Below, piece after piece: positions 1-52,682 of a stretch of DNA of 52,682 bases. Position 1 is the stretch's first letter, and every line of letters begins with the position of its first letter. The notes under the pieces were generated by a model. It was not told the origin of the DNA and did no database searches. It was given only the letters and a program-made list of their open reading frames with translations. A program made the position numbers and the translations under genes. The stretch comes from Nitrosopumilus sp. (lineage in GTDB: Archaea; Thermoproteota; Nitrososphaeria; Nitrososphaerales; Nitrosopumilaceae): NCBI RefSeq assembly GCF_025699255.1, contig NZ_JAILWA010000009.1:1-52682 (forward strand). The letters are read 5' to 3'.

Positions 1-53
1 ATGAGACTATGATGGATGAGACTATGATGGATGAGACTATGATGGATGAGACT
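1..53 (+). repeat. 15-bp in-frame tandem repeat (MMDET)
   Basis: The 15-base unit ATGATGGATGAGACT occurs three times in full at 9-23, 24-38 and 39-53, and its end is seen at 1-8. The repeat is in frame and encodes MMDET. The copies seen are identical, so the array is recent or kept uniform, and its true length upstream is unknown. Confidence 0.9.
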
Positions 54-377
54 ATTCCAATGTCTTATTCAGGTTCATTCATTGGTGTTGGGGATGGAAT
101 TCATGATGCACAAGGAGATGCCTACACAATTCCAACAAAAGATGAAAGCAACATTCTCAGACTAGAAAACTTTGAATCAACTAATGGACCTGATTTGTAT
201 GTGTACTTGGCAACAGACGATAAGGCATCAGACTTTGTTAATCTAGGAAAACTCAAAGCAAATAATGGAAATCAAAATTATGATATTCCAGAAGGAACTA
301 ATCTGCAAAAATACAACAAAGTTTTGATTTGGTGTAAGACTTTCAGTGTCTTGTTTGGAAGTGCTGAATTGTCTTGA
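1..377 (+). CDS. DM13-domain secreted or surface protein, 5' end missing
   Basis: The reading frame is open to the left edge, so the N-terminus lies outside the window. What remains is a run of MMDET pentapeptides (first ~15 residues seen) followed by a compact domain of about 100 residues with the look of DM13 (electron-transfer DM13): SGSFIGVGDGIHDAQGDAYT, then a LENFESTNGPDLYVYL segment, and WCKTFSVLFGSAELS at the C-terminus. In this family the C-terminal Cys in the WCxxFxVxFGxAxL motif is strongly conserved and is thought to have a redox role. Thaumarchaeal DM13 proteins usually carry a signal peptide, which would be upstream here. Domain call is by eye from motifs; the redox role is inferred. 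Confidence 0.8.
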   Translation, partial: ETMMDETMMDETMMDETIPMSYSGSFIGVGDGIHDAQGDAYTIPTKDESNILRLENFESTNGPDLYVYLATDDKASDFVNLGKLKANNGNQNYDIPEGTNLQKYNKVLIWCKTFSVLFGSAELS

Positions 378-381
378 TTCA

Positions 382-484
382 ATGAAAACCACATCAACAA
401 GATCATTGTTGCTTCTCTTAGTTACAGTATCTCTACTTGCATTATGAAAATTTTGCTGCTGCAACTGTCATGGGTTATGATTAA
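382..484 (+). pseudogene. Possible remnant of a secreted-protein gene (broken signal peptide)
   Basis: An ATG at 382 opens a 21-codon frame that reads as a textbook signal peptide start (MKTTSTRS followed by a Leu/Val-rich core) but stops at 445-447. The +1 frame continues across that point with NFAAATVMGYD and then stops at 482-484. This looks like the start of an exported protein broken by a one-base shift and then truncated. It could also be chance. No intact copy is visible in the window. Confidence 0.35.
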
Positions 485-506
485 TTAGATTAATCATCTG
501 CTTGCG

Positions 507-1241
507 TTAACCATTTTTGGCAATAGGTAATTGAGAATGAGGTCTAAATTTATGCCACAATACTCCTAAAATTACAGCCACAGATACCCAGAATACACTT
601 ACTGCAACAACAGACATTATTCTGAATTCATCAACTAAATCCATTGGAGCATTTACCTCATCGGGATTTGAGGGCATTAGTGTAAACATTGTTGCAATAA
701 ATATTCCATAGCCTGTTAAAGATATGATTTTTGATTTTGATTTTATTTTTTTAGATAATTGGTAAAATGCAACAGCCCCAAATCCAGATAGAGCAATAAA
801 AGACAAATACAAAACGGCTCTTAGCACTACAGTTTCTCCATCTCCTACCGTTGGGGGATTTGCAGGGTATTTCAAAAAAGGAATAAAGAATAATGCCAAC
901 CACATAACGCCTGCAAGAGTAAGTGTTTTCTTCAGTTCATTTCCTGAAGGTAACACATGTCTTGATAATGCATAGACAATTCCAAACAATGCCCCAACGG
1001 ATGTACCCAAAATAGCACCAGCTAGAACCTGTCCACCTTTCTGCCAATCACGATAAGCATCATATTCTACCCAGAATTGTGGAGTGTTTTCTTCTTCGCC
1101 TGAATCAAATAGGTTTTGATTTTCAATTCCTATTGCTTCATCAAGATATGGTTCCACGATTGCAAGATTTACAATACCATGAATAGTACCAGCTAGTGCA
1201 CCTGAAACCAACACTATTGCAAGAAAGATCATTGTCTTCAC
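507..1241 (-). CDS. cbtA: CbtA-family cobalt transporter subunit
   Basis: The 244-residue membrane protein begins with a GTG codon. It has about six hydrophobic segments and the CbtA pattern: an N-terminal helix with GALAGTIHGIVNLAIVEPYL, an acidic loop, then a GGQVLAGAILGTSVGALFGI helix. CbtA is the large subunit of a predicted cobalt transporter linked to cobalamin synthesis in bacteria and archaea. The small subunit CbtB lies 10 bases upstream on the same strand, so the two are an operon. Thaumarchaeota make cobalamin de novo, which fits a cobalt uptake role. The function is from family knowledge, and no regulatory RNA was seen. Confidence 0.82.
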   Translation of the reverse strand: MKTMIFLAIVLVSGALAGTIHGIVNLAIVEPYLDEAIGIENQNLFDSGEEENTPQFWVEYDAYRDWQKGGQVLAGAILGTSVGALFGIVYALSRHVLPSGNELKKTLTLAGVMWLALFFIPFLKYPANPPTVGDGETVVLRAVLYLSFIALSGFGAVAFYQLSKKIKSKSKIISLTGYGIFIATMFTLMPSNPDEVNAPMDLVDEFRIMSVVAVSVFWVSVAVILGVLWHKFRPHSQLPIAKNG

Positions 1242-1251
1242 ATCATATCAC

Positions 1252-1467
1252 CTAATGACAAGGAAATCCTGCTGCATGTCTCATGTCGTGTGTTAATTCA
1301 TGAATGTAAAGATCTTCAAAGGCCTGCTCCCCTAACACAACACTGAAGATATGCCCTTGATCAAACCCTACAACAAACAGACCTGTTGCAAAAACCATAG
1401 CAAGTAGTCCTATTGCAAAGATTGGAACTTTAGATTCTACAATTGTAATTCCTTTTGATTTGGACAA
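1252..1467 (-). CDS. cbtB: CbtB-family cobalt transporter subunit, leaderless TTG start
   Basis: A single membrane helix (VPIFAIGLLAMVFATGLFVV) is followed by GFDQGH and a C-terminal His-rich tail with HELTHDMRHAAGFPCH, the metal-binding ending typical of CbtB. The frame is open up to 1557, which would give 101 residues and overlap the divergent gene. I prefer the TTG at 1467: it gives 71 residues, close to the normal CbtB length, and sits about 27 bases after a TATA-like TTTAAATAAATT (1487-1500). It is followed 10 bases later by cbtA. The His/Cys tail presumably captures metal; that is family knowledge, not shown here. Confidence 0.8.
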   Translation of the reverse strand: MSKSKGITIVESKVPIFAIGLLAMVFATGLFVVGFDQGHIFSVVLGEQAFEDLYIHELTHDMRHAAGFPCH

Positions 1468-1486
1468 TGTGAGTTTAGATTTTACT

Positions 1487-1548
1487 AATTTATTTAAATC
1501 ATTGGATAATTCATCCAATTTATATATTCTAGGCGTGAAATAATACCA
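1487..1548. promoter_or_regulatory. Divergent promoters of cbtBA and the winged-helix regulator
   Basis: On the plus strand a TATA box TTTATATA (1519-1526) lies about 27 bases before the ATG at 1549. On the minus strand a TATA-like sequence (1487-1500) lies about 27 bases before the TTG at 1467. Both spacings fit leaderless archaeal transcripts. The closeness of the two promoters suggests that the regulator gene product could act on both; this is inference. Confidence 0.6.
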
Positions 1549-2190
1549 ATGAATCAACAGATCAGGATATTACAAAAAGTTGTAACAAGAAAGGGAAATA
1601 GTAAGGCATTAACTTTTAGCATGCCACACGTTTTAAAATCAATTTTGCATTTATCAAATCAAAAATATGTTAGTCGTGCAAGTTTTTGTCAAGAACTAAA
1701 AATTGGCGAAGGGGCTGTTAGGACATTAATTTTACATCTAAAAGAATACGGATTGGTTGATTCCATCAAAGCTGGGACATTTCTTACAAACAAAGGAAAA
1801 AAGTTTGCAGGAAAATTCCAAACAATTATGCCATCACAAACTTTTCTAAGAAAATGTTGCCTGACTAATGGAAAACATAATTGTGCGATTTTATTAAAAG
1901 GAGAATATATTGATGATATTGGCAACGGAATGCAGCAAAGGGATTTTGCAATACTTTATGGTGCAAGTGATTCTCTAACTTTGATTTTCAGAGAAGGAGA
2001 ATTTGTTTTTTCAGGAGATCAGATGAGATGTTTTGAAGACGAATTGGAGATTAGAGACAATCTAATAGAATCATTAAAACCTAAAAATGAAGATATTGTA
2101 ATAATCACATCATCGGATGACAAGTTTGTAGCAGAAATTTCTGCAATTAATACTGCCATAGGTACTTTGGCAACACATGAAAAACACTAG
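1549..2190 (+). CDS. Winged-helix regulator resembling DUF4443, candidate metal sensor
   Basis: This 213-residue protein has an N-terminal winged-helix segment (about residues 25-85; ILHLSNQKYVSRASFCQELK, then EGAVRTLILHLKEYGLVDS and a wing with GTFLTNKGKKFAGKF). The C-terminal half resembles the archaeal DUF4443 domain. A KCCLTNGKHNC stretch offers three Cys and one His in a short loop, possibly a metal site. The gene is divergent from cbtBA with the promoters less than 30 bases apart, so a cobalt- or cobalamin-responsive role is a reasonable guess. The start is set by the TATA box 27 bases upstream. The DNA-binding fold is fairly sure; the ligand is unknown. Confidence 0.7.
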   Translation: MNQQIRILQKVVTRKGNSKALTFSMPHVLKSILHLSNQKYVSRASFCQELKIGEGAVRTLILHLKEYGLVDSIKAGTFLTNKGKKFAGKFQTIMPSQTFLRKCCLTNGKHNCAILLKGEYIDDIGNGMQQRDFAILYGASDSLTLIFREGEFVFSGDQMRCFEDELEIRDNLIESLKPKNEDIVIITSSDDKFVAEISAINTAIGTLATHEKH

Positions 2191-2355
2191 TTGTCTTAGA
2201 ATGATTAACAATATTGTATTTTGATATAAGAACACGGGACGTAATGCTAATATCATCAGTTTTATCAAAGTAACTGATTTTAATTTTTTTATGTCTATAA
2301 AAAAAATTTCATACTTGTGCAATAATAAAAAATGAAAAAAGAGTTTTAAGAAAAA

Positions 2356-3969
2356 CTATTGTCGCTTTGAGATAAAATCAGAGCGCCAGTCTTGTGTATT
2401 TCTAAGATCTTTTGAACTTTGGGTATTTGCTTTTTCTACTTTAAACATTGTATCATAGACAGGATTGTTTGGATGGTATCCTTGGCATTCAAAGTCAAAA
2501 ATATTTTCCAATGCAAAGCTATTTTTGACATAGCTTTCTTCACTATTTGCACTTGTGGATATTTGATAATCAATTATCCTACATTTTGCATAATTAAATC
2601 CGCGAAGAGTTTCTTCACCGGAAACAAGGTCTACATCAATATCTACCAGTTCTTTGGATTGAGTTCCACTTACACCTTGGAGGGTACGAAGTTGTTCTAC
2701 ATAGTTGTACAGCATTGGGTAATCACCTACAATACCTCGTAACTCTATAGTTGGATAAACGGATTTACCGGTAATCCTCGTATCTCCAGTATTTAGAGTG
2801 GATAAAATCTCATTTTGCGTGAACATAGAGAATTCTATTTTTTCAATACCATTGTTGAAAGTAAAAGTTGTAATTGCACTCAAATCTTTGTCAGTATTTT
2901 GAATTGGTTCTACATATTCATTGTACAATGGGTTTGAACTCCAACTTGGGGTATTGCCTCGAAGTTCATCATAGTTCATGTCTATTCCTTTCATCCCAGA
3001 ACAAACAAACGACAATTGATGAACTAGAACAAATCCACTCTTTCCTGTGAAACCTTCTTCTTTGTCAGTTTTTGTAGTTATTTGGGCATCAGATATTCTA
3101 CAAGTGGAATAATCAATACCCCATAGAGTAGATTCACCGTTTGTAAATTCTGCCAAGACATCAAATTTGATATTTGATGCAGTTGTAAGTCCGGATACTT
3201 TCCTTGATTGCTCAATTGCATTATACAGTAAAGGATATTGTTCTAAAACACCCTCTACTTGAAATTCTGCAACAACATTTTCAGAAGATTCTGCATAACC
3301 AGAAATTATGTTAAAAACAGGGAATTGGATTTTTTCTATTCCGTTTTCATATGTAAAAGTCAGGGCAGATCTCATATTGTTAGCAAAAGTAAATTCAGAA
3401 TCTCCAAAATCAACATATGTTTTGTCTTTATACATCACTTGTGAGTTATTAGGGATAGTTATTCCACTGCAGATAAAGTCTATTTTATCAACAATAGCAA
3501 ATCCAACTTCTTTGAAATAACTTTCATAGTCATTTGAGTCAAGTGTCTCTACTTGGTAATTATCTATTCTACAATTGTCATAATCAAGAGTAAGGACTGA
3601 TTCACCTTTCTTTACAAAATTTACATCAACATCAAAATACTTTAACTGGTAATCAAATGCCGCATTTGAAAATCTATACTTGTAGGACTCATCCATCGCT
3701 TTGTGCAATAATGGGGAATGTGTTACGGTTCCCTCTACAGAAAACGAGGTTCCAGAATTACTTACAAAATTTTCTCCCATTTCAAAAACAGGGAATTCAT
3801 ATGTTTCAACGCCATCTCTGAATGTAAATGTTAGAACAGGTGTAATTTCGCCCACCATTTTGTATGTTCTACTTTCTTCAGCATAGACATTTGAAATGCA
3901 AATTGAAGTCAATGCAAATAGTGAAACAATGCTAAAAATTGCAATGTTTTTTGTGTTTTTACAAGTCAT
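2356..3969 (-). CDS. Secreted protein with three ~125-residue repeats, each with two Cys
   Basis: An ATG start gives 537 residues with a clear signal peptide ending near VYA-EES (residue 30). The mature protein holds three related domains at about 44-169, 202-325 and 366-497. Each starts LTFTxxxGxExxxFPxF, has a P-LL-Y/K-A/V-E helix in the middle, a GExxL strand leading to a Y-x-x-C-R-I turn, and ends F-x-C-x-G. The paired cysteines (133/167, 290/323, 463/495) probably form one disulfide per domain outside the cell. No anchor is seen at the C-terminus, so it may be released or bound to the S-layer. I do not recognise a named family. The gene at 49703 seems to carry one copy of the same domain. 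Confidence 0.7.
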   Translation of the reverse strand: MTCKNTKNIAIFSIVSLFALTSICISNVYAEESRTYKMVGEITPVLTFTFRDGVETYEFPVFEMGENFVSNSGTSFSVEGTVTHSPLLHKAMDESYKYRFSNAAFDYQLKYFDVDVNFVKKGESVLTLDYDNCRIDNYQVETLDSNDYESYFKEVGFAIVDKIDFICSGITIPNNSQVMYKDKTYVDFGDSEFTFANNMRSALTFTYENGIEKIQFPVFNIISGYAESSENVVAEFQVEGVLEQYPLLYNAIEQSRKVSGLTTASNIKFDVLAEFTNGESTLWGIDYSTCRISDAQITTKTDKEEGFTGKSGFVLVHQLSFVCSGMKGIDMNYDELRGNTPSWSSNPLYNEYVEPIQNTDKDLSAITTFTFNNGIEKIEFSMFTQNEILSTLNTGDTRITGKSVYPTIELRGIVGDYPMLYNYVEQLRTLQGVSGTQSKELVDIDVDLVSGEETLRGFNYAKCRIIDYQISTSANSEESYVKNSFALENIFDFECQGYHPNNPVYDTMFKVEKANTQSSKDLRNTQDWRSDFISKRQ

Positions 3970-4260
3970 TACAAAGAAGAAAAAACCCTCATGTTTAAAA
4001 TGATTGAAGAAAACAATTTCTTAAAACAAGAATTGATTTCAAATAAATAGAACATATTTTTGTAATGTATTTCTTAAGAATATTTTTATTATTTTAAAAG
4101 TAAACTGATTTTTTTATTGATGATATAATATACAAAAATATCAATATTTTAAAACAATATTCTAATCATTTAGAATAGTTAATGATCTTAAAAACATATA
4201 ATACTCGTGTCACTGTTGGTATAAAGATGATGAAGTGAATATGATTCCATGTAAAATTGA
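3970..4260. other. AT-rich intergenic region
   Basis: About 290 bases between two minus-strand genes. It is very AT-rich, and the 3969 gene has a TATA-like TTTTAAAC near 3994-4001. I see no ORF with a usual start, no RNA gene and no strong repeat here. Confidence 0.5.
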
Positions 4261-4425
4261 TTATCGATTTTTACTTTTTCTTTTACTTCTCAACTGAGTT
4301 CTACAGCAAGGACACTGTATACCCTCATACTCTAGATATGTGTCGCAAGATGTACATCGTTTCGTAATGGAATTATACCTCTTTCTTTCAGAGCGATATC
4401 TTTCACATATTCCACGACAGGTCAT
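4261..4425 (-). CDS. Small CRGIC-type zinc-ribbon protein
   Basis: This 54-residue ORF begins MTCRGICERYRS, has a Cys pair CTSCD in the middle, then QCPCCRTQLR and a basic tail. The N-terminal CRGIC with two later Cys pairs is a pattern I know from numerous small thaumarchaeal proteins. Six to seven Cys in 41 residues suggest one or two structural zinc sites, and the basic tail suggests nucleic-acid contact. It starts one base after the stop of the preceding zinc-ribbon ORF and is probably the last gene of a three-gene operon. Its function is not known to me. Confidence 0.65.
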   Translation of the reverse strand: MTCRGICERYRSERKRYNSITKRCTSCDTYLEYEGIQCPCCRTQLRSKRKSKNR

Positions 4426-4426
4426 T

Positions 4427-4543
4427 TCAAGGAATTAAAAGTCCATGACACTTTGGACACTTGTCTTTGGGGTTTGTCATGGGATATATTGTAAAAATAT
4501 TGCCACATAGAGTGCAGATCTTCATAGAAGTACTTTTACTCAT
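4427..4543 (-). CDS. 38-residue zinc-ribbon protein
   Basis: The ORF encodes MSKSTSMKICTLCGNIFTIY, then KCPKCHGLLIP. The CxxC...CxxC spacing of about 16 residues is a classic small zinc ribbon. It starts inside the end of the upstream HTH gene (8-base overlap) and is followed after one base by the CRGIC gene, which argues for translation as an operon. Too short for usual gene callers. Confidence 0.6.
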   Translation of the reverse strand: MSKSTSMKICTLCGNIFTIYPMTNPKDKCPKCHGLLIP

Positions 4544-4877
4544 ATCTATTTTTTAAATTTTTTTTAAGTGTGATTGTTGGTTCAAATTTAAAAATAGAAA
4601 TTTTCACATCAATAATACGACTTTGGTACAGTCTAGCCCTACGTCTATTTTTTGTGAACGTTAATTCATCTGAAATCAATGCATTTTCTTGAAGTGATTG
4701 AATTTTTTTATATGCTGAACTGAGTGGAATTTTCAACTCCTTTGCTATTTCTTGTACGCTTTTTGATTTGTTGATGATTGAAAATAAAATATGTCTGGAT
4801 TCCAAATCCGACAATATCTTTAGAATCTTATGTGTAATATCAAATTTTTCAGTTTCTAAAACATTAATTTTTTTCAT
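4536..4877 (-). CDS. Winged-helix (ArsR/TrmB-like) regulator
   Basis: The 113-residue protein has a helix-turn-helix at about 20-80: ILKILSDLESRHILFSIINK, then SVQEIAKELKIPLSSAYKKI and SLQENALIS, followed by a basic wing (KNRRRARLYQSR). This is the plan of ArsR-like and TrmB N-terminal domains. No Cys/His metal site is visible. It diverges from the FTR1 iron permease gene with a 179-base gap, and the palindrome at 5012-5045 lies on the FTR1 side. It is a candidate regulator of FTR1, by position only. Confidence 0.72.
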   Translation of the reverse strand: MKKINVLETEKFDITHKILKILSDLESRHILFSIINKSKSVQEIAKELKIPLSSAYKKIQSLQENALISDELTFTKNRRRARLYQSRIIDVKISIFKFEPTITLKKNLKNRYE

Positions 4878-5011
4878 CTTGGAAATTCTGTTTTACATTC
4901 CTGCTAATAAAAAATCTATTTGTTTTAAAAGAATGGAATCATACCGTAGAATATGTTATTGAGATCTGGTTTCCAAGCATGAATATTTTCATTCTATGAT
5001 TATAGAACCAA

Positions 5012-5045
5012 TCAGAAATTTAAATACGTACTAGCAAATTTCTGA
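5012..5045. promoter_or_regulatory. FTR1 promoter with 10-bp inverted repeat (candidate operator)
   Basis: The arms TCAGAAATTT (5012-5021) and AAATTTCTGA (5036-5045) are perfect reverse complements with a 14-base spacer. The left arm runs directly into the TATA-like AAATTTAAATA, about 30 bases before the ATG at 5057. A repressor bound here would cover the TATA box and transcription start. Candidate binders are a DtxR-type iron regulator elsewhere or the adjacent HTH protein. The repeat is seen; the role is inferred. Confidence 0.6.
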
Positions 5046-5056
5046 CTAAGTTCTTT

Positions 5057-7261
5057 ATGAAAATCAGAATATTGTCACTATTTTTTGCATTTTTCATATG
5101 TATTAGTGCTATTGATCAAACGTATGCAGAATATGACTCAGCATCAATCCGAACAGGGATTGAAATTACTTCCTTGGGGCTAGACCAAATTAGATCTAGC
5201 CTGATTTCAAATGATTTGGAAAACGCAAAACGATACTCTACTGTTACGTCTGAATTGTTTGGACAATATGTTCAGACTCTTAGATCATCTGGTTCTGAAC
5301 ATGTGGATGAGATTCATATCTCATTACTTGATTTGCACTCAAAGATTGATGCAAATGACGACGTTTTATCTGATGTTGATAAAATTCAAAACTTACTTGA
5401 AGAAATTCCATATGAATTGTCTTCAGAAGATGTTATTGTAAATTTATTGTCAGTGGCTGATGAGAGATATCAGACTGGAATTCAAAACAATGATGAAATA
5501 TCATACCAAATTTCACTTAAATTAATTCAAAGATCTGAGGACTTGCTTGTTGAAACAAGTTTTGATGACAGGCTAAGTCTTGAAATTGAGTCTTTCTTCC
5601 AAGAACTTAAAAGTCTTGCAAAACAAAAAATAGATTTCGTCAAAGTTGGAAATCTAATCACTGCTATACAAAAAGATATTCTTGGTACGGAAACTGTCTC
5701 TTTTGATCATCTGGAACTATATCAGAACATCTACACTTTATATGATGAATTAATTGAATCTGTTAAATCTGGAGACTACGAGACGGCTGAAGAAACTGCA
5801 ATAATTGCATACCTTGATAATTTTGAATATTTGGAGCCTGCAATTGAAAAAGTAGACAAGGATTTACTTTACACTCTTGAAATTGACATGCGTGAAAACC
5901 TGCGTGACATGATAAACAATGAAGATTCCCCCGAAGAAATTAAACAATTTTTAGAAACTAAAATTCTCCCAGATCTTTACAAATCTGAATCTCTAGTCTC
6001 TGAACAACTCCTGTCTAATCCAAATACACTTGAACAAAAAGAATCAAAAACAGATGATCTTAAACAAATGGGTGATGCTTCTGAGGAGGCAAAGTCTGGC
6101 GTTAGAAATGAGGTTGATTTTATACGAGATTCTCTTGATGACGTTGTAATTTTTTATGAAAACGGTGATTTTCAGTCAGCATATGCTACTGCCAGAACAG
6201 CTTATTTGGATAGTTATGAGTTTGTAGAAATCCCACTAAGGACAATAGCTCCTGATTTTACTCTGGAGGTGGAATATCAATTTGCAGAGCTTCGAAACCT
6301 TATTGACAAAAAAGAAGATTTAGAAAAAGTCAGAGAGGTAGTAATTTCAATTAATAGGAATCTAGACGAATCCGAAAGATTGGTGAGTGGTACTGGTACT
6401 TTGGCCCCATCAATTGCGTTTACTTCCTCATTTGCGATAATTTTTAGAGAGGGGCTGGAATCTGTTTTGATTCTTGGTGCAATCATGACTTATCTTGAAG
6501 CCTCAAGAAACAATCAATTAAAGAAATACATCTACTATGGAATTCTTGCTGCGTTTGCTGCAACTGCAATTACTTGGATAATTGCATCGTATGTCATTGA
6601 AATTTCAGGAGCTAATCGAGAGTTAGTGGAAGCAATAGCTGCTTTGTCTGCAACTGCTGTTTTATTTTACGTGAGCTTTTGGGTATTAAATAAAATTGAA
6701 CATAAAAAATGGATGGAGTTTGTAAAGGCCAAAGTGTGGCAGGCTACTACAACTGGCAGCGTTATGGTTTTTGTAATGCTTTCATTTTTTACTGTGTATC
6801 GAGAGGGATTTGAAACTGTTTTATTTTATCAGGCCATGTCTGGATTTGCAAAATACATGGAAGCATATGTTGGTCTTGGATTTGTTTTAGGCATTGTATC
6901 GTTGTTAGGTATGTACTATGTAATGAAAAAACTTGGAAAACGATTGCCATTGCGTGCATTGTTTGGCCTTACAATGGGAGTTGGGGCCTATCTCTCAATT
7001 GCATTTTTAGGAAATGCAATACGAGAGCTTCAAATTTTGGATATTGTTCCATACACTAGCATGATTGGAATAATTCCTAGGTTAGACATCAACCTTGCTG
7101 CAATGACTGGAATATATCCAACACTAGAGACTGTAATTGCTCAGATTATTTTGTTGGGTGTTTATTTACTTGCATCATCATACGTATTGATATTGAGACC
7201 AAATAAGGAAAAACAACTGGCAACAATGAGAAAATCTAGAGGTACAGCCAATGTCAAGTGA
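5057..7261 (+). CDS. FTR1-family iron permease with long extracellular N-terminal domain
   Basis: The 734-residue protein has a signal peptide (cut near TYA-EYD), about 420 residues of helical extracytoplasmic domain, then about seven membrane helices. The two FTR1 iron motifs are present: REGLE at about 464-468 and REGFE at about 582-586. The N-terminal part holds repeats with a Y-L-D-x-F/Y-E-x-x-E motif (AYLDNFEYLEPAI near 255 and AYLDSYEFVEIPL near 385). This fits a high-affinity iron importer that collects ferric or ferrous iron at the outer face. The same domain recurs in the secreted protein at 9470. Its stop overlaps the next gene by 11 bases, so the two are co-translated. Confidence 0.9.
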   Translation: MKIRILSLFFAFFICISAIDQTYAEYDSASIRTGIEITSLGLDQIRSSLISNDLENAKRYSTVTSELFGQYVQTLRSSGSEHVDEIHISLLDLHSKIDANDDVLSDVDKIQNLLEEIPYELSSEDVIVNLLSVADERYQTGIQNNDEISYQISLKLIQRSEDLLVETSFDDRLSLEIESFFQELKSLAKQKIDFVKVGNLITAIQKDILGTETVSFDHLELYQNIYTLYDELIESVKSGDYETAEETAIIAYLDNFEYLEPAIEKVDKDLLYTLEIDMRENLRDMINNEDSPEEIKQFLETKILPDLYKSESLVSEQLLSNPNTLEQKESKTDDLKQMGDASEEAKSGVRNEVDFIRDSLDDVVIFYENGDFQSAYATARTAYLDSYEFVEIPLRTIAPDFTLEVEYQFAELRNLIDKKEDLEKVREVVISINRNLDESERLVSGTGTLAPSIAFTSSFAIIFREGLESVLILGAIMTYLEASRNNQLKKYIYYGILAAFAATAITWIIASYVIEISGANRELVEAIAALSATAVLFYVSFWVLNKIEHKKWMEFVKAKVWQATTTGSVMVFVMLSFFTVYREGFETVLFYQAMSGFAKYMEAYVGLGFVLGIVSLLGMYYVMKKLGKRLPLRALFGLTMGVGAYLSIAFLGNAIRELQILDIVPYTSMIGIIPRLDINLAAMTGIYPTLETVIAQIILLGVYLLASSYVLILRPNKEKQLATMRKSRGTANVK

Positions 7262-9368
7262 CCAAAGAGTTCGAGTTGGAATTGATGTCGGTGGAACTTT
7301 TACAAAAGCTGTTGCAATTGACGTTAAAACAGGCTCAATAATTTCTAAATCCACAGTTCCTACAACACATTCTTCAGAAAAGGGAGTTTCTGAGGGCATC
7401 ATCCAAACAATATCTGAGATTTTGAATGAATCTAAAATAAACATAGGAGACATAGAATTAATTTCACACAGCACCACTCAAGCTATTAATGCTCTGTTGG
7501 AGTCTGACACATCCAAAGTCGGAATCATTTCTATGGGTGTGGGACCAGAAAAAAAAGAGGTCATCAAACGCACTAACCTGCAAGATGCGCAAATCAATTC
7601 CGAACAAGATATTCAAACATGTCACACATTTTTAGATACTTCTCATTTAATTTCTGAAGAAGAGGTAAAAGATGCAATCAAAGAGTTACAAAATAAAGGT
7701 GCAAAAGTAATTGTTGCAACCGAATCTTTTGGAGTTGATGATCCCTCAAATGAATTGTTTGTAATGAAAAATGCTGCGGATCTAAACTTGCCGTCTACTG
7801 CATCTCATGAAATTTCTGGAACTTATGGACTTGAAATACGAACACTTACTGGAGCAATTAACGCAAGTGTACTGCCTAAAACATTTCAAGTTGCAAATTT
7901 TGTAGAACACGCAATTCAGGATGTAGGTATTAACGCACCATTGATGATAATGAAGGGCGATGGAGGCGTTACAAGCATTGACACTTTTAAAACAAAACCT
8001 GTCCTTACTATTTTGTCTGGTCCTGCAGCAAGTGTAGCCGGAGCACTTTTACATCTCAAAATTACCAATGGCATTTTTGTTGAAGTTGGTGGAACAAGTA
8101 CCAATATCTGCATCATTAAAAACGGAAAACCTGAATTCCAGTACGTTACCATCAAAGATCATCCTACATGTGTGCGCTCTATGGATGTAAGGATTTTGGG
8201 AGTAGCTGGAGGAAGCATGGTGAGATTAAGAGATAATCGAGTCTGGAAGGTGGGTCCCAGAAGTGCACACATTGCAGGTCTGAAATATTCCTGTTTTGCA
8301 GAACCTGAGGAATTAAAAAATGGAAAAATCACCACGATAAAACCAAAAGAAAACGACGAGGAGTATGTTGCAATAGAGTGTGAAAGTGGATTGTATGCCA
8401 TTACCAACACCTGTGCTGCCAATGCTTTGGGCATGATTGAAAAGAATGACTATGCATTTGCTAACCAGGAATCTGCAAAAATTGCAATTGAACTTTTAGC
8501 AAAACAACTTGGAGTGACATTTATTGAAATTGCACAATCCATCATTCAAACATCCTCTTTTGAGATTATGAAAACAATTAGCAAAATTATAAAAGAATTC
8601 AAATTAAATCCAGATACAACACAACTAATTGGAGGTGGTGGAGGTGCTTCTACACTTGTTCCATTTGTTGCAAAGCAACTACAATTACAATACAAAAAGG
8701 CACAACATGCTGAAATTATCTCATCTATTGGCGTAGCTTCCTCTATGTTGCAAGAAGAAATTGAACAGACTCTGATTAATCCAACACCTGAACTGATTAA
8801 TCAGGCACACAAAAAAATTCATGCCATTATGATTAGCAAGGGTGCAGTCCCAGAATCAATTGTGATTGACAGTCAATACATTCCAGACAGATCCATCTTG
8901 AGATTAACTGCAGTTGGAAACGTGGAACTAGACAGTGCAGAAACGACAAAAAATGTTTTCACATTATCTGAAGCAAAAAGACGGGCTAGTGAAATTATGC
9001 AAATTTCTGAAGAATTAACTGATCTGAGCTTTGAGTCTGATCATTATCTTGTATTTGCAGGACATGTAACTGAAAAACGCCTTTTTAGTAAAAAACATCG
9101 CCATCCGTTGTTAGTACTTGACCGATTTGGCAAGATGAAAAAATATCTGAAAAATGGAAAAATTTTCCAAGGCGGAAAAATATCCATCCTTGAGGAACTG
9201 GATGATTTTCTAGAGTCTAGAAATAATGATGTCGCACCACAAGTTTACTTGATTAATGATCTAAAGTTAATTGATTACTCCAGCTTAACCTCGTCATCTC
9301 ACATACTAAATGCTGTCAAACAGGAACTAGATGAAAATGAACGCGCATCCATTCTGATTGAATTGTAA
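7251..9368 (+). CDS. Hydantoinase/oxoprolinase A-family ATPase
   Basis: The 705-residue protein starts with an actin-like ATP-binding motif, RVGIDVGGTFTKAVAID, and has the HyuA family marks: HSTTQAINALLE, GVTSIDTF, LSGPAASVAGALL and VGGTSTNI. The family covers N-methylhydantoinase, acetone carboxylase and oxoprolinase subunits that couple ATP to ring opening or carboxylation. There is no HyuB partner next to it, which makes the substrate unclear. The gene overlaps the end of the FTR1 permease gene, an odd pairing that hints at a joint role or simply tight packing. The family call is firm; the reaction is unknown. Confidence 0.85.
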   Translation: MSSDQRVRVGIDVGGTFTKAVAIDVKTGSIISKSTVPTTHSSEKGVSEGIIQTISEILNESKINIGDIELISHSTTQAINALLESDTSKVGIISMGVGPEKKEVIKRTNLQDAQINSEQDIQTCHTFLDTSHLISEEEVKDAIKELQNKGAKVIVATESFGVDDPSNELFVMKNAADLNLPSTASHEISGTYGLEIRTLTGAINASVLPKTFQVANFVEHAIQDVGINAPLMIMKGDGGVTSIDTFKTKPVLTILSGPAASVAGALLHLKITNGIFVEVGGTSTNICIIKNGKPEFQYVTIKDHPTCVRSMDVRILGVAGGSMVRLRDNRVWKVGPRSAHIAGLKYSCFAEPEELKNGKITTIKPKENDEEYVAIECESGLYAITNTCAANALGMIEKNDYAFANQESAKIAIELLAKQLGVTFIEIAQSIIQTSSFEIMKTISKIIKEFKLNPDTTQLIGGGGGASTLVPFVAKQLQLQYKKAQHAEIISSIGVASSMLQEEIEQTLINPTPELINQAHKKIHAIMISKGAVPESIVIDSQYIPDRSILRLTAVGNVELDSAETTKNVFTLSEAKRRASEIMQISEELTDLSFESDHYLVFAGHVTEKRLFSKKHRHPLLVLDRFGKMKKYLKNGKIFQGGKISILEELDDFLESRNNDVAPQVYLINDLKLIDYSSLTSSSHILNAVKQELDENERASILIEL

Positions 9369-9469
9369 TCTTTTGGACATGTAACTGTCTTAGTCTGATT
9401 CTATGTTTTTGAAATAAAAAACAAGAACTCACCTACCCTTTAAATCAACATTTTCAAAACAATTTTCCA

Positions 9470-11203
9470 ATGACAAACGTAAAAACACTGACAATTCTTA
9501 TGACATCTATCGTACTTTCTGTTTCGTTTTCACAGGCTGTATATGCAGAATCTTATCAGGACAAAGCCGACTTTGCTTCTTCCTTGGAAGAAACACTTGG
9601 ACATTTCTGGGCACTTGAACAGAACCTTGATGATAAAAATGCGGAACTGGCATTGATTCATGCAACGCATCCAATTGCAGAACTGTATGACTCCATGAAA
9701 CCTGAACTCAAAGCAGCAGATCCTAACCTTGATGCGCAAGTTCAAGAAACATTAATGGAATTAAAAAACAGGGCAAACACCGAGATATCTAGAGCACAAG
9801 CTCAGCAAGCAATTGATGATGCAAAAGGTGTAGTAGCAATTGCACGTTCTACCGTTGTTGGAGATGAGTTAAGTAGTGAAACTGCATTCAAGGTAAAATT
9901 AATGCAGGTCTTACTTGAAACATCAATAGCTGAATATGGTGAGGCAGTATCTGATGGAGTAATTGGCGAAATGGCCGAATTCCAAGATGGTTCTGCATTT
10001 GTATGGAGATCTCAGCAGATTTTTGCTGAAATAGAGTCTGATGTTGATCATCATGCAGCTGAAGAGATTGAAGAACTATACGGAGATCTTTGGGCAGCAT
10101 ATGATGCAAGGGCAGATCCTTCACAAGTTGAAATACTTGCAGGTGGCATAATTCATGAACTTGACGAATCCTTAGAACCAAAAATAGAATTTGCTTCTTC
10201 CTTGGAAGAAACACTTGGACATTTCTGGGCACTTGAACAGAACCTTGATGATAAAAATGCGGAACTGGCATTGATTCATGCAACGCATCCAATTGCAGAA
10301 CTGTATGACTCCATGAAACCTGAACTCAAAGCAGCAGATCCTAACCTTGATGCGCAAGTTCAAGAAACATTAATGGAATTAAAAAACAGGGCAAACACCG
10401 AGATATCTAGAGCACAAGCTCAGCAAGCAATTGATGATGCAAAAGGTGTAGTAGCAATTGCACGTTCTACCGTTGTTGGAGATGAGTTAAGTAGTGAAAC
10501 TGCATTCAAGGTAAAATTAATGCAGGTCTTACTTGAAACATCAATAGCTGAATATGGTGAGGCAGTATCTGATGGAGTAATTGGCGAAATGGCCGAATTC
10601 CAAGATGGTTCTGCATTTGTATGGAGATCTCAGCAGATTTTTGCTGAAATAGAGTCTGATGTTGATCATCATGCAGCTGAAGAGATTGAAGAACTATACG
10701 GAGATCTTTGGGCAGCATATGATGCAAGGGCAGATCCTTCACAAGTTGAAATACTTGCAGGTGGCATAATTCATGAACTTGACGAAATCTTGGGAGTGGA
10801 AAATAAGGAATCCAACCTACTAGAATATGTCGAGAACATCCAAACATTACTTGAACAAACAAAAGTAGAGTATGCAAAGGGTGATACTGACTTGGCTCTA
10901 AGCCTGGCAACCAAGGCTTATCTTGACAACTATGAATTCTTAGAAGCTCCTCTAATTGAGATTGGTCAAAAAGAACTCATGGAAGAAGTAGAAGTAATGC
11001 TTAGAGAAGATCTTAGAACTATGATTAAAAACGGTGAATCAAGCTCCGCAATTAATACTCAAGTAGATGCAATTCTTGTCAAAATGAATACTATTGGTAC
11101 AGTTGTTCCAGAATTTGGTACAGTTGCTATGATGGTATTGGCAGTTGCAATCATAAGCATAGTTGCAATAACTGCAAAATCTAGAATCAGCCTAAGAGTT
11201 TAA
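9470..11203 (+). CDS. PEFG-anchored secreted protein with FTR1-like iron domain and perfect internal duplication
   Basis: The 577-residue protein starts at an ATG about 27 bases after a TTTAAATC box. It has a signal peptide (end near VYA-ESY), two identical 199-residue helical units (35-233 and 241-439, period 206), then a domain with AYLDNYEFLEAPL that matches the extracellular domain of the FTR1 permease. It ends with VPEFGTVAMMVLAV, a hydrophobic helix and basic tail: the thaumarchaeal PEFG-CTERM signal, thought to be processed by an archaeosortase. The units are rich in Glu, Asp and His (DVDHHAAEEIEELYGDLW), suiting iron capture. It is probably a surface iron-binding partner of FTR1, two genes upstream. 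The iron role is inferred. Confidence 0.78.
   Translation: MTNVKTLTILMTSIVLSVSFSQAVYAESYQDKADFASSLEETLGHFWALEQNLDDKNAELALIHATHPIAELYDSMKPELKAADPNLDAQVQETLMELKNRANTEISRAQAQQAIDDAKGVVAIARSTVVGDELSSETAFKVKLMQVLLETSIAEYGEAVSDGVIGEMAEFQDGSAFVWRSQQIFAEIESDVDHHAAEEIEELYGDLWAAYDARADPSQVEILAGGIIHELDESLEPKIEFASSLEETLGHFWALEQNLDDKNAELALIHATHPIAELYDSMKPELKAADPNLDAQVQETLMELKNRANTEISRAQAQQAIDDAKGVVAIARSTVVGDELSSETAFKVKLMQVLLETSIAEYGEAVSDGVIGEMAEFQDGSAFVWRSQQIFAEIESDVDHHAAEEIEELYGDLWAAYDARADPSQVEILAGGIIHELDEILGVENKESNLLEYVENIQTLLEQTKVEYAKGDTDLALSLATKAYLDNYEFLEAPLIEIGQKELMEEVEVMLREDLRTMIKNGESSSAINTQVDAILVKMNTIGTVVPEFGTVAMMVLAVAIISIVAITAKSRISLRV
9572..10786 (+). repeat. Tandem perfect duplication, 597 bp with period 618
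   Basis: Positions 9572-10168 and 10190-10786 are identical by my reading over all 597 bases, including third codon positions. The copies are joined by a 21-base linker (10169-10189), so the unit length stays in frame (206 codons). Identity at silent sites points to a very recent duplication or ongoing gene conversion. Confidence 0.9.
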
Positions 11204-11220
11204 ACTCTTTTTTTATTTTT
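11194..11220 (+). terminator. Short palindrome plus T-run at the end of the PEFG gene
   Basis: AAGAGTTTAAACTCTT (11194-11209) is a perfect 16-base palindrome spanning the stop codon and runs straight into a T-rich tract (11208-11220). Archaeal termination is driven by the T-run itself; the hairpin may help protect the 3' end. Confidence 0.5.
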
Positions 11221-11279
11221 TATTCATTGTACAAGTATGAAATTTTTCATGTCAATTAAAAAATAAAAATTAGTATCAG

Positions 11280-11579
11280 TTACTTTGATAAAACTGATAG
11301 TATTGGCATTGCGTCCCATTGATACAACTCGTAAGTTAGTATTCCTGAACAAATGTTTTTGTATTTTTTAAAAAATTCTTTTGCTTCTTGTTCTGTTGCT
11401 TCAAAAACAGCCATGGATGAAACTTGATTATCAAATGCACCTGACCACATTATTCTTCCCTGTGATTGCCATTCGTCTACAAGAGTTGAAATCTGTGGAG
11501 CAATCATTTCAAGATCTACGGGTTTGGTTTCTTTTTGTACACTGCTTACTAGTACCCAAGGTTTAGTTTCTTGATTCAT
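11280..11579 (-). CDS. YCII/dimeric alpha-beta barrel-like small protein
   Basis: The 99-residue protein has an alternating strand/helix layout: PWVLVSSVQKE, a helix ending in EWQSQG, RIMWSGAFDN, SSMAVFEATEQEAKEFFKKY, then ILTYELYQWDAMPIL. This is how YCII-related and other dimeric ferredoxin-fold proteins look, including the W-SGAF strand. No catalytic residue can be named. It is a single gene facing the PEFG gene. The family call is tentative. Confidence 0.55.
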   Translation of the reverse strand: MNQETKPWVLVSSVQKETKPVDLEMIAPQISTLVDEWQSQGRIMWSGAFDNQVSSMAVFEATEQEAKEFFKKYKNICSGILTYELYQWDAMPILSVLSK

Positions 11580-12024
11580 ATTTTTGATTGCATTTTTTTC
11601 ATAATAAACATGACTGTCATTTCATTTTTTTGTTATAGAAATATGAAATTAAATTCTTAATCTAATATGATATTATATGAAAATATAATTTCAGTCATCT
11701 ATAATAATTTCACAATTTCAATAATGTTGATCTTGTATGTTGATCTATCATAACTTTACAAGTCATGCAAGATCAAAATCATTGGAAAAATTGGGATTCA
11801 ATAGTCTTCATACTGCCCGACCAAGGAAGTATTCCTATTGGCATTTTTTTGGTCAACAACCAATTTTCCAATGATTTCTTTTTTTTTTCATATTATTTTC
11901 AAAGAATTTTAAATTAGGATAATTCTCACCATTTTTGAAAAATATTTGGAGTTGATAGTGTCTTTAACAAAAGGGACAATTCCCCTTAAGAGATTTGATA
12001 GTTAGATTGCATGATACAAAAAAT
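11580..12024. other. 445-base intergenic region with a large hairpin
   Basis: The stretch lies between the tail of the recombinase gene and the start of the YCII-like gene. It is AT-rich with several T-runs, has no credible ORF, and holds the large inverted repeat listed separately at 11778-11885. The region around 11580-11760 is probably the promoter of the 11579 gene. Confidence 0.5.
11778..11885. repeat. Large imperfect inverted repeat (17/16 bp arms) with nested hairpin
   Basis: The left arm (11778-11794, ATCATTGGAAAAATTGG) and right arm (11870-11885, CCAATTTTCCAATGAT) pair with one unpaired A. Inside, GACCAA (11819-11824) can pair with TTGGTC (11858-11863), and GGAAGTATTCC makes a tip hairpin. 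The nested layout suits a structured RNA or the remnant of a small inverted-repeat element (MITE). No target duplication was recognised. Confidence 0.5.
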
Positions 12025-13059
12025 TTATTTTTTATTTTCTTGTCTTGCAATCCAATTCAAGATTTTTTCATTATCTTCTTTGACTTTTTCAAGTTCAGAA
12101 AGATCATTTTGTGTCTTTTCTAGTTCTGCCTTTGTTATTACAGAATCATCAATGAGAAGTTTTTCTTCTATCTTTAGATACAATTCTAGTTTCTCATCAT
12201 CTGTCAGTCGGTCATATTGTGGCAAGTACACACCCTTTGTATGACCTGCAAGAAAATGAGCCAAGTCATTATCAAACCTAGATACCTTGGTGATAAAATA
12301 AGCACGAAAGCTATGACTGGTGATTTTTCCGTGACCGTTTTCTTGTTTTTGATATAGTCCAATTTTGTTTAACAGTCGCTTTAGTTGTTGCATCTGATTT
12401 ACTTCTGCATACTTTGGATTCTCATGTGTTCCAAAAATCATGTCTTCATCAGAGAGTTTTCTCAGATGTCTTTTGAGAAGTGGGGTAACCTCTTTGCTGA
12501 AAAACGTGGTTCGCTTTCGATTGTACTTTGCAATTGATGATGGAATGTTTACTTGTATTCTAGACTTGTCAAGATCTAAATGTTTTTTCTTTATCTGGCA
12601 TATCTCACCAATTCTCATTCCACTTGAAAGCATACACAGATACATGATCTTCTTTTTGAATGGAGCCGCTTCAATGATTGATTGTGCTTCCTCAAGAGAC
12701 ATTGGATAGTGAGTCTCTTGAATTTTTAGAGGAAAGTCTAAGTTTTCTGAGACGTCTTCTTTTGTTAGTTTTATTCCTCGATGGTAGAGATATTTTTTCA
12801 GTAGAGAAAACCAGTTTCTGATTGTTTGTGGCATGTTTTCTTGCTCAGAATTCCAGTTTATCCAAGACTGCAAGGTATCCCACAATGTCTCTTCTTCAAC
12901 TAGTTTTAGATCAGGAATGATGTCTTTTTGTTGGAATTTTTCCTCAGAGAAGGTCTCCCAATTGTTAAGAACAGTATTGTATGAGAGTTGAGTTCCTTTG
13001 GCTTTTCTGGAAATTTTCTCCATAAACGTCTCTCTAGATCTCTCTCGTTTAGTTAACAA
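12025..13059 (-). CDS. Tyrosine recombinase (XerD/phage-integrase family)
   Basis: The 344-residue protein (TTG start; an ATG at codon 13 is an alternative) has a SAM-like N-terminal core-binding domain and a full catalytic set: R149 in SSGMRIGEIC, K near 181-183 in the beta-hairpin, H249-x-x-R252 in TSHSFRAYF, H273 in LAGHTKGVYL and Tyr at 278 or 282. A coiled-coil tail (about 300-344) follows, as in several thaumarchaeal integrases. No tRNA or att repeat was found beside it, and neighbours are ordinary chromosomal genes. It may be a XerA-like dimer resolvase or a stranded integrase. Catalytic competence looks intact. Confidence 0.85.
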   Translation of the reverse strand: MLTKRERSRETFMEKISRKAKGTQLSYNTVLNNWETFSEEKFQQKDIIPDLKLVEEETLWDTLQSWINWNSEQENMPQTIRNWFSLLKKYLYHRGIKLTKEDVSENLDFPLKIQETHYPMSLEEAQSIIEAAPFKKKIMYLCMLSSGMRIGEICQIKKKHLDLDKSRIQVNIPSSIAKYNRKRTTFFSKEVTPLLKRHLRKLSDEDMIFGTHENPKYAEVNQMQQLKRLLNKIGLYQKQENGHGKITSHSFRAYFITKVSRFDNDLAHFLAGHTKGVYLPQYDRLTDDEKLELYLKIEEKLLIDDSVITKAELEKTQNDLSELEKVKEDNEKILNWIARQENKK

Positions 13060-13182
13060 TGAGAAAAATACGTCATAATATGTTAAAAGGTAAACTATTT
13101 GATTGACATATTAGACTAATTACTAAACTTCATAGACATGATTTTTGCGAAAATATAATAGAAGATTTCCCGTAGGCACAAC

Positions 13183-14346
13183 ATGGAGACAAAAAATATC
13201 GGCTTGAGAGGAATCGAGGTTGCAGATACCAAAATTTCACATATAGACGGTGAAAAAGGTAAGCTCATCTACAGAGGATTCGATATTTTAGATCTTACAA
13301 AAAATTCAACTTTTGAAGAAACAGCATACATTTTACTTTATGATCAATTGCCAAATAAACAACAATTAGATGAATTTAATGCAAAACTGATTGAAGCAAG
13401 ATACATTCCAAAACAAATGCAAAAAAACATGGGGAATTGGAGAAAAGATGCAGATCCTATGGATATGCTTCAAGCATTTGTATCGGCACTTGCAGGATAT
13501 TATGATGAGGAATTTTCAAACAAGGAGGCCAGTTATGAAAAAGCAATTAATCTTATTGCAAAAGTTCCAACAATTATTGCCAGTTGGCAGAGAATTAGAA
13601 ATGGATTAGAAATTGTAGATCCAGATTCATCATTAAGTCATGCTGCAAATTTTCTATATATGATGTCAGGAAAAAAACCAGATCCAGAAGTGGAGAAAAT
13701 TTTTGACACGTGTTTAATTTTACACGCAGATCATACTTTCAATGCATCAACATTTACTGCAAGGCAAGTAGCATCAACAAGAGCTCATATGTATTCAGCC
13801 GCAAGTGCAGCAATTGGGGCATTAAGTGGAGAATTACACGGAGGAGCAAATACAGAAGTGATGAAAATGTTACTAGAAATTGGAGAAATTAACAAAGTGG
13901 AAGAATGGATTAAAGAAAAAATGAACAAAGGTGAAAGGATTATGGGTATGGGTCATGCAGTTTACAGAACATATGATCCCAGAGCCCAAGTTTTAAAAGA
14001 GCTATCTCGAAAGCTTGCAGAGAAAACTAAAGAACCATGGTTTGCAATGACAGAGAAAGTAGAAACCACAACAATTGCAGAAATGAAATCTCAAAAAGAC
14101 AGGGATATTTATCCTAATGTAGATTTGTACAGCGCCTCAATTTACTATATGCTAAAAATCCCAGTGGATCTTAATACTCCAATTTTTGCAATTTCTAGAG
14201 TTGCAGGATGGGCAGCACACATTATTGAAGAAAAATTTGCAGAAGCAGCACCAAAACCAGCATTGTATAGACCAAAAGCAGTTTACGTTGGAAAATATTG
14301 TGGGCCAGAAGGGTGTGAATATAAAACTCTAGATTTGAGAAAATAA
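13183..14346 (+). CDS. gltA: Citrate synthase
   Basis: The 387-residue protein has the short archaeal/Gram-positive citrate synthase form. Markers are the LIYRGFDILDL N-terminus, catalytic His in LHADHTFNAST, the GALHGG-like GELHGGANTEVMKML, GMGHAVYRTYDPRA, and the C-terminal IFAISRVAGWAAHIIE. It condenses acetyl-CoA and oxaloacetate in the cytoplasm, feeding the TCA branch for biosynthesis beside the 3HP/4HB cycle. A TATA box AAAATATAATA about 29 bases before the ATG suggests a leaderless message. A 2-methylcitrate synthase role cannot be excluded from sequence alone. Confidence 0.92.
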   Translation: METKNIGLRGIEVADTKISHIDGEKGKLIYRGFDILDLTKNSTFEETAYILLYDQLPNKQQLDEFNAKLIEARYIPKQMQKNMGNWRKDADPMDMLQAFVSALAGYYDEEFSNKEASYEKAINLIAKVPTIIASWQRIRNGLEIVDPDSSLSHAANFLYMMSGKKPDPEVEKIFDTCLILHADHTFNASTFTARQVASTRAHMYSAASAAIGALSGELHGGANTEVMKMLLEIGEINKVEEWIKEKMNKGERIMGMGHAVYRTYDPRAQVLKELSRKLAEKTKEPWFAMTEKVETTTIAEMKSQKDRDIYPNVDLYSASIYYMLKIPVDLNTPIFAISRVAGWAAHIIEEKFAEAAPKPALYRPKAVYVGKYCGPEGCEYKTLDLRK

Positions 14347-14348
14347 AT

Positions 14349-14570
14349 CTAATTTCTAGTACTTAGCCAATCTTTAGCTTTGGAATTTACATCGTGTTTA
14401 TACAATACTTCAAAAACCATATCATAAAACGTGATACCTTTTTTCTGTGCCTGATCATCTAACCATTTGATTCCATCAGCTAATTCAGGATCATATTCTG
14501 AAAATTCAACTAATTCATCGACCATTTTCGAGAAGAAGGCATGAGATTCAAGCATGAATACATCTTTCAA
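14349..14570 (-). CDS. Small conserved-looking protein, leaderless TTG start
   Basis: This 73-residue helical acidic protein (HAFFSKMVDELVEFSEYDPE, DGIKWLDDQAQKKG, YDMVFEVLYKHD) has no domain I recognise. I keep the TTG at 14570, which lies about 31 bases from a TATA box (14598-14604), over the ATG at 14555. It faces the end of citrate synthase with two bases between the stops and shares its promoter region with the divergent gene at 14632. Confidence 0.6.
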   Translation of the reverse strand: MKDVFMLESHAFFSKMVDELVEFSEYDPELADGIKWLDDQAQKKGITFYDMVFEVLYKHDVNSKAKDWLSTRN

Positions 14571-14597
14571 TCTTTGATCATAAGTAATGTATTCAAA

Positions 14598-14604
14598 TTA
14601 TATA
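14598..14604. promoter_or_regulatory. TATA box apparently shared by two divergent genes
   Basis: TTATATA lies exactly midway between the TTG at 14570 (minus) and the TTG at 14632 (plus), about 31 bases from each. No other TATA-like sequence is present in the 61-base gap. Both genes would then be transcribed from one near-symmetric TATA box with nearly leaderless messages. Confidence 0.55.
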
Positions 14605-14631
14605 GACAAAAGACCCCTTTTTGGTTGACAA

Positions 14632-15042
14632 TTGCACCATGTCTTTTATTTAGACGGAAATACAAGAAAGGTTTCGTGGATAATTCATACTGAAAATTCA
14701 ATTTCAGAGCAAAGTAGAGAACATGTAGAAATTTACAAAGACAGGATTTCAAACATTCAATCAAAATATATCGCATTACATATCGGATTGTTTTGGGGAA
14801 TTGGAGTATTCATAATAAAAAATCAAGATCATATCAAAATAAAATTAGATGATAAAGAAATGTTTGATCAGATCACAAACAAATTATCGATTAATGATGA
14901 ATTTATCAACAAGAAGATTAAATTCATAAATCAACTAATTACTCAAAGAAAACTAAAAGTAGAGTTTGAACTTATTCAACAAAAAAATAATCCTGCCAAA
15001 AAAATACTAGATGCAAAAGAGCTTAAGACCAAAAACGGATAG
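14632..15042 (+). CDS. Conserved-looking protein of unknown function
   Basis: The 136-residue protein begins at a TTG preceded two codons earlier by an in-frame stop, so no longer form is possible. It reads FYLDGNTRKVSWIIHTENSI, EIYKDRISNIQSKYIALHIG, then a strand-rich middle (KNQDHIKIKLDDKEMFDQI) and a basic helical tail. The strand-D-G and strand pattern is faintly like an RNase H fold, but I cannot name catalytic acids. Cytoplasmic by sequence. Confidence 0.6.
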   Translation: MHHVFYLDGNTRKVSWIIHTENSISEQSREHVEIYKDRISNIQSKYIALHIGLFWGIGVFIIKNQDHIKIKLDDKEMFDQITNKLSINDEFINKKIKFINQLITQRKLKVEFELIQQKNNPAKKILDAKELKTKNG

Positions 15043-15270
15043 TTACTTGGTGAGAGCTCATTTGCAGTTTGTGATTATACTAGGTAGTAGATTGATAAAA
15101 GAAAGAGTTGTCCATAATCATTGACAAGCCTTTATCATCAATTAGAGCGATCATACACAATTTTCAAGGTATCAACGTAAATTTTGCAATTATTTCAAAA
15201 ATTATGAAAAAGATGTTGAAAGAGATAGAAGATTAGATTTATTTACCATATGGAAAGTCATGGATCAATT

Positions 15271-15891
15271 ATGGCAGGTATAGACAAAGCAGCAATAGTA
15301 TTCTCAATTGCAATAGCACTAGTAGGTGTAGGAATTGCAGTTGTAGGAGACTCTGTTGATTATACACCAACTGTTACTACCCCAAAAGCCACAACACAAA
15401 CTACAGAAACCAAGACGCAAACAGACCCATTTGCAGACATTGTAGATAAAGTGAAATCAGACGCTCCAAAGGTTGCAGAAAAAGAAGTGCAATTAAAAGA
15501 CAAAGTGGCAATGGAAGAAAAACCAATGGTTAAAGAAGAAAAACCAATGGTTAAAGAAGAAAAACCAATGGTTAAAGAACCAACAGGACCTAAAACACAC
15601 ACTGTTGATATTCCAAAAGGTACTTCAGTTCCAGGATGTGAAGAAAGTAATGCATGTTACTTACCAGCAAATTTGAAAATTAAAGCTGGAGACACAGTAA
15701 AATGGATTAACGTAGACACAGCCGCACACACAGTAACTGGTGGTAGTCCAGCTGATGGTCCATCTGGCGTATTTGATAGCAGCCTAGTAATGGCAGATGC
15801 AGAATTTGCATTTACTTTTGACAAAGCAGGCAGCTACGATTACTTCTGTATGGTACATCCATGGATGATTGGTAGTGTCACAGTAAACTAA
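15271..15891 (+). CDS. Membrane-anchored cupredoxin (plastocyanin-like blue copper protein)
   Basis: An N-terminal helix (AAIVFSIAIALVGVGIAVVG) anchors the protein. A Thr/Lys/Glu-rich linker with three KPMVKEE repeats follows, then a C-terminal cupredoxin domain. Copper ligands are visible: His in TAAHTVTGG, then Cys, His and Met in YFCMVHPWM. Such proteins are abundant in ammonia-oxidising archaea, where they are thought to carry electrons in place of cytochrome c. The frame is open back to an ATG at 15250, but the TATA box near 15236-15245 lies only about 9 bases before it and about 30 before the ATG at 15271, so I start here (206 residues). Confidence 0.88.
   Translation: MAGIDKAAIVFSIAIALVGVGIAVVGDSVDYTPTVTTPKATTQTTETKTQTDPFADIVDKVKSDAPKVAEKEVQLKDKVAMEEKPMVKEEKPMVKEEKPMVKEPTGPKTHTVDIPKGTSVPGCEESNACYLPANLKIKAGDTVKWINVDTAAHTVTGGSPADGPSGVFDSSLVMADAEFAFTFDKAGSYDYFCMVHPWMIGSVTVN
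15514..15576 (+). repeat. Three 21-bp in-frame repeats in the cupredoxin linker
   Basis: The unit encoding EEKPMVK is repeated exactly at 15514-15534, 15535-15555 and 15556-15576. It lengthens the linker between membrane anchor and copper domain, and such arrays commonly vary in copy number. Confidence 0.85.
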
Positions 15892-15911
15892 CCAAAAATT
15901 TTCCTTTTTTC

Positions 15912-17498
15912 TTATTTTATTTGATTTTTTCTTATTGTTCGATTATACATTACACCGAATCTATGAGTTTCATCTCGAGCATACTGTAAAATTTTCAAAG
16001 AGGGTTTGTACTTTGGAATGACTACGGGGTTTTTAGTACTAGGTAAGAATATCTCTTCATTTTCTTTTGCCAATGAAACACAGGGCAAATCCAAACCAAG
16101 AGATTTCAAAGAATTCATCGCAGCACTAAGTTGCCCTTTTCCACCATCTATTACAACTAAATCAGGAAGTTCAGAATTTTCTTCCAATAATCTATAATAT
16201 CTTCTCTTAATGATTTCCCCAATCATTGCAAAATCATCTCTACCAGAAATAGTTTTTATTTTGAATTTTCTATAGCCAGATTTATCAGGTATTCCTCCAA
16301 CAAATCTAGACATAGAACCAACAGCAAAATCTTGACCATGATTAGATATATCAAAACATTCTATGATATTAGGAATTACAGGTAAATTCAGAATCTCTTT
16401 TAATTCAACAAGGCCAGGATCACCACCCTTAGAATGAATTAATCTGATATTTTTTAAAAGTAAATTAACAATATCTTTTTTCTTTCCCTTACTGGGAACA
16501 AGAATAGTCACCTTAGAATTAGATTGTTCAGACAATAAGGATTCCAATAGTTTTTTATTTTCTGGAAGTTCACTCACAAAAATAAATTTAGGAATTTTAT
16601 GTGTAGAATAATATTGAAATAAAAAATTAGAAAATGTATTATCACCAACTAAATCAAAAAAATATTTGTCACTATCTCGAATAACCCCATTAATCATTCT
16701 AAAATTCATTACAACTGCTGATTGTTCTCTTATTCCAATGCCGAAATATTCTTCATCGGAGTTTTCAACATATTCCATTTTTTGTTTCGTCTGAAGACTA
16801 CCAAGCCTAATCAAAGTGTCACGAATGTCTTTTGCACGCTCAAATTGTTGCAATTTTGCTGCCTGATGCATTTCTTCTTCTAATTTTTTAGTGAATACTT
16901 TTGTTTGATTTTTACCTTTTAAGACATCTTCAAGTGCTACAACATGTTTAGGATACCTTTCCTGAGCATCTTTAAATTCACAGGGACCTTCACAGTTTCC
17001 TAGATGATACTCTAGACAAACTTTTTTTGGAAGAGTTTTACAGATTCTGATTTGGAAAGCTTTTCTCAAAGTTCCAATTGTGAGTAATTTTGAACTGCCT
17101 TGAGTAAAAGGACCATATGTTTTTCCTTTTCCCAAAAATTTTCCATCACGAGTTCTACGTGAAACCAAAAGTCTAGGATATTTTTCATCAGAAATTCTGA
17201 GATACGTGTATCTTTGTTGATCTTTTAATTCAATATTGAATCGTGGACGATATTTTTTGATCATGTTTGATTCTAAAAGAAAAGCCTCGCTTTCATTGTC
17301 AGTCAAAACAAATTCAATGTCAGAAATATTTTCAACTAGTTTTTGAGTTTTATAATTTTGATTTTTATTGAAATATGATCTAACTCGATTTTTCAGATTT
17401 TTTGCTTTTCCAATATAGATGATCTTTCTATCAACATCTTTCATAAGATAAATACCGGGATCAGTAGGAATCGTGATTTTAGATATATCAAAAGTCAT
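15912..17498 (-). CDS. uvrC: UvrC excinuclease subunit without C-terminal HhH domain
   Basis: The 528-residue protein has the GIY-YIG nuclease (GIYLMKDVDRKIIYIGKAKN), the ESEAFLLE acidic motif, a Cys cluster (CKTLPKKVCLEYHLGNCEGPC pattern, about 150-170), a UVR segment (FERAKDIRDTLI), and the RNase H-like second nuclease (ECFDISNHGQ, VVIDGGKGQL, RDETHRFG). It ends at RTIRKNQIK, exactly where the (HhH)2 DNA-binding domain of bacterial UvrC should start, and the cupredoxin gene follows with no room for it. UvrC makes the two incisions in nucleotide excision repair. It overlaps uvrA by an ATGA. Confidence 0.93.
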   Translation of the reverse strand: MTFDISKITIPTDPGIYLMKDVDRKIIYIGKAKNLKNRVRSYFNKNQNYKTQKLVENISDIEFVLTDNESEAFLLESNMIKKYRPRFNIELKDQQRYTYLRISDEKYPRLLVSRRTRDGKFLGKGKTYGPFTQGSSKLLTIGTLRKAFQIRICKTLPKKVCLEYHLGNCEGPCEFKDAQERYPKHVVALEDVLKGKNQTKVFTKKLEEEMHQAAKLQQFERAKDIRDTLIRLGSLQTKQKMEYVENSDEEYFGIGIREQSAVVMNFRMINGVIRDSDKYFFDLVGDNTFSNFLFQYYSTHKIPKFIFVSELPENKKLLESLLSEQSNSKVTILVPSKGKKKDIVNLLLKNIRLIHSKGGDPGLVELKEILNLPVIPNIIECFDISNHGQDFAVGSMSRFVGGIPDKSGYRKFKIKTISGRDDFAMIGEIIKRRYYRLLEENSELPDLVVIDGGKGQLSAAMNSLKSLGLDLPCVSLAKENEEIFLPSTKNPVVIPKYKPSLKILQYARDETHRFGVMYNRTIRKNQIK

Positions 17499-20314
17499 TT
17501 TTTTAACAATTTTTTCAAATATTTTCCAGTATAACTTCCAGGGGCCTTAGAAATCTCTTTAGGAGTACCAGTAGATACTACTTTTCCTCCTTCATCACCA
17601 CCTTCAGGACCTAGATCAATTAACCAATCAGAATTTTTGATTACATCCATGTTATGCTCAATAACTACAACAGTATTTCCCAGATTTACCAATCTATTTA
17701 ACACATCCAATAGTTTTTGAACATCTGCAAAATGCAAGCCGGTGGTAGGCTCATCTAAAATATACAATGTTTTTCCAGTACCTCTTTTAGATAATTCAGA
17801 TGCAAGTTTTACTCTTTGGGCTTCACCTCCAGACAAGGTTGTAGAAGATTGTCCTAGTTTGATATAACCCAATCCAACATCAAATACCGTTTGTAATTTA
17901 CGTTTTATTGAAGGAATGTTTTCAAATAAATTTAACGCCTCATAAACAGTCATATCTAAAACATCAGAAATATTTTTTCCTTTATACAATACAGACAATG
18001 TTTCAGTATTGTATCTCTTACCCTTACATTCATCACACTTTACATAGACATCAGACAAAAATTGCATCTCAATTTGTTTAACTCCATCTCCATCACATGC
18101 AAAACATCTACCATCGGGCACATTGAAAGAGAATTGTCCAGGTGCATATCCACGTTCTTTTGATAAAGCAGTATTTGCATATAATTCTCTAATCGGAGTG
18201 AAAGCTCCTATGTAGGTAGCAGGGTTTGAACGAGGTGTTCGTCCAATTGGAGATTGATCAATTGCAATAACCTTATCGATGTTTTCCAATCCCAGTATTT
18301 CTTTGTGCATTCCTGGACGAATGTTTGATTTATAGAAATGATTTTCTAGAGATTTTAACAAGATGTCATTTATCAAAGTAGATTTACCTGAACCAGATAC
18401 ACCAGTAACTGAAACAAAAAGCCCTAGAGGAATTTCAACATCTATATCTTTTAAATTATTTTCAGATGCTTTTCTGATAACAAGTGAACCTGAACGATTA
18501 CGAATTTTATCTTGTAAATTGATTAAAGAGTTGTCTTTAAGATATTTGCCTGTAACGGATTTGTTGTTTTGAAGAATTTGATTTACTGTACCCTCAAAAA
18601 CAACATTTCCCCCATGAACACCAGCACCAGGACCCAAATCCACCATCCAGTCTGAATTTCGTATAACTTCTTCGTCATGCTCTACAACTATTACTGTATT
18701 TCCAAGATTTCGTAGTTTATTTAGCGTTTTAATGAGTCGAGTATTATCTCTTTGATGTAATCCAATTGTAGGCTCATCTAAAACATACAAAACACCAGTC
18801 AAATTAGAACCAATCTGTGTAGCTAAACGAATTCTTTGAGACTCACCACCAGACAAGGTTGAACTTAATCTGTTTAATGTCAGATAATTCAATCCAACAT
18901 TCATCAAAAATTCAAGGCGTTCCTTGATTTCTTTTAAAACATCTCGTGCAATGTATTGTTCATTCTCTGTTAGTTTTAAAGATGAGAAAAAATCATAACA
19001 ATGATCAATAGACATATCACAAACATCCATGATGCCTTTTTCATTGATTTTTACAGAAAGAGATTCTGGTTTCAGTTTTTTACCATTACATACATTGCAA
19101 GGAGTATCTCTCATGAATTGTTTTAGCCATTCTCGTTTAGATTCAGAATCAGTTTCCATAAAAGTACGCTGAAGATTAGATAAAACACCTTCAAACGTAT
19201 TTGTAGATTGCCATGAAGAATCACCAGATTTTGAACGATATGTGAAATCAATGAGATCGTCAGTACCATGCAAAATAATTTGCAAGTGTTTAGATTTTAT
19301 TTTATCAAAAGGAGTCATTAAATCAAATCCAAATTTTTTCCCAACTGCTCTTAATGCTTGTCGTCTAAATGCAGAAAATCTACCACTCCAAGGAACAATG
19401 GCTCCATCCAAAATAGATTTGGATTTATCAGGAATTACCAAATCGGCATCAAACTCCATCTTGACACCCAAACCATTACATGTTTTACACATTCCAAAAG
19501 GAGAATTAAACGAAAAAGATCGAGGTTCTAATTCACCTACAGTTAACCCACAGTAAGGACAAGCATTGTTTTGTGAAAATATTTTTTCAGATTTTTCACT
19601 TGCAATCATTACATCACCTTTAGATGCTTTTATGGAAGTTTGTATGGCTTCAAAAAGCCTAGATCTTTCAGATTTTTCAGTCGTTATCCTATCAACTACA
19701 ATCTCAATATTGTGCCATTTTTGCCTATCAAGAGGAGGAATTTCTTCATCTAGGCTCAAAATTTCTCCATTTAGACGTATTCTAGAATAACCATCTTTTT
19801 TGATTTGCTCAAATAATTTTTCATATGTGCCTTTTTTTCTCTGAACAATAGGTGCTAAAACAAGTATTTTTTTACCAGAAAAGTCTTTGAGGACAGAATC
19901 ACATATTCTTTCCACAGATTGGGTCGAAACTTTACGTCCACAATTTGTACAATAAGGAATTCCAATTCGGGCAAACAGTAATCTCATGTAATCATATATT
20001 TCAGTAGTAGTGCCAACAGTAGAACGTGGATTTTTACTAGTTGTTTTTTGTTGAATTGATATGGCAGGAGAAAGACCTTCAATTGAATCTACATCTGGTT
20101 TGTCCATCATCTCTAAAAATTGCCGAGCATATGCAGAAAGAGATTCTACATATCTTCTCTGTCCTTCAGCATAAATTGTGTCAAAAGCTAATGTAGATTT
20201 TCCAGAACCAGATAAACCACTGATAACAACTAGTTTATTTTTTGGAATATCTATATCTAAATTTTTTAAATTATGATGGCGTGCTCCGCGAATTTTTAAT
20301 TTATTTTCTGTCAT
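17495..20314 (-). CDS. uvrA: UvrA excinuclease ATPase subunit
   Basis: The protein (939 residues from the ATG) is a full double ABC ATPase: Walker [13 protein letters not shown] and [13 protein letters not shown], two LSGGE signatures ([14 protein letters not shown] and [14 protein letters not shown]), and DEPTIGLH / DEPTTGLH. Zinc sites are CPYCG...CKTCNG and CFACDGDG...CDECKGKRY; a CTNCG motif is also present. UvrA dimers find bulky DNA damage and load UvrB. I choose the ATG at 20314, with AGGAGA upstream, over an in-frame TTG at 20326. It overlaps the uvrB end by 14 bases. The set is bacterial in type and is known from mesophilic archaea by ancient transfer. Confidence 0.95.
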
Positions 20315-22253
20315 TTTTAAATTCAATCTCCTTTTCGATTCTTTTTATTCTATCTCTGCATTCTATTGCACGTTCAAAATCTAGATCTTCAGAATATTTT
20401 TTCATTTGTGCATCCAAATCAATAATTTCTGATGCAAGATCATGGACAGATTTTAATTTTGAATCATCTAGAGAAACTTCTTGAATAGGAACAGATTTGA
20501 TTATAGTTTTTGGAACAATGTTGTGTTTTTTGTTATATTGAATTTGTTTTTCTCTACGTCGTTTAGTCTCATTCATAGCATTTTTCATAGATTCTGTAGT
20601 ATTATCAGCATACATAATTACAGTTCCATTTGAATTTCTAGCAGCACGACCACAAGTTTGAATCAAACTAGTAAAATTTCTAAGAAATCCTTCTTTATCT
20701 GCATCTAAAATTGCAACTAAAGAAACTTCAGGAATATCAAGACCTTCCCGGAGAAGATTAATTCCAACTAATACATCAAATTCTCCCAAACGTAACTGTC
20801 TAATAATTTCAGTTCTCTGAAAACCTTCAATTTCAGAATGCATGTATCTGACTCTAACTTGCTTTTTTGATAGATATTCAGCTAAATCCTCAGCCATTCT
20901 TTTTGTTAAAGTTGTGACTAAAACACGTTCATTTCTAGTAGTTCGTTTGTTAATTTCTAGGATTAAATCATCCATCTGATCTTTTGTAGATTTTATTTCG
21001 ACTAAAGGATCTAATAACCCAGTAGGCCTTACCAGTTGTTCAATTATTTGAGATGAGGTTTTTTTCTCATATTCTGAAGGAGTTGCAGAAACAAAGATGG
21101 TATTTTGAATATATTTTTCAAACTCTTCGAATTTCAAGGGCCTATTATCAAATGCGCTAGGTAATCTGAATCCATATGTTACTAGTTCATTTTTCCTAGA
21201 GTGATCACCTTTGTACATACCATGTAATTGAGGCAGTGTAACGTGTGATTCATCTATAACTAAAAGATAATCATCTCCAAAAAAATCCATTAAACAAAAT
21301 GCTTTTTCTCCAGCTTTTCGTCCATCAAAGTGTCTAGAATAATTTTCAATCCCAGAGCAATATCCCAATTCCTCAATCATTTCTAAATCATAGTTTGTTC
21401 GCATTTCAAGTCTTTGTTTTTCTAATTCATTTAATTCGGGTAGACGTTGTCCTAATTCTTTTCTAATAGATTTTACAGCTTTTTCACGAACGTCTTTTGC
21501 AATCAGGTAATGTTTTGCGGGAAATATTTTCATTTGTGATAGTATCTTTTTTTCTTTTAATGAAACATGATCTAACAAAGTAATTTTTTCTACTTCATCA
21601 CCAAATAGAGATATTCGAACTAAATCTTCAGAATATGCAGGAGTGATGTCAATAGTATCACCTTTTACTCTAAAATTTCCAGGGGCAACTTCAGTATCAT
21701 TTCTTTCATAGCGGGCATCAATTAACCTACGAATTATTTCATTTCTTTTAATTTCATCACCAGTGTTAATTGTAATTGCCAAGTCTTCCCAATCTTTTGG
21801 ATTACCAAGAGAATAGATACAAGAAACAGTAGACACGATGATGGTAGGTTCTCCTGAAAGCAACATTGCAGTTGCTTCTAATCTTAGCTTTTCAATTTTT
21901 TCATTGATTTGGGTATCTTTTTCGATATATGTGTCGGTTTGAGGAAGATAGCTTTCAGGTTGATAATAATCATAATAAGAAACAAAATATCCAACATTGT
22001 TTTTTGGAAAAAATTGTTTTAATTCTGAATAGAGTTGAGCCGCTAAAGTTTTGTTATGAGAAATTACAAGTGTATTTTTACCAGTTTTTGCAATAACATT
22101 TGCAACAGAAAAGGTTTTTCCACTTCCAGTAACACCCAACAAAGTCTGAACAGTTCCTTTCTGTACACCTTTTATGAGAGCATCAATTGCTTGGGGCTGA
22201 TCTCCTGTAGGAGCATATTCAGATTCCAATTCAAATGTAGAGGTTTGTTCCAA
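20301..22253 (-). CDS. uvrB: UvrB excinuclease helicase subunit
   Basis: UvrB is recognised by the start FELESEYAPTGDQPQAIDAL, Walker A LGVTGSGKTFSVANV, the damage beta-hairpin YYDYYQPESYLPQTDTYIEK, DESHVTLPQL, and the C-terminal UVR domain (DLDFERAIECRDRIKRIEKE) that contacts UvrC. The frame runs back to 22319, but the extra residues do not look like UvrB. A TTG at 22253 gives a normal N-terminus and lies about 28 bases after a TATA-like CTATAAG, with GGGGGA between. First gene of the uvrB-uvrA-uvrC operon. Confidence 0.93.
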   Translation of the reverse strand: MEQTSTFELESEYAPTGDQPQAIDALIKGVQKGTVQTLLGVTGSGKTFSVANVIAKTGKNTLVISHNKTLAAQLYSELKQFFPKNNVGYFVSYYDYYQPESYLPQTDTYIEKDTQINEKIEKLRLEATAMLLSGEPTIIVSTVSCIYSLGNPKDWEDLAITINTGDEIKRNEIIRRLIDARYERNDTEVAPGNFRVKGDTIDITPAYSEDLVRISLFGDEVEKITLLDHVSLKEKKILSQMKIFPAKHYLIAKDVREKAVKSIRKELGQRLPELNELEKQRLEMRTNYDLEMIEELGYCSGIENYSRHFDGRKAGEKAFCLMDFFGDDYLLVIDESHVTLPQLHGMYKGDHSRKNELVTYGFRLPSAFDNRPLKFEEFEKYIQNTIFVSATPSEYEKKTSSQIIEQLVRPTGLLDPLVEIKSTKDQMDDLILEINKRTTRNERVLVTTLTKRMAEDLAEYLSKKQVRVRYMHSEIEGFQRTEIIRQLRLGEFDVLVGINLLREGLDIPEVSLVAILDADKEGFLRNFTSLIQTCGRAARNSNGTVIMYADNTTESMKNAMNETKRRREKQIQYNKKHNIVPKTIIKSVPIQEVSLDDSKLKSVHDLASEIIDLDAQMKKYSEDLDFERAIECRDRIKRIEKEIEFKNDRK

Positions 22254-22385
22254 CAGAAATAATCCCCCAAAACTGAACTTATAGCTAACGCTTACACAAT
22301 TAAGACTACAAGTAAACATAGTACTAAATTTGGGAAATTAGATATTATTTTAAATCTACATTCTAAAAAATAAAAAGTGCTCAAA

Positions 22386-22523
22386 ATGGACGAGGATGTA
22401 GATAAAGAACTTAGAGAAACAGAGCAGGAAATTATGATAGAATTAAAACTCAAAACAAACGAATTTCTTAAAAAATTCAAAGAACATGCAAACAAGAACA
22501 GAGTAAAGATGGATAATATCTAA
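22386..22523 (+). CDS. 45-residue charged helical protein
   Basis: MDEDVDKELRETEQEIMIEL leads into a Lys-rich amphipathic helix and ends KMDNI. It is divergent from uvrB with 132 bases between the starts. Heptad spacing suggests a coiled coil. No family recognised. Confidence 0.45.
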   Translation: MDEDVDKELRETEQEIMIELKLKTNEFLKKFKEHANKNRVKMDNI

Positions 22524-22535
22524 ATCAAATAAAAA

Positions 22536-23168
22536 TTACCAAACAGGCTCATCAATCATTTTCAAACCATTCTCAGTTACCTCAAAGCCCATAATTTTCA
22601 AAGTACTTAATGCAGAAGGAGAATTTCTCTTTAGTATTTTTTGTGCAAGAGTCATTCTATCTGCAGATCTCATGTGTTGTCCGATTTTGTATTTTCCATG
22701 AAGAGTTTGAGGGATTACTTTGATGACACTTACAGCATCTAAAACACGCATATCAGATTGAATTGGGTCATATTGTCCTTCAGGTTGATATTTTTTCATT
22801 AATCCATTTAGTGCAAGAGTTTTTTCATTTCTATCAGATACAAGAATTCCTTCGCCTTTTATTACAACACTGATGTATAATGTATCTGCAAGAGAGGCGT
22901 TGTGTGGATCCTCAAAATAAGAAGGCAGGAATTCTAATTCTCTATCAGCTTCAAATCCAACTTTATTTATTCTAGATATATTTTCTAATTTTTCGCCTCT
23001 TACATGAGAATGCATGTAAATTGCATCATTTAAAAAAACAAAGTTCATAGGAATTATCTGAGGATATCCATTCTCATCTAAACTTGCTAAACGTCCAACA
23101 TGTTCCTCATTCAAAAATTCTTTAATTTTTTCATAAGATTTGATTTGAAGGACACCTGTTAGTTGCAT
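22536..23168 (-). CDS. Pyridoxamine 5'-phosphate oxidase-like flavin/F420-binding protein
   Basis: The 210-residue protein shows the split-barrel pattern: EFLNEEHVGRLASLDENGYP, IIPMNFVFLNDAIYMHSHVR, GEKLENISRINKVGFEADRE, and SVVIKGEGILVSD. This matches the NimA / PPOX-like group that binds FMN or F420 and reduces small substrates. The C-terminal extension (about 150-210) is helical and specific to its group. It converges on the small plus-strand gene at 22386. Confidence 0.78.
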   Translation of the reverse strand: MQLTGVLQIKSYEKIKEFLNEEHVGRLASLDENGYPQIIPMNFVFLNDAIYMHSHVRGEKLENISRINKVGFEADRELEFLPSYFEDPHNASLADTLYISVVIKGEGILVSDRNEKTLALNGLMKKYQPEGQYDPIQSDMRVLDAVSVIKVIPQTLHGKYKIGQHMRSADRMTLAQKILKRNSPSALSTLKIMGFEVTENGLKMIDEPVW

Positions 23169-23244
23169 AAAGTAATGGAATCAAATAATATTATAAATCC
23201 AGAGTATAGAAACTTCTAAAATACAACAAAAATAAAAAAGTATA

Positions 23245-23463
23245 ATGAATGATCCATATCTAAATGAATTACGAGAAGATTTTGAGGCATATACTAGTCA
23301 ACTAAAAAAATTAAAAAAGAAATTATTAAAAGCAAATTCTTCAGAAACGCAGGCAAAAATTATCAAACAAATAGATTCGATAGCAACTAAGATGGAGAAC
23401 AATCAAAAACAAACAGTAAAGGTTACAAAGTCCAGAATAAAGGAAAGAAAAACAAAAAAATAG
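23245..23463 (+). CDS. 72-residue basic coiled-coil protein
   Basis: MNDPYLNELREDFEAYTSQL begins a Lys-rich coiled coil (QLKKLKKKLLKANSSETQAK) that continues to KSRIKERKTKK. No domain is recognised. The basic end could touch nucleic acid. It is divergent from the PPOX-like gene. Confidence 0.55.
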   Translation: MNDPYLNELREDFEAYTSQLKKLKKKLLKANSSETQAKIIKQIDSIATKMENNQKQTVKVTKSRIKERKTKK

Positions 23464-23465
23464 AA

Positions 23466-23558
23466 TTATTCCTCTTCGTCTAATTCTTTAGCCATTGCCT
23501 GAATTTCTAAAATCCTACATTCTAAATCATCGCATTCTGTTTTGAATTCATTGGTCAT
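23466..23558 (-). CDS. 30-residue acidic mini-protein
   Basis: The ORF MTNEFKTECDDLECRILEIQ AMAKELDEEE is fully helical and acidic. It faces the basic coiled-coil gene with two bases between stops. The even heptads and charge make it a possible partner of that protein, but it could also be chance. Confidence 0.35.
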   Translation of the reverse strand: MTNEFKTECDDLECRILEIQAMAKELDEEE

Positions 23559-23672
23559 AGATTCCAATCACCAAAATTATCAAAAGCAATAAACATTCTA
23601 AAACTTGACTTTTTTCATCCAAATTCTTCATTAATCTAAATTGCTAAATTTAGGAGAAATTAATAGAAGAAA

Positions 23673-24086
23673 ATGAATGAAATTGATGAAGAACGAGAAG
23701 AGGCAACAGAAATAGTTTTGAATATTCTAGAAGAATGGGGTTCAGAATCAAAATTCATTTGGTTTAGGGAATTACATAGAATTACAGACATCGATAAAGG
23801 ATTACTCAGAAATATCCTAAATGAATTAAAAAAATCAAAAGAAGTCAAAGAAATGCATGGAACAAACAATAGAATATTTTTTTGTCTCAGAAAATATTAC
23901 ATAAAATGTAGGGATGTAGAATTTCGCTTTAAAGGTAAAGAGATTATGTTAAGAGACGGCAGTAAAACAAAAATCATACAAGGTTCAACAAATGCCACCG
24001 AACGTACTAGAAAAAGATTAGAGAAACAAAAAAACAAACGCAGGGCAAAATCTTTTACAAAGAAAAAAAGACCACATAAATCATAA
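23673..24086 (+). CDS. Winged-helix-like protein with basic tail
   Basis: The 137-residue protein has an N-terminal HTH-like part (about 8-75: VLNILEEWGSESKFIWFREL, TDIDKGLLRNILNELKKSKE), a strand-rich middle (IKCRDVEFRFKGKEIMLRDG) and a Lys/Arg tail from about 110 (RKRLEKQKNKRRAKSFTKKK). This suggests a DNA- or RNA-binding protein. It runs into the opposite-strand gene at 24081 with a 6-base overlap. Confidence 0.55.
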   Translation: MNEIDEEREEATEIVLNILEEWGSESKFIWFRELHRITDIDKGLLRNILNELKKSKEVKEMHGTNNRIFFCLRKYYIKCRDVEFRFKGKEIMLRDGSKTKIIQGSTNATERTRKRLEKQKNKRRAKSFTKKKRPHKS

Positions 24087-24314
24087 TGAATCTTCAGCTT
24101 GTCGTCGAGTAAAATTAGATTCGGCTCGTTTTAGTTTCGCAGATTCAGCAACATCCTCAGTCATATCATACAAATTATGAAGTTCCATATCAGGAATTAA
24201 TTCGTCCTCTTTTTCATCTTCTAAATCATATTCTAAATTTGCCAAAATTTCCACATTTTCTTCTAAAATATCCAGACATTTTTTTACTGATTCAGGGAGG
24301 TCGTCATCCATCAT
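24081..24314 (-). CDS. 77-residue acidic protein
   Basis: The protein begins MMDDDLPESVKKCLDILEEN, continues LEYDLEDEKEDELIPDMELH, and ends with a basic helix (AKLKRAESNFTRRQAEDSL). The acidic first part and basic tail are clear; no family is recognised. It converges on the gene at 23673. Confidence 0.55.
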   Translation of the reverse strand: MMDDDLPESVKKCLDILEENVEILANLEYDLEDEKEDELIPDMELHNLYDMTEDVAESAKLKRAESNFTRRQAEDSL

Positions 24315-24370
24315 ACATAGAATATCTTAGTGGTCTAAATGATTTGCTGTATGTTATTGTAAAGAACGTC

Positions 24371-25477
24371 TTATTGTTTGGCTTTTTCACGTAATGCAGG
24401 CATTACATGACTGGCAAATTTATCAATAGAGCCAAAGTAATTTTTACCCCAGAATCTGATTACGAAGTGATTAACACCAGCATCCATGAATCGTTCAAAT
24501 GTTGGAATCATATCTTCAGGAGTTCCAACTGCAGTAGATGAACGAGCAACAGGATCAGGGATTTTTGTTGCAGCTTCTCTCATCTTTACAATCCAACTTT
24601 GATCAGACATTGAATATTCTGTAAAGTATTTTACAAAATCAAATCCTTCAATTTCTTTTAATCCATGAACCCTCAAAACTTCAGGCTTGAACAAACTAAC
24701 TTTTACAGCCTCTTTCATTTTAGCCCAAGAAGCTTCTGCATCATCAGAGAAATAAACATCAATGTCCAGTGCAAACTGGAAATTATCTTTTTCCTCTTGG
24801 GTTCTGTTATTAGTATCCATTGAAACTTCGATTTGTTTTTTATGATCTTCGAAAAGCTCAGGAGTATAACCTATAGGCAACCAACCATCACCAAGTTTTC
24901 CAGTTAATGCAAGAGTACGTTTACCACCAGATGCCATGTATGTAGGAGGACGTGGTTTTCTAATTGGAGGAGCTTGTAAACATGCTCCTTCTAGCTGATA
25001 ATATTTTCCCTTATAATCAACAGTGTTATCAGGTGTTGATTGATATAAAGTATGAATAGTTTCAATTTGTTCTTCCCATTTTGAAACTGGTTTTTCAAAT
25101 GGAATACAAAACTCTTTTAGATTTTGAGCTTCACCTGCACCAATTCCCAAGATAGCCCTGCCTTTAGACACTCTATCAAGAGTAATTGCAGCTAAAGCAA
25201 TGTTGGAAGGATGTCTTCGTATGGCATCAGTGACACAAGTTCCTAATTCTACATTATTAGTAACAGCTGCAATTGCAGATAACATAACCCATGGATCAAG
25301 AACTGTGGCATTTTTCCATTGTGGAACATTTGTGTGGTCCATATAGAAAATTGAATCATAACCAGTTTTATCAGCAAGCATACATGCAGTCAAGATTTGG
25401 TCTTCTGTGTAGCCAGCCCTTGCAACATTTAGGCCGTTTTGAATTCCAAATTTTATTTTTTTATCGCTCAAGTACAT
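24371..25477 (-). CDS. LLM-class (F420-type) oxidoreductase
   Basis: The 368-residue TIM-barrel protein has luciferase-like marks: FGIQNGLNVARAGYTEDQIL, ADKTGYDSIFYMDHTNVPQW, VELGTCVTDAIRRHPSNIAL, and GRAILGIGAGEAQNLKEFCI. The VTDAIRRHP stretch resembles the cofactor-binding region of F420-dependent dehydrogenases and of methylene-tetrahydromethanopterin reductase. Thaumarchaeota make F420, and this is a likely user. The substrate is not readable. It sits downstream of the iron alcohol dehydrogenase on the same strand after 93 bases. Confidence 0.82.
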   Translation of the reverse strand: MYLSDKKIKFGIQNGLNVARAGYTEDQILTACMLADKTGYDSIFYMDHTNVPQWKNATVLDPWVMLSAIAAVTNNVELGTCVTDAIRRHPSNIALAAITLDRVSKGRAILGIGAGEAQNLKEFCIPFEKPVSKWEEQIETIHTLYQSTPDNTVDYKGKYYQLEGACLQAPPIRKPRPPTYMASGGKRTLALTGKLGDGWLPIGYTPELFEDHKKQIEVSMDTNNRTQEEKDNFQFALDIDVYFSDDAEASWAKMKEAVKVSLFKPEVLRVHGLKEIEGFDFVKYFTEYSMSDQSWIVKMREAATKIPDPVARSSTAVGTPEDMIPTFERFMDAGVNHFVIRFWGKNYFGSIDKFASHVMPALREKAKQ

Positions 25478-25570
25478 GTACGTCAGAGTATTAGAATAAA
25501 AAGTTTAATCAAGCTGCCAATTTCGCAGTTTATCAAGAAAATAGAAAAAAAGTAAAAAATATTAGATTTT

Positions 25571-26515
25571 TTACAAATTACCTGCTTTGATATCTTCAAG
25601 ACATTTTACAACATCTTCTTTAGATATCGGAATTGGGTTTGGATCTAAATGACCTTTATCTGTCATGACAGTATCAGCAGCTTCAGAAACATCGGCTTTG
25701 AGTTCTAATTTATCAAATCCAAGTTTGTCCATTGCTTCTTTGAATCTATCATAGAAGATTGATTTGTTATGTTTGTGTGCCACGGTAGTACAAGATGACA
25801 AGGAATAGCCATGAGGTACACCTTCATTTGAGAACACATAGGACAATGCATGTCCAAGAGTTGTAGAACAATTACCAAATCCCATTCCAGAAAGCATTGA
25901 TCCATAAGGATAGTTTTCTGGTTTGTCATTCATAATTGCATCATAAAGAATCTCAAATGCTTGCTTACACAGAGTTCTAGTCAAGTCATTACCGAGTTTA
26001 CTATCATAGCCTTCGGTTGCTTGAGCACATGCATCACATACAGAATTTTTAATGACTTGTTCAGGAGTTCCATCCATAAAATATGAATCAACTACTGCCA
26101 TGTCAGCTAAGAATCTGTCTTCACGTAACAATTTCTTTTTACCATCAAATTTGAGAACACAATAAGTTGTCATTTCAGCTCCGGTTCCAAAGGTTGTAGG
26201 AATTAAGATCTTATCTTTTTTCATCTCAGGTGCAGCATATTTTACTACATCCATAGAACTTCCACCACCGAGTCCAATCAAGACAGATGGATTTTTGTCT
26301 TTGAATTGTGAAATAACAGCATTGACATCATCAATTGATGGTTCAGGTTTTACTTGATCATACAGCATATAATCCTGAATTCCCATTCTTGCAATCCATT
26401 TGTCAGAAAGTTCTGGAGGAACCGTAGTGACAATTAATGCATTTTTAGGATATTCTGTTTCACCAAGTGCATTTTCTCCAAAGTTGATAACTTTTGGAAT
26501 GCGTACTGTTTGCAT
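25571..26515 (-). CDS. Iron-containing alcohol dehydrogenase, likely malonic/succinic semialdehyde reductase
   Basis: The 314-residue protein has the NAD(P)-binding GLGGGSSMDVVKYAA, IPTTFGTGAEMTTYCVL, and metal-binding CDACAQATEGY, TLGHALSYVF and EGVPHGYSLS, typical of group III iron alcohol dehydrogenases. In Nitrosopumilus maritimus an enzyme of this type works as malonic semialdehyde reductase (also active on succinic semialdehyde) in the 3-hydroxypropionate/4-hydroxybutyrate carbon-fixation cycle. The sequence here has the general look of that enzyme, but the substrate is not readable from motifs. The ATG lies about 26 bases from a TATA box shared with the divergent kinase gene. Confidence 0.83.
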   Translation of the reverse strand: MQTVRIPKVINFGENALGETEYPKNALIVTTVPPELSDKWIARMGIQDYMLYDQVKPEPSIDDVNAVISQFKDKNPSVLIGLGGGSSMDVVKYAAPEMKKDKILIPTTFGTGAEMTTYCVLKFDGKKKLLREDRFLADMAVVDSYFMDGTPEQVIKNSVCDACAQATEGYDSKLGNDLTRTLCKQAFEILYDAIMNDKPENYPYGSMLSGMGFGNCSTTLGHALSYVFSNEGVPHGYSLSSCTTVAHKHNKSIFYDRFKEAMDKLGFDKLELKADVSEAADTVMTDKGHLDPNPIPISKEDVVKCLEDIKAGNL

Positions 26516-26537
26516 AAATCAGAAGCATCATTGATTA

Positions 26538-26547
26538 TTATTATATC
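26538..26547. promoter_or_regulatory. TATA region shared by divergent dehydrogenase and kinase genes
   Basis: The sequence TTATTATATC contains overlapping TATA motifs on both strands. It lies about 25 bases before the ATG at 26568 (plus) and about 26 bases before the ATG at 26515 (minus). The 52-base gap holds no second candidate, so both leaderless genes probably use it. Confidence 0.55.
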
Positions 26548-26567
26548 TTGCATTAGTGAATGACTGT

Positions 26568-27839
26568 ATGATAATCCAAAATTTTGATGATTTGGCAACT
26601 TCTGAAAAGAAAAAAGATTGTCTAGAAATTTTAGAAGAAGGGTTGCAAGCAGCAAATCCAGAAAATATTCTTCCAAAATATGTTACACCTAATAAAATCA
26701 AAATAAATGGGAAAATTTTCAATCTAGAGAAATATTCGAATATTTATTCAGTAGCGTTTGGCAAAGCAGGAGATTCTATGACTAGAGCACTAAATGCAAT
26801 AGTTCCAATAAAAAGTGGAATTATCGTTATTCCCAAAGGCTCAAAATCCATTATCAAGGGGAAAAAATTTCAGATTTTTAATTCCAGACACCCAAAACCA
26901 GACAAAACAAGTGTAAAAGCAGCCAAAGAGGTCATGAAATTTGTACAAAATAAAAAGAGTGGAGAATTAATAATTTTTCTAGTATCTGGAGGAGGCTCAT
27001 CATTACTTGCAATGCCAGATGGAATTACTCTAGAGGATAAAGTGCACGTGACAGATGTACTGCTAAAATCAGGAGCCACAATTCAAGAGTTTAATTGTAT
27101 TAGAAAACATCTATCAAAAATCAAAGGAGGCAGATTGGTGGAAAATATGAAATGTGAAGGAGTAAGTTTAGTGATGTCAGATGTAGAAGGAGATGATCTA
27201 TCATCAATTGCGTCTGGAACTACATACATGGATAACACAACATACTCAGATGCTTTAGAAGTCATTAACAAATACAAAATTCGTTGGAAAATGCCACAAG
27301 AAGTTTTAGATGTTTTAGAAAAAGGCAAAAACAGTACCAATGAAATATCAAAGCCTAAAATTGAGAATTTTGTTGTTGCAAGTAACAAGGATTGCTTGCA
27401 AGCCATGAAAGTTAAAGCAAAAGAAAAAGGATACAAGATAACTACTTTGAAATTATTTGGAGACATTAAAGAAGCAGTAACAAAAATTATTGAAAAAATT
27501 TCTGATGAAGAAAAAACATGTATACTTTTTGGAGGAGAGCCAACAGTCAAAGTGTTAGGTAAAGGAATGGGAGGAAGAAATCAAGAATTAGTTTTACGGC
27601 TATTAAAAAATTCTCAAAAATTAAAAAAAATAGTTATCGCCTCAATTGGGACAGATGGAATAGATGGCAATTCAGTTTTTGCAGGAGCGATTACGGAGAA
27701 TGTAAAAGTGGATTTATCAATGATGAAAGAATTTCTCAAAAACAGTGATTCTGGAAGATTCTTTCAAAAACAAAAAGGCAACATCGTTACTAATGCCACT
27801 CATACAAATCTAATGGATATAGGCGTAATTTTGAGATAA
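26568..27839 (+). CDS. Glycerate 2-kinase (DUF4147/MOFRL family)
   Basis: The protein has the glycerate kinase N-domain (YSVAFGKAGDSMTRALNAIV, IVIPKGS, FNSRHPKPD, FLVSGGGSSLLAMPDGITLE) and the MOFRL C-domain (FGGEPTVKVLGKGMGGRNQE, IGTDGIDGNSVFAGA). It phosphorylates glycerate with ATP, linking serine or glyoxylate breakdown to glycolysis and gluconeogenesis. A GTG at 26556 would add four residues but is only about 13 bases from the TATA box; the ATG at 26568 is about 25 bases from it, so I start there (423 residues). Confidence 0.9.
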   Translation: MIIQNFDDLATSEKKKDCLEILEEGLQAANPENILPKYVTPNKIKINGKIFNLEKYSNIYSVAFGKAGDSMTRALNAIVPIKSGIIVIPKGSKSIIKGKKFQIFNSRHPKPDKTSVKAAKEVMKFVQNKKSGELIIFLVSGGGSSLLAMPDGITLEDKVHVTDVLLKSGATIQEFNCIRKHLSKIKGGRLVENMKCEGVSLVMSDVEGDDLSSIASGTTYMDNTTYSDALEVINKYKIRWKMPQEVLDVLEKGKNSTNEISKPKIENFVVASNKDCLQAMKVKAKEKGYKITTLKLFGDIKEAVTKIIEKISDEEKTCILFGGEPTVKVLGKGMGGRNQELVLRLLKNSQKLKKIVIASIGTDGIDGNSVFAGAITENVKVDLSMMKEFLKNSDSGRFFQKQKGNIVTNATHTNLMDIGVILR

Positions 27840-27942
27840 TTCTAGAATTTACTAAAAAATAACATATTTTTTCGAATAAGATTAAACAAATGGTTATTCA
27901 GAAAGAAGAGTCCTTCAAATATAATAAAACCGTACTGACAAT

Positions 27943-28047
27943 ATGATGAAAAAGAATCAAGGATTTTGTAATGATGAATCTTGTAAATGTGACTGCCATA
28001 AAGGATCAAGTTTTAGAAGAGGAAATAGCAGGAGACAGTATTGTTAG
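27943..28047 (+). CDS. 34-residue Cys-rich mini-protein
   Basis: MMKKNQGFCNDESCKCDCHK is followed by a basic tail ending RRQYC. The C-x4-C-x-C-x-C-H spacing suggests a metal knuckle. A TATA-like AAATATAATAAAA lies about 22-25 bases upstream. The next Cys-rich gene starts within its last codons behind an SD-like GGAG, so the two look coupled. Confidence 0.5.
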   Translation: MMKKNQGFCNDESCKCDCHKGSSFRRGNSRRQYC

Positions 28048-28277
28048 AGAAGCAATTCAATCCAGAGATGCTATACAACAGAGTAGTTCATTTCTATATT
28101 GATAAAAAAGGATACAGTAAAGATAAGGCAAATGAAATTGCTCAAGCAGTAGTACAGAAAGAAGCTCAAAGAAGAATATGTAAAAATAAAAACTGTAAAC
28201 ATTTCTCACATGATCACATTAGAAATTCTGAAACATGTTTAGTAGAAGATTGTGAGTGTGGGGAATTTACTAAGTAA
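28041..28277 (+). CDS. Small zinc-binding-like protein, SD-led TTG start
   Basis: The 78-residue protein has an N-terminal helical part (FNPEMLYNRVVHFYIDKKGY, a DKANEIAQAVVQKEAQRR helix) and a Cys/His tail: ICKNKNCKHFSHDHIRNSET then CLVEDCECGEF. Five Cys and three His could bind one or two zinc ions. A GGAG at 28031-28034 six bases before the TTG supports this start inside the preceding mini-gene. Its 3' end overlaps the opposite nuclease gene by 8 bases. Confidence 0.6.
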   Translation: MLEKQFNPEMLYNRVVHFYIDKKGYSKDKANEIAQAVVQKEAQRRICKNKNCKHFSHDHIRNSETCLVEDCECGEFTK

Positions 28278-29250
28278 AATCATCTAAAGAATTTTCAAGT
28301 AAAGGTTGTGCACTAATGCCGCGTTTCCTTAAATCTTCAGCAAATTCATCTACAAATCCATGGATGGTATAAACTTGTTCAGCTTCTGATTTTATCACCA
28401 TATCAATTAATTCATCGTAATCACAATGATCACTCATAGGGATAGAATAATCAGTTCTTCTTCCAAAAGAAAATTTTGTTGATTGGGCCCAACCACTAAA
28501 TCCAATTGTTACTGCCCCATATTTTGATTTCATGTCTTGAACAAATTTATTTTTACTTGACAACATTGGCGCAATCATTATCCAAGGTTTTTTTTCTAAC
28601 AAACCATTTTTTTCAGCTTCAGAATGTCCAATTCCATCAGGTAATGAAACACCAAATCTTTGATGAAGGGAATTCATGTCTTTTATGGAATCATGTAGAT
28701 ACAAAGGCCCCCAATGTCCAAAAAACTGAGTTATGGTTTGAGCTTTTCCTAGTTGATAGCCCATCAAAATAACAGGAATCCCTTTCCCATATAGTTCAGA
28801 AATCAATTCATTTACTTGTTTTAGAGTATCCTCCAATTTGGGAAAAATGAATTCAGGTAATCCAAAAGTGCATTCAGTAATTAGAGTCCTACATTTTGGA
28901 ATTTTTGCACCTTTTAGAAAGCCTCTATCTCTAGTACAAATATCTCCAGTATAGAAAATATCATCAAATAGCAATCCCTTTGCACCAAGAATATGACCAC
29001 TATCAATTAAAGAAAAGTCATCAAGAGAATCCACATGATTTAGCATTTTGAATCCTCTCAGATTTGCAATCTCATTTGTTTCAATTGAAGAAAGAATTGT
29101 TCCACCATTTTTGGATGGAAGATGATCAGAGTGTGCATGAGAAACAAAGTTGATTCCTGCAGAATCACTATTTTTAGGATCTAAATTAACTCGTTTTTCG
29201 CCAACTTCGCACAGGATTCCATTTTTCGTCATCCTAACTTTTCTAGGCAA
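28270..29250 (-). CDS. Metallo-beta-lactamase nuclease of the mRNA 3'-end processing (CPSF-like) type
   Basis: The 326-residue protein has VSHAHSDHLPS (metal motif), LIDSGHILGAKGL, FYTGDICTRD, LITECTFGLP, and SMDHCDYDEL-like SDHCDYDELI, the beta-CASP-related pattern found in the exonuclease/CPSF group and in LigD-associated nucleases. It probably acts on RNA or DNA ends in the cytoplasm. The TTG start is about 28 bases from a TATA box; an ATG at codon 7 is the alternative. Divergent from purN. Confidence 0.82.
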   Translation of the reverse strand: MPRKVRMTKNGILCEVGEKRVNLDPKNSDSAGINFVSHAHSDHLPSKNGGTILSSIETNEIANLRGFKMLNHVDSLDDFSLIDSGHILGAKGLLFDDIFYTGDICTRDRGFLKGAKIPKCRTLITECTFGLPEFIFPKLEDTLKQVNELISELYGKGIPVILMGYQLGKAQTITQFFGHWGPLYLHDSIKDMNSLHQRFGVSLPDGIGHSEAEKNGLLEKKPWIMIAPMLSSKNKFVQDMKSKYGAVTIGFSGWAQSTKFSFGRRTDYSIPMSDHCDYDELIDMVIKSEAEQVYTIHGFVDEFAEDLRKRGISAQPLLENSLDDFT

Positions 29251-29273
29251 TAAAAATAATGCTTGACGGATTT

Positions 29274-29282
29274 GATATAAAT
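29274..29282. promoter_or_regulatory. TATA box shared by nuclease gene and purN
   Basis: GATATAAAT (plus) reads ATTTATATC on the minus strand. It lies about 31 bases before the purN TTG (29309) and about 28 bases before the nuclease TTG (29250). No second TATA-like sequence is seen in the 58-base gap. Confidence 0.5.
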
Positions 29283-29308
29283 TGCAGGTTTGATCTACTA
29301 TTGACTAG

Positions 29309-29926
29309 TTGCTAAATCTAGGAATTCTAATCTCAGGGCGCGGGAGCAACATGGAATCGATCTTAAAGGCAATTAAGAAAAAGAAAATACCAATCAACCC
29401 AGCAATAGTAATTTCAAACAAACCAGATGCTAAAGGATTGAAAATTGCTCAAAAGATAGGAGTTCCTGTAGAAATTGTTGAAAGTAAAGGATTCAAAGGA
29501 ACAAGAGCAGAATATGATAAAAAAATTATTTCAACTTTAACAAAATATGGAGTTACACCAAGAAATGGTCTTGTATGTCTTGCAGGATTTATGAGGATAA
29601 TTAGTCCTGAATTTGTAAAGAAATACAAAAATAGAATTATCAACATTCATCCTGCATTATTACCAGCATTTCCAGGATTAGATTCCCAAAAACAAGCATT
29701 AGAATATGGATCCAAAGTTTCAGGATGTACAGTTCATTTTGTAGACACAGGAATGGATACAGGACCCGTAATTATTCAAGCAACAGTAAAAATTAATGAA
29801 AAAGATACAGAAGAGTCATTATCTAAAAAAATCCTAAAAGAAGAACATCGAATTTATCCTGAAGCAGTAAATTTGTTTGCACGAAAAAAAATCAGAGTTT
29901 CAGGTAGAAAAACAATCATAGGTTAA
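29309..29926 (+). CDS. purN: Phosphoribosylglycinamide formyltransferase
   Basis: The 205-residue protein starts at TTG and shows LGILISGRGSNMESIL, the catalytic Asn-x-His in IINIHPALLPAFPG, and the Asp-containing HFVDTGMDTGPVI. It moves a formyl group from 10-formyl-THF to GAR, the third step of purine synthesis. purD (second step) and folD, which makes the formyl donor, lie within 4 kb. The 3' end overlaps the opposite cupin gene by four bases. Confidence 0.92.
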   Translation: MLNLGILISGRGSNMESILKAIKKKKIPINPAIVISNKPDAKGLKIAQKIGVPVEIVESKGFKGTRAEYDKKIISTLTKYGVTPRNGLVCLAGFMRIISPEFVKKYKNRIINIHPALLPAFPGLDSQKQALEYGSKVSGCTVHFVDTGMDTGPVIIQATVKINEKDTEESLSKKILKEEHRIYPEAVNLFARKKIRVSGRKTIIG

Positions 29927-30243
29927 GAGTCAGGGCCGCCAAAAAAATACAATACTTTGAGTTCTTTTGTATTTCCATGAAAAAAATGTTCAACATCTTT
30001 AGCTACAAAAAATAGTTTATCTTTTGAAACTTTGTAATCTTTATCTTTAATTCGTAAAAATCCATTTCCGGAAATAATGTAATAAACTTCATCACTATCA
30101 TGAGGAGTTTGAGTATCTTCTTCTCCAGGTTTTAAAACTAAAATTCCTGCAGCTAAACTATATTTATTTATAAAAGTATGAAAATAAGAACTACTGTTTT
30201 TGATTTTTTTGAGATATGTATCTAAATCATACTCTAGTTTCAA
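29923..30243 (-). CDS. Single-domain cupin protein
   Basis: The 106-residue protein has the two cupin motifs: TPHDSDEVYYIISGNGFLRI and, after a short loop, FFVAKDVEHFFHGN. One His of motif 1 with a nearby Glu, and the His of motif 2, can bind a metal. It begins at a TTG two bases after the stop of the ABM-domain gene, so the two form an operon. Substrate unknown. Confidence 0.75.
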   Translation of the reverse strand: MKLEYDLDTYLKKIKNSSSYFHTFINKYSLAAGILVLKPGEEDTQTPHDSDEVYYIISGNGFLRIKDKDYKVSKDKLFFVAKDVEHFFHGNTKELKVLYFFGGPDS

Positions 30244-30245
30244 TT

Positions 30246-30530
30246 TTATTCAGCAGCTACGGTGTATGTTTTTCTTTGAGGATCAGCACTCATAAAAGAA
30301 TGTCCAGTTGGATGAATTTTTTCATGTTCAGGACTTTGATGCATTTTGATGAAAGTCTCTTTACTCTCATGCTCTACCAAAATTCTATAACTTCCGTCAG
30401 AAGATTTTAAGAATTTTCTTGAAATGAATCCTGGAAAACCAGACAAAACTTTGTTTGATTCTGCAAACCATTTTTTGAAATCTTCTTCAGCCCCATCTTT
30501 GAGTTGAATATCTGCAATCATTACAAACAT
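30246..30530 (-). CDS. Antibiotic-biosynthesis-monooxygenase (ABM) domain protein
   Basis: The core MFVMIADIQLKDGAEEDFKK, LSGFPGFISRKFLKSSDG, YRILVEHESKETFIKMHQSP is a ferredoxin-fold ABM domain, used in small oxygenases and quinol monooxygenases. The frame is open to 30590, but AAATTAAAT lies about 25 bases before the ATG at 30530, and the domain starts right there, so I use this start (94 residues). It is followed by the cupin gene. Confidence 0.72.
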   Translation of the reverse strand: MFVMIADIQLKDGAEEDFKKWFAESNKVLSGFPGFISRKFLKSSDGSYRILVEHESKETFIKMHQSPEHEKIHPTGHSFMSADPQRKTYTVAAE

Positions 30531-30621
30531 GACATGACTAGAAAAATTACCATTTAATTTCTTTTCTAAGATTTCCACAAAGAATTCCAAGAATTAAATA
30601 TCTACAAATCAAAAACAGAGT

Positions 30622-31485
30622 ATGGTAGGAGTAAAAATAGATGGTAAAATCATTGCCCAATCAGTCAAAGAAAGAGTCAAAAAAGCCACAGAGGAGTTAA
30701 AAAATCAAGGAATAATGCCTTGTTTAGCCACAGTTTTGGTGGGAGACAATCCAGCTTCTGCAACATATGTGAGAAACAAACACAAAGCATGTGAAGAAGT
30801 AGGAATAATAACTAAAGATCATAAACTAGATGCAAATATCACACAGTCAGATTTAACAAAAATTATTGATGAGTTAAATGCAGATAACTCAGTACATGGA
30901 ATTTTGGTTCAATTACCACTACCAAATCAATTAGATGAGTTTGCAACCATTTCAAGAATTTCACCTCTAAAAGACGTTGATGGTCTAACTCCACATAATG
31001 CAGGATTGCTCGGAATGAAAAAAGCAGCACTTGTTGCATGTACTCCATCAGGAGTAATGGAAATGTTTGACTATCACAATATTGATTTGGAAGGAAAAAA
31101 CGTAGTTTTGATAAACAGAAGTAATCTTGTGGGAAAGCCACTATATCATTTGTTACTAGAAAAAAATGCGACAGTTCAAACATGTCATTCAAAAACCAAA
31201 AATCTAACTGAATTATGTCAAGCAGCAGATATCATAATTACAGCAGTCGGAGATAGAACCAAATTCAAATTGACATCTGAAATGATAAAAGAAGGAGCAG
31301 TGGTAATTGATGTAGCAATTTCAAGATTTCAAGAAAAATTGGTAGGAGATGCAGATTATGATGAGATTATTCAAAAGGCATCTTTTGCATCGCCAGTTCC
31401 AGGGGGAGTTGGACCTATGACAGTTGCAATGCTGTTAAAAAATACAATCACAGCAGCGTCATTGAGTAGTCAAATTGGAAAATAA
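30622..31485 (+). CDS. folD: Bifunctional methylene-THF dehydrogenase/cyclohydrolase
   Basis: The 287-residue protein has the catalytic lysine region ATYVRNKHKACEEVGI, HGILVQLPLPNQLD, PLKDVDGLTPHNAG, the nucleotide loop NRSNLVGKPL, and PVPGGVGPMTVAMLL. FolD turns methylene-THF into formyl-THF using NAD(P). It overlaps the cyclo-ligase gene by 11 bases, and purN downstream-of-product lies 0.7 kb away, so this is a one-carbon supply for purines. Confidence 0.95.
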   Translation: MVGVKIDGKIIAQSVKERVKKATEELKNQGIMPCLATVLVGDNPASATYVRNKHKACEEVGIITKDHKLDANITQSDLTKIIDELNADNSVHGILVQLPLPNQLDEFATISRISPLKDVDGLTPHNAGLLGMKKAALVACTPSGVMEMFDYHNIDLEGKNVVLINRSNLVGKPLYHLLLEKNATVQTCHSKTKNLTELCQAADIIITAVGDRTKFKLTSEMIKEGAVVIDVAISRFQEKLVGDADYDEIIQKASFASPVPGGVGPMTVAMLLKNTITAASLSSQIGK

Positions 31486-32038
31486 TCCAGAAAAAGAATC
31501 TCTCAGAAATCTTCTATTAGAGAAGAGAGACAACACATCATTTGATTTAATGAAGATTGCAAGTGAGAAGATCCAAAAAAGATTAAATAAAATTTATGCA
31601 TTTAAAAATGCCAAAAAAATTGGGGCGTACTATCCAATTGGAAGCGAGATATTTACACAAGACATCATCCAAGAGTTACTCAGTCAGGGAAAAGAGGTTT
31701 TTTTGCCCAAAGTAATTGGAGAAAAAATGGAATTTAGAAAAATTGTTGATTTTTCAAGCCTAGAACACGGTAGTTTTGACATAATGGAACCAAAAGAAGA
31801 TTGTCCGGTAGAGAACAATCTAGATGTGATCATAGTTCCAACAGTAGGCATATCACCAAAAGGAGTCAGGCTGGGTTACGGTCATGGATTTTATGACAAG
31901 TTTTTAGCCGAAAATAAAACTACAACCATTTCCATTACACTAGAAAAACAAATTGTAAAAAATATTCCAAAATCAGATCACGACATTTTGATTGATTGGA
32001 TAGTCACTGAAGACAAAATGCTTCAAACTCAGAGATAA
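31475..32038 (+). CDS. 5-formyltetrahydrofolate cyclo-ligase
   Basis: The 187-residue protein (TTG start inside the folD end) has the family marks KKIGAYYPIGSEIFT, EVFLPKV, and GVRLGYGHGFYDKFL near the C-terminus. The enzyme recovers 5-formyl-THF to methenyl-THF with ATP, feeding FolD. Its 3' end overlaps purD on the other strand by 10 bases. Confidence 0.9.
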   Translation: MENNPEKESLRNLLLEKRDNTSFDLMKIASEKIQKRLNKIYAFKNAKKIGAYYPIGSEIFTQDIIQELLSQGKEVFLPKVIGEKMEFRKIVDFSSLEHGSFDIMEPKEDCPVENNLDVIIVPTVGISPKGVRLGYGHGFYDKFLAENKTTTISITLEKQIVKNIPKSDHDILIDWIVTEDKMLQTQR

Positions 32039-33294
32039 GAAAGACCTTTTTGGCCAATATCTTTTCTATTGTATTTTTGAGACCATGAAATTTTTTCTGC
32101 TGCTACATATGCATTGGTTATAGCAGAATCCAAAGTATCACCAAGAGCAGTCACTCCTAATACACGTCCTCCATTTGAAAGAATTTTTCCATCAGATTTT
32201 TTTGTACCAGCATGAAAAACAAAAGCATTGTTTGGAATAGAATCAAATCCAGTTATTTCATCATTTTTTGAATATGATTCAGGATATCCTTTAGATGCAA
32301 GAACTACGCATACTGCAGATTGTGATTTCCATAAAGCAGGAGGTAATGAAGATAAAGTGCCATTGACACTTGCAACAAAGTAATCATACAAATCAAAATC
32401 CATTCTCATAGTAATTGGTTGACATTCAGGATCACCCATTCGAACATTGTATTCTAAAACATATGGTTGTCCATCCCTAATCATAATTCCAGCATACAAA
32501 AATCCCTTGAATAAAATTCCCTCATTTTTCATAGCATTGATTGTTTTTTCAATAATTTCTTCTTGAATTATTTTAGCCAATTTTTCATCAACTATAGGAG
32601 TAGGAGAATATGCACCCATCCCACCAGTGTTAGGACCCTCATCATTATCAAAAATTCTCTTATGATCTTGACTTGAAGCCATGGGGATTGCCACGTCACC
32701 ATCAGATAGTGCAATGTAGGAGGCTTCTATGCCATCAATTCTCTCCTCAATAATTATTCTATTTCCAGCATCGCCAAAGGTTTTTTTAATTAAAATTGTC
32801 TGAATTGCAGAAAATGCCTCATCAGTACTATTACAAACAATTACACCCTTACCAGCTGCCAATCCATCTGCCTTTACAACGACATTGTAATCAAGCGAGG
32901 CAACATAATCTCGAGCTTTTTGAGCATCATCAAATATTTCAAAACGTGCAGTTGGTATGTTATTTCGTTTCATAAAGTTCTTTGCCCATATCTTACTTGA
33001 TTCAAGTTGAGCGGCCTTTTGAGAAGGTCCAAATATTTTGAGATTTAACTTGTTGAATTTGTCAACAATTCCTGCAGCCAGTGGATCTTCAGGTCCAACA
33101 ACAGTAAAACAATTATTTTTTTGAGCGAAATTTGCTAGCCCGTCTAAATCATTTACATCAATTTGGACATTGTTTTGAGTCCCACCATTTCCAGGTGCAG
33201 TAAAGACAGTTTCAACTTTGTTGCTTTGAGATAATTTCCAAGACAATGCATGTTCTCGTCCTCCAGAACCAACAACTAATACATTTACCAACAA
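32029..33294 (-). CDS. purD: Phosphoribosylamine-glycine ligase
   Basis: The 421-residue ATP-grasp enzyme shows VLVVGSGGREHALSWKLSQ, VVKADGLAAGKGVIVC, DHKRIFDNDEGPNTGGMGAY and EYNVRMGDPECQPI. It makes GAR, the substrate of PurN. The TTG start lies about 23 bases from TTATATAA (33312-33319), so the message is probably leaderless. It faces the folate operon tail to tail and diverges from ileS. Confidence 0.94.
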   Translation of the reverse strand: MLVNVLVVGSGGREHALSWKLSQSNKVETVFTAPGNGGTQNNVQIDVNDLDGLANFAQKNNCFTVVGPEDPLAAGIVDKFNKLNLKIFGPSQKAAQLESSKIWAKNFMKRNNIPTARFEIFDDAQKARDYVASLDYNVVVKADGLAAGKGVIVCNSTDEAFSAIQTILIKKTFGDAGNRIIIEERIDGIEASYIALSDGDVAIPMASSQDHKRIFDNDEGPNTGGMGAYSPTPIVDEKLAKIIQEEIIEKTINAMKNEGILFKGFLYAGIMIRDGQPYVLEYNVRMGDPECQPITMRMDFDLYDYFVASVNGTLSSLPPALWKSQSAVCVVLASKGYPESYSKNDEITGFDSIPNNAFVFHAGTKKSDGKILSNGGRVLGVTALGDTLDSAITNAYVAAEKISWSQKYNRKDIGQKGLSYL

Positions 33295-33377
33295 AAATTA
33301 TCTTTTGGCCAATTATATAATCCAAGTCTCATAAAATCAATTTAGCTTTATAATGCCACAAAGATATCAAAATCCAG

Positions 33378-36300
33378 ATGGAACTTTCTGCCAAATTTGA
33401 TGCAAAAGCAATCGAATCTCAAGTAAAAGAATACATCAAAACCATAGATTTAGAAAAACAAATTTTTGCATCAGATAAACCAGAAAAAATTCGATTTATT
33501 GAAGGTCCTCCAACCATGAATGGAATTCCCCATGCAGGACACCTTAGAGGCAGGGTGATCAAAGATTTGTGGTACAGATTCAACACACTACAGGGCAAAA
33601 AAATTGAATTTAACGGTGGATGGGACACACAAGGTCTACCAGTAGAATTGCAGGTAGAAAAAGAGCTTGGAGTCACAGGTGGAAAAACTGAAGCAATCAA
33701 AGAATTCGGAGTAGAAAGAATAGTTTCAGAATGTAAAAAAGTTGTAGAGAAATTCAACAAAACATGGGTAGAAGTAGATGAGATGCTTGGGATGTCATTT
33801 AATCATGAAAAAGCATATTGGACTTTTAGAGACGAGTTCATAGAAAGAGAATGGCAAGTGCTCAAAAAAGCATATGAAAATAAAATTTTAGAAGAAGATT
33901 TTACAGTTATTGCATATTGTCCAAGTTGCCAAACATCACTTAGTCATGCAGAAGTGAATCAAGGGTATGAAGAAGTCAAAGACCCTTCACTATACTACAA
34001 AGTAAAACTAGTGAATGAAGATGCATTTTTGATTGTATGGACAACAATGCCATTTACACTGGTTACAGATGCAATGGTAGGATTACAACCCGAAGAAGAT
34101 TATGCTTATGTTAAAGTTGAAAACGAAACATGGGTCATTGGAAAAACTAGATTAGAAGAATTAATGACAGAATTAAAAATTGAAGATTATAAAATTATCA
34201 ACACGGTAAAAGGTTCTGAATTTGAAGGAAAGAAATACATCCATCCACTATTAGATTTAATTCCAGAATTAGATGAAATTTCAAAATTAGATAATTATCA
34301 TGTTGCAGTATCTGAAACATTTGTAGATGCAAGTACAGGTAGTGGACTTGTACATCTATCACCTGCAAACGGTGAAGAAGATATCAAAATTGCAAATAAA
34401 AGAAAAGTCAAAATTTTTAGTCCAATTGATGACGAAGTAAAATTCACAGACAAGGCTGGAAAGTATCAAGGAATGTTTGTCAGAGATGCAGACAGGACGA
34501 TAGTAGAGGATCTAAAAGGTCATAATGCTTTAGTAAAAATAGGCAAGATCAAGCACAAATACCCACTTTGTTGGAGGTCACACCATCCAATAGTATGGCT
34601 TGCCCGCAGAGGATGGTTTTACAAATTAGATAGACTAGAAAACAAAGCAATTGATGCAGCAGAAAGTGTAGAATATTATTTTGAGCAACCAAAGAATAGA
34701 TTTCTCGGAATCATAAAAGAGAGACACCCATGGTGTATATCTAGAGAAAGGATATGGGGATGTCCACTACCAGTTTGGAATTGCGAGGATTGTGGTGAAA
34801 AGAATTGGTTCTTTACAAGAAAAGATATTGTAGATGCTGCAGATAAATTGCCAGATGGACCAGACTTTGAATTACATAGACCATGGATTGATAACATTAC
34901 AGTAAAATGCAAAAAATGCAGCAGTGTCAACACAAAAAGAGAAGAATACGTCTTAGATACATGGCACAATAGTGGTTCAGCTCCATATTCATCATTAACA
35001 GATGAAGAGTATGCAAACGAAATTCCCGCACCATTCTTTACAGAAGGAATTGATCAGACTAGAGGATGGGCATATACATTGTTAATTGAAAATGTAATTT
35101 TGAATAACACAGCAACACCGCCATACAAGGCATTCTTGTTTCAAGGACATGTGCTTGATGAGAAAGGAGGTAAAATGAGCAAAAGCAAAGGCAATGTATT
35201 GGAAGGAGCAGAATTGCTTCAAAAATATCCTGCAGATTTGGTAAGATTCTACTTTATGTGGAAGGCAAGCCCAATCGAACCGCTAAGTTTCAGTACTGAT
35301 GAATTAATGTCAAGACCATACCAGGTGATAAATACATTATTCAATCTGCACCTGTACTTTCAACAAAATAGCCAATACGACAATTTTGATCAAACTAACA
35401 CAATCGAATGGGCAAAACAAAATAATCTGCTTACGTCACCAGATATTTGGCTATTATCGAAACTTCAAAAATTAATTCAAACACTAACTGAAAAAAATCA
35501 GACATGCAAGTTTCATGAAGGAGCAAAAGCAATTGATGATTACATCATCAACAATATTAGTCAAATATACATCCCAATTACAAGAGGAGAGTTATGGGAT
35601 GAGGACGAAGGCAAAAAGAACAGGAGATTGGCAATTTATGCCGTACTTGGTGAAATTCTAAAGACATTAGATATTCTGATTCATCCATTTTGTCCATTTA
35701 CAAGTGAGCATCTATATCAAACAGTTTTTCCCGGAAAACAAAGCATCCTACTTGACAAATGGCCATCATATCAAGAGTCATTGGTAAATGAAGAAATTGA
35801 AGAAGCATTTGACATTATGAAAGATGTTGTATCCATTTCATCTGCTGCAAGAATGAAAGGAAAACTAAAGAGGAGATGGCCTCTAAATGAAGCACAAATT
35901 TGTGTTAAAGAAGGACAGAAACAAAAACTACAATCATTATCAGAGTTATTGCAATCTCAACTAAATGTAGAAAAATTTTCTATCTTTGAAACAAAAAGAG
36001 ATTCAGGTCTTGAACAAATTCTAGAATTAAAACAATTAGGATTACCAATCAAAGGAATCGTAGAACTGGAAAGAAAAAGAATTGGACCAAAAGCAAAACA
36101 ACACATGGGAAAATTAGTGTCAACATTTAATGAAACAAATCCAGAAGAAATTATTTCATCTTTGCAAAAAGAATCAAAATATGATTTTAATATAGATGGA
36201 GAAATAATTTCATTAGACAAGGAAGATTTTACAATAGATTTTGATGCAAGCGAGAATTTTGCAGCGGCAAAAAGAGACAACTACATTGTACTAATTTCAA

Positions 36301-36575
36301 CATCCAGAAATAAAGAGATGATGGCCAGAGGGTTAATCAAAGACATTGCAAGAAGACTGCAGACATTAAGAAAAGAAAGAGGATATACGCCAACAGATGT
36401 TCTAGAAGTTGCATCAATTTTAGAACTTGATGAAGAATCACTTGAAATGGTCAAAGATAAAGCTGAGGAACTAGCATTTCTTGTACGAGTCAAAAAAGTG
36501 AATTTTGAGGAAACTTGTAAAGAATACAAAGATGACGATATTGATGGTCAAAAAATCAAAATTTCTGTAGAATGA
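33378..36575 (+). CDS. ileS: Isoleucyl-tRNA synthetase
   Basis: The 1065-residue class I synthetase has the HIGH motif as HAGH in MNGIPHAGHLRGRVIKD, the editing domain (about 190-390), KMSKS in GGKMSKSKGNV (about 600), and several zinc knuckles (CPSCQ, CEDCG, CKKCS). Length and insertions fit the archaeal/eukaryotic type of IleRS. A TATA box TTTATAATG lies about 27 bases before the ATG. Cytoplasmic, essential. Confidence 0.96.
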   Translation: MELSAKFDAKAIESQVKEYIKTIDLEKQIFASDKPEKIRFIEGPPTMNGIPHAGHLRGRVIKDLWYRFNTLQGKKIEFNGGWDTQGLPVELQVEKELGVTGGKTEAIKEFGVERIVSECKKVVEKFNKTWVEVDEMLGMSFNHEKAYWTFRDEFIEREWQVLKKAYENKILEEDFTVIAYCPSCQTSLSHAEVNQGYEEVKDPSLYYKVKLVNEDAFLIVWTTMPFTLVTDAMVGLQPEEDYAYVKVENETWVIGKTRLEELMTELKIEDYKIINTVKGSEFEGKKYIHPLLDLIPELDEISKLDNYHVAVSETFVDASTGSGLVHLSPANGEEDIKIANKRKVKIFSPIDDEVKFTDKAGKYQGMFVRDADRTIVEDLKGHNALVKIGKIKHKYPLCWRSHHPIVWLARRGWFYKLDRLENKAIDAAESVEYYFEQPKNRFLGIIKERHPWCISRERIWGCPLPVWNCEDCGEKNWFFTRKDIVDAADKLPDGPDFELHRPWIDNITVKCKKCSSVNTKREEYVLDTWHNSGSAPYSSLTDEEYANEIPAPFFTEGIDQTRGWAYTLLIENVILNNTATPPYKAFLFQGHVLDEKGGKMSKSKGNVLEGAELLQKYPADLVRFYFMWKASPIEPLSFSTDELMSRPYQVINTLFNLHLYFQQNSQYDNFDQTNTIEWAKQNNLLTSPDIWLLSKLQKLIQTLTEKNQTCKFHEGAKAIDDYIINNISQIYIPITRGELWDEDEGKKNRRLAIYAVLGEILKTLDILIHPFCPFTSEHLYQTVFPGKQSILLDKWPSYQESLVNEEIEEAFDIMKDVVSISSAARMKGKLKRRWPLNEAQICVKEGQKQKLQSLSELLQSQLNVEKFSIFETKRDSGLEQILELKQLGLPIKGIVELERKRIGPKAKQHMGKLVSTFNETNPEEIISSLQKESKYDFNIDGEIISLDKEDFTIDFDASENFAAAKRDNYIVLISTSRNKEMMARGLIKDIARRLQTLRKERGYTPTDVLEVASILELDEESLEMVKDKAEELAFLVRVKKVNFEETCKEYKDDDIDGQKIKISVE

Positions 36576-36627
36576 TTTTTTGAAAGAAATGGAATATTTT
36601 TATTACAAACACAAATGACATAAGCAA

Positions 36628-37212
36628 ATGTCCGAATCAAAACCAAATGTTGTTGGAATTAACGTTCTAAAACAAAACGGCCTAGATGTGGATGAGTTGG
36701 TTAAAGAATTAATCAAAAATGCAGCTGTAGAATTTACTGCGTACTATTACTTTACCAATCTTAGAGCACATTGTACAGGCATGGAAGGTGAGGGATTGAA
36801 AGGAATTATCGAAGATGCAAGATTAGAGGATCTTAGTCACTTCGAATCATGTATTGAGAGAATTTACCAATTAGGTGGATCTCTTCCAAATGATGCAACA
36901 GAATTTATCAAAATTTCTGGCTGTGAATTCTTACAACTTCCAGCAAATCCAACAGATCATAAAGCGATTCTAGAAAAATGTCTTAAAGCAGAGCAAGGTG
37001 CAATTGTCAATTGGGATAAAATTTGCAAAATGACTTTAGGTAAAGATCCTGCTACATACGATATTGCAAAAGACATCTTGGCTGAAGAGATTGAACATGA
37101 GTCTTGGTTCCTAGAGTTAATCTACGGAAGACCGTCTGGACACATGAGAAGAAAATATGCTGGAGAAAGACCACATACAAGAAAACATTCTAGAGCATTA
37201 GATATGGCATAA
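36628..37212 (+). CDS. Ferritin-like Dps-related (DPSL) protein
   Basis: The 194-residue four-helix protein has the diiron pattern: AAVEFTAYYYFTNLRAHCTG with Glu, LEDLSHFESCIERIYQLGG with Glu and His, AEQGAIVNWDKIC, and AEEIEHESWFLELIYGRPSG. The paired Cys residues near the second helix resemble the archaeal Dps-like group, which oxidises and stores iron with peroxide and protects DNA. The basic C-terminus (RRKYAGERPHTRKHSRALD) could bind DNA. It may be the storage side of the FTR1 iron system. Confidence 0.82.
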   Translation: MSESKPNVVGINVLKQNGLDVDELVKELIKNAAVEFTAYYYFTNLRAHCTGMEGEGLKGIIEDARLEDLSHFESCIERIYQLGGSLPNDATEFIKISGCEFLQLPANPTDHKAILEKCLKAEQGAIVNWDKICKMTLGKDPATYDIAKDILAEEIEHESWFLELIYGRPSGHMRRKYAGERPHTRKHSRALDMA

Positions 37213-37326
37213 GTGCCAAATCATTTTCTTTATTTAAAATTCATCATCAAGGTGACTTTATTGACGACATGTTGTGAATATGCGTTGTTTTATCACGGTT
37301 AAATAGAAAAATCACGTATTGATATC

Positions 37327-37656
37327 ATGGTAAAACAGATTAGTCTGGATGCTTGGCAAATCCAGCATTTGTCAGATCTGTTAGAAAAGGGTTCAAACAT
37401 TGTTGCAAAAACAAACAGACCCATTGTTCTGTATAGACAAACACTAGAAGAAGAGGAAGAGTCCTATGAGGAAATTGTCTGCACACTTACCAAAGGGTAT
37501 GTGATTGAACAGATGGTTACATCAGGAGGCATTTTAGTTCCAAGCTTTCATCAGCAGTTTGTATTTACAATTGAAGAGTATCCGCAAGAATTGTTGAGAA
37601 AAAGCAAAGATCGCTTTTTAGAAATGATTGATTTTCTTGATGAGCAATTAAAATAG
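37327..37656 (+). CDS. 109-residue protein of unknown function
   Basis: It starts at an ATG and reads MVKQISLDAWQIQHLSDLLE, an acidic loop (TLEEEEESYEEIV), then strands (GGILVPSFHQQFVFTIEEYP) and a helical end (SKDRFLEMIDFLDEQLK). The mix suggests a small alpha/beta fold. It lies just before sucC on the same strand with 40 bases between. No function can be given. Confidence 0.6.
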   Translation: MVKQISLDAWQIQHLSDLLEKGSNIVAKTNRPIVLYRQTLEEEEESYEEIVCTLTKGYVIEQMVTSGGILVPSFHQQFVFTIEEYPQELLRKSKDRFLEMIDFLDEQLK

Positions 37657-37696
37657 CATCATAGTTAATAAAGACCGTAAAATTCATGATTTTTGC

Positions 37697-38803
37697 ATGC
37701 AATTACTAGAATTTCAGGCTAAAGAACTATTTCGAGAATATGGAATTAATCTTCTTAAAAGTATCTCATCAACTAACATAGAAGAAGGCAGAAAGCATGC
37801 AAAAGAATTAGGATATCCATTTGTAATCAAGATTCAGGTGCCTGTAGGAGGCAGGGGAAAAGCAGGAGGAATTCAAAAATGTCAAAACGATGACGAATTT
37901 GAGTTGAAATATCCTCAAGTCATGGACTTGACAATTAAAGGAGAAAAAGCAAGAGCAATTTTACTTGAAAAAATGGCAGATATTAAAAAAGAACTGTATC
38001 TATCATTGTTTTTGAACCGTTCAAAAAGATGCTATACAATAATTGCATCTACTGAAGGTGGGGTAGAGATTGAATCAGTAAAAAACCAAATCATCAAAGA
38101 AGTGGGATTAGGAGAAGTCTCAGATGAACTTGCAAGAGAAGTTGCAAAAGAGATGGAATTAGAAGGAAACACAGCAGAACAATTTGTAGATACATTAAAG
38201 AAATTATCAAAACTTACAATTGAAAAAGAAGCAGAGCTAGTTGAGATAAATCCATTAGCAATAATGCAAGATGATTCAATCATGGCACTTGATGGAAAAT
38301 TTGTGACAGACGATAATAGTAACTTTAGACACCCAGAATTACAAAAATATCAAGAAAAAACTGCAATAGAAGAACAAGCTGAAAAAAGTGGGTTTTCCCT
38401 AGTTGAACTAGATGGAGACATTGCAGTTGTTGGAAATGGTGCAGGATTAGTAATGTCAACACTAGATATGTTATCAGACAACGGCGGCAAGCCTGCATGC
38501 TTTCTAGATGTAGGAGGAGGTGCAACTACAGAATCAGTGTACGAAGCATTGACTTTGATTAGTAAGTTAGACAGAGTAAAAGGAATCCTAGTAAACCTCT
38601 ACGGAGGAATTGTAAAGACCACTGTAGTTGCAGAAGCATTTCTTAAAGCATATGAAGATAACCTAATTGATTTACCAGTATTTGCCAGACTAAAAGGAAC
38701 AGAATCTGAAAAAGCAAAAGAGATGCTTGATGGTTCTAGAACCAACATATTTGATTCTGTAGAAGAGGCAATTAATGCAGCAGTGATGGGGATAAAAAAA
38801 TGA
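37697..38803 (+). CDS. sucC: Succinyl-CoA synthetase beta subunit
   Basis: The 368-residue ATP-grasp protein begins MQLLEFQAKELFREYGINLL and has VGGRGKAGGIQ, AELVEINPLAIM, and the C-terminal LDVGGGATTESVYEAL and NLYGGIVKTTVVAEAFL. With SucD it interconverts succinyl-CoA and succinate with ATP or ADP, for the TCA branch or for succinyl-CoA supply to carbon fixation. The end overlaps sucD by an ATGA. Confidence 0.93.
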   Translation: MQLLEFQAKELFREYGINLLKSISSTNIEEGRKHAKELGYPFVIKIQVPVGGRGKAGGIQKCQNDDEFELKYPQVMDLTIKGEKARAILLEKMADIKKELYLSLFLNRSKRCYTIIASTEGGVEIESVKNQIIKEVGLGEVSDELAREVAKEMELEGNTAEQFVDTLKKLSKLTIEKEAELVEINPLAIMQDDSIMALDGKFVTDDNSNFRHPELQKYQEKTAIEEQAEKSGFSLVELDGDIAVVGNGAGLVMSTLDMLSDNGGKPACFLDVGGGATTESVYEALTLISKLDRVKGILVNLYGGIVKTTVVAEAFLKAYEDNLIDLPVFARLKGTESEKAKEMLDGSRTNIFDSVEEAINAAVMGIKK

Positions 38804-39717
38804 CAGATATTTTTGGATTACTAAAAGGAAAACCAGGAGAATCAGATTATAACAACAAAGGAGTAATTGTTCAAGGAATTACCGGATCATATGGTTCATT
38901 GCATGCAGGTAAAATGTTAGAATATGGAACCAACATAGTTGCAGGAGTCACACCAGGTAAAGGTGGGCAAACATGGAATGAGAGCGTACCAATTTACAAT
39001 ACAATGCAAGAAGCAGTAGATGCAACAGATGCAAAAATTTCAATAATTTTTGTTCCAGCAAAATTCTTCTTGTCAGCTGCCAAAGATGCATTAGAAGCAG
39101 GAATCAAACTACTAGTTGCAATTCCTGAGCACGTACCAATCAGAGATACCATGGAAGCATTAGATTTGGCAAAAAAGAAAGGAGCAGTGATTATTGGTCC
39201 AAACACACCAGGAATAATGATTCCAGAATTAATTAAAATTGGAATTATGCCACCAATGCCATTTAAGGCAGGTAAAATTGCAGTGTTGTCAAAAAGTGGA
39301 ACTTTGCTTTATGAAATTTCTGATGCACTAACAAATTCAGGATTTGGGCAATCCATTACAATTGGTATTGGAGGAGACCCTGTAAACGGTACAAGACTAA
39401 TTGATGCATTTGATATGATCAAAGATATTCCAGATTTGGAAGGATTAGTAGTAGTTGGGGAAATAGGTGGAGATTCAGAAGAGATTTTGGCTCAAAGAAT
39501 TATCGATAGTGGATTTAACAAACCAACTGTAGCATACATTGCAGGAAGAGCAGCACCAAAAGAAAAGAGAATGGGACATGCAGGAGCAATAGTAATGGGA
39601 ACCTATGGTTCAGCAGAATCCAAAGTATCGATGTTTAATAAAGCAAACATTCCAGTAGCAAAAAGACCTGCAGAAGTACCAGTGTTACTAGCCGGAAAAA
39701 TGGAAAAATCCGATTAG
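38800..39717 (+). CDS. sucD: Succinyl-CoA synthetase alpha subunit
   Basis: The 305-residue protein has the CoA-binding VQGITGSYGSLHAGKMLEYG, VAGVTPGKGGQTW, GPNTPGIM, and the phosphohistidine loop KRMGHAGAIVMG. Translational coupling with sucC through the ATGA overlap fits an equal-ratio complex. The L40e gene follows 31 bases downstream with its own SD. Confidence 0.94.
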   Translation: MTDIFGLLKGKPGESDYNNKGVIVQGITGSYGSLHAGKMLEYGTNIVAGVTPGKGGQTWNESVPIYNTMQEAVDATDAKISIIFVPAKFFLSAAKDALEAGIKLLVAIPEHVPIRDTMEALDLAKKKGAVIIGPNTPGIMIPELIKIGIMPPMPFKAGKIAVLSKSGTLLYEISDALTNSGFGQSITIGIGGDPVNGTRLIDAFDMIKDIPDLEGLVVVGEIGGDSEEILAQRIIDSGFNKPTVAYIAGRAAPKEKRMGHAGAIVMGTYGSAESKVSMFNKANIPVAKRPAEVPVLLAGKMEKSD

Positions 39718-39748
39718 AATAAAAGAGAGAGATAAAGGAGACAATTAA

Positions 39749-39916
39749 ATGCCAATTACAGACCCGGAGAAAAAGAGAATAGCACAACAAGCACGTCTTG
39801 TTATGAGAATTTGCTTCAAATGTGGATGCAGAAATGATATTGATGCAACCAGATGTAGAAAATGCAGAAACCCATACTTGAGACTAAAGAATAGAAATCT
39901 CGGGGTCAAGAAATAG
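39749..39916 (+). CDS. rpl40e: Ribosomal protein L40e
   Basis: The 55-residue basic zinc protein MPITDPEKKRIAQQARLVMR has ICFKCGCRN and CRKCRNPYLRLKNR, the CxxC...CxxC ribbon of L40e. Archaea and eukaryotes only. An SD-like GGAG (39737-39740) lies 8 bases before the ATG, in contrast to the leaderless genes around it, in line with being an internal gene of the sucCD transcript. Confidence 0.93.
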   Translation: MPITDPEKKRIAQQARLVMRICFKCGCRNDIDATRCRKCRNPYLRLKNRNLGVKK

Positions 39917-39918
39917 AA

Positions 39919-40167
39919 TTAAACAGTCATCAATCTTTGTCTATAATCTACAATTGCTGATTTTATTTCTGTATAGTATTGTTTGGCAAAAGATTTTGCA
40001 GCTTCAGGATCATCAAGATCCTCAAAGACAAGCTGAAGATCATCTGGAAGTTGATCATTCATTTGAAACAATATCCTAGCTGCTTCCACATACTGTCCTA
40101 AATTATCAGCATACTCAAATGCCAACTTCATCCTGTCAATAATTGCATCAAATTCTTGTAATATCAT
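39919..40167 (-). CDS. 82-residue acidic helical protein
   Basis: The ORF reads MILQEFDAIIDRMKLAFEYA, AARILFQMNDQLPDDLQLVF, then EAAKSFAKQYYTEIKSAIVD. It is wholly helical. Two bases separate its stop from the L40e stop. No family recognised; the style suggests a conserved thaumarchaeal protein. Confidence 0.6.
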   Translation of the reverse strand: MILQEFDAIIDRMKLAFEYADNLGQYVEAARILFQMNDQLPDDLQLVFEDLDDPEAAKSFAKQYYTEIKSAIVDYRQRLMTV

Positions 40168-40262
40168 ATAGATTATTTTTCAGATTTAGTAGAAAAGGCC
40201 AAGGTAATTGTGACATAATCACATAGCAAAGACAAAAAAACTACTCGTTATTCTAAATATTT

Positions 40263-40360
40263 GGACCGGTCGTCTAGTTTGGTTTGGATGACGCACTCAC
40301 ACTGCGTAAGGAAATTTTTTCCCGCAAAGGTCGTGGGTTCAAATCCCATCCGGTCCACCA
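40263..40360 (+). tRNA. tRNA-Val(CAC) with intron and encoded CCA
   Basis: The acceptor stem GGACCGG (40263-40269) pairs with CCGGTCC (40350-40356), followed by discriminator A and CCA. The D-arm is GTCT/GGAT; the anticodon arm ACGCA-CTCACAC-TGCGT (40291-40307) gives anticodon CAC (40298-40300), so valine. The T-arm is GTGGG-TTCAAAT-CCCAT. Twenty extra bases sit after the anticodon stem; removing them leaves a normal variable loop AGGTC. No clear TATA box lies at the usual distance. The gene is the integration site of the element that follows. Confidence 0.9.
40309..40328 (+). other. 20-nt non-canonical tRNA intron (after position 44)
   Basis: TGCG (40303-40306) can pair with CGCA (40323-40326) as the 4-bp centre of a bulge-helix-bulge. 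A 3-base bulge TAA and a GGAAA/TTTCC helix follow on one side, and a 3-base bulge AAG on the other. Cutting each bulge after its second base excises 40309-40328 and yields the expected variable loop. The outer helix is weak (two pairs), a relaxed form of the motif. Confidence 0.75.
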
Positions 40361-40364
40361 CTCT
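40345..40364 (+). other. attL (in the tRNA-Val 3' end)
   Basis: It covers the 3' half of the T-arm, the 3' acceptor strand, CCA and four flanking bases. Thirteen bases match the far copy at 45579 exactly. Confidence 0.8.
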
Positions 40365-40405
40365 GATGGTCCTTTTATGGTTCCACCCACATATGGAATT
40401 AGGAA

Positions 40406-41821
40406 ATGAAGATAACAAAAGAAGAGTTTCAAAGGATTGGCAAGGAAAGCCCTCTAGAGCTATTCCACCAAGGTATCAAAGCCAAGGAGACCCGAGAGAA
40501 ATACACCAGAACGCTACGCCAAGTATTGTGCAATATTTTTGAGGACATATTCGAAGGAGATTTTGAAGATAGAGTAAACCAGTTTGTAAAACTTGCAAAA
40601 GAAGATCCAGATTGGATTCGTGATCTTTTGATCAATTTATCAATCAAACTCAAAGAGAGAACCAAACTGGCAAAAGAAAACTCAGAGTATCTCAATCCAA
40701 GCTCAATTAGTAATTATTTCAAGCCAATAAAGAAACTTTTTGACATGTCAGGAATTGTGATTTCTTGGAATAGGGTTTATGCAACATTTCCAGAACAAGA
40801 CAATGTTTCAGATTCCAGAGGATGGAATCGGGATGAGATTCAAAAGATGCTAAAATTTACCAACGGTTCTATTGACAGAGCAATAATTCTGCTCAGTGCA
40901 AGTTCAGGGATTAGAGCAGGAGGGTTCGATTTGAACTGGCAGGATCTGACTCCAATATATCAGGTAGACGGGCAACTAAAGTTTGACATTACAGAATCAG
41001 AAGAAGAACATGCAAGTGTAGCATGTGCAATGATCAGAATTTACCAAGGAACCAACGAAGGATATCCTGCATTTATCACACCAGAAGCATATGAAGCCAT
41101 AATGGATTACAAATCAGACTGGACTAGAGAAGTTGGAAGAGTGCCAAAACCAAAAGACCCAATCTTCAAAAAGGAAGGAACATTGCTTAGAAGAACTACG
41201 CCAATAGGAGTAAAAAGAAGAGTGGAGAGAATTATCAAGAGAGCAGGATTAAGAGAATCAATCAAAGGGAAAAGATACGAAGTTCCAATAATGAACGGAT
41301 TTAGAAGATTCTGGAACAAGACATGCAAGGAATCACTATCAAGGGATTCTCCACTAGGATCACTAATCAAAAAAGAATTCATGATGGGACATACGGGATT
41401 GATAAAACTAGATAGGAACTATTTCAAGACCCATACTTTGGAGCTTGCAGAGGAATATCTCAATGCAGTCCCAAATCTTACAATATCAAATGAGAAGCGT
41501 CTACGACATGAAAACAAAAAGAAGACTGAGAAAATAGAAAAACTTGAAAGACAGCAAAGAGAGATTGATTTTCTGAAAAATGAAGTAAAAAGAATTGATC
41601 TTCGAGCAAAGATTGCTGAAGAAATCAAACAAGGATTGATGGAATGGTCAGAAAACCATCCAGAACAAATAACGCCAATGAACATAGCAAAGACGGATTT
41701 TGGAAAATCTTCAAGTTTGGATGAGATGGTAGAGCATTTTCTCACAGAACATGATGGGAATATAGACGGATTAAGAGAAAGGTTTGCAAAGAGTTCAAAA
41801 ATCACAGTGATTGACGATTAG
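40406..41821 (+). CDS. Tyrosine integrase of the tRNA-Val element
   Basis: The 471-residue protein shows box I Arg170 (SASSGIRAGGFDL), a box II Arg300 in MNGFRRFWN where Asn297 takes the place of the usual His, His329 in MMGHTGLIKLD, and Tyr339 in DRNYF. N-terminal residues 1-130 form the core-binding domain. Residues 360-410 form a strong coiled coil, and a further acidic tail follows. The position 45 bases downstream of the tRNA, reading away from it, is typical of archaeal integrases of this kind. The gene is not split by integration. It is likely active despite the Asn. Confidence 0.88.
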   Translation: MKITKEEFQRIGKESPLELFHQGIKAKETREKYTRTLRQVLCNIFEDIFEGDFEDRVNQFVKLAKEDPDWIRDLLINLSIKLKERTKLAKENSEYLNPSSISNYFKPIKKLFDMSGIVISWNRVYATFPEQDNVSDSRGWNRDEIQKMLKFTNGSIDRAIILLSASSGIRAGGFDLNWQDLTPIYQVDGQLKFDITESEEEHASVACAMIRIYQGTNEGYPAFITPEAYEAIMDYKSDWTREVGRVPKPKDPIFKKEGTLLRRTTPIGVKRRVERIIKRAGLRESIKGKRYEVPIMNGFRRFWNKTCKESLSRDSPLGSLIKKEFMMGHTGLIKLDRNYFKTHTLELAEEYLNAVPNLTISNEKRLRHENKKKTEKIEKLERQQREIDFLKNEVKRIDLRAKIAEEIKQGLMEWSENHPEQITPMNIAKTDFGKSSSLDEMVEHFLTEHDGNIDGLRERFAKSSKITVIDD

Positions 41822-41825
41822 TCAA

Positions 41826-41936
41826 ATTTATCATAATTACTTCAAACCCGCAGAAGATTAGATAATAAGACCTCTGCTGAAGTTTGCAGCATAGAAATCA
41901 AAAAAGTAAAGACAAGTGGAAAACTTTAATCCAAAA
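41826..41936 (+). repeat. Diverged ~110-bp repeat, copy 1
   Basis: It matches 42882-42991 through blocks such as TTATCAtAATTACtTCA, AAGACcTC, and AAAGACAAgTGGAAAAC. It starts just after the integrase stop. The last part reads GTG GAA AAC TTT AAT CCA AAA TAG, a decayed version of the start of the gene at 42971. Confidence 0.6.
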
Positions 41937-41957
41937 TAGCATTTCTAAACAAACAGA

Positions 41958-42053
41958 TTGTTAACTAAAAAGAAGTGGGCAATAGTTTTCATCGGTAGTT
42001 GCATGATTGCAGTATACGCCTATCTTTCGATATTCCATCTTAATGGTTTATGA
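41958..42053 (+). CDS. Possible 31-residue single-helix membrane peptide
   Basis: From a TTG the frame reads LTKKKWAIVFIGSCMIAVYA YLSIFHLNGL: a basic start and one membrane helix. No SD or clear TATA box supports it. It may be a real small protein of the element or chance. Confidence 0.3.
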   Translation: MLTKKKWAIVFIGSCMIAVYAYLSIFHLNGL

Positions 42054-42207
42054 TTTTCATGTCCCGACAAGACAACAGCACCAAAATTCCGACACTGTTC
42101 ATTCTTAGGTAGATTTGCCTGACTTTCTCTGGTTGTTCATTTAGGGACATTATGTTCCAATTTTTTACAGATCAAGGATGCAGGAGTGAAATCAAGAGAG
42201 ACAACAA

Positions 42208-42309
42208 ATGGATAAAGGTAATTCAAAACGCAAGCAAAAAGTAAAAGAGATTTTTGAGTATGGTTACAAGATTGCAACCATAGTCAAAATCATTATTTTG
42301 TTTTTTTAA
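42208..42309 (+). CDS. Possible 33-residue basic amphipathic peptide
   Basis: MDKGNSKRKQKVKEIFEYGY continues with a hydrophobic end (KIATIVKIIILFF). Its stop overlaps that of the Met-rich gene on the other strand. The sequence is not low-complexity, so it may be a real small protein of the element. The stretch 41822-42305 holds nothing else I can support. Confidence 0.35.
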   Translation: MDKGNSKRKQKVKEIFEYGYKIATIVKIIILFF

Positions 42310-42770
42310 GGATGCATTCCCATCATGTTGCCACCCATCATATGATTGCCCATCATGTTTTGCCATTGAGTATTGTTACCCATGTAGCTCATCATTCCCT
42401 GATGTTGCATCATCATGTCAAGCATCTGTTGTTGATATTGTGGATCGTTCATCATGGTGTTCATCATAGGTTGCATCATCATGTTCATGTGCTGTTGGTT
42501 ATTCATCATCATGTTGTGCATCTGTGTCATTGTTTCGGGATTGTTCATCATCATACCCATCATTTGTTGCATATGCTGTGGGTCATTCATCATAGTCTGA
42601 TGCCACTGGTTCATCATATCAGGATCATTCATCATTTGTTGCATTTGTTGAGGTGTCATTTGCATGAAATTATTTTGAGGGGCGGAGTTTTGTGTTATTC
42701 CATATCCTATTCCAATTCCAGCAAAAAACACACCAATTGCAATTCCAATAACTATTGATTGGTTTACCAT
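42306..42770 (-). CDS. Met/His-rich membrane-anchored protein, probable copper binder
   Basis: A TATA-like AATTATATTT lies about 26 bases before the ATG at 42770, so I start there (154 residues) although the frame is open to 42818. Residues about 5-24 form one membrane helix (VIGIAIGVFFAGIGIGYG). The rest is a repeat-rich outer domain built of MMNDPQHMQQMM-type units, with more than 40 Met and several His. Such Met-rich tails bind Cu(I) in known copper-handling proteins. Carried by the integrated element, it may give copper tolerance or capture, which matters to copper-dependent ammonia oxidisers. The copper role is inferred. Confidence 0.7.
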   Translation of the reverse strand: MVNQSIVIGIAIGVFFAGIGIGYGITQNSAPQNNFMQMTPQQMQQMMNDPDMMNQWHQTMMNDPQHMQQMMGMMMNNPETMTQMHNMMMNNQQHMNMMMQPMMNTMMNDPQYQQQMLDMMMQHQGMMSYMGNNTQWQNMMGNHMMGGNMMGMHP

Positions 42771-42881
42771 ATCAAAACTGGTACAAATATCAAATATAAT
42801 TAATTGGATGATGTTCATTTATGATTATCATCAACCGATAGACAACAGGCATAATTTTCAACCTACAACGCAACAGTACCG

Positions 42882-42991
42882 ATTTATCACAATTACGTCA
42901 GACCTCATATGGGATTAAATGGAAAGACATCAGCAGAGTTATGTGGAATTAACATCAAGAGAAAAGACAAATGGAAAACCTTGATCCAAAA
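42882..42991 (+). repeat. Diverged ~110-bp repeat, copy 2
   Basis: The partner of 41826-41936. It covers the leader and the first seven codons of the 42971 gene, so it probably carries that gene's promoter or control site. Confidence 0.6.
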
Positions 42992-43528
42992 CGCATCAAA
43001 GAATTAGAAGAAGAAATTGAAGGGAAATTCCCATTAAATGTTAAAACCATACGTTATGAAAATACAATAATCAAAATTACTGAAAATAAACAAAAACCTC
43101 TTGACATATACGCAAAAAAGAATGATGAAAAACACAAACATTATCATCTGTATGTAGTCAATGAAAAACCATATTTTCATGAGACCGATGAAAAAGCACT
43201 TTCACAGGAATCTAGACACACCCCAATCAATCTAACTAAATTTGGAGAGGACATGGCAAAGGATTTGCAGACATTTTTTGAAAAAATGTATCCTATTGAT
43301 CCTAATGATGAAAAGTGGAAAAATGAATTAGTTTTTTTCCTTGTTTGGCATTCTTTGTATGTAAAAAAAGTGATTAGAAATGGCAAAGAAGTACAATTAG
43401 GACAAAGAACCGAAATTCATGAAAAATTACTCCCAAATGTGGATTTATCTAAGAACCAAATGGGATTTTTTGAAAATGAGAATATCTTGCTAGTGAATGA
43501 TAAGAAAATGTACGTTATCGAAATATAG
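42971..43528 (+). CDS. Element-borne protein of unknown function
   Basis: The 185-residue protein starts MENLDPKRIKELEEEIEGKF. It has a strand-rich middle (YENTIIKITENKQKPLDIYA, KHKHYHLYVVNEKPYFHETD) and a helical part with EKWKNELVFFLVWHSLYVKK, then FFENENILLVNDKKMYVIEI. Several His residues (KHKHYH, FHETD) may bind metal. No family recognised. It is the product whose start is duplicated at 41826-41936. Confidence 0.6.
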   Translation: MENLDPKRIKELEEEIEGKFPLNVKTIRYENTIIKITENKQKPLDIYAKKNDEKHKHYHLYVVNEKPYFHETDEKALSQESRHTPINLTKFGEDMAKDLQTFFEKMYPIDPNDEKWKNELVFFLVWHSLYVKKVIRNGKEVQLGQRTEIHEKLLPNVDLSKNQMGFFENENILLVNDKKMYVIEI

Positions 43529-43597
43529 TCATGTCTCGACCGAAAACACAAAGAAAATGTCCCATCAGAGAAACAGAACCCAAAGTAGCAATAGATT

Positions 43598-43789
43598 TTA
43601 AGAAGTTGACTTTTTTTCTTCAATTTCATCCATCAACTCATCACCAAAATTAAATTCTGATGAATTATGAAGACCAATCTCCATACATGCTACAATAAAG
43701 TCATTAATTGATTCCCCAATCAGATTACATCGCTCTCTTAATTCATCATGCATCTTTGTCGAGATTCTTGCAGAAACAGTTCTAGACAT
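43598..43789 (-). CDS. Ribbon-helix-helix (CopG/Arc-like) regulator
   Basis: The 63-residue protein begins MSRTVSARISTKMHDELRER, a ribbon strand then helix A, and continues CNLIGESINDFIVACMEIGL as helix B, with an acidic tail. This is a typical small RHH DNA-binding dimer, common on mobile elements for copy or excision control. It sits between the unknown gene and the surface-protein gene of the element. Confidence 0.75.
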   Translation of the reverse strand: MSRTVSARISTKMHDELRERCNLIGESINDFIVACMEIGLHNSSEFNFGDELMDEIEEKKSTS

Positions 43790-43873
43790 TTGTTTACAGC
43801 AGTTTACAGCTGTTTTTGGTTTTAAGGACTATCAGAGTTGCGGAACTGTGAAGATTTGAATCCATCAATGAAA

Positions 43874-45430
43874 TTACTCTGAGGCTGGAAATTCATATGC
43901 AAAGATATGATCAATCTCACCATATGACTCGTCAAAACAACTAGAACAAATGTCGTTTAGTTTGTTTTCAGCCAATAAGGATTGCCCATGCTTGTAAATG
44001 CTAAATTCAGAATCAGTTCTGTCATAACCTCCCATAGGAGCACCATCCAAAATCATTTTACTGTCAATGGAATCCATAACCCATGTGCCAGATTCTAACG
44101 ACCATGCATTACCAAACAAATCAACTGCGGTAGTTACACTAGTTTCAGTCAAATAGTATGTTTTTCCAAATTGATCAGAACCTGCAAAGCCGTTAACGGT
44201 CGGAGTCATTTCTTTCAAAAACAAAGTGACTGGAGCATTGCTATTATCAACATAATCCATGTTCCATAAACCATATTGCAAAGTCCATGAATTTCCAAAC
44301 TCATCAACTGCAGTAGTTTTACTAGTTTCAGTTAGATGGTAAATGTGACCTTTGTTGATTCCATCATGTTCTTTTGGAGGGTTTAGAGATTCGCCTACAA
44401 CCTCAATTCCATGATTGTAATAGTTTTGCCATGCGTTGCGTTTTTCATCCCATACATTTGTTCCAAGGATGTTAAAGTCAAGTGGTGCTCTAAAGGTATG
44501 AACAACTGTAACTATGAGGCATTTTTGTTGGGATTTCTCTGAACAATAACCTTCTGAAGTAGTAATTCTGATATTATCTAATACATTTTCAGGATCATCT
44601 AAAGTGATTGTTTCAATACCATCAAATGCTCTATCCCAATTAATTACAGCTTTACTTTTTCCAATAGATTCCCCATTGGCAAGACCAAAAGCCAATTCAA
44701 AATGAGATACTGAATCAGGACCATTGTCATCATAAATTTTGAATTCAGCTACATTTTGTTTTCCTACATTAACTGTTACAAGTGGATATGGAGTAAAGTA
44801 ACGTTCAACATCTATAGGGTTACCATTGTATGTAAAACCATTATCAACTAATCGTTTGTTATTTTTATCAAGACCAAGGGTAGGAGCTTCACAATTATCA
44901 CATCCACTACCATTACCATCAGAAGTTGTAGATGCTGCCACAAACAATCCAAAATCACCCGCAAGAGTATCTGCTGGACCAGTCATTCCTAAATCATCAG
45001 GATTACCAGATTCACCAATAGTATTACCACCTGTAACAACAACTGTTGAAACTCCAACTACAGGAGTATTTACTCCAGTATTAAGAATGGTAATTACCAA
45101 GTTTGATGCATCAGTCCATTCAGCAGTCCAATCATTGCCTGCCCCAAAAGTCAGTCCTGCCAAGGGATCAACAGCAAAAGTAAAGTTCCCAGTTACAAAA
45201 GTAGCATCAGTTACAGAGCCAACAGTAGCATTTGTGGCAGCAGAGGTAGTGATTGTCAAAGTATCTCCAGCACTAAAAACAGTATCACCATCATCAGGGT
45301 CATTTGCAGTATATGCAGAGACTACTGCAGAATGGGCAAATACATCTTGAGACATAACAGGCAAAGTACTCAAACTAAACATAAAAACTACAGATGCGAA
45401 TAACCAAATGAAAGATTTTCTGTGTCCCAT
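43874..45430 (-). CDS. Large secreted surface protein, cargo of the element
   Basis: The 518-residue protein has a signal peptide (IWLFASVVFMFSLSTLPVMS, end near VFA-HSA), a Thr/Ala/Gly-rich domain (about 35-165) of Ig-like or adhesin style, a Cys-containing linker (GSGCDNCEAPT), then domains with paired Cys (YCSEKSQQKC). The repeat YLTETSxTTAVDxFGNxW occurs twice (near 375 and 425). No C-terminal anchor is seen. A TATA box CTATATG about 27 bases upstream gives a leaderless start. It may change the host surface or act in attachment. Confidence 0.7.
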   Translation of the reverse strand: MGHRKSFIWLFASVVFMFSLSTLPVMSQDVFAHSAVVSAYTANDPDDGDTVFSAGDTLTITTSAATNATVGSVTDATFVTGNFTFAVDPLAGLTFGAGNDWTAEWTDASNLVITILNTGVNTPVVGVSTVVVTGGNTIGESGNPDDLGMTGPADTLAGDFGLFVAASTTSDGNGSGCDNCEAPTLGLDKNNKRLVDNGFTYNGNPIDVERYFTPYPLVTVNVGKQNVAEFKIYDDNGPDSVSHFELAFGLANGESIGKSKAVINWDRAFDGIETITLDDPENVLDNIRITTSEGYCSEKSQQKCLIVTVVHTFRAPLDFNILGTNVWDEKRNAWQNYYNHGIEVVGESLNPPKEHDGINKGHIYHLTETSKTTAVDEFGNSWTLQYGLWNMDYVDNSNAPVTLFLKEMTPTVNGFAGSDQFGKTYYLTETSVTTAVDLFGNAWSLESGTWVMDSIDSKMILDGAPMGGYDRTDSEFSIYKHGQSLLAENKLNDICSSCFDESYGEIDHIFAYEFPASE

Positions 45431-45578
45431 GCTATATCAAAAAAAAAAAATTGCATATAGGAGCTTGTCTGTTTTTGAATGTTACAAAAACAAGGTATGA
45501 AGATATTACAAGAAAACCTAAATCAAATAAATTCCTAGGCACAACGGAACTCAAAAAAGAACCGCTACAGTGCCACTA

Positions 45579-45598
45579 CCCATCCGGTCCATCCCTCT
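45579..45598 (+). other. attR (copy of the tRNA-Val 3' end)
   Basis: It has CCCATCCGGTCCA followed by TCCCTCT, against CACTCT-type flank in attL. No other tRNA parts are next to it, so it is not a second tRNA. Confidence 0.8.
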
Positions 45599-45618
45599 AG
45601 TGATCATTGTTCAGAGGG

Positions 45619-45705
45619 TCACGTGATATTTTGGGCTATGTAAACAGTAAAACCAATTCCAAATACGATAACAGTAATTATTGAAATGATGAGTGCTTTT
45701 TCCAT
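45619..45705 (-). CDS. 28-residue single-helix membrane peptide
   Basis: MEKALIISIITVIVFGIGFT plus VYIAQNIT: one membrane helix, ATG start. It lies just outside attR. Small membrane peptides of this style accompany respiratory complexes in thaumarchaea, but no partner is visible here. Confidence 0.45.
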   Translation of the reverse strand: MEKALIISIITVIVFGIGFTVYIAQNIT

Positions 45706-45791
45706 ACATCAAGTATGAAAGTAATTATTTATGCATTATTCCAAAAATGTACCAATTTGTTTTAATAGAGTTTAATCATAATTAGCCAACA

Positions 45792-45929
45792 ATGAAATGT
45801 TGTATTTGCCAAAAAGATATGAATATTTCAGAAGGCATTACAGAATTAGAAGGAAAGAAATGTCATGTTTCATGTAAGAAACAAAATGAAATAGAATGGA
45901 GAAAAACCAAAGGGCTAGAACGTAATTAA
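45792..45929 (+). CDS. 45-residue Cys-rich zinc-finger-like protein
   Basis: MKCCICQKDMNISEGITELE leads to KKCHVSCKKQ and a basic end (IEWRKTKGLERN). The CxxC...CHxxC arrangement fits a single treble-clef-like zinc site. The ATG start follows a T-rich, TATA-poor leader. Function unknown. Confidence 0.55.
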   Translation: MKCCICQKDMNISEGITELEGKKCHVSCKKQNEIEWRKTKGLERN

Positions 45930-46014
45930 TGAAGACTACAAATATCAATAATAATGATAATCATTACCTTTTTCTTTTAAGAAACTATTTGAATGGGGAA
46001 GAATGTAAAAAAAC

Positions 46015-46407
46015 ATGAGTCTTTTATCAGTCGAAGATATTCAAAAGCTAAATGCAGCATGCAGTGCATTATCAGAAGAAGACAAAATTCGTCATGTTGG
46101 GGTAATCAACGAGTTAGGCAGGTTAGTTGCAGGAGGGTTCAAAAAAGGAGCAACCCCATTGCTTTCAGAAGATAGAATTAGAATGCTATACATGCAAATG
46201 CAACTTGATTTCAATATGAGAAGAGAGTTAGATGATGTTCTTGGTCCAATTGATTATATCGCATCAAGACGAACAAAGCAACTTATTATTAGTGTACCAA
46301 TCGGAAAAAATTTGGTGTTAATTTCAGCTGATCCTGATACAGATGATAAAAAAATTATCAAACGAGCTGAAGAATTATTTGATGAGATAACAATATCCAC
46401 AGTATAA
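46015..46407 (+). CDS. Roadblock/LC7-like small protein, thaumarchaeal type
   Basis: The 130-residue protein reads MSLLSVEDIQKLNAACSALS, VINELGRLVAGGFKKGATPL, MRRELDDVLGPIDYIASRRT, then strands KQLIISVPIGKNLVLISADP and a helix ending in EELFDEITIS. The order helix-strand-strand-helix with a central hydrophobic sheet resembles Roadblock-type folds. In thaumarchaea such proteins occur in many copies. The role is unknown; signalling with small GTPases is only a guess. Confidence 0.6.
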   Translation: MSLLSVEDIQKLNAACSALSEEDKIRHVGVINELGRLVAGGFKKGATPLLSEDRIRMLYMQMQLDFNMRRELDDVLGPIDYIASRRTKQLIISVPIGKNLVLISADPDTDDKKIIKRAEELFDEITISTV

Positions 46408-46447
46408 AATTATATTATTTTAAAATAAAAATTTCAATTCAGAAAAT

Positions 46448-47071
46448 CTAGCCTAAAATACACGAATTAGACTCTGAATCATATACAGTTCCTGGACCAC
46501 ATTTGGAATCAGTCTCACCAGTAGAGTCCTCATCAACAATCACAGTTGGAGATGGGGAAATATCAGGAGACGAGCTACGTTCAAATGAATTATCAAAATA
46601 ACCTTGAGAATATCCTGCACCTAAAATAATCAATACAAGAAGAGGAATCCCAACAATAATTGGAATTTTTAATGGAATAGATTTGAATGTGTTTTTACTG
46701 GATTTTGGTTCAGTAGATACAATATTGTCACCTACTTCAAAAAGAGAAGAACCACAAATCATACAAAAATTTGCACCCAACGGACCCTTTTTTCCACATT
46801 TCCAACAATGAATTGTTTCTTGATTTTCAGGTTCATTTTCAAAAACTATTTCTTCATTTGAAGAATCATCCAAAGTTTGTTTGATTAGATATTTTTCTCG
46901 TAAACGTTTAAGATAATTTTTATCAGTAATCCAGATATTCTTATTTTGGATAAAAGATTGTTTGATGTGTTCTAATCTATATGCATCCCCAACACCTAAT
47001 TTCAACAGAGCGTTTACTTCATCGACTACATCCATGGAATCCATATCGTATATGCTAGGGATAAATCTCAT
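46448..47071 (-). CDS. Zinc-ribbon membrane protein with extracytoplasmic tail
   Basis: The 207-residue protein starts with a helical domain (about 10-65; DVVDEVNALLKLGVGDAYRL), a zinc ribbon CWKCGKKGPLGANFCMICG (about 89-107), one membrane helix (IPIIVGIPLLVLIILGAGY), and a short Ser/Pro/Asp-rich outer tail with CGPGTVYDSESNSC, a likely disulfide. The layout is that of small thaumarchaeal sensors or scaffolds. No enzyme motif. Confidence 0.65.
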   Translation of the reverse strand: MRFIPSIYDMDSMDVVDEVNALLKLGVGDAYRLEHIKQSFIQNKNIWITDKNYLKRLREKYLIKQTLDDSSNEEIVFENEPENQETIHCWKCGKKGPLGANFCMICGSSLFEVGDNIVSTEPKSSKNTFKSIPLKIPIIVGIPLLVLIILGAGYSQGYFDNSFERSSSPDISPSPTVIVDEDSTGETDSKCGPGTVYDSESNSCILG

Positions 47072-47193
47072 TAAATACTAACTGAAAAAGAGAACAAAGT
47101 AGACTCTAGTAAATACAAAATGTCTAAAATTAGAAAACATTTCCAAGACGGAAACAATAGTAATTATTAAAATGTAGAAAACGAACAGATTTT

Positions 47194-47379
47194 GTGAATA
47201 TTTCTCAGAAAAAATTAGAGTTTGAAACATCTAAAGAAGTCCTGTTAGAGACAATTTTAAAAAATAAGGAGAATTTAGACACTAATTTGATTGCAATTGC
47301 AATCAAGAATTATGTAAAAAATCATGAAAAATACAGTCTGGAGAAAAAAAGGCTACTAGATGTAATTTCAAATGTATAA
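47194..47379 (+). CDS. 61-residue helical protein (GTG start)
   Basis: The ORF reads VNISQKKLEFETSKEVLLET, LKNKENLDTNLIAIAIKNYV, KNHEKYSLEKKRLLDVISNV, all helix. It faces the micro-gene operon at 47394 with 14 bases between stops. Function unknown. Confidence 0.45.
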   Translation: MNISQKKLEFETSKEVLLETILKNKENLDTNLIAIAIKNYVKNHEKYSLEKKRLLDVISNV

Positions 47380-47393
47380 AAATATCCCAGAAA

Positions 47394-47546
47394 TTAGTTC
47401 ATAGCCATCAATAACTGGGTATGACTCTTATCATTTCTAAAGCAAGTATCCAGTCTTGATTGCAGTACTTTTAGATAGCAATCAGTAGAGCAACATCCTT
47501 TGTGGCCTACAAGATATGATTTTAAACAGATTTCACAAATGTTCAT
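47394..47546 (-). CDS. Operon 1 gene C: 50-residue Cys-rich protein
   Basis: MNICEICLKSYLVGHKGCCS continues with TDCYLKVLQSRLDTCFRNDK. CxxC, then CC-x3-C with a nearby His, fits a small zinc-binding fold. Its ATG overlaps the stop of gene B (ATGA, 47543-47546), and a GGAG lies 8 bases upstream. Last gene of the first micro-gene operon. Confidence 0.65.
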   Translation of the reverse strand: MNICEICLKSYLVGHKGCCSTDCYLKVLQSRLDTCFRNDKSHTQLLMAMN

Positions 47547-47647
47547 GGAGAAGCCTCCAAGTTTTGTTGTTTGACTTTTGAAATAAAATCACTAGTCATT
47601 TTAAGCAAGGTTTCCATTTGAGAATCTTGAACATGCTGGAAGATCAT
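47543..47647 (-). CDS. Operon 1 gene B: 34-residue LLKMT-motif peptide
   Basis: The peptide MIFQHVQDSQMETLLKMTSD ends with FISKVKQQNLEASP. The core METLLKMTSDFISKVK matches the motif of genes A, D, E and G. Its ATG overlaps the A stop (ATGA, 47644-47647) with GGAG 9 bases before it. Confidence 0.65.
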   Translation of the reverse strand: MIFQHVQDSQMETLLKMTSDFISKVKQQNLEASP

Positions 47648-47781
47648 GGGTAAATCTCCTTTGCACGTAATTTAATTTTCAAAAGGGTTTCATTTGTCAT
47701 CTCTAAGAGATTCGTCATTTCAGCATCAAGGAAATACTCTGAATGAGAATCAAACATAATAGTTTTTTGTGTTGTTTTCAT
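47644..47781 (-). CDS. Operon 1 gene A: 45-residue LLKMT-motif peptide
   Basis: MKTTQKTIMFDSHSEYFLDA is followed by EMTNLLEMTNETLLKIKLRA and KEIYP. It is the counterpart of gene D (44 residues) in the second operon: both have FDS near residue 10, the LLxMTN core, KIK and a KEI ending. First gene after the promoter block at 47803-47866. The leader GAAGAAAAATG is like that of gene D. Confidence 0.68.
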   Translation of the reverse strand: MKTTQKTIMFDSHSEYFLDAEMTNLLEMTNETLLKIKLRAKEIYP

Positions 47782-47802
47782 TTTTCTTCATTGTACTATA
47801 AG

Positions 47803-47866
47803 TTACAATGAATATAACCAAGGATTTCGATTAGGCATGAAATAGAACTCGAACGTATCGAACCTC
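47803..47866 (-). promoter_or_regulatory. Promoter/operator block of micro-gene operon 1
   Basis: The 64 bases match 49570-49633 at 50 positions by my count. Reading the minus strand: a direct repeat of GTTCG (seen on plus as CGAAC-N4-CGAAC, 47850-47863), a conserved GCCTAATCGA-like stretch, and the TATA box GGTTATAT, then a leader of about 30 bases to the ATG at 47781. Confidence 0.68.
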
Positions 47867-47994
47867 AATGAAATTCACCACACTTGATCAATTAGCAAGG
47901 ATACTCTGAAAGATCTTTGGAAATTTCCAATTCCTCATCTAATACTTTGAGATGAAACAGAATAGACTTGCTGTTAGAAGGTTTAATTTTTGAA

Positions 47995-48159
47995 TTATGC
48001 AATTTTCTCAATAGAGAGGATCAAGTCTTCATCTCCAAAACAGTGCTTATTTTCAACACAATTTGAGCATACTAACCATTGCGGAGTATATCTACCGCCA
48101 GGTGCAGGCTTGTAAGTAATCTTGTATCTTTTCTCGTGTCTATCTTCGCAACGATTCAT
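47995..48159 (-). CDS. Operon 2 gene J: 54-residue Cys/His zinc-binding-like protein
   Basis: MNRCEDRHEKRYKITYKPAP continues with GGRYTPQWLVCSNCVENKHC and a helical end DEDLILSIEKIA. Cys4, His8, the CxxC pair and Cys40 can form a zinc site. A GGAG lies 7 bases before its ATG, and its start overlaps gene I by 20 bases. Last gene of operon 2. The stretch 47867-47994 downstream of it holds no supported gene. Confidence 0.65.
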   Translation of the reverse strand: MNRCEDRHEKRYKITYKPAPGGRYTPQWLVCSNCVENKHCFGDEDLILSIEKIA

Positions 48160-48229
48160 CGTCAAGCTCCTTTGATAATTGTTCTACCTGACCAGTTAGA
48201 AGTAAGTAGAATTTTCTCACCATACTCAC
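48140..48229 (-). CDS. Operon 2 gene I: 29-residue FYLLLTGQ peptide
   Basis: VSMVRKFYLLLTGQVEQLSK then ELDDESLRR. The GTG start overlaps the stop of gene H (GTGA, 48226-48229); an ATG two codons on is the alternative. The core KFYLLLTGQVEQLSKE matches gene H. Confidence 0.5.
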   Translation of the reverse strand: MSMVRKFYLLLTGQVEQLSKELDDESLRR

Positions 48230-48300
48230 CAAGATATTTCCTCAGATAATTCTTCAATTTGACCTGTCAGTAACAAGTAAAATTGTTTAAAGAAGTTCAA
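48226..48300 (-). CDS. Operon 2 gene H: 24-residue FYLLLTGQ peptide
   Basis: The frame from a TTG reads NFFKQFYLLLTGQIEELSEE ISW. The TTG overlaps the stop of gene G (TTGA, 48297-48300), and GGAG lies 8 bases before it. Similarity to gene I, with different codons, argues that the peptide is selected. Confidence 0.5.
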   Translation of the reverse strand: MNFFKQFYLLLTGQIEELSEEISW

Positions 48301-48470
48301 TTGTACATCTCCTGGGTTTGTTGTTTTATTCTAAGAAGAACATCATTAGTCATTTTGATTAAATGTTCAATTTCAAGGTCATTTAGATTCTCACGGCCTT
48401 CATTTATCGAATGTTGTGCCATGAAAGAAATTTCGTTTTGTAGGCTTTCAAGAGCTAAAACAGTACTCAA
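48297..48470 (-). CDS. Operon 2 gene G: 57-residue LLKMT-motif peptide
   Basis: From a TTG that overlaps the TrmB stop (TTGA, 48467-48470) and follows GGAG by 10 bases, the peptide reads STVLALESLQNEISFMAQHS, INEGRENLNDLEIEHLIKMT, NDVLLRIKQQTQEMYN. The core HLIKMTNDVLLRIKQQ is that of genes D and E. An upstream TTG at 48494 is possible but lacks the SD. Confidence 0.62.
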   Translation of the reverse strand: MSTVLALESLQNEISFMAQHSINEGRENLNDLEIEHLIKMTNDVLLRIKQQTQEMYN

Positions 48471-49315
48471 TATAGTGCCTCTCCTTTTTCCCAAGATAGT
48501 TCAAATAATGAACTCATCATATCTACCAGAGTTTCAGAATCAGACCACCAAGCAAAAACTTGTCTTGTTGGGTGATTTGCATTTCGCATAAAGATGAGAA
48601 CCTCTTTTTTGTCATTTATTACAAAACACTTGTTTTCAGAATTAGAAGGCATTGCTCTAATCAAATCGGAATTCATGTCAGATAGGAATTCAGGAGTTTT
48701 GTTCAATGGTGAAACTACCATTTTCAGATTGGTTTGACCATCAGTTATCCAGTCAAATACATCAGAATGGTACATTCTGAGTAGATCAGATACACTGCCA
48801 AAGATTCTGAAATCATCGGTGCTTGAATCAACCATTTCTTTGATTTTGTTTGTGATCGGTCCGTTTCCATGCAGTAATTGCATTTTCTCAGATTTTGACT
48901 CATCAGTCTCTACTGCAAAGAATGGAATCTCTTTCCACATTGCAGACAAGGATTCTTCTTTGTTTGCCAAGGTATCAATTCTGTCTTGTTCTTGTTTGAC
49001 CAATGTTGCCACAGCTTCTGCCATGTCCATAGCAGTGTATTTTGTAGGATGAGACAGTTCTGCAACAGCTAATCCCATGTTTTGAAGAGAATTGACCAGA
49101 TGATATGTCTCAGTTCTAGGCAATTGTAGTGCTTTTGCTATCTCAGAAGCTGTCTTCGATCCATACTTGCCGAGATATATGAACACCTTTGCCTGACTTT
49201 TGGTAAGGCCAAAACTGATTAGTTCATTTTTAATTTTTTCAAGAGTTAGTTTATGCTTGTACATAGCAGTGTCTGATTCATTATCAAATAAGCTGATCTG
49301 ATTTTCAGAATTCAA
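48467..49315 (-). CDS. Operon 2 gene F: TrmB-family transcription regulator
   Basis: The 282-residue protein has a TrmB winged helix (about 28-95: LISFGLTKSQAKVFIYLGKY, KTASEIAKALQLPRTETYHL, NSLQNMGLAVAEL), a coiled linker (VKQEQDRIDTLANKEESLSA), and a C-terminal sensor domain of phospholipase-D-like fold (DDFRIFGSVSDLLRMYHSDV; KMVVSPLNKTPEF). The start TTG overlaps the stop of gene E, with GGAG 8 bases upstream. It probably controls its own operon and operon 1 through the shared CGAAC repeat. The ligand is unknown. It is the only large protein in either operon. Confidence 0.85.
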   Translation of the reverse strand: MNSENQISLFDNESDTAMYKHKLTLEKIKNELISFGLTKSQAKVFIYLGKYGSKTASEIAKALQLPRTETYHLVNSLQNMGLAVAELSHPTKYTAMDMAEAVATLVKQEQDRIDTLANKEESLSAMWKEIPFFAVETDESKSEKMQLLHGNGPITNKIKEMVDSSTDDFRIFGSVSDLLRMYHSDVFDWITDGQTNLKMVVSPLNKTPEFLSDMNSDLIRAMPSNSENKCFVINDKKEVLIFMRNANHPTRQVFAWWSDSETLVDMMSSLFELSWEKGEALY

Positions 49316-49416
49316 AAGGAATCCTCCGCAGTTTTAGTTTTTAGTTTGAAAAGGACATCATTTGTCATTTTTAACAGAAGATCAATTGAAGGGTTATCTG
49401 GGTACTGATATGTCAT
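49312..49416 (-). CDS. Operon 2 gene E: 34-residue LLKMT-motif peptide
   Basis: MTYQYPDNPSIDLLLKMTND is followed by VLFKLKTKTAEDSF. Length equals gene B (34). The ATG overlaps the D stop (ATGA, 49413-49416), and GGAG lies 9 bases before it. The core LLLKMTNDVLFKLK is shared with D and G. Confidence 0.65.
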   Translation of the reverse strand: MTYQYPDNPSIDLLLKMTNDVLFKLKTKTAEDSF

Positions 49417-49547
49417 AGGGAAATCTCCTTTGAATTGATTTTAATCTTCATCATGACATCATTTGTCATTTTTAATAATGACTCCATTTGAGAGTCTAAA
49501 ACCACTGAATTTGAGTCAAATGTTGGAGTTTGTTGTTCAATGTTCAT
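49413..49547 (-). CDS. Operon 2 gene D: 44-residue LLKMT-motif peptide
   Basis: MNIEQQTPTFDSNSVVLDSQ continues MESLLKMTNDVMMKIKINSK and EISL. Counterpart of gene A. First gene after the promoter block at 49570-49633. The core forms an amphipathic helix with Leu/Met on one face and Lys on the other. Confidence 0.68.
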   Translation of the reverse strand: MNIEQQTPTFDSNSVVLDSQMESLLKMTNDVMMKIKINSKEISL

Positions 49548-49569
49548 CTTTCTTCAGAGATTGTAGTGG

Positions 49570-49633
49570 TTACAATTGATATAACCAAAGATCTCGATTA
49601 GGCGTGAAAAATGGTTCGAACCATGCGAACCTC
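49570..49633. promoter_or_regulatory. Promoter/operator block of micro-gene operon 2
   Basis: Near-copy of 47803-47866. On plus it contains CGAAC-N4-CGAAC (49617-49630) within GGTTCGAACCATGCGAACC (49613-49631), the latter including a perfect palindrome GGTTCGAACC. The minus-strand TATA box GGTTATAT lies about 25 bases inside. It also lies 40 bases before the plus-strand TATA box of the gene at 49703, so one protein bound here could affect both directions. Confidence 0.68.
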
Positions 49634-49673
49634 CTCTTTTTGGGGTACCAAAAGTGGAATTACATACTATTGC

Positions 49674-49680
49674 TTATAAA
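49674..49680 (+). promoter_or_regulatory. TATA box of the secreted-protein gene at 49703
   Basis: TTATAAA lies about 26 bases before the TTG at 49703. It decides the start, because the open frame upstream to 49604 runs through the operator of the divergent operon. Confidence 0.65.
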
Positions 49681-49702
49681 GGAAAATCAGATTATTTCAT
49701 TA

Positions 49703-50452
49703 TTGAATAATAAGAGATTAGCCGTCATTACGATTACGTCAATAGCAATTTTGCTAACATTTTCTACAATTTACTCCAATCTAGAGATTATTGAAGCGTA
49801 TGCAGGTGTAACACTAAATCATGACAATGTTGCAAAGACAATCATAGTAAGGGTAAACCCTACAGGAACAAATTTTGAGAATTCATTTGATTCATTTTCC
49901 AGAATAGGGTTTGTGCAAGGAGAAGCAAATTTCTTACTAGAATCAGTTCCAAGTAAAGATAAAAAACCATTTTATACATTAGTTCAGAAATCTCTAGAAT
50001 CAAAAAACACACTGCTCAAAAACAAAGGAATGAATATTTCAATTGATGTTTACTCAGGAGACGGAGAAGTTATCGAAACATTAGTGTATTCAGATTGCGA
50101 TGTTGTGGAATATTTTGTTCACGGAGTAGATTCCAAAGGAAAGATTTTCTTTACTGAAGAAGACGGCACTGTAGAGATTAGAGAAGTTACAAAATTTGAA
50201 TGTGTATCATTTGCATTAGACATTACACTATTACAAAGCGATCTGGAAAGAATAGAAGAGACGATAGAACTCATATCAAATGCCAATCCATTTGAATTAG
50301 ATACTGAAGAAGGATATTTCAGTAGACCTGCTACCAATGGAACAGAAGGGGAATTATTCTATAACAGTATGACAAACAAACTACAAAGATTTGTAGATGG
50401 TCAGTGGGTTGACATTTCAGGAGTAGGCGGACCAGCATCACCTAGAAGGTAG
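49703..50452 (+). CDS. Secreted protein with one domain of the 2356-3969 repeat type
   Basis: Starting at the TTG (leaderless), the 250-residue protein has a signal peptide (AVITITSIAILLTFSTIYS; end near AYA-GVT). The next 150 residues follow the plan of the three-repeat protein: a strand, PFYTLVQKSLESKN helix, ISIDVYSGDGEVIETLVYSD, Cys in YSDCDVVEYF and in KFECVSF. The C-terminal part has TEGELFYNSMTNKLQRFVDG QWVDISG, a motif seen on surface and tail-fibre proteins. It is followed after 4 bases by the next secreted-protein gene. Confidence 0.7.
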   Translation: MNNKRLAVITITSIAILLTFSTIYSNLEIIEAYAGVTLNHDNVAKTIIVRVNPTGTNFENSFDSFSRIGFVQGEANFLLESVPSKDKKPFYTLVQKSLESKNTLLKNKGMNISIDVYSGDGEVIETLVYSDCDVVEYFVHGVDSKGKIFFTEEDGTVEIREVTKFECVSFALDITLLQSDLERIEETIELISNANPFELDTEEGYFSRPATNGTEGELFYNSMTNKLQRFVDGQWVDISGVGGPASPRR

Positions 50453-50456
50453 AGTA

Positions 50457-52682
50457 ATGAAATTACAAATCATTGTAATTCTTCTCATCATAATTGGAGT
50501 TTCAACTGTATTTTCCCAATTAGAAGACCAATTCATCATTATAGATGTCAATTCAGAAGGAAAAGCAAAGATTTCTCAAACATTATTTCCAAAAACATTT
50601 GTTTCTACTATTGATGTGAACATAGTTTCAGATCAAATTTCAAATCTTTTGGCAATAGATGAAGAAAATGTGGTTTTAGGCACCACTCAAAATCAAAAAT
50701 TACTAAAAATTGCCACATTAGGGGCAAGCGCAGTAGATCTCAAATATAATGCAGATATCCTAACCTACGAATCAGGGGTTTTCAAGCTAAAATACACCAG
50801 TGATCTACAATCAAAGGTCAGTTTACCACCATTAGCAAAACTAGTTTCATTAAACACAATCCCAATTGAGATTACAGATGAAGAATATGTCCTCCCGCCA
50901 GGAGACATTTCTTTGAGTTTTTCTATCAGACCAGTCACATCAAAGGAATTTTTTGTGCCAGTAGATAATTCAGAGTATAAAATAGAGGCAATCACTGCAG
51001 CAAAAATTGATGAATTTTCGGCAAATTCTGAAGAAATTCAATTCATCATTAGAGACAAGGCAATTGTTTTGACAATCATCCCTACAGCAATAATGACAAA
51101 TCCAAACGAGGTTCTGCTAAACGGAGATAATGTAGAATTCAGTCAATTTCATCAAAATTCAACACATTCATGGATCAGAATTGAACCACATGAGAAAGGT
51201 TTGGTGAAAATCATGAATACAAATGAAAAATCAGAAGATGGTGGAGGATGTCTAATTGCAACTGCAACATATGGTTCAGAAATGTCACCTCAAGTTCAGT
51301 TTCTAAGAGAGATTAGAGACAATCAACTGATGAATACATATTCTGGAACAGCGTTTATGGCATCATTCAATCAATTTTACTATTCTTTCTCACCATACAT
51401 TGCAGATTATCAAAGAGAGAATCCAATGTTTAATGAATTTGTAAAAATTGGAATCACACCATTACTGTCATCACTTTCAATCATGACATTTGCAGAATCT
51501 GAGCATGAAGTTTTAGGATTTGGCATTGGGGTGATTCTGATAAATGTTGGAATGTATTTTGTTTTGCCATTTGTAATATTATATTATGTTAAGACAAAAC
51601 TTCGAACCAGACGCCTGAATAAATCGAACTGGGCAGTTATTACCAATCATAACGTAAAATCTGTGTTGAAAACAAGCCTCTTCGGCCTAATTGCACTTTT
51701 CGTATTATCCGTTAGTTTACCTTCAGCTTTTGCTCAAACTGTTGATTCTGAAACAGATTCTCCAATCAAAATGGTTCTTGATTTAACATTAACCAACCTT
51801 GAAGAATCACTAGAATCAGCAGGAGAAGTACCATCAACAGCTCAGACATTTTATGATATGGGACAAGAAGAATATCAAAAAGCAATTGATGCTCTAGGAA
51901 AAGGCGATACAGAAACTGCTGAGGAGCACGCCCTAATTGCAATGGCATTATTTGAGGATTCAGCATCAGTAATTGGAGAATTAGAAGAATCTCTTGTATT
52001 GAATCAAATTCCACCAGGATTTGGAGCAGGTGTTGGAAGTGCATCAGATGACGGAATTTCAAATGGACAAGGTTTGGGAGTTGGAGGAATACCACCAGGC
52101 ATTATTAAGCAATTAACTGCTGCAAATGTGTTTGATATTCAAGAACAGATTACAGAAATTGATGAAGAAATTGACGAATTACGTCAGTTAGCAGAATCAA
52201 ATGGAATAGATGTGAATTTAGAAGATTATGATGAATCAATCAATTTAGCAAAAGAGGTTTTAGCAAATGGAGACATTCCAAATGCTCAGGCAAAATTAGC
52301 ATTAGCAAATGAGATCAAAGGAGACATCATAGATCAGATGAACACTGCAGCTGAAGAAAGCCAAGATGAAAGAGTACAAGAATTTGTAGATAACAGTATT
52401 GCAGACATTGAAGAGATGTTAGAAAAAGGAGAGAATTTAGGATTAACTCAAAAAGCAATTAGAGAATTAGAAGATACACTAGAGGTTCTCAAAACAGGAG
52501 AAATTGATGATATTTTAGATAAAACAAGTGAGGATAGTGAACTAGCAAAAGAACTAGATGAAAATAATGAAACCCCAGAGGATGCACCAGGAAATAGTGG
52601 TGAAGCTCCAGGACAGAACCAAGAGAGTGCACCAGGAAATAGTGGTGAAGCTCCAGGACAGAACCAAGAGAGTGCACCAGGA
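50457..52682 (+). CDS. Secreted CFI-box protein fused to a helical repeat region, 3' end missing
   Basis: The frame is open from the ATG at 50457 to the window end (742 codons). It has a signal peptide (KLQIIVILLIIIGVSTVFS), a beta-rich domain (about 20-255), a CFI-box (GGGCLIATATYGSEMSPQVQ and following FLREIRDNQL, about 262-330), a membrane helix, then a second signal-like segment (SLFGLIALFVLSVSLPSAFA, about 405-424). After this comes a helical Glu-rich region and a 15-residue repeat APGNSGEAPGQNQES. The internal signal-like stretch suggests that two exported proteins were joined. The N-terminal part resembles surface proteins of thaumarchaea; function unknown. Confidence 0.78.
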   Translation, partial: MKLQIIVILLIIIGVSTVFSQLEDQFIIIDVNSEGKAKISQTLFPKTFVSTIDVNIVSDQISNLLAIDEENVVLGTTQNQKLLKIATLGASAVDLKYNADILTYESGVFKLKYTSDLQSKVSLPPLAKLVSLNTIPIEITDEEYVLPPGDISLSFSIRPVTSKEFFVPVDNSEYKIEAITAAKIDEFSANSEEIQFIIRDKAIVLTIIPTAIMTNPNEVLLNGDNVEFSQFHQNSTHSWIRIEPHEKGLVKIMNTNEKSEDGGGCLIATATYGSEMSPQVQFLREIRDNQLMNTYSGTAFMASFNQFYYSFSPYIADYQRENPMFNEFVKIGITPLLSSLSIMTFAESEHEVLGFGIGVILINVGMYFVLPFVILYYVKTKLRTRRLNKSNWAVITNHNVKSVLKTSLFGLIALFVLSVSLPSAFAQTVDSETDSPIKMVLDLTLTNLEESLESAGEVPSTAQTFYDMGQEEYQKAIDALGKGDTETAEEHALIAMALFEDSASVIGELEESLVLNQIPPGFGAGVGSASDDGISNGQGLGVGGIPPGIIKQLTAANVFDIQEQITEIDEEIDELRQLAESNGIDVNLEDYDESINLAKEVLANGDIPNAQAKLALANEIKGDIIDQMNTAAEESQDERVQEFVDNSIADIEEMLEKGENLGLTQKAIRELEDTLEVLKTGEIDDILDKTSEDSELAKELDENNETPEDAPGNSGEAPGQNQESAPGNSGEAPGQNQESAPG
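52584..52682 (+). repeat. 45-bp in-frame tandem repeat
   Basis: Two full copies (52584-52628 and 52629-52673) are identical, and a third begins at 52674 and leaves the window. Each encodes APGNSGEAPGQNQES, a flexible stalk-like sequence. Confidence 0.9.

Follow-up and report, generated by a model that had tools for sequence, protein, structure and literature searches.

On the minus strand of a Nitrosopumilus contig, a TrmB-family regulator lies among very short, interlocking reading frames, which raises the question whether these frames are genuine genes and, if so, what their products do in the company of this regulator. Ammonia-oxidising archaea are abundant, and to our knowledge little is known about their gene regulation and small proteins; micro-genes are, because of their small size, easily lost by annotation. 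The analysis started from a 52,682-nucleotide stretch (contig NZ_JAILWA010000009.1), referred to as the window throughout.

Gene layout and selection

A preliminary description of the window had claimed ten frames on the minus strand, linked by seven four-nucleotide junctions and one overlap of 20 nt, with GGAG-like signals before the internal starts. All ten frames and all of these overlaps are present in the sequence, arranged in operon 1 (A-B-C, 47781-47394) and operon 2 (D-E-F-G-H-I-J, 49547-47995), with junctions of the type ATGA (D/E, A/B, B/C), TTGA (E/F, F/G, G/H) or GTGA (H/I) and 20 nt shared by I and J; GGAG, GAGG or AGGA was found a few bases 5' of the starts of E to J, B and C. 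The start of J was corrected to the ATG at 48159. Behind J follows an eleventh gene, K, absent from the earlier list, which in the window overlaps J by 8 nt and has a TTG start, the exact position being uncertain; in G035, G011 and CSMAG_1990 it starts in an ATGA overlap. The core of K, FHLK(I/V)LDE, is conserved, and no clear Shine-Dalgarno (SD) sequence was found before it.

Table 1. Genes and promoter elements of the two operons, with positions in the window.
Feature	Description	Position	Strand	Basis or remark
Operator, operon 2	Operator-like palindrome, GGTTCGCATGGTTCGAACC	49613..49631	-	Promoter comparison
BRE/TATA, operon 2	BRE/TATA-like element, TCGAGATCTTTGGTTATAT	49579..49597	-	Promoter comparison
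D	44-aa motif micro-protein, first gene of operon 2	49413..49547	-	Motif alignment; TrmB-like N-terminal tail
E	34-aa motif micro-protein	49312..49416	-	ATGA overlap with D
F	TrmB-family regulator, 282 aa	48467..49315	-	TTGA overlap with E; Pfam, model, fold match
G	57-aa motif micro-protein, extra N-terminal segment (LxxE..GRxxL)	48297..48470	-	TTGA overlap with F
H	24-aa FYLLLTGQ(I/V)E micro-protein	48226..48300	-	TTGA overlap with G
I	29-aa paralogue of H	48140..48229	-	GTGA overlap with H
J	54-aa CxxxH...CxxC micro-protein, likely zinc-binding	47995..48159	-	Alignment, model; 20-nt overlap with I
K	36-aa micro-gene (FHLKxLDE...DLSEYPC), start uncertain	47892..48002	-	8-nt overlap with J
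Operator, operon 1	Operator-like element, GGTTCGATACGTTCGAG	47848..47864	-	Promoter comparison
BRE/TATA, operon 1	BRE/TATA-like element, TCGAAATCCTTGGTTATAT	47812..47830	-	Promoter comparison
A	45-aa motif micro-protein, first gene of operon 1	47644..47781	-	TrmB-like N-terminal tail
B	34-aa motif micro-protein	47543..47647	-	ATGA overlap with A
C	50-aa CxxC...CCSxxC micro-protein, treble-clef-like spacing	47394..47546	-	ATGA overlap with B

The layout had been judged too regular for chance, and simulation agrees. With chains defined as ORFs of at least 24 aa joined by 1- or 4-nt overlaps and provided with an SD sequence, the longest minus-strand chain in the window comprised 6 ORFs, versus maxima of 1 to 3 in 60 windows simulated with an order-1 Markov model. 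The same description had named conservation in several genera with purifying selection as support for its reading; conservation and selection were both found in the four-genome set, and the gene types recur in Nitrosarchaeum and a third genus. The refuting outcome that it had named, short frames not conserved in close relatives, did not occur. In three genomes of the same genus (G006, G035, G011), gene order and overlaps are kept, with H missing from G011, and orthologous starts at the same position interchange ATG, TTG and GTG.

Selection was assessed by pooled Nei-Gojobori pN/pS with bootstrap limits. Values were 0.55 (0.35-0.81) for D, 0.38 for E, 0.11 for TrmB (F), 0.31 for G, 0.19 for both H and I, 0.45 for J and 0.33 for K in operon 2, and 0.43, 0.24 and 0.22 for A, B and C in operon 1; every frame is below 1, with upper 95% bootstrap limits of at most 0.81. 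Changes by codon position, summed over sequence pairs that are not independent, amounted to 448, 377 and 837, an excess at the third position. Purifying selection acts on every micro-frame, and chance or artefact as the source of the layout was rejected on the basis of simulation, pN/pS and the third-position excess. The frames are real genes; together, the twin operons of these marine ammonia-oxidising archaea comprise the regulator gene and ten tiny protein genes, eleven in all and all of them conserved. The proposal that the peptides are made in strictly fixed ratios is unsupported, as gene content varies between genomes: G011 lacks H, G belongs to the other operon in CSMAG_1990, and TrmB occurs with one peptide or none.

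Micro-protein families and the regulator

Alignments identified A, B, D, E and G as paralogues with a common helix-like motif, (I/L)xxLLKMTNxVxxKIK, and invariant L, E and GRxxL in the extra segment of G. H and I form a second paralogue family (FYLLLTGQ); their inclusion in the motif family was rejected, with about 0-1.4 bits versus up to 8.9 for shuffles. Individual motif helices are weakly amphipathic, and a strongly amphipathic helix for every peptide was likewise rejected, with only B, H, I and the locus X peptide (see below) beating most shuffles. J and C, aligned as CxxxH...WxVCxxC and CxxC...CCSxxC, bear out the earlier mention of Cys-rich, zinc-like proteins in that their spacing resembles that of zinc sites; judging from this spacing, both probably bind zinc. 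Nearly all of the tiny proteins fall into a few families kept by selection.

Pfam and NCBIfam gave no match for the scanned micro-proteins (H and I against Pfam only; B and E not singly, K against neither), and PHROGs and PADLOC no credible match for A/D-, C-, G- and J-type proteins. A weak match of G to a PHROG tail family (E 0.02) is likely due to chance, and PADLOC models returned only HTH-domain matches for TrmB. Among solved structures, no credible relative was found for the motif, G, J and C profiles, and for J neither a sequence match nor, in the fold search, a structural one. The micro-protein families and their arrangement appear undescribed; the regulator comes from a known family.

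F was rightly assigned to the TrmB family, passing PF01978 with 55.0 bits at a cut-off of 25.6. It stays below the cut-off of the sugar-binding effector domain PF11495 (16.7 vs 22.2 bits, covering 7-135 of 233 positions), and scores 31.1 bits against the NCBIfam TrmBL2 equivalog at a cut-off of 530. An AlphaFold model of moderate confidence (pLDDT 73.8) comprises an N-terminal helix (17-34), a winged helix-turn-helix (wHTH), a long helix (98-128) and an alpha/beta C-terminal domain. Its best Foldseek match is TrmBL2 (5bpd, E 4.5e-14, TM-score about 0.4), and after TrmBL2 and TrmB follows NucT, a PLD-type nuclease; as modelled, the C-terminal domain matches TrmB/PLD-like folds.

TrmB orthologues of at least 59% identity were found in 17 of 200 genomes of the family; among the named carriers of this TrmB are Nitrosopumilus sp. 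ECS24A2, Candidatus N. salaria BD31 and Nitrosarchaeum sp. BD3. The motif is present in 16 of these 17 genomes versus 16 of the 183 others, a comparison uncorrected for phylogeny. The smallest unit seen consists of TrmB and one TTGA-coupled motif peptide (G027, G033, second copy of G006), and several genomes carry TrmB without an adjacent peptide (L048, L049, L151, L155, L167). Its zinc-ribbon neighbour is unchanged in several peptide-free genomes, which indicates that the place of TrmB is stable; in G009, TrmB is broken. A viral origin was rejected, as no TrmB relatives were found in viral contigs.

The N-terminal tails of A and D (MNttQqtxFDsnS) resemble that of TrmB (MNxxxQixLFDNeS); the best profile score was 14.0 bits, and none of 3167 shuffles exceeded 12.4 bits. 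At the DNA level, A and the trmB of G063, a genome of another genus, agree in 26 of 39 nt (codon-shuffle fraction 0.0006), with unrelated ORF starts reaching at most 19. This is suggestive of a common origin of the first codons of A, D and TrmB, the promoter described below included.

Promoters and dispersed motif copies

Both operons share a GGTTCG-N5-WTCGA palindrome 5' of a BRE/TATA-like element. The operator-like palindrome is followed by a block close to CCTAATCGAAATCCTTGGTTATATTCATTGTAAC, and the TATA-like element lies about 38 nt before the start. With 0-1 mismatch, the BRE/TATA element has exactly two sites per genome, at both operons, in five genomes. The strict operator pattern is almost confined to both operons in Nitrosopumilus genomes; it fails to detect the variant at operon 1 of the window and the site in G063, a genome where its single match is unrelated. 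There, trmB is the first gene behind the same promoter, and the operator is a perfect palindrome, GTAGTTCGATTCAATCGAACTAC. The common promoter appears private to the two operons, and from this linkage we infer that the palindrome would be bound by this TrmB and not by another factor. According to a review of the family (PMC4158304), TrmBL1 and Tgr activate when bound 5' of BRE/TATA; as the palindrome occupies this position in both operons, activation would be the likelier mode here as well.

Motif copies also occur outside both operons in the window's own genome. Locus X is a lone 30-aa motif gene 3' of a Peripla_BP_2 gene. At locus Y, near genes for an aldo/keto reductase and a DUF6659 protein, the gene for a G-like peptide is coupled to one for a J-type protein, and the latter protein has a motif-like C-terminal tail. 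Both were rejected as members of a TTCGA regulon, their promoters being unrelated and devoid of the element. The g34 genomes encode a 71-aa peptide that joins two motif copies; lone copies were also seen there 5' of a purE-looking gene, as judged by eye. In CSMAG_1990, G sits in the A-C operon instead of behind TrmB, and nearly the whole set is kept. Given such variable placement and fusion, the parts behave as an exchangeable set.

The motif profile detected 32 of the 200 family genomes; at E <0.001, 25 remain, and 10 of these strict matches are in genomes without this TrmB clade. Of 300 genomes of the class, 40 were matched by the G profile; they represent 5 of 69 genera and a single family (f1). 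The motif is confined to Nitrosopumilaceae, where it stands alone, in tandem or joined to a J-type protein at its tail. No larger proteins with the motif were found by the G profile in the 300 genomes of the class, all ORFs being of at most 110 aa except for one open frame of 154 aa. J-type proteins were detected in 23 of the 300 genomes, an overlapping set in which the last few matches are weak, and the gene immediately before J is almost always one for a motif or H/I-like peptide.

Possible roles and relation to known systems

The micro-proteins probably tune either the regulator or the small zinc proteins, and a role of the peptides as co-regulators is plausible. The explanation that we tentatively place first is a self-contained module: both operons would be under the control of TrmB, and the peptides, made by coupled translation, would act as feedback partners by binding TrmB, the zinc micro-proteins or both. 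A TrmBL2-like regulator would bind the TTCGA palindrome 5' of BRE/TATA and, from that position, activate both operons, including the one that carries its own gene. The motif peptides would serve as protein-interaction helices, binding TrmB and/or J/C-type zinc micro-proteins, and TrmB would respond to the levels of peptides and zinc proteins, as feedback, instead of to a sugar ligand. With their TrmB-like tails, A and D may compete with or cap the N-terminus of TrmB.

In favour of this feedback module count the shared order and overlaps, the selection, the common promoter, the operator position 5' of BRE/TATA, trmB as first gene behind this promoter in G063, the co-occurrence of TrmB and motif, and a regulator below the sugar-domain cut-off with TrmBL2 as best fold match. 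The motif-like tail fused to a J-type protein supports pairing of peptides with zinc proteins, and the loci with TrmB plus one peptide as well as the likeness of the A/D tails support pairing with TrmB. Against it count motif peptides in genomes without this TrmB clade, the promoters of loci X and Y, TrmB without an adjacent peptide in several genomes, the assignment of the palindrome to TrmB by linkage, the co-occurrence being uncorrected for phylogeny, and the weakly amphipathic helices.

In a second, quite possible reading, the motif helices pair mutually and with the J/C zinc micro-proteins to form a nucleic-acid- or protein-binding complex, and TrmB merely sets the dose without being a partner. 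The near-constant position of J behind motif or H/I-like peptides fits such an effector assembly, as do the fusions at locus Y and in g34, the motif peptides found without this TrmB clade, and CSMAG_1990, where nearly the whole set persists with parts in the other operon; the genomes in which TrmB has one coupled peptide and no adjacent J or C, and the TrmB-like tails of A and D, argue against it. We rank the feedback module first and the effector assembly second, each tentatively, because the evidence does not separate pairing with TrmB from pairing with the zinc proteins.

A patchy conflict module, be it a toxin-antitoxin system, a peptide antimicrobial or a defence element with TrmB as autoregulator, would account for the patchy distribution, the paralogous expansion, the autoregulatory layout and the broken TrmB of G009, but is improbable in view of the lack of credible PADLOC and PHROGs matches for A/D-, C-, G- and J-type proteins, the viral contigs free of TrmB relatives, and the zinc-ribbon neighbour that TrmB keeps in several peptide-free genomes. 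That the frames are translational relays or leaders, passing ribosomes along the mRNA irrespective of peptide sequence, would suit the interlocked starts and stops with SD sequences before internal starts, but is hardly tenable, as purifying selection on the amino-acid sequences already contradicts it, conservation of the motif extends over several genera, and locus X has it as a lone gene.

The locus yields micro-protein families backed by selection and cross-genus conservation, and a regulator with a candidate operator open to in vitro testing. Should the feedback module hold in that the peptides control TrmB, this would be a mode of regulation not found described for the large archaeal TrmB family. 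A bolder generalization, which we consider unlikely, is that the locus represents a class of regulation new for archaea. A set of paralogous micro-peptides, translated together, would then take over the control of a TrmB-type factor from a small-molecule ligand; some of the peptides would be built from the factor's own N-terminal tail and a shared interaction helix, and the peptides would link the factor to zinc micro-proteins and to lone peptides elsewhere in the genome.

Overall, the preliminary description holds for the coupled micro-genes, TrmB and the Cys-rich proteins, and fails for the fixed ratios; that it knew of no described counterpart also agrees with the searched family libraries, solved structures and open papers. 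Paralogy, common promoter, gene K and motif copies elsewhere had escaped it.

The closest known counterparts of F are the TrmBL2/TrmB regulators of Thermococcales (PF01978; PDB 5bpd, 5box, 3qph), which include its best fold match and share with it the wHTH with a long helix behind and a similar length (264 vs 282 aa); F differs from these in having an N-terminal tail and helix ahead of the wHTH. Operators are palindromic in both (PMC4158304), but here of the TTCGA type and not TACT-N3-AGTA or TGM, and the chaining of trmB to micro-proteins by overlaps is absent from the consulted passages of that review. Haloarchaeal zinc-finger micro-proteins (e.g. HVO_0758) resemble J and C in having fewer than 70 aa and a likely zinc site; the available portion of PMC10716476 describes two C(P)XCG motifs for them, a pair that was sought in J and C and not found, J having CxxxH and CxxC, and C having CxxC and CCSxxC. 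A small protein of Methanosarcina mazei that inhibits ammonium transport is likewise archaeal and regulatory, but has another target and, in the consulted excerpt of PMC10714827, no TrmB module. Translationally coupled prokaryotic operons, as outlined in the sections available of PMC12548453, share the ATGA, TTGA and GTGA overlaps and internal SD sequences; what sets the present operons apart from these is that nearly all members have fewer than 60 aa and many are mutually paralogous.

Neighbours of the TrmB regulator and the peptides

An orthologue of the zinc-ribbon gene adjoins this TrmB regulator gene even in genomes that are devoid of the peptides. DUF6659 genes lie close to both the micro-protein operons of the window and locus Y (L086), which encodes a G-like peptide and a J-type protein. 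In genome G009, motif peptides are still present elsewhere despite the disrupted TrmB orthologue.

Coordinates of the features (L, locus handles)
Feature	Position	Remarks
CbtA/CbtB cobalt transporter pair	window 507-1557	PF09490, PF09489
577-aa ORF	window 9470-11203	long near-identical internal tandem duplication; from ORF list
170-aa ORF	window 42306-42818	Met/Gln/Asn-rich; from ORF list
DUF6659 gene	window 46015-46407	
Zinc-ribbon gene	window 46448-47071	PF13240; downstream of operon 1
Third J-type micro-protein	G000:C1:123560-123718 (L259)	also L252, L253, L254
Disrupted TrmB orthologue	G009:C38:2523-3360	several in-frame stops

The strand opposite the 170-aa ORF carries a His-rich open frame.

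Third J-type locus and possible metal link

The arrangement around the third J-type micro-protein is kept in four genomes. Its gene is located 3' of a CbtA-like gene, so labelled for its resemblance to the CbtA of the window, and of two small winged-helix genes. Behind it lie a gene whose product is predicted to be secreted and an ABC ATPase-like gene. As the window contains CbtA/CbtB, and the peptides of locus X are preceded by a Peripla_BP_2 gene, the micro-proteins are possibly linked to metal or corrinoid.
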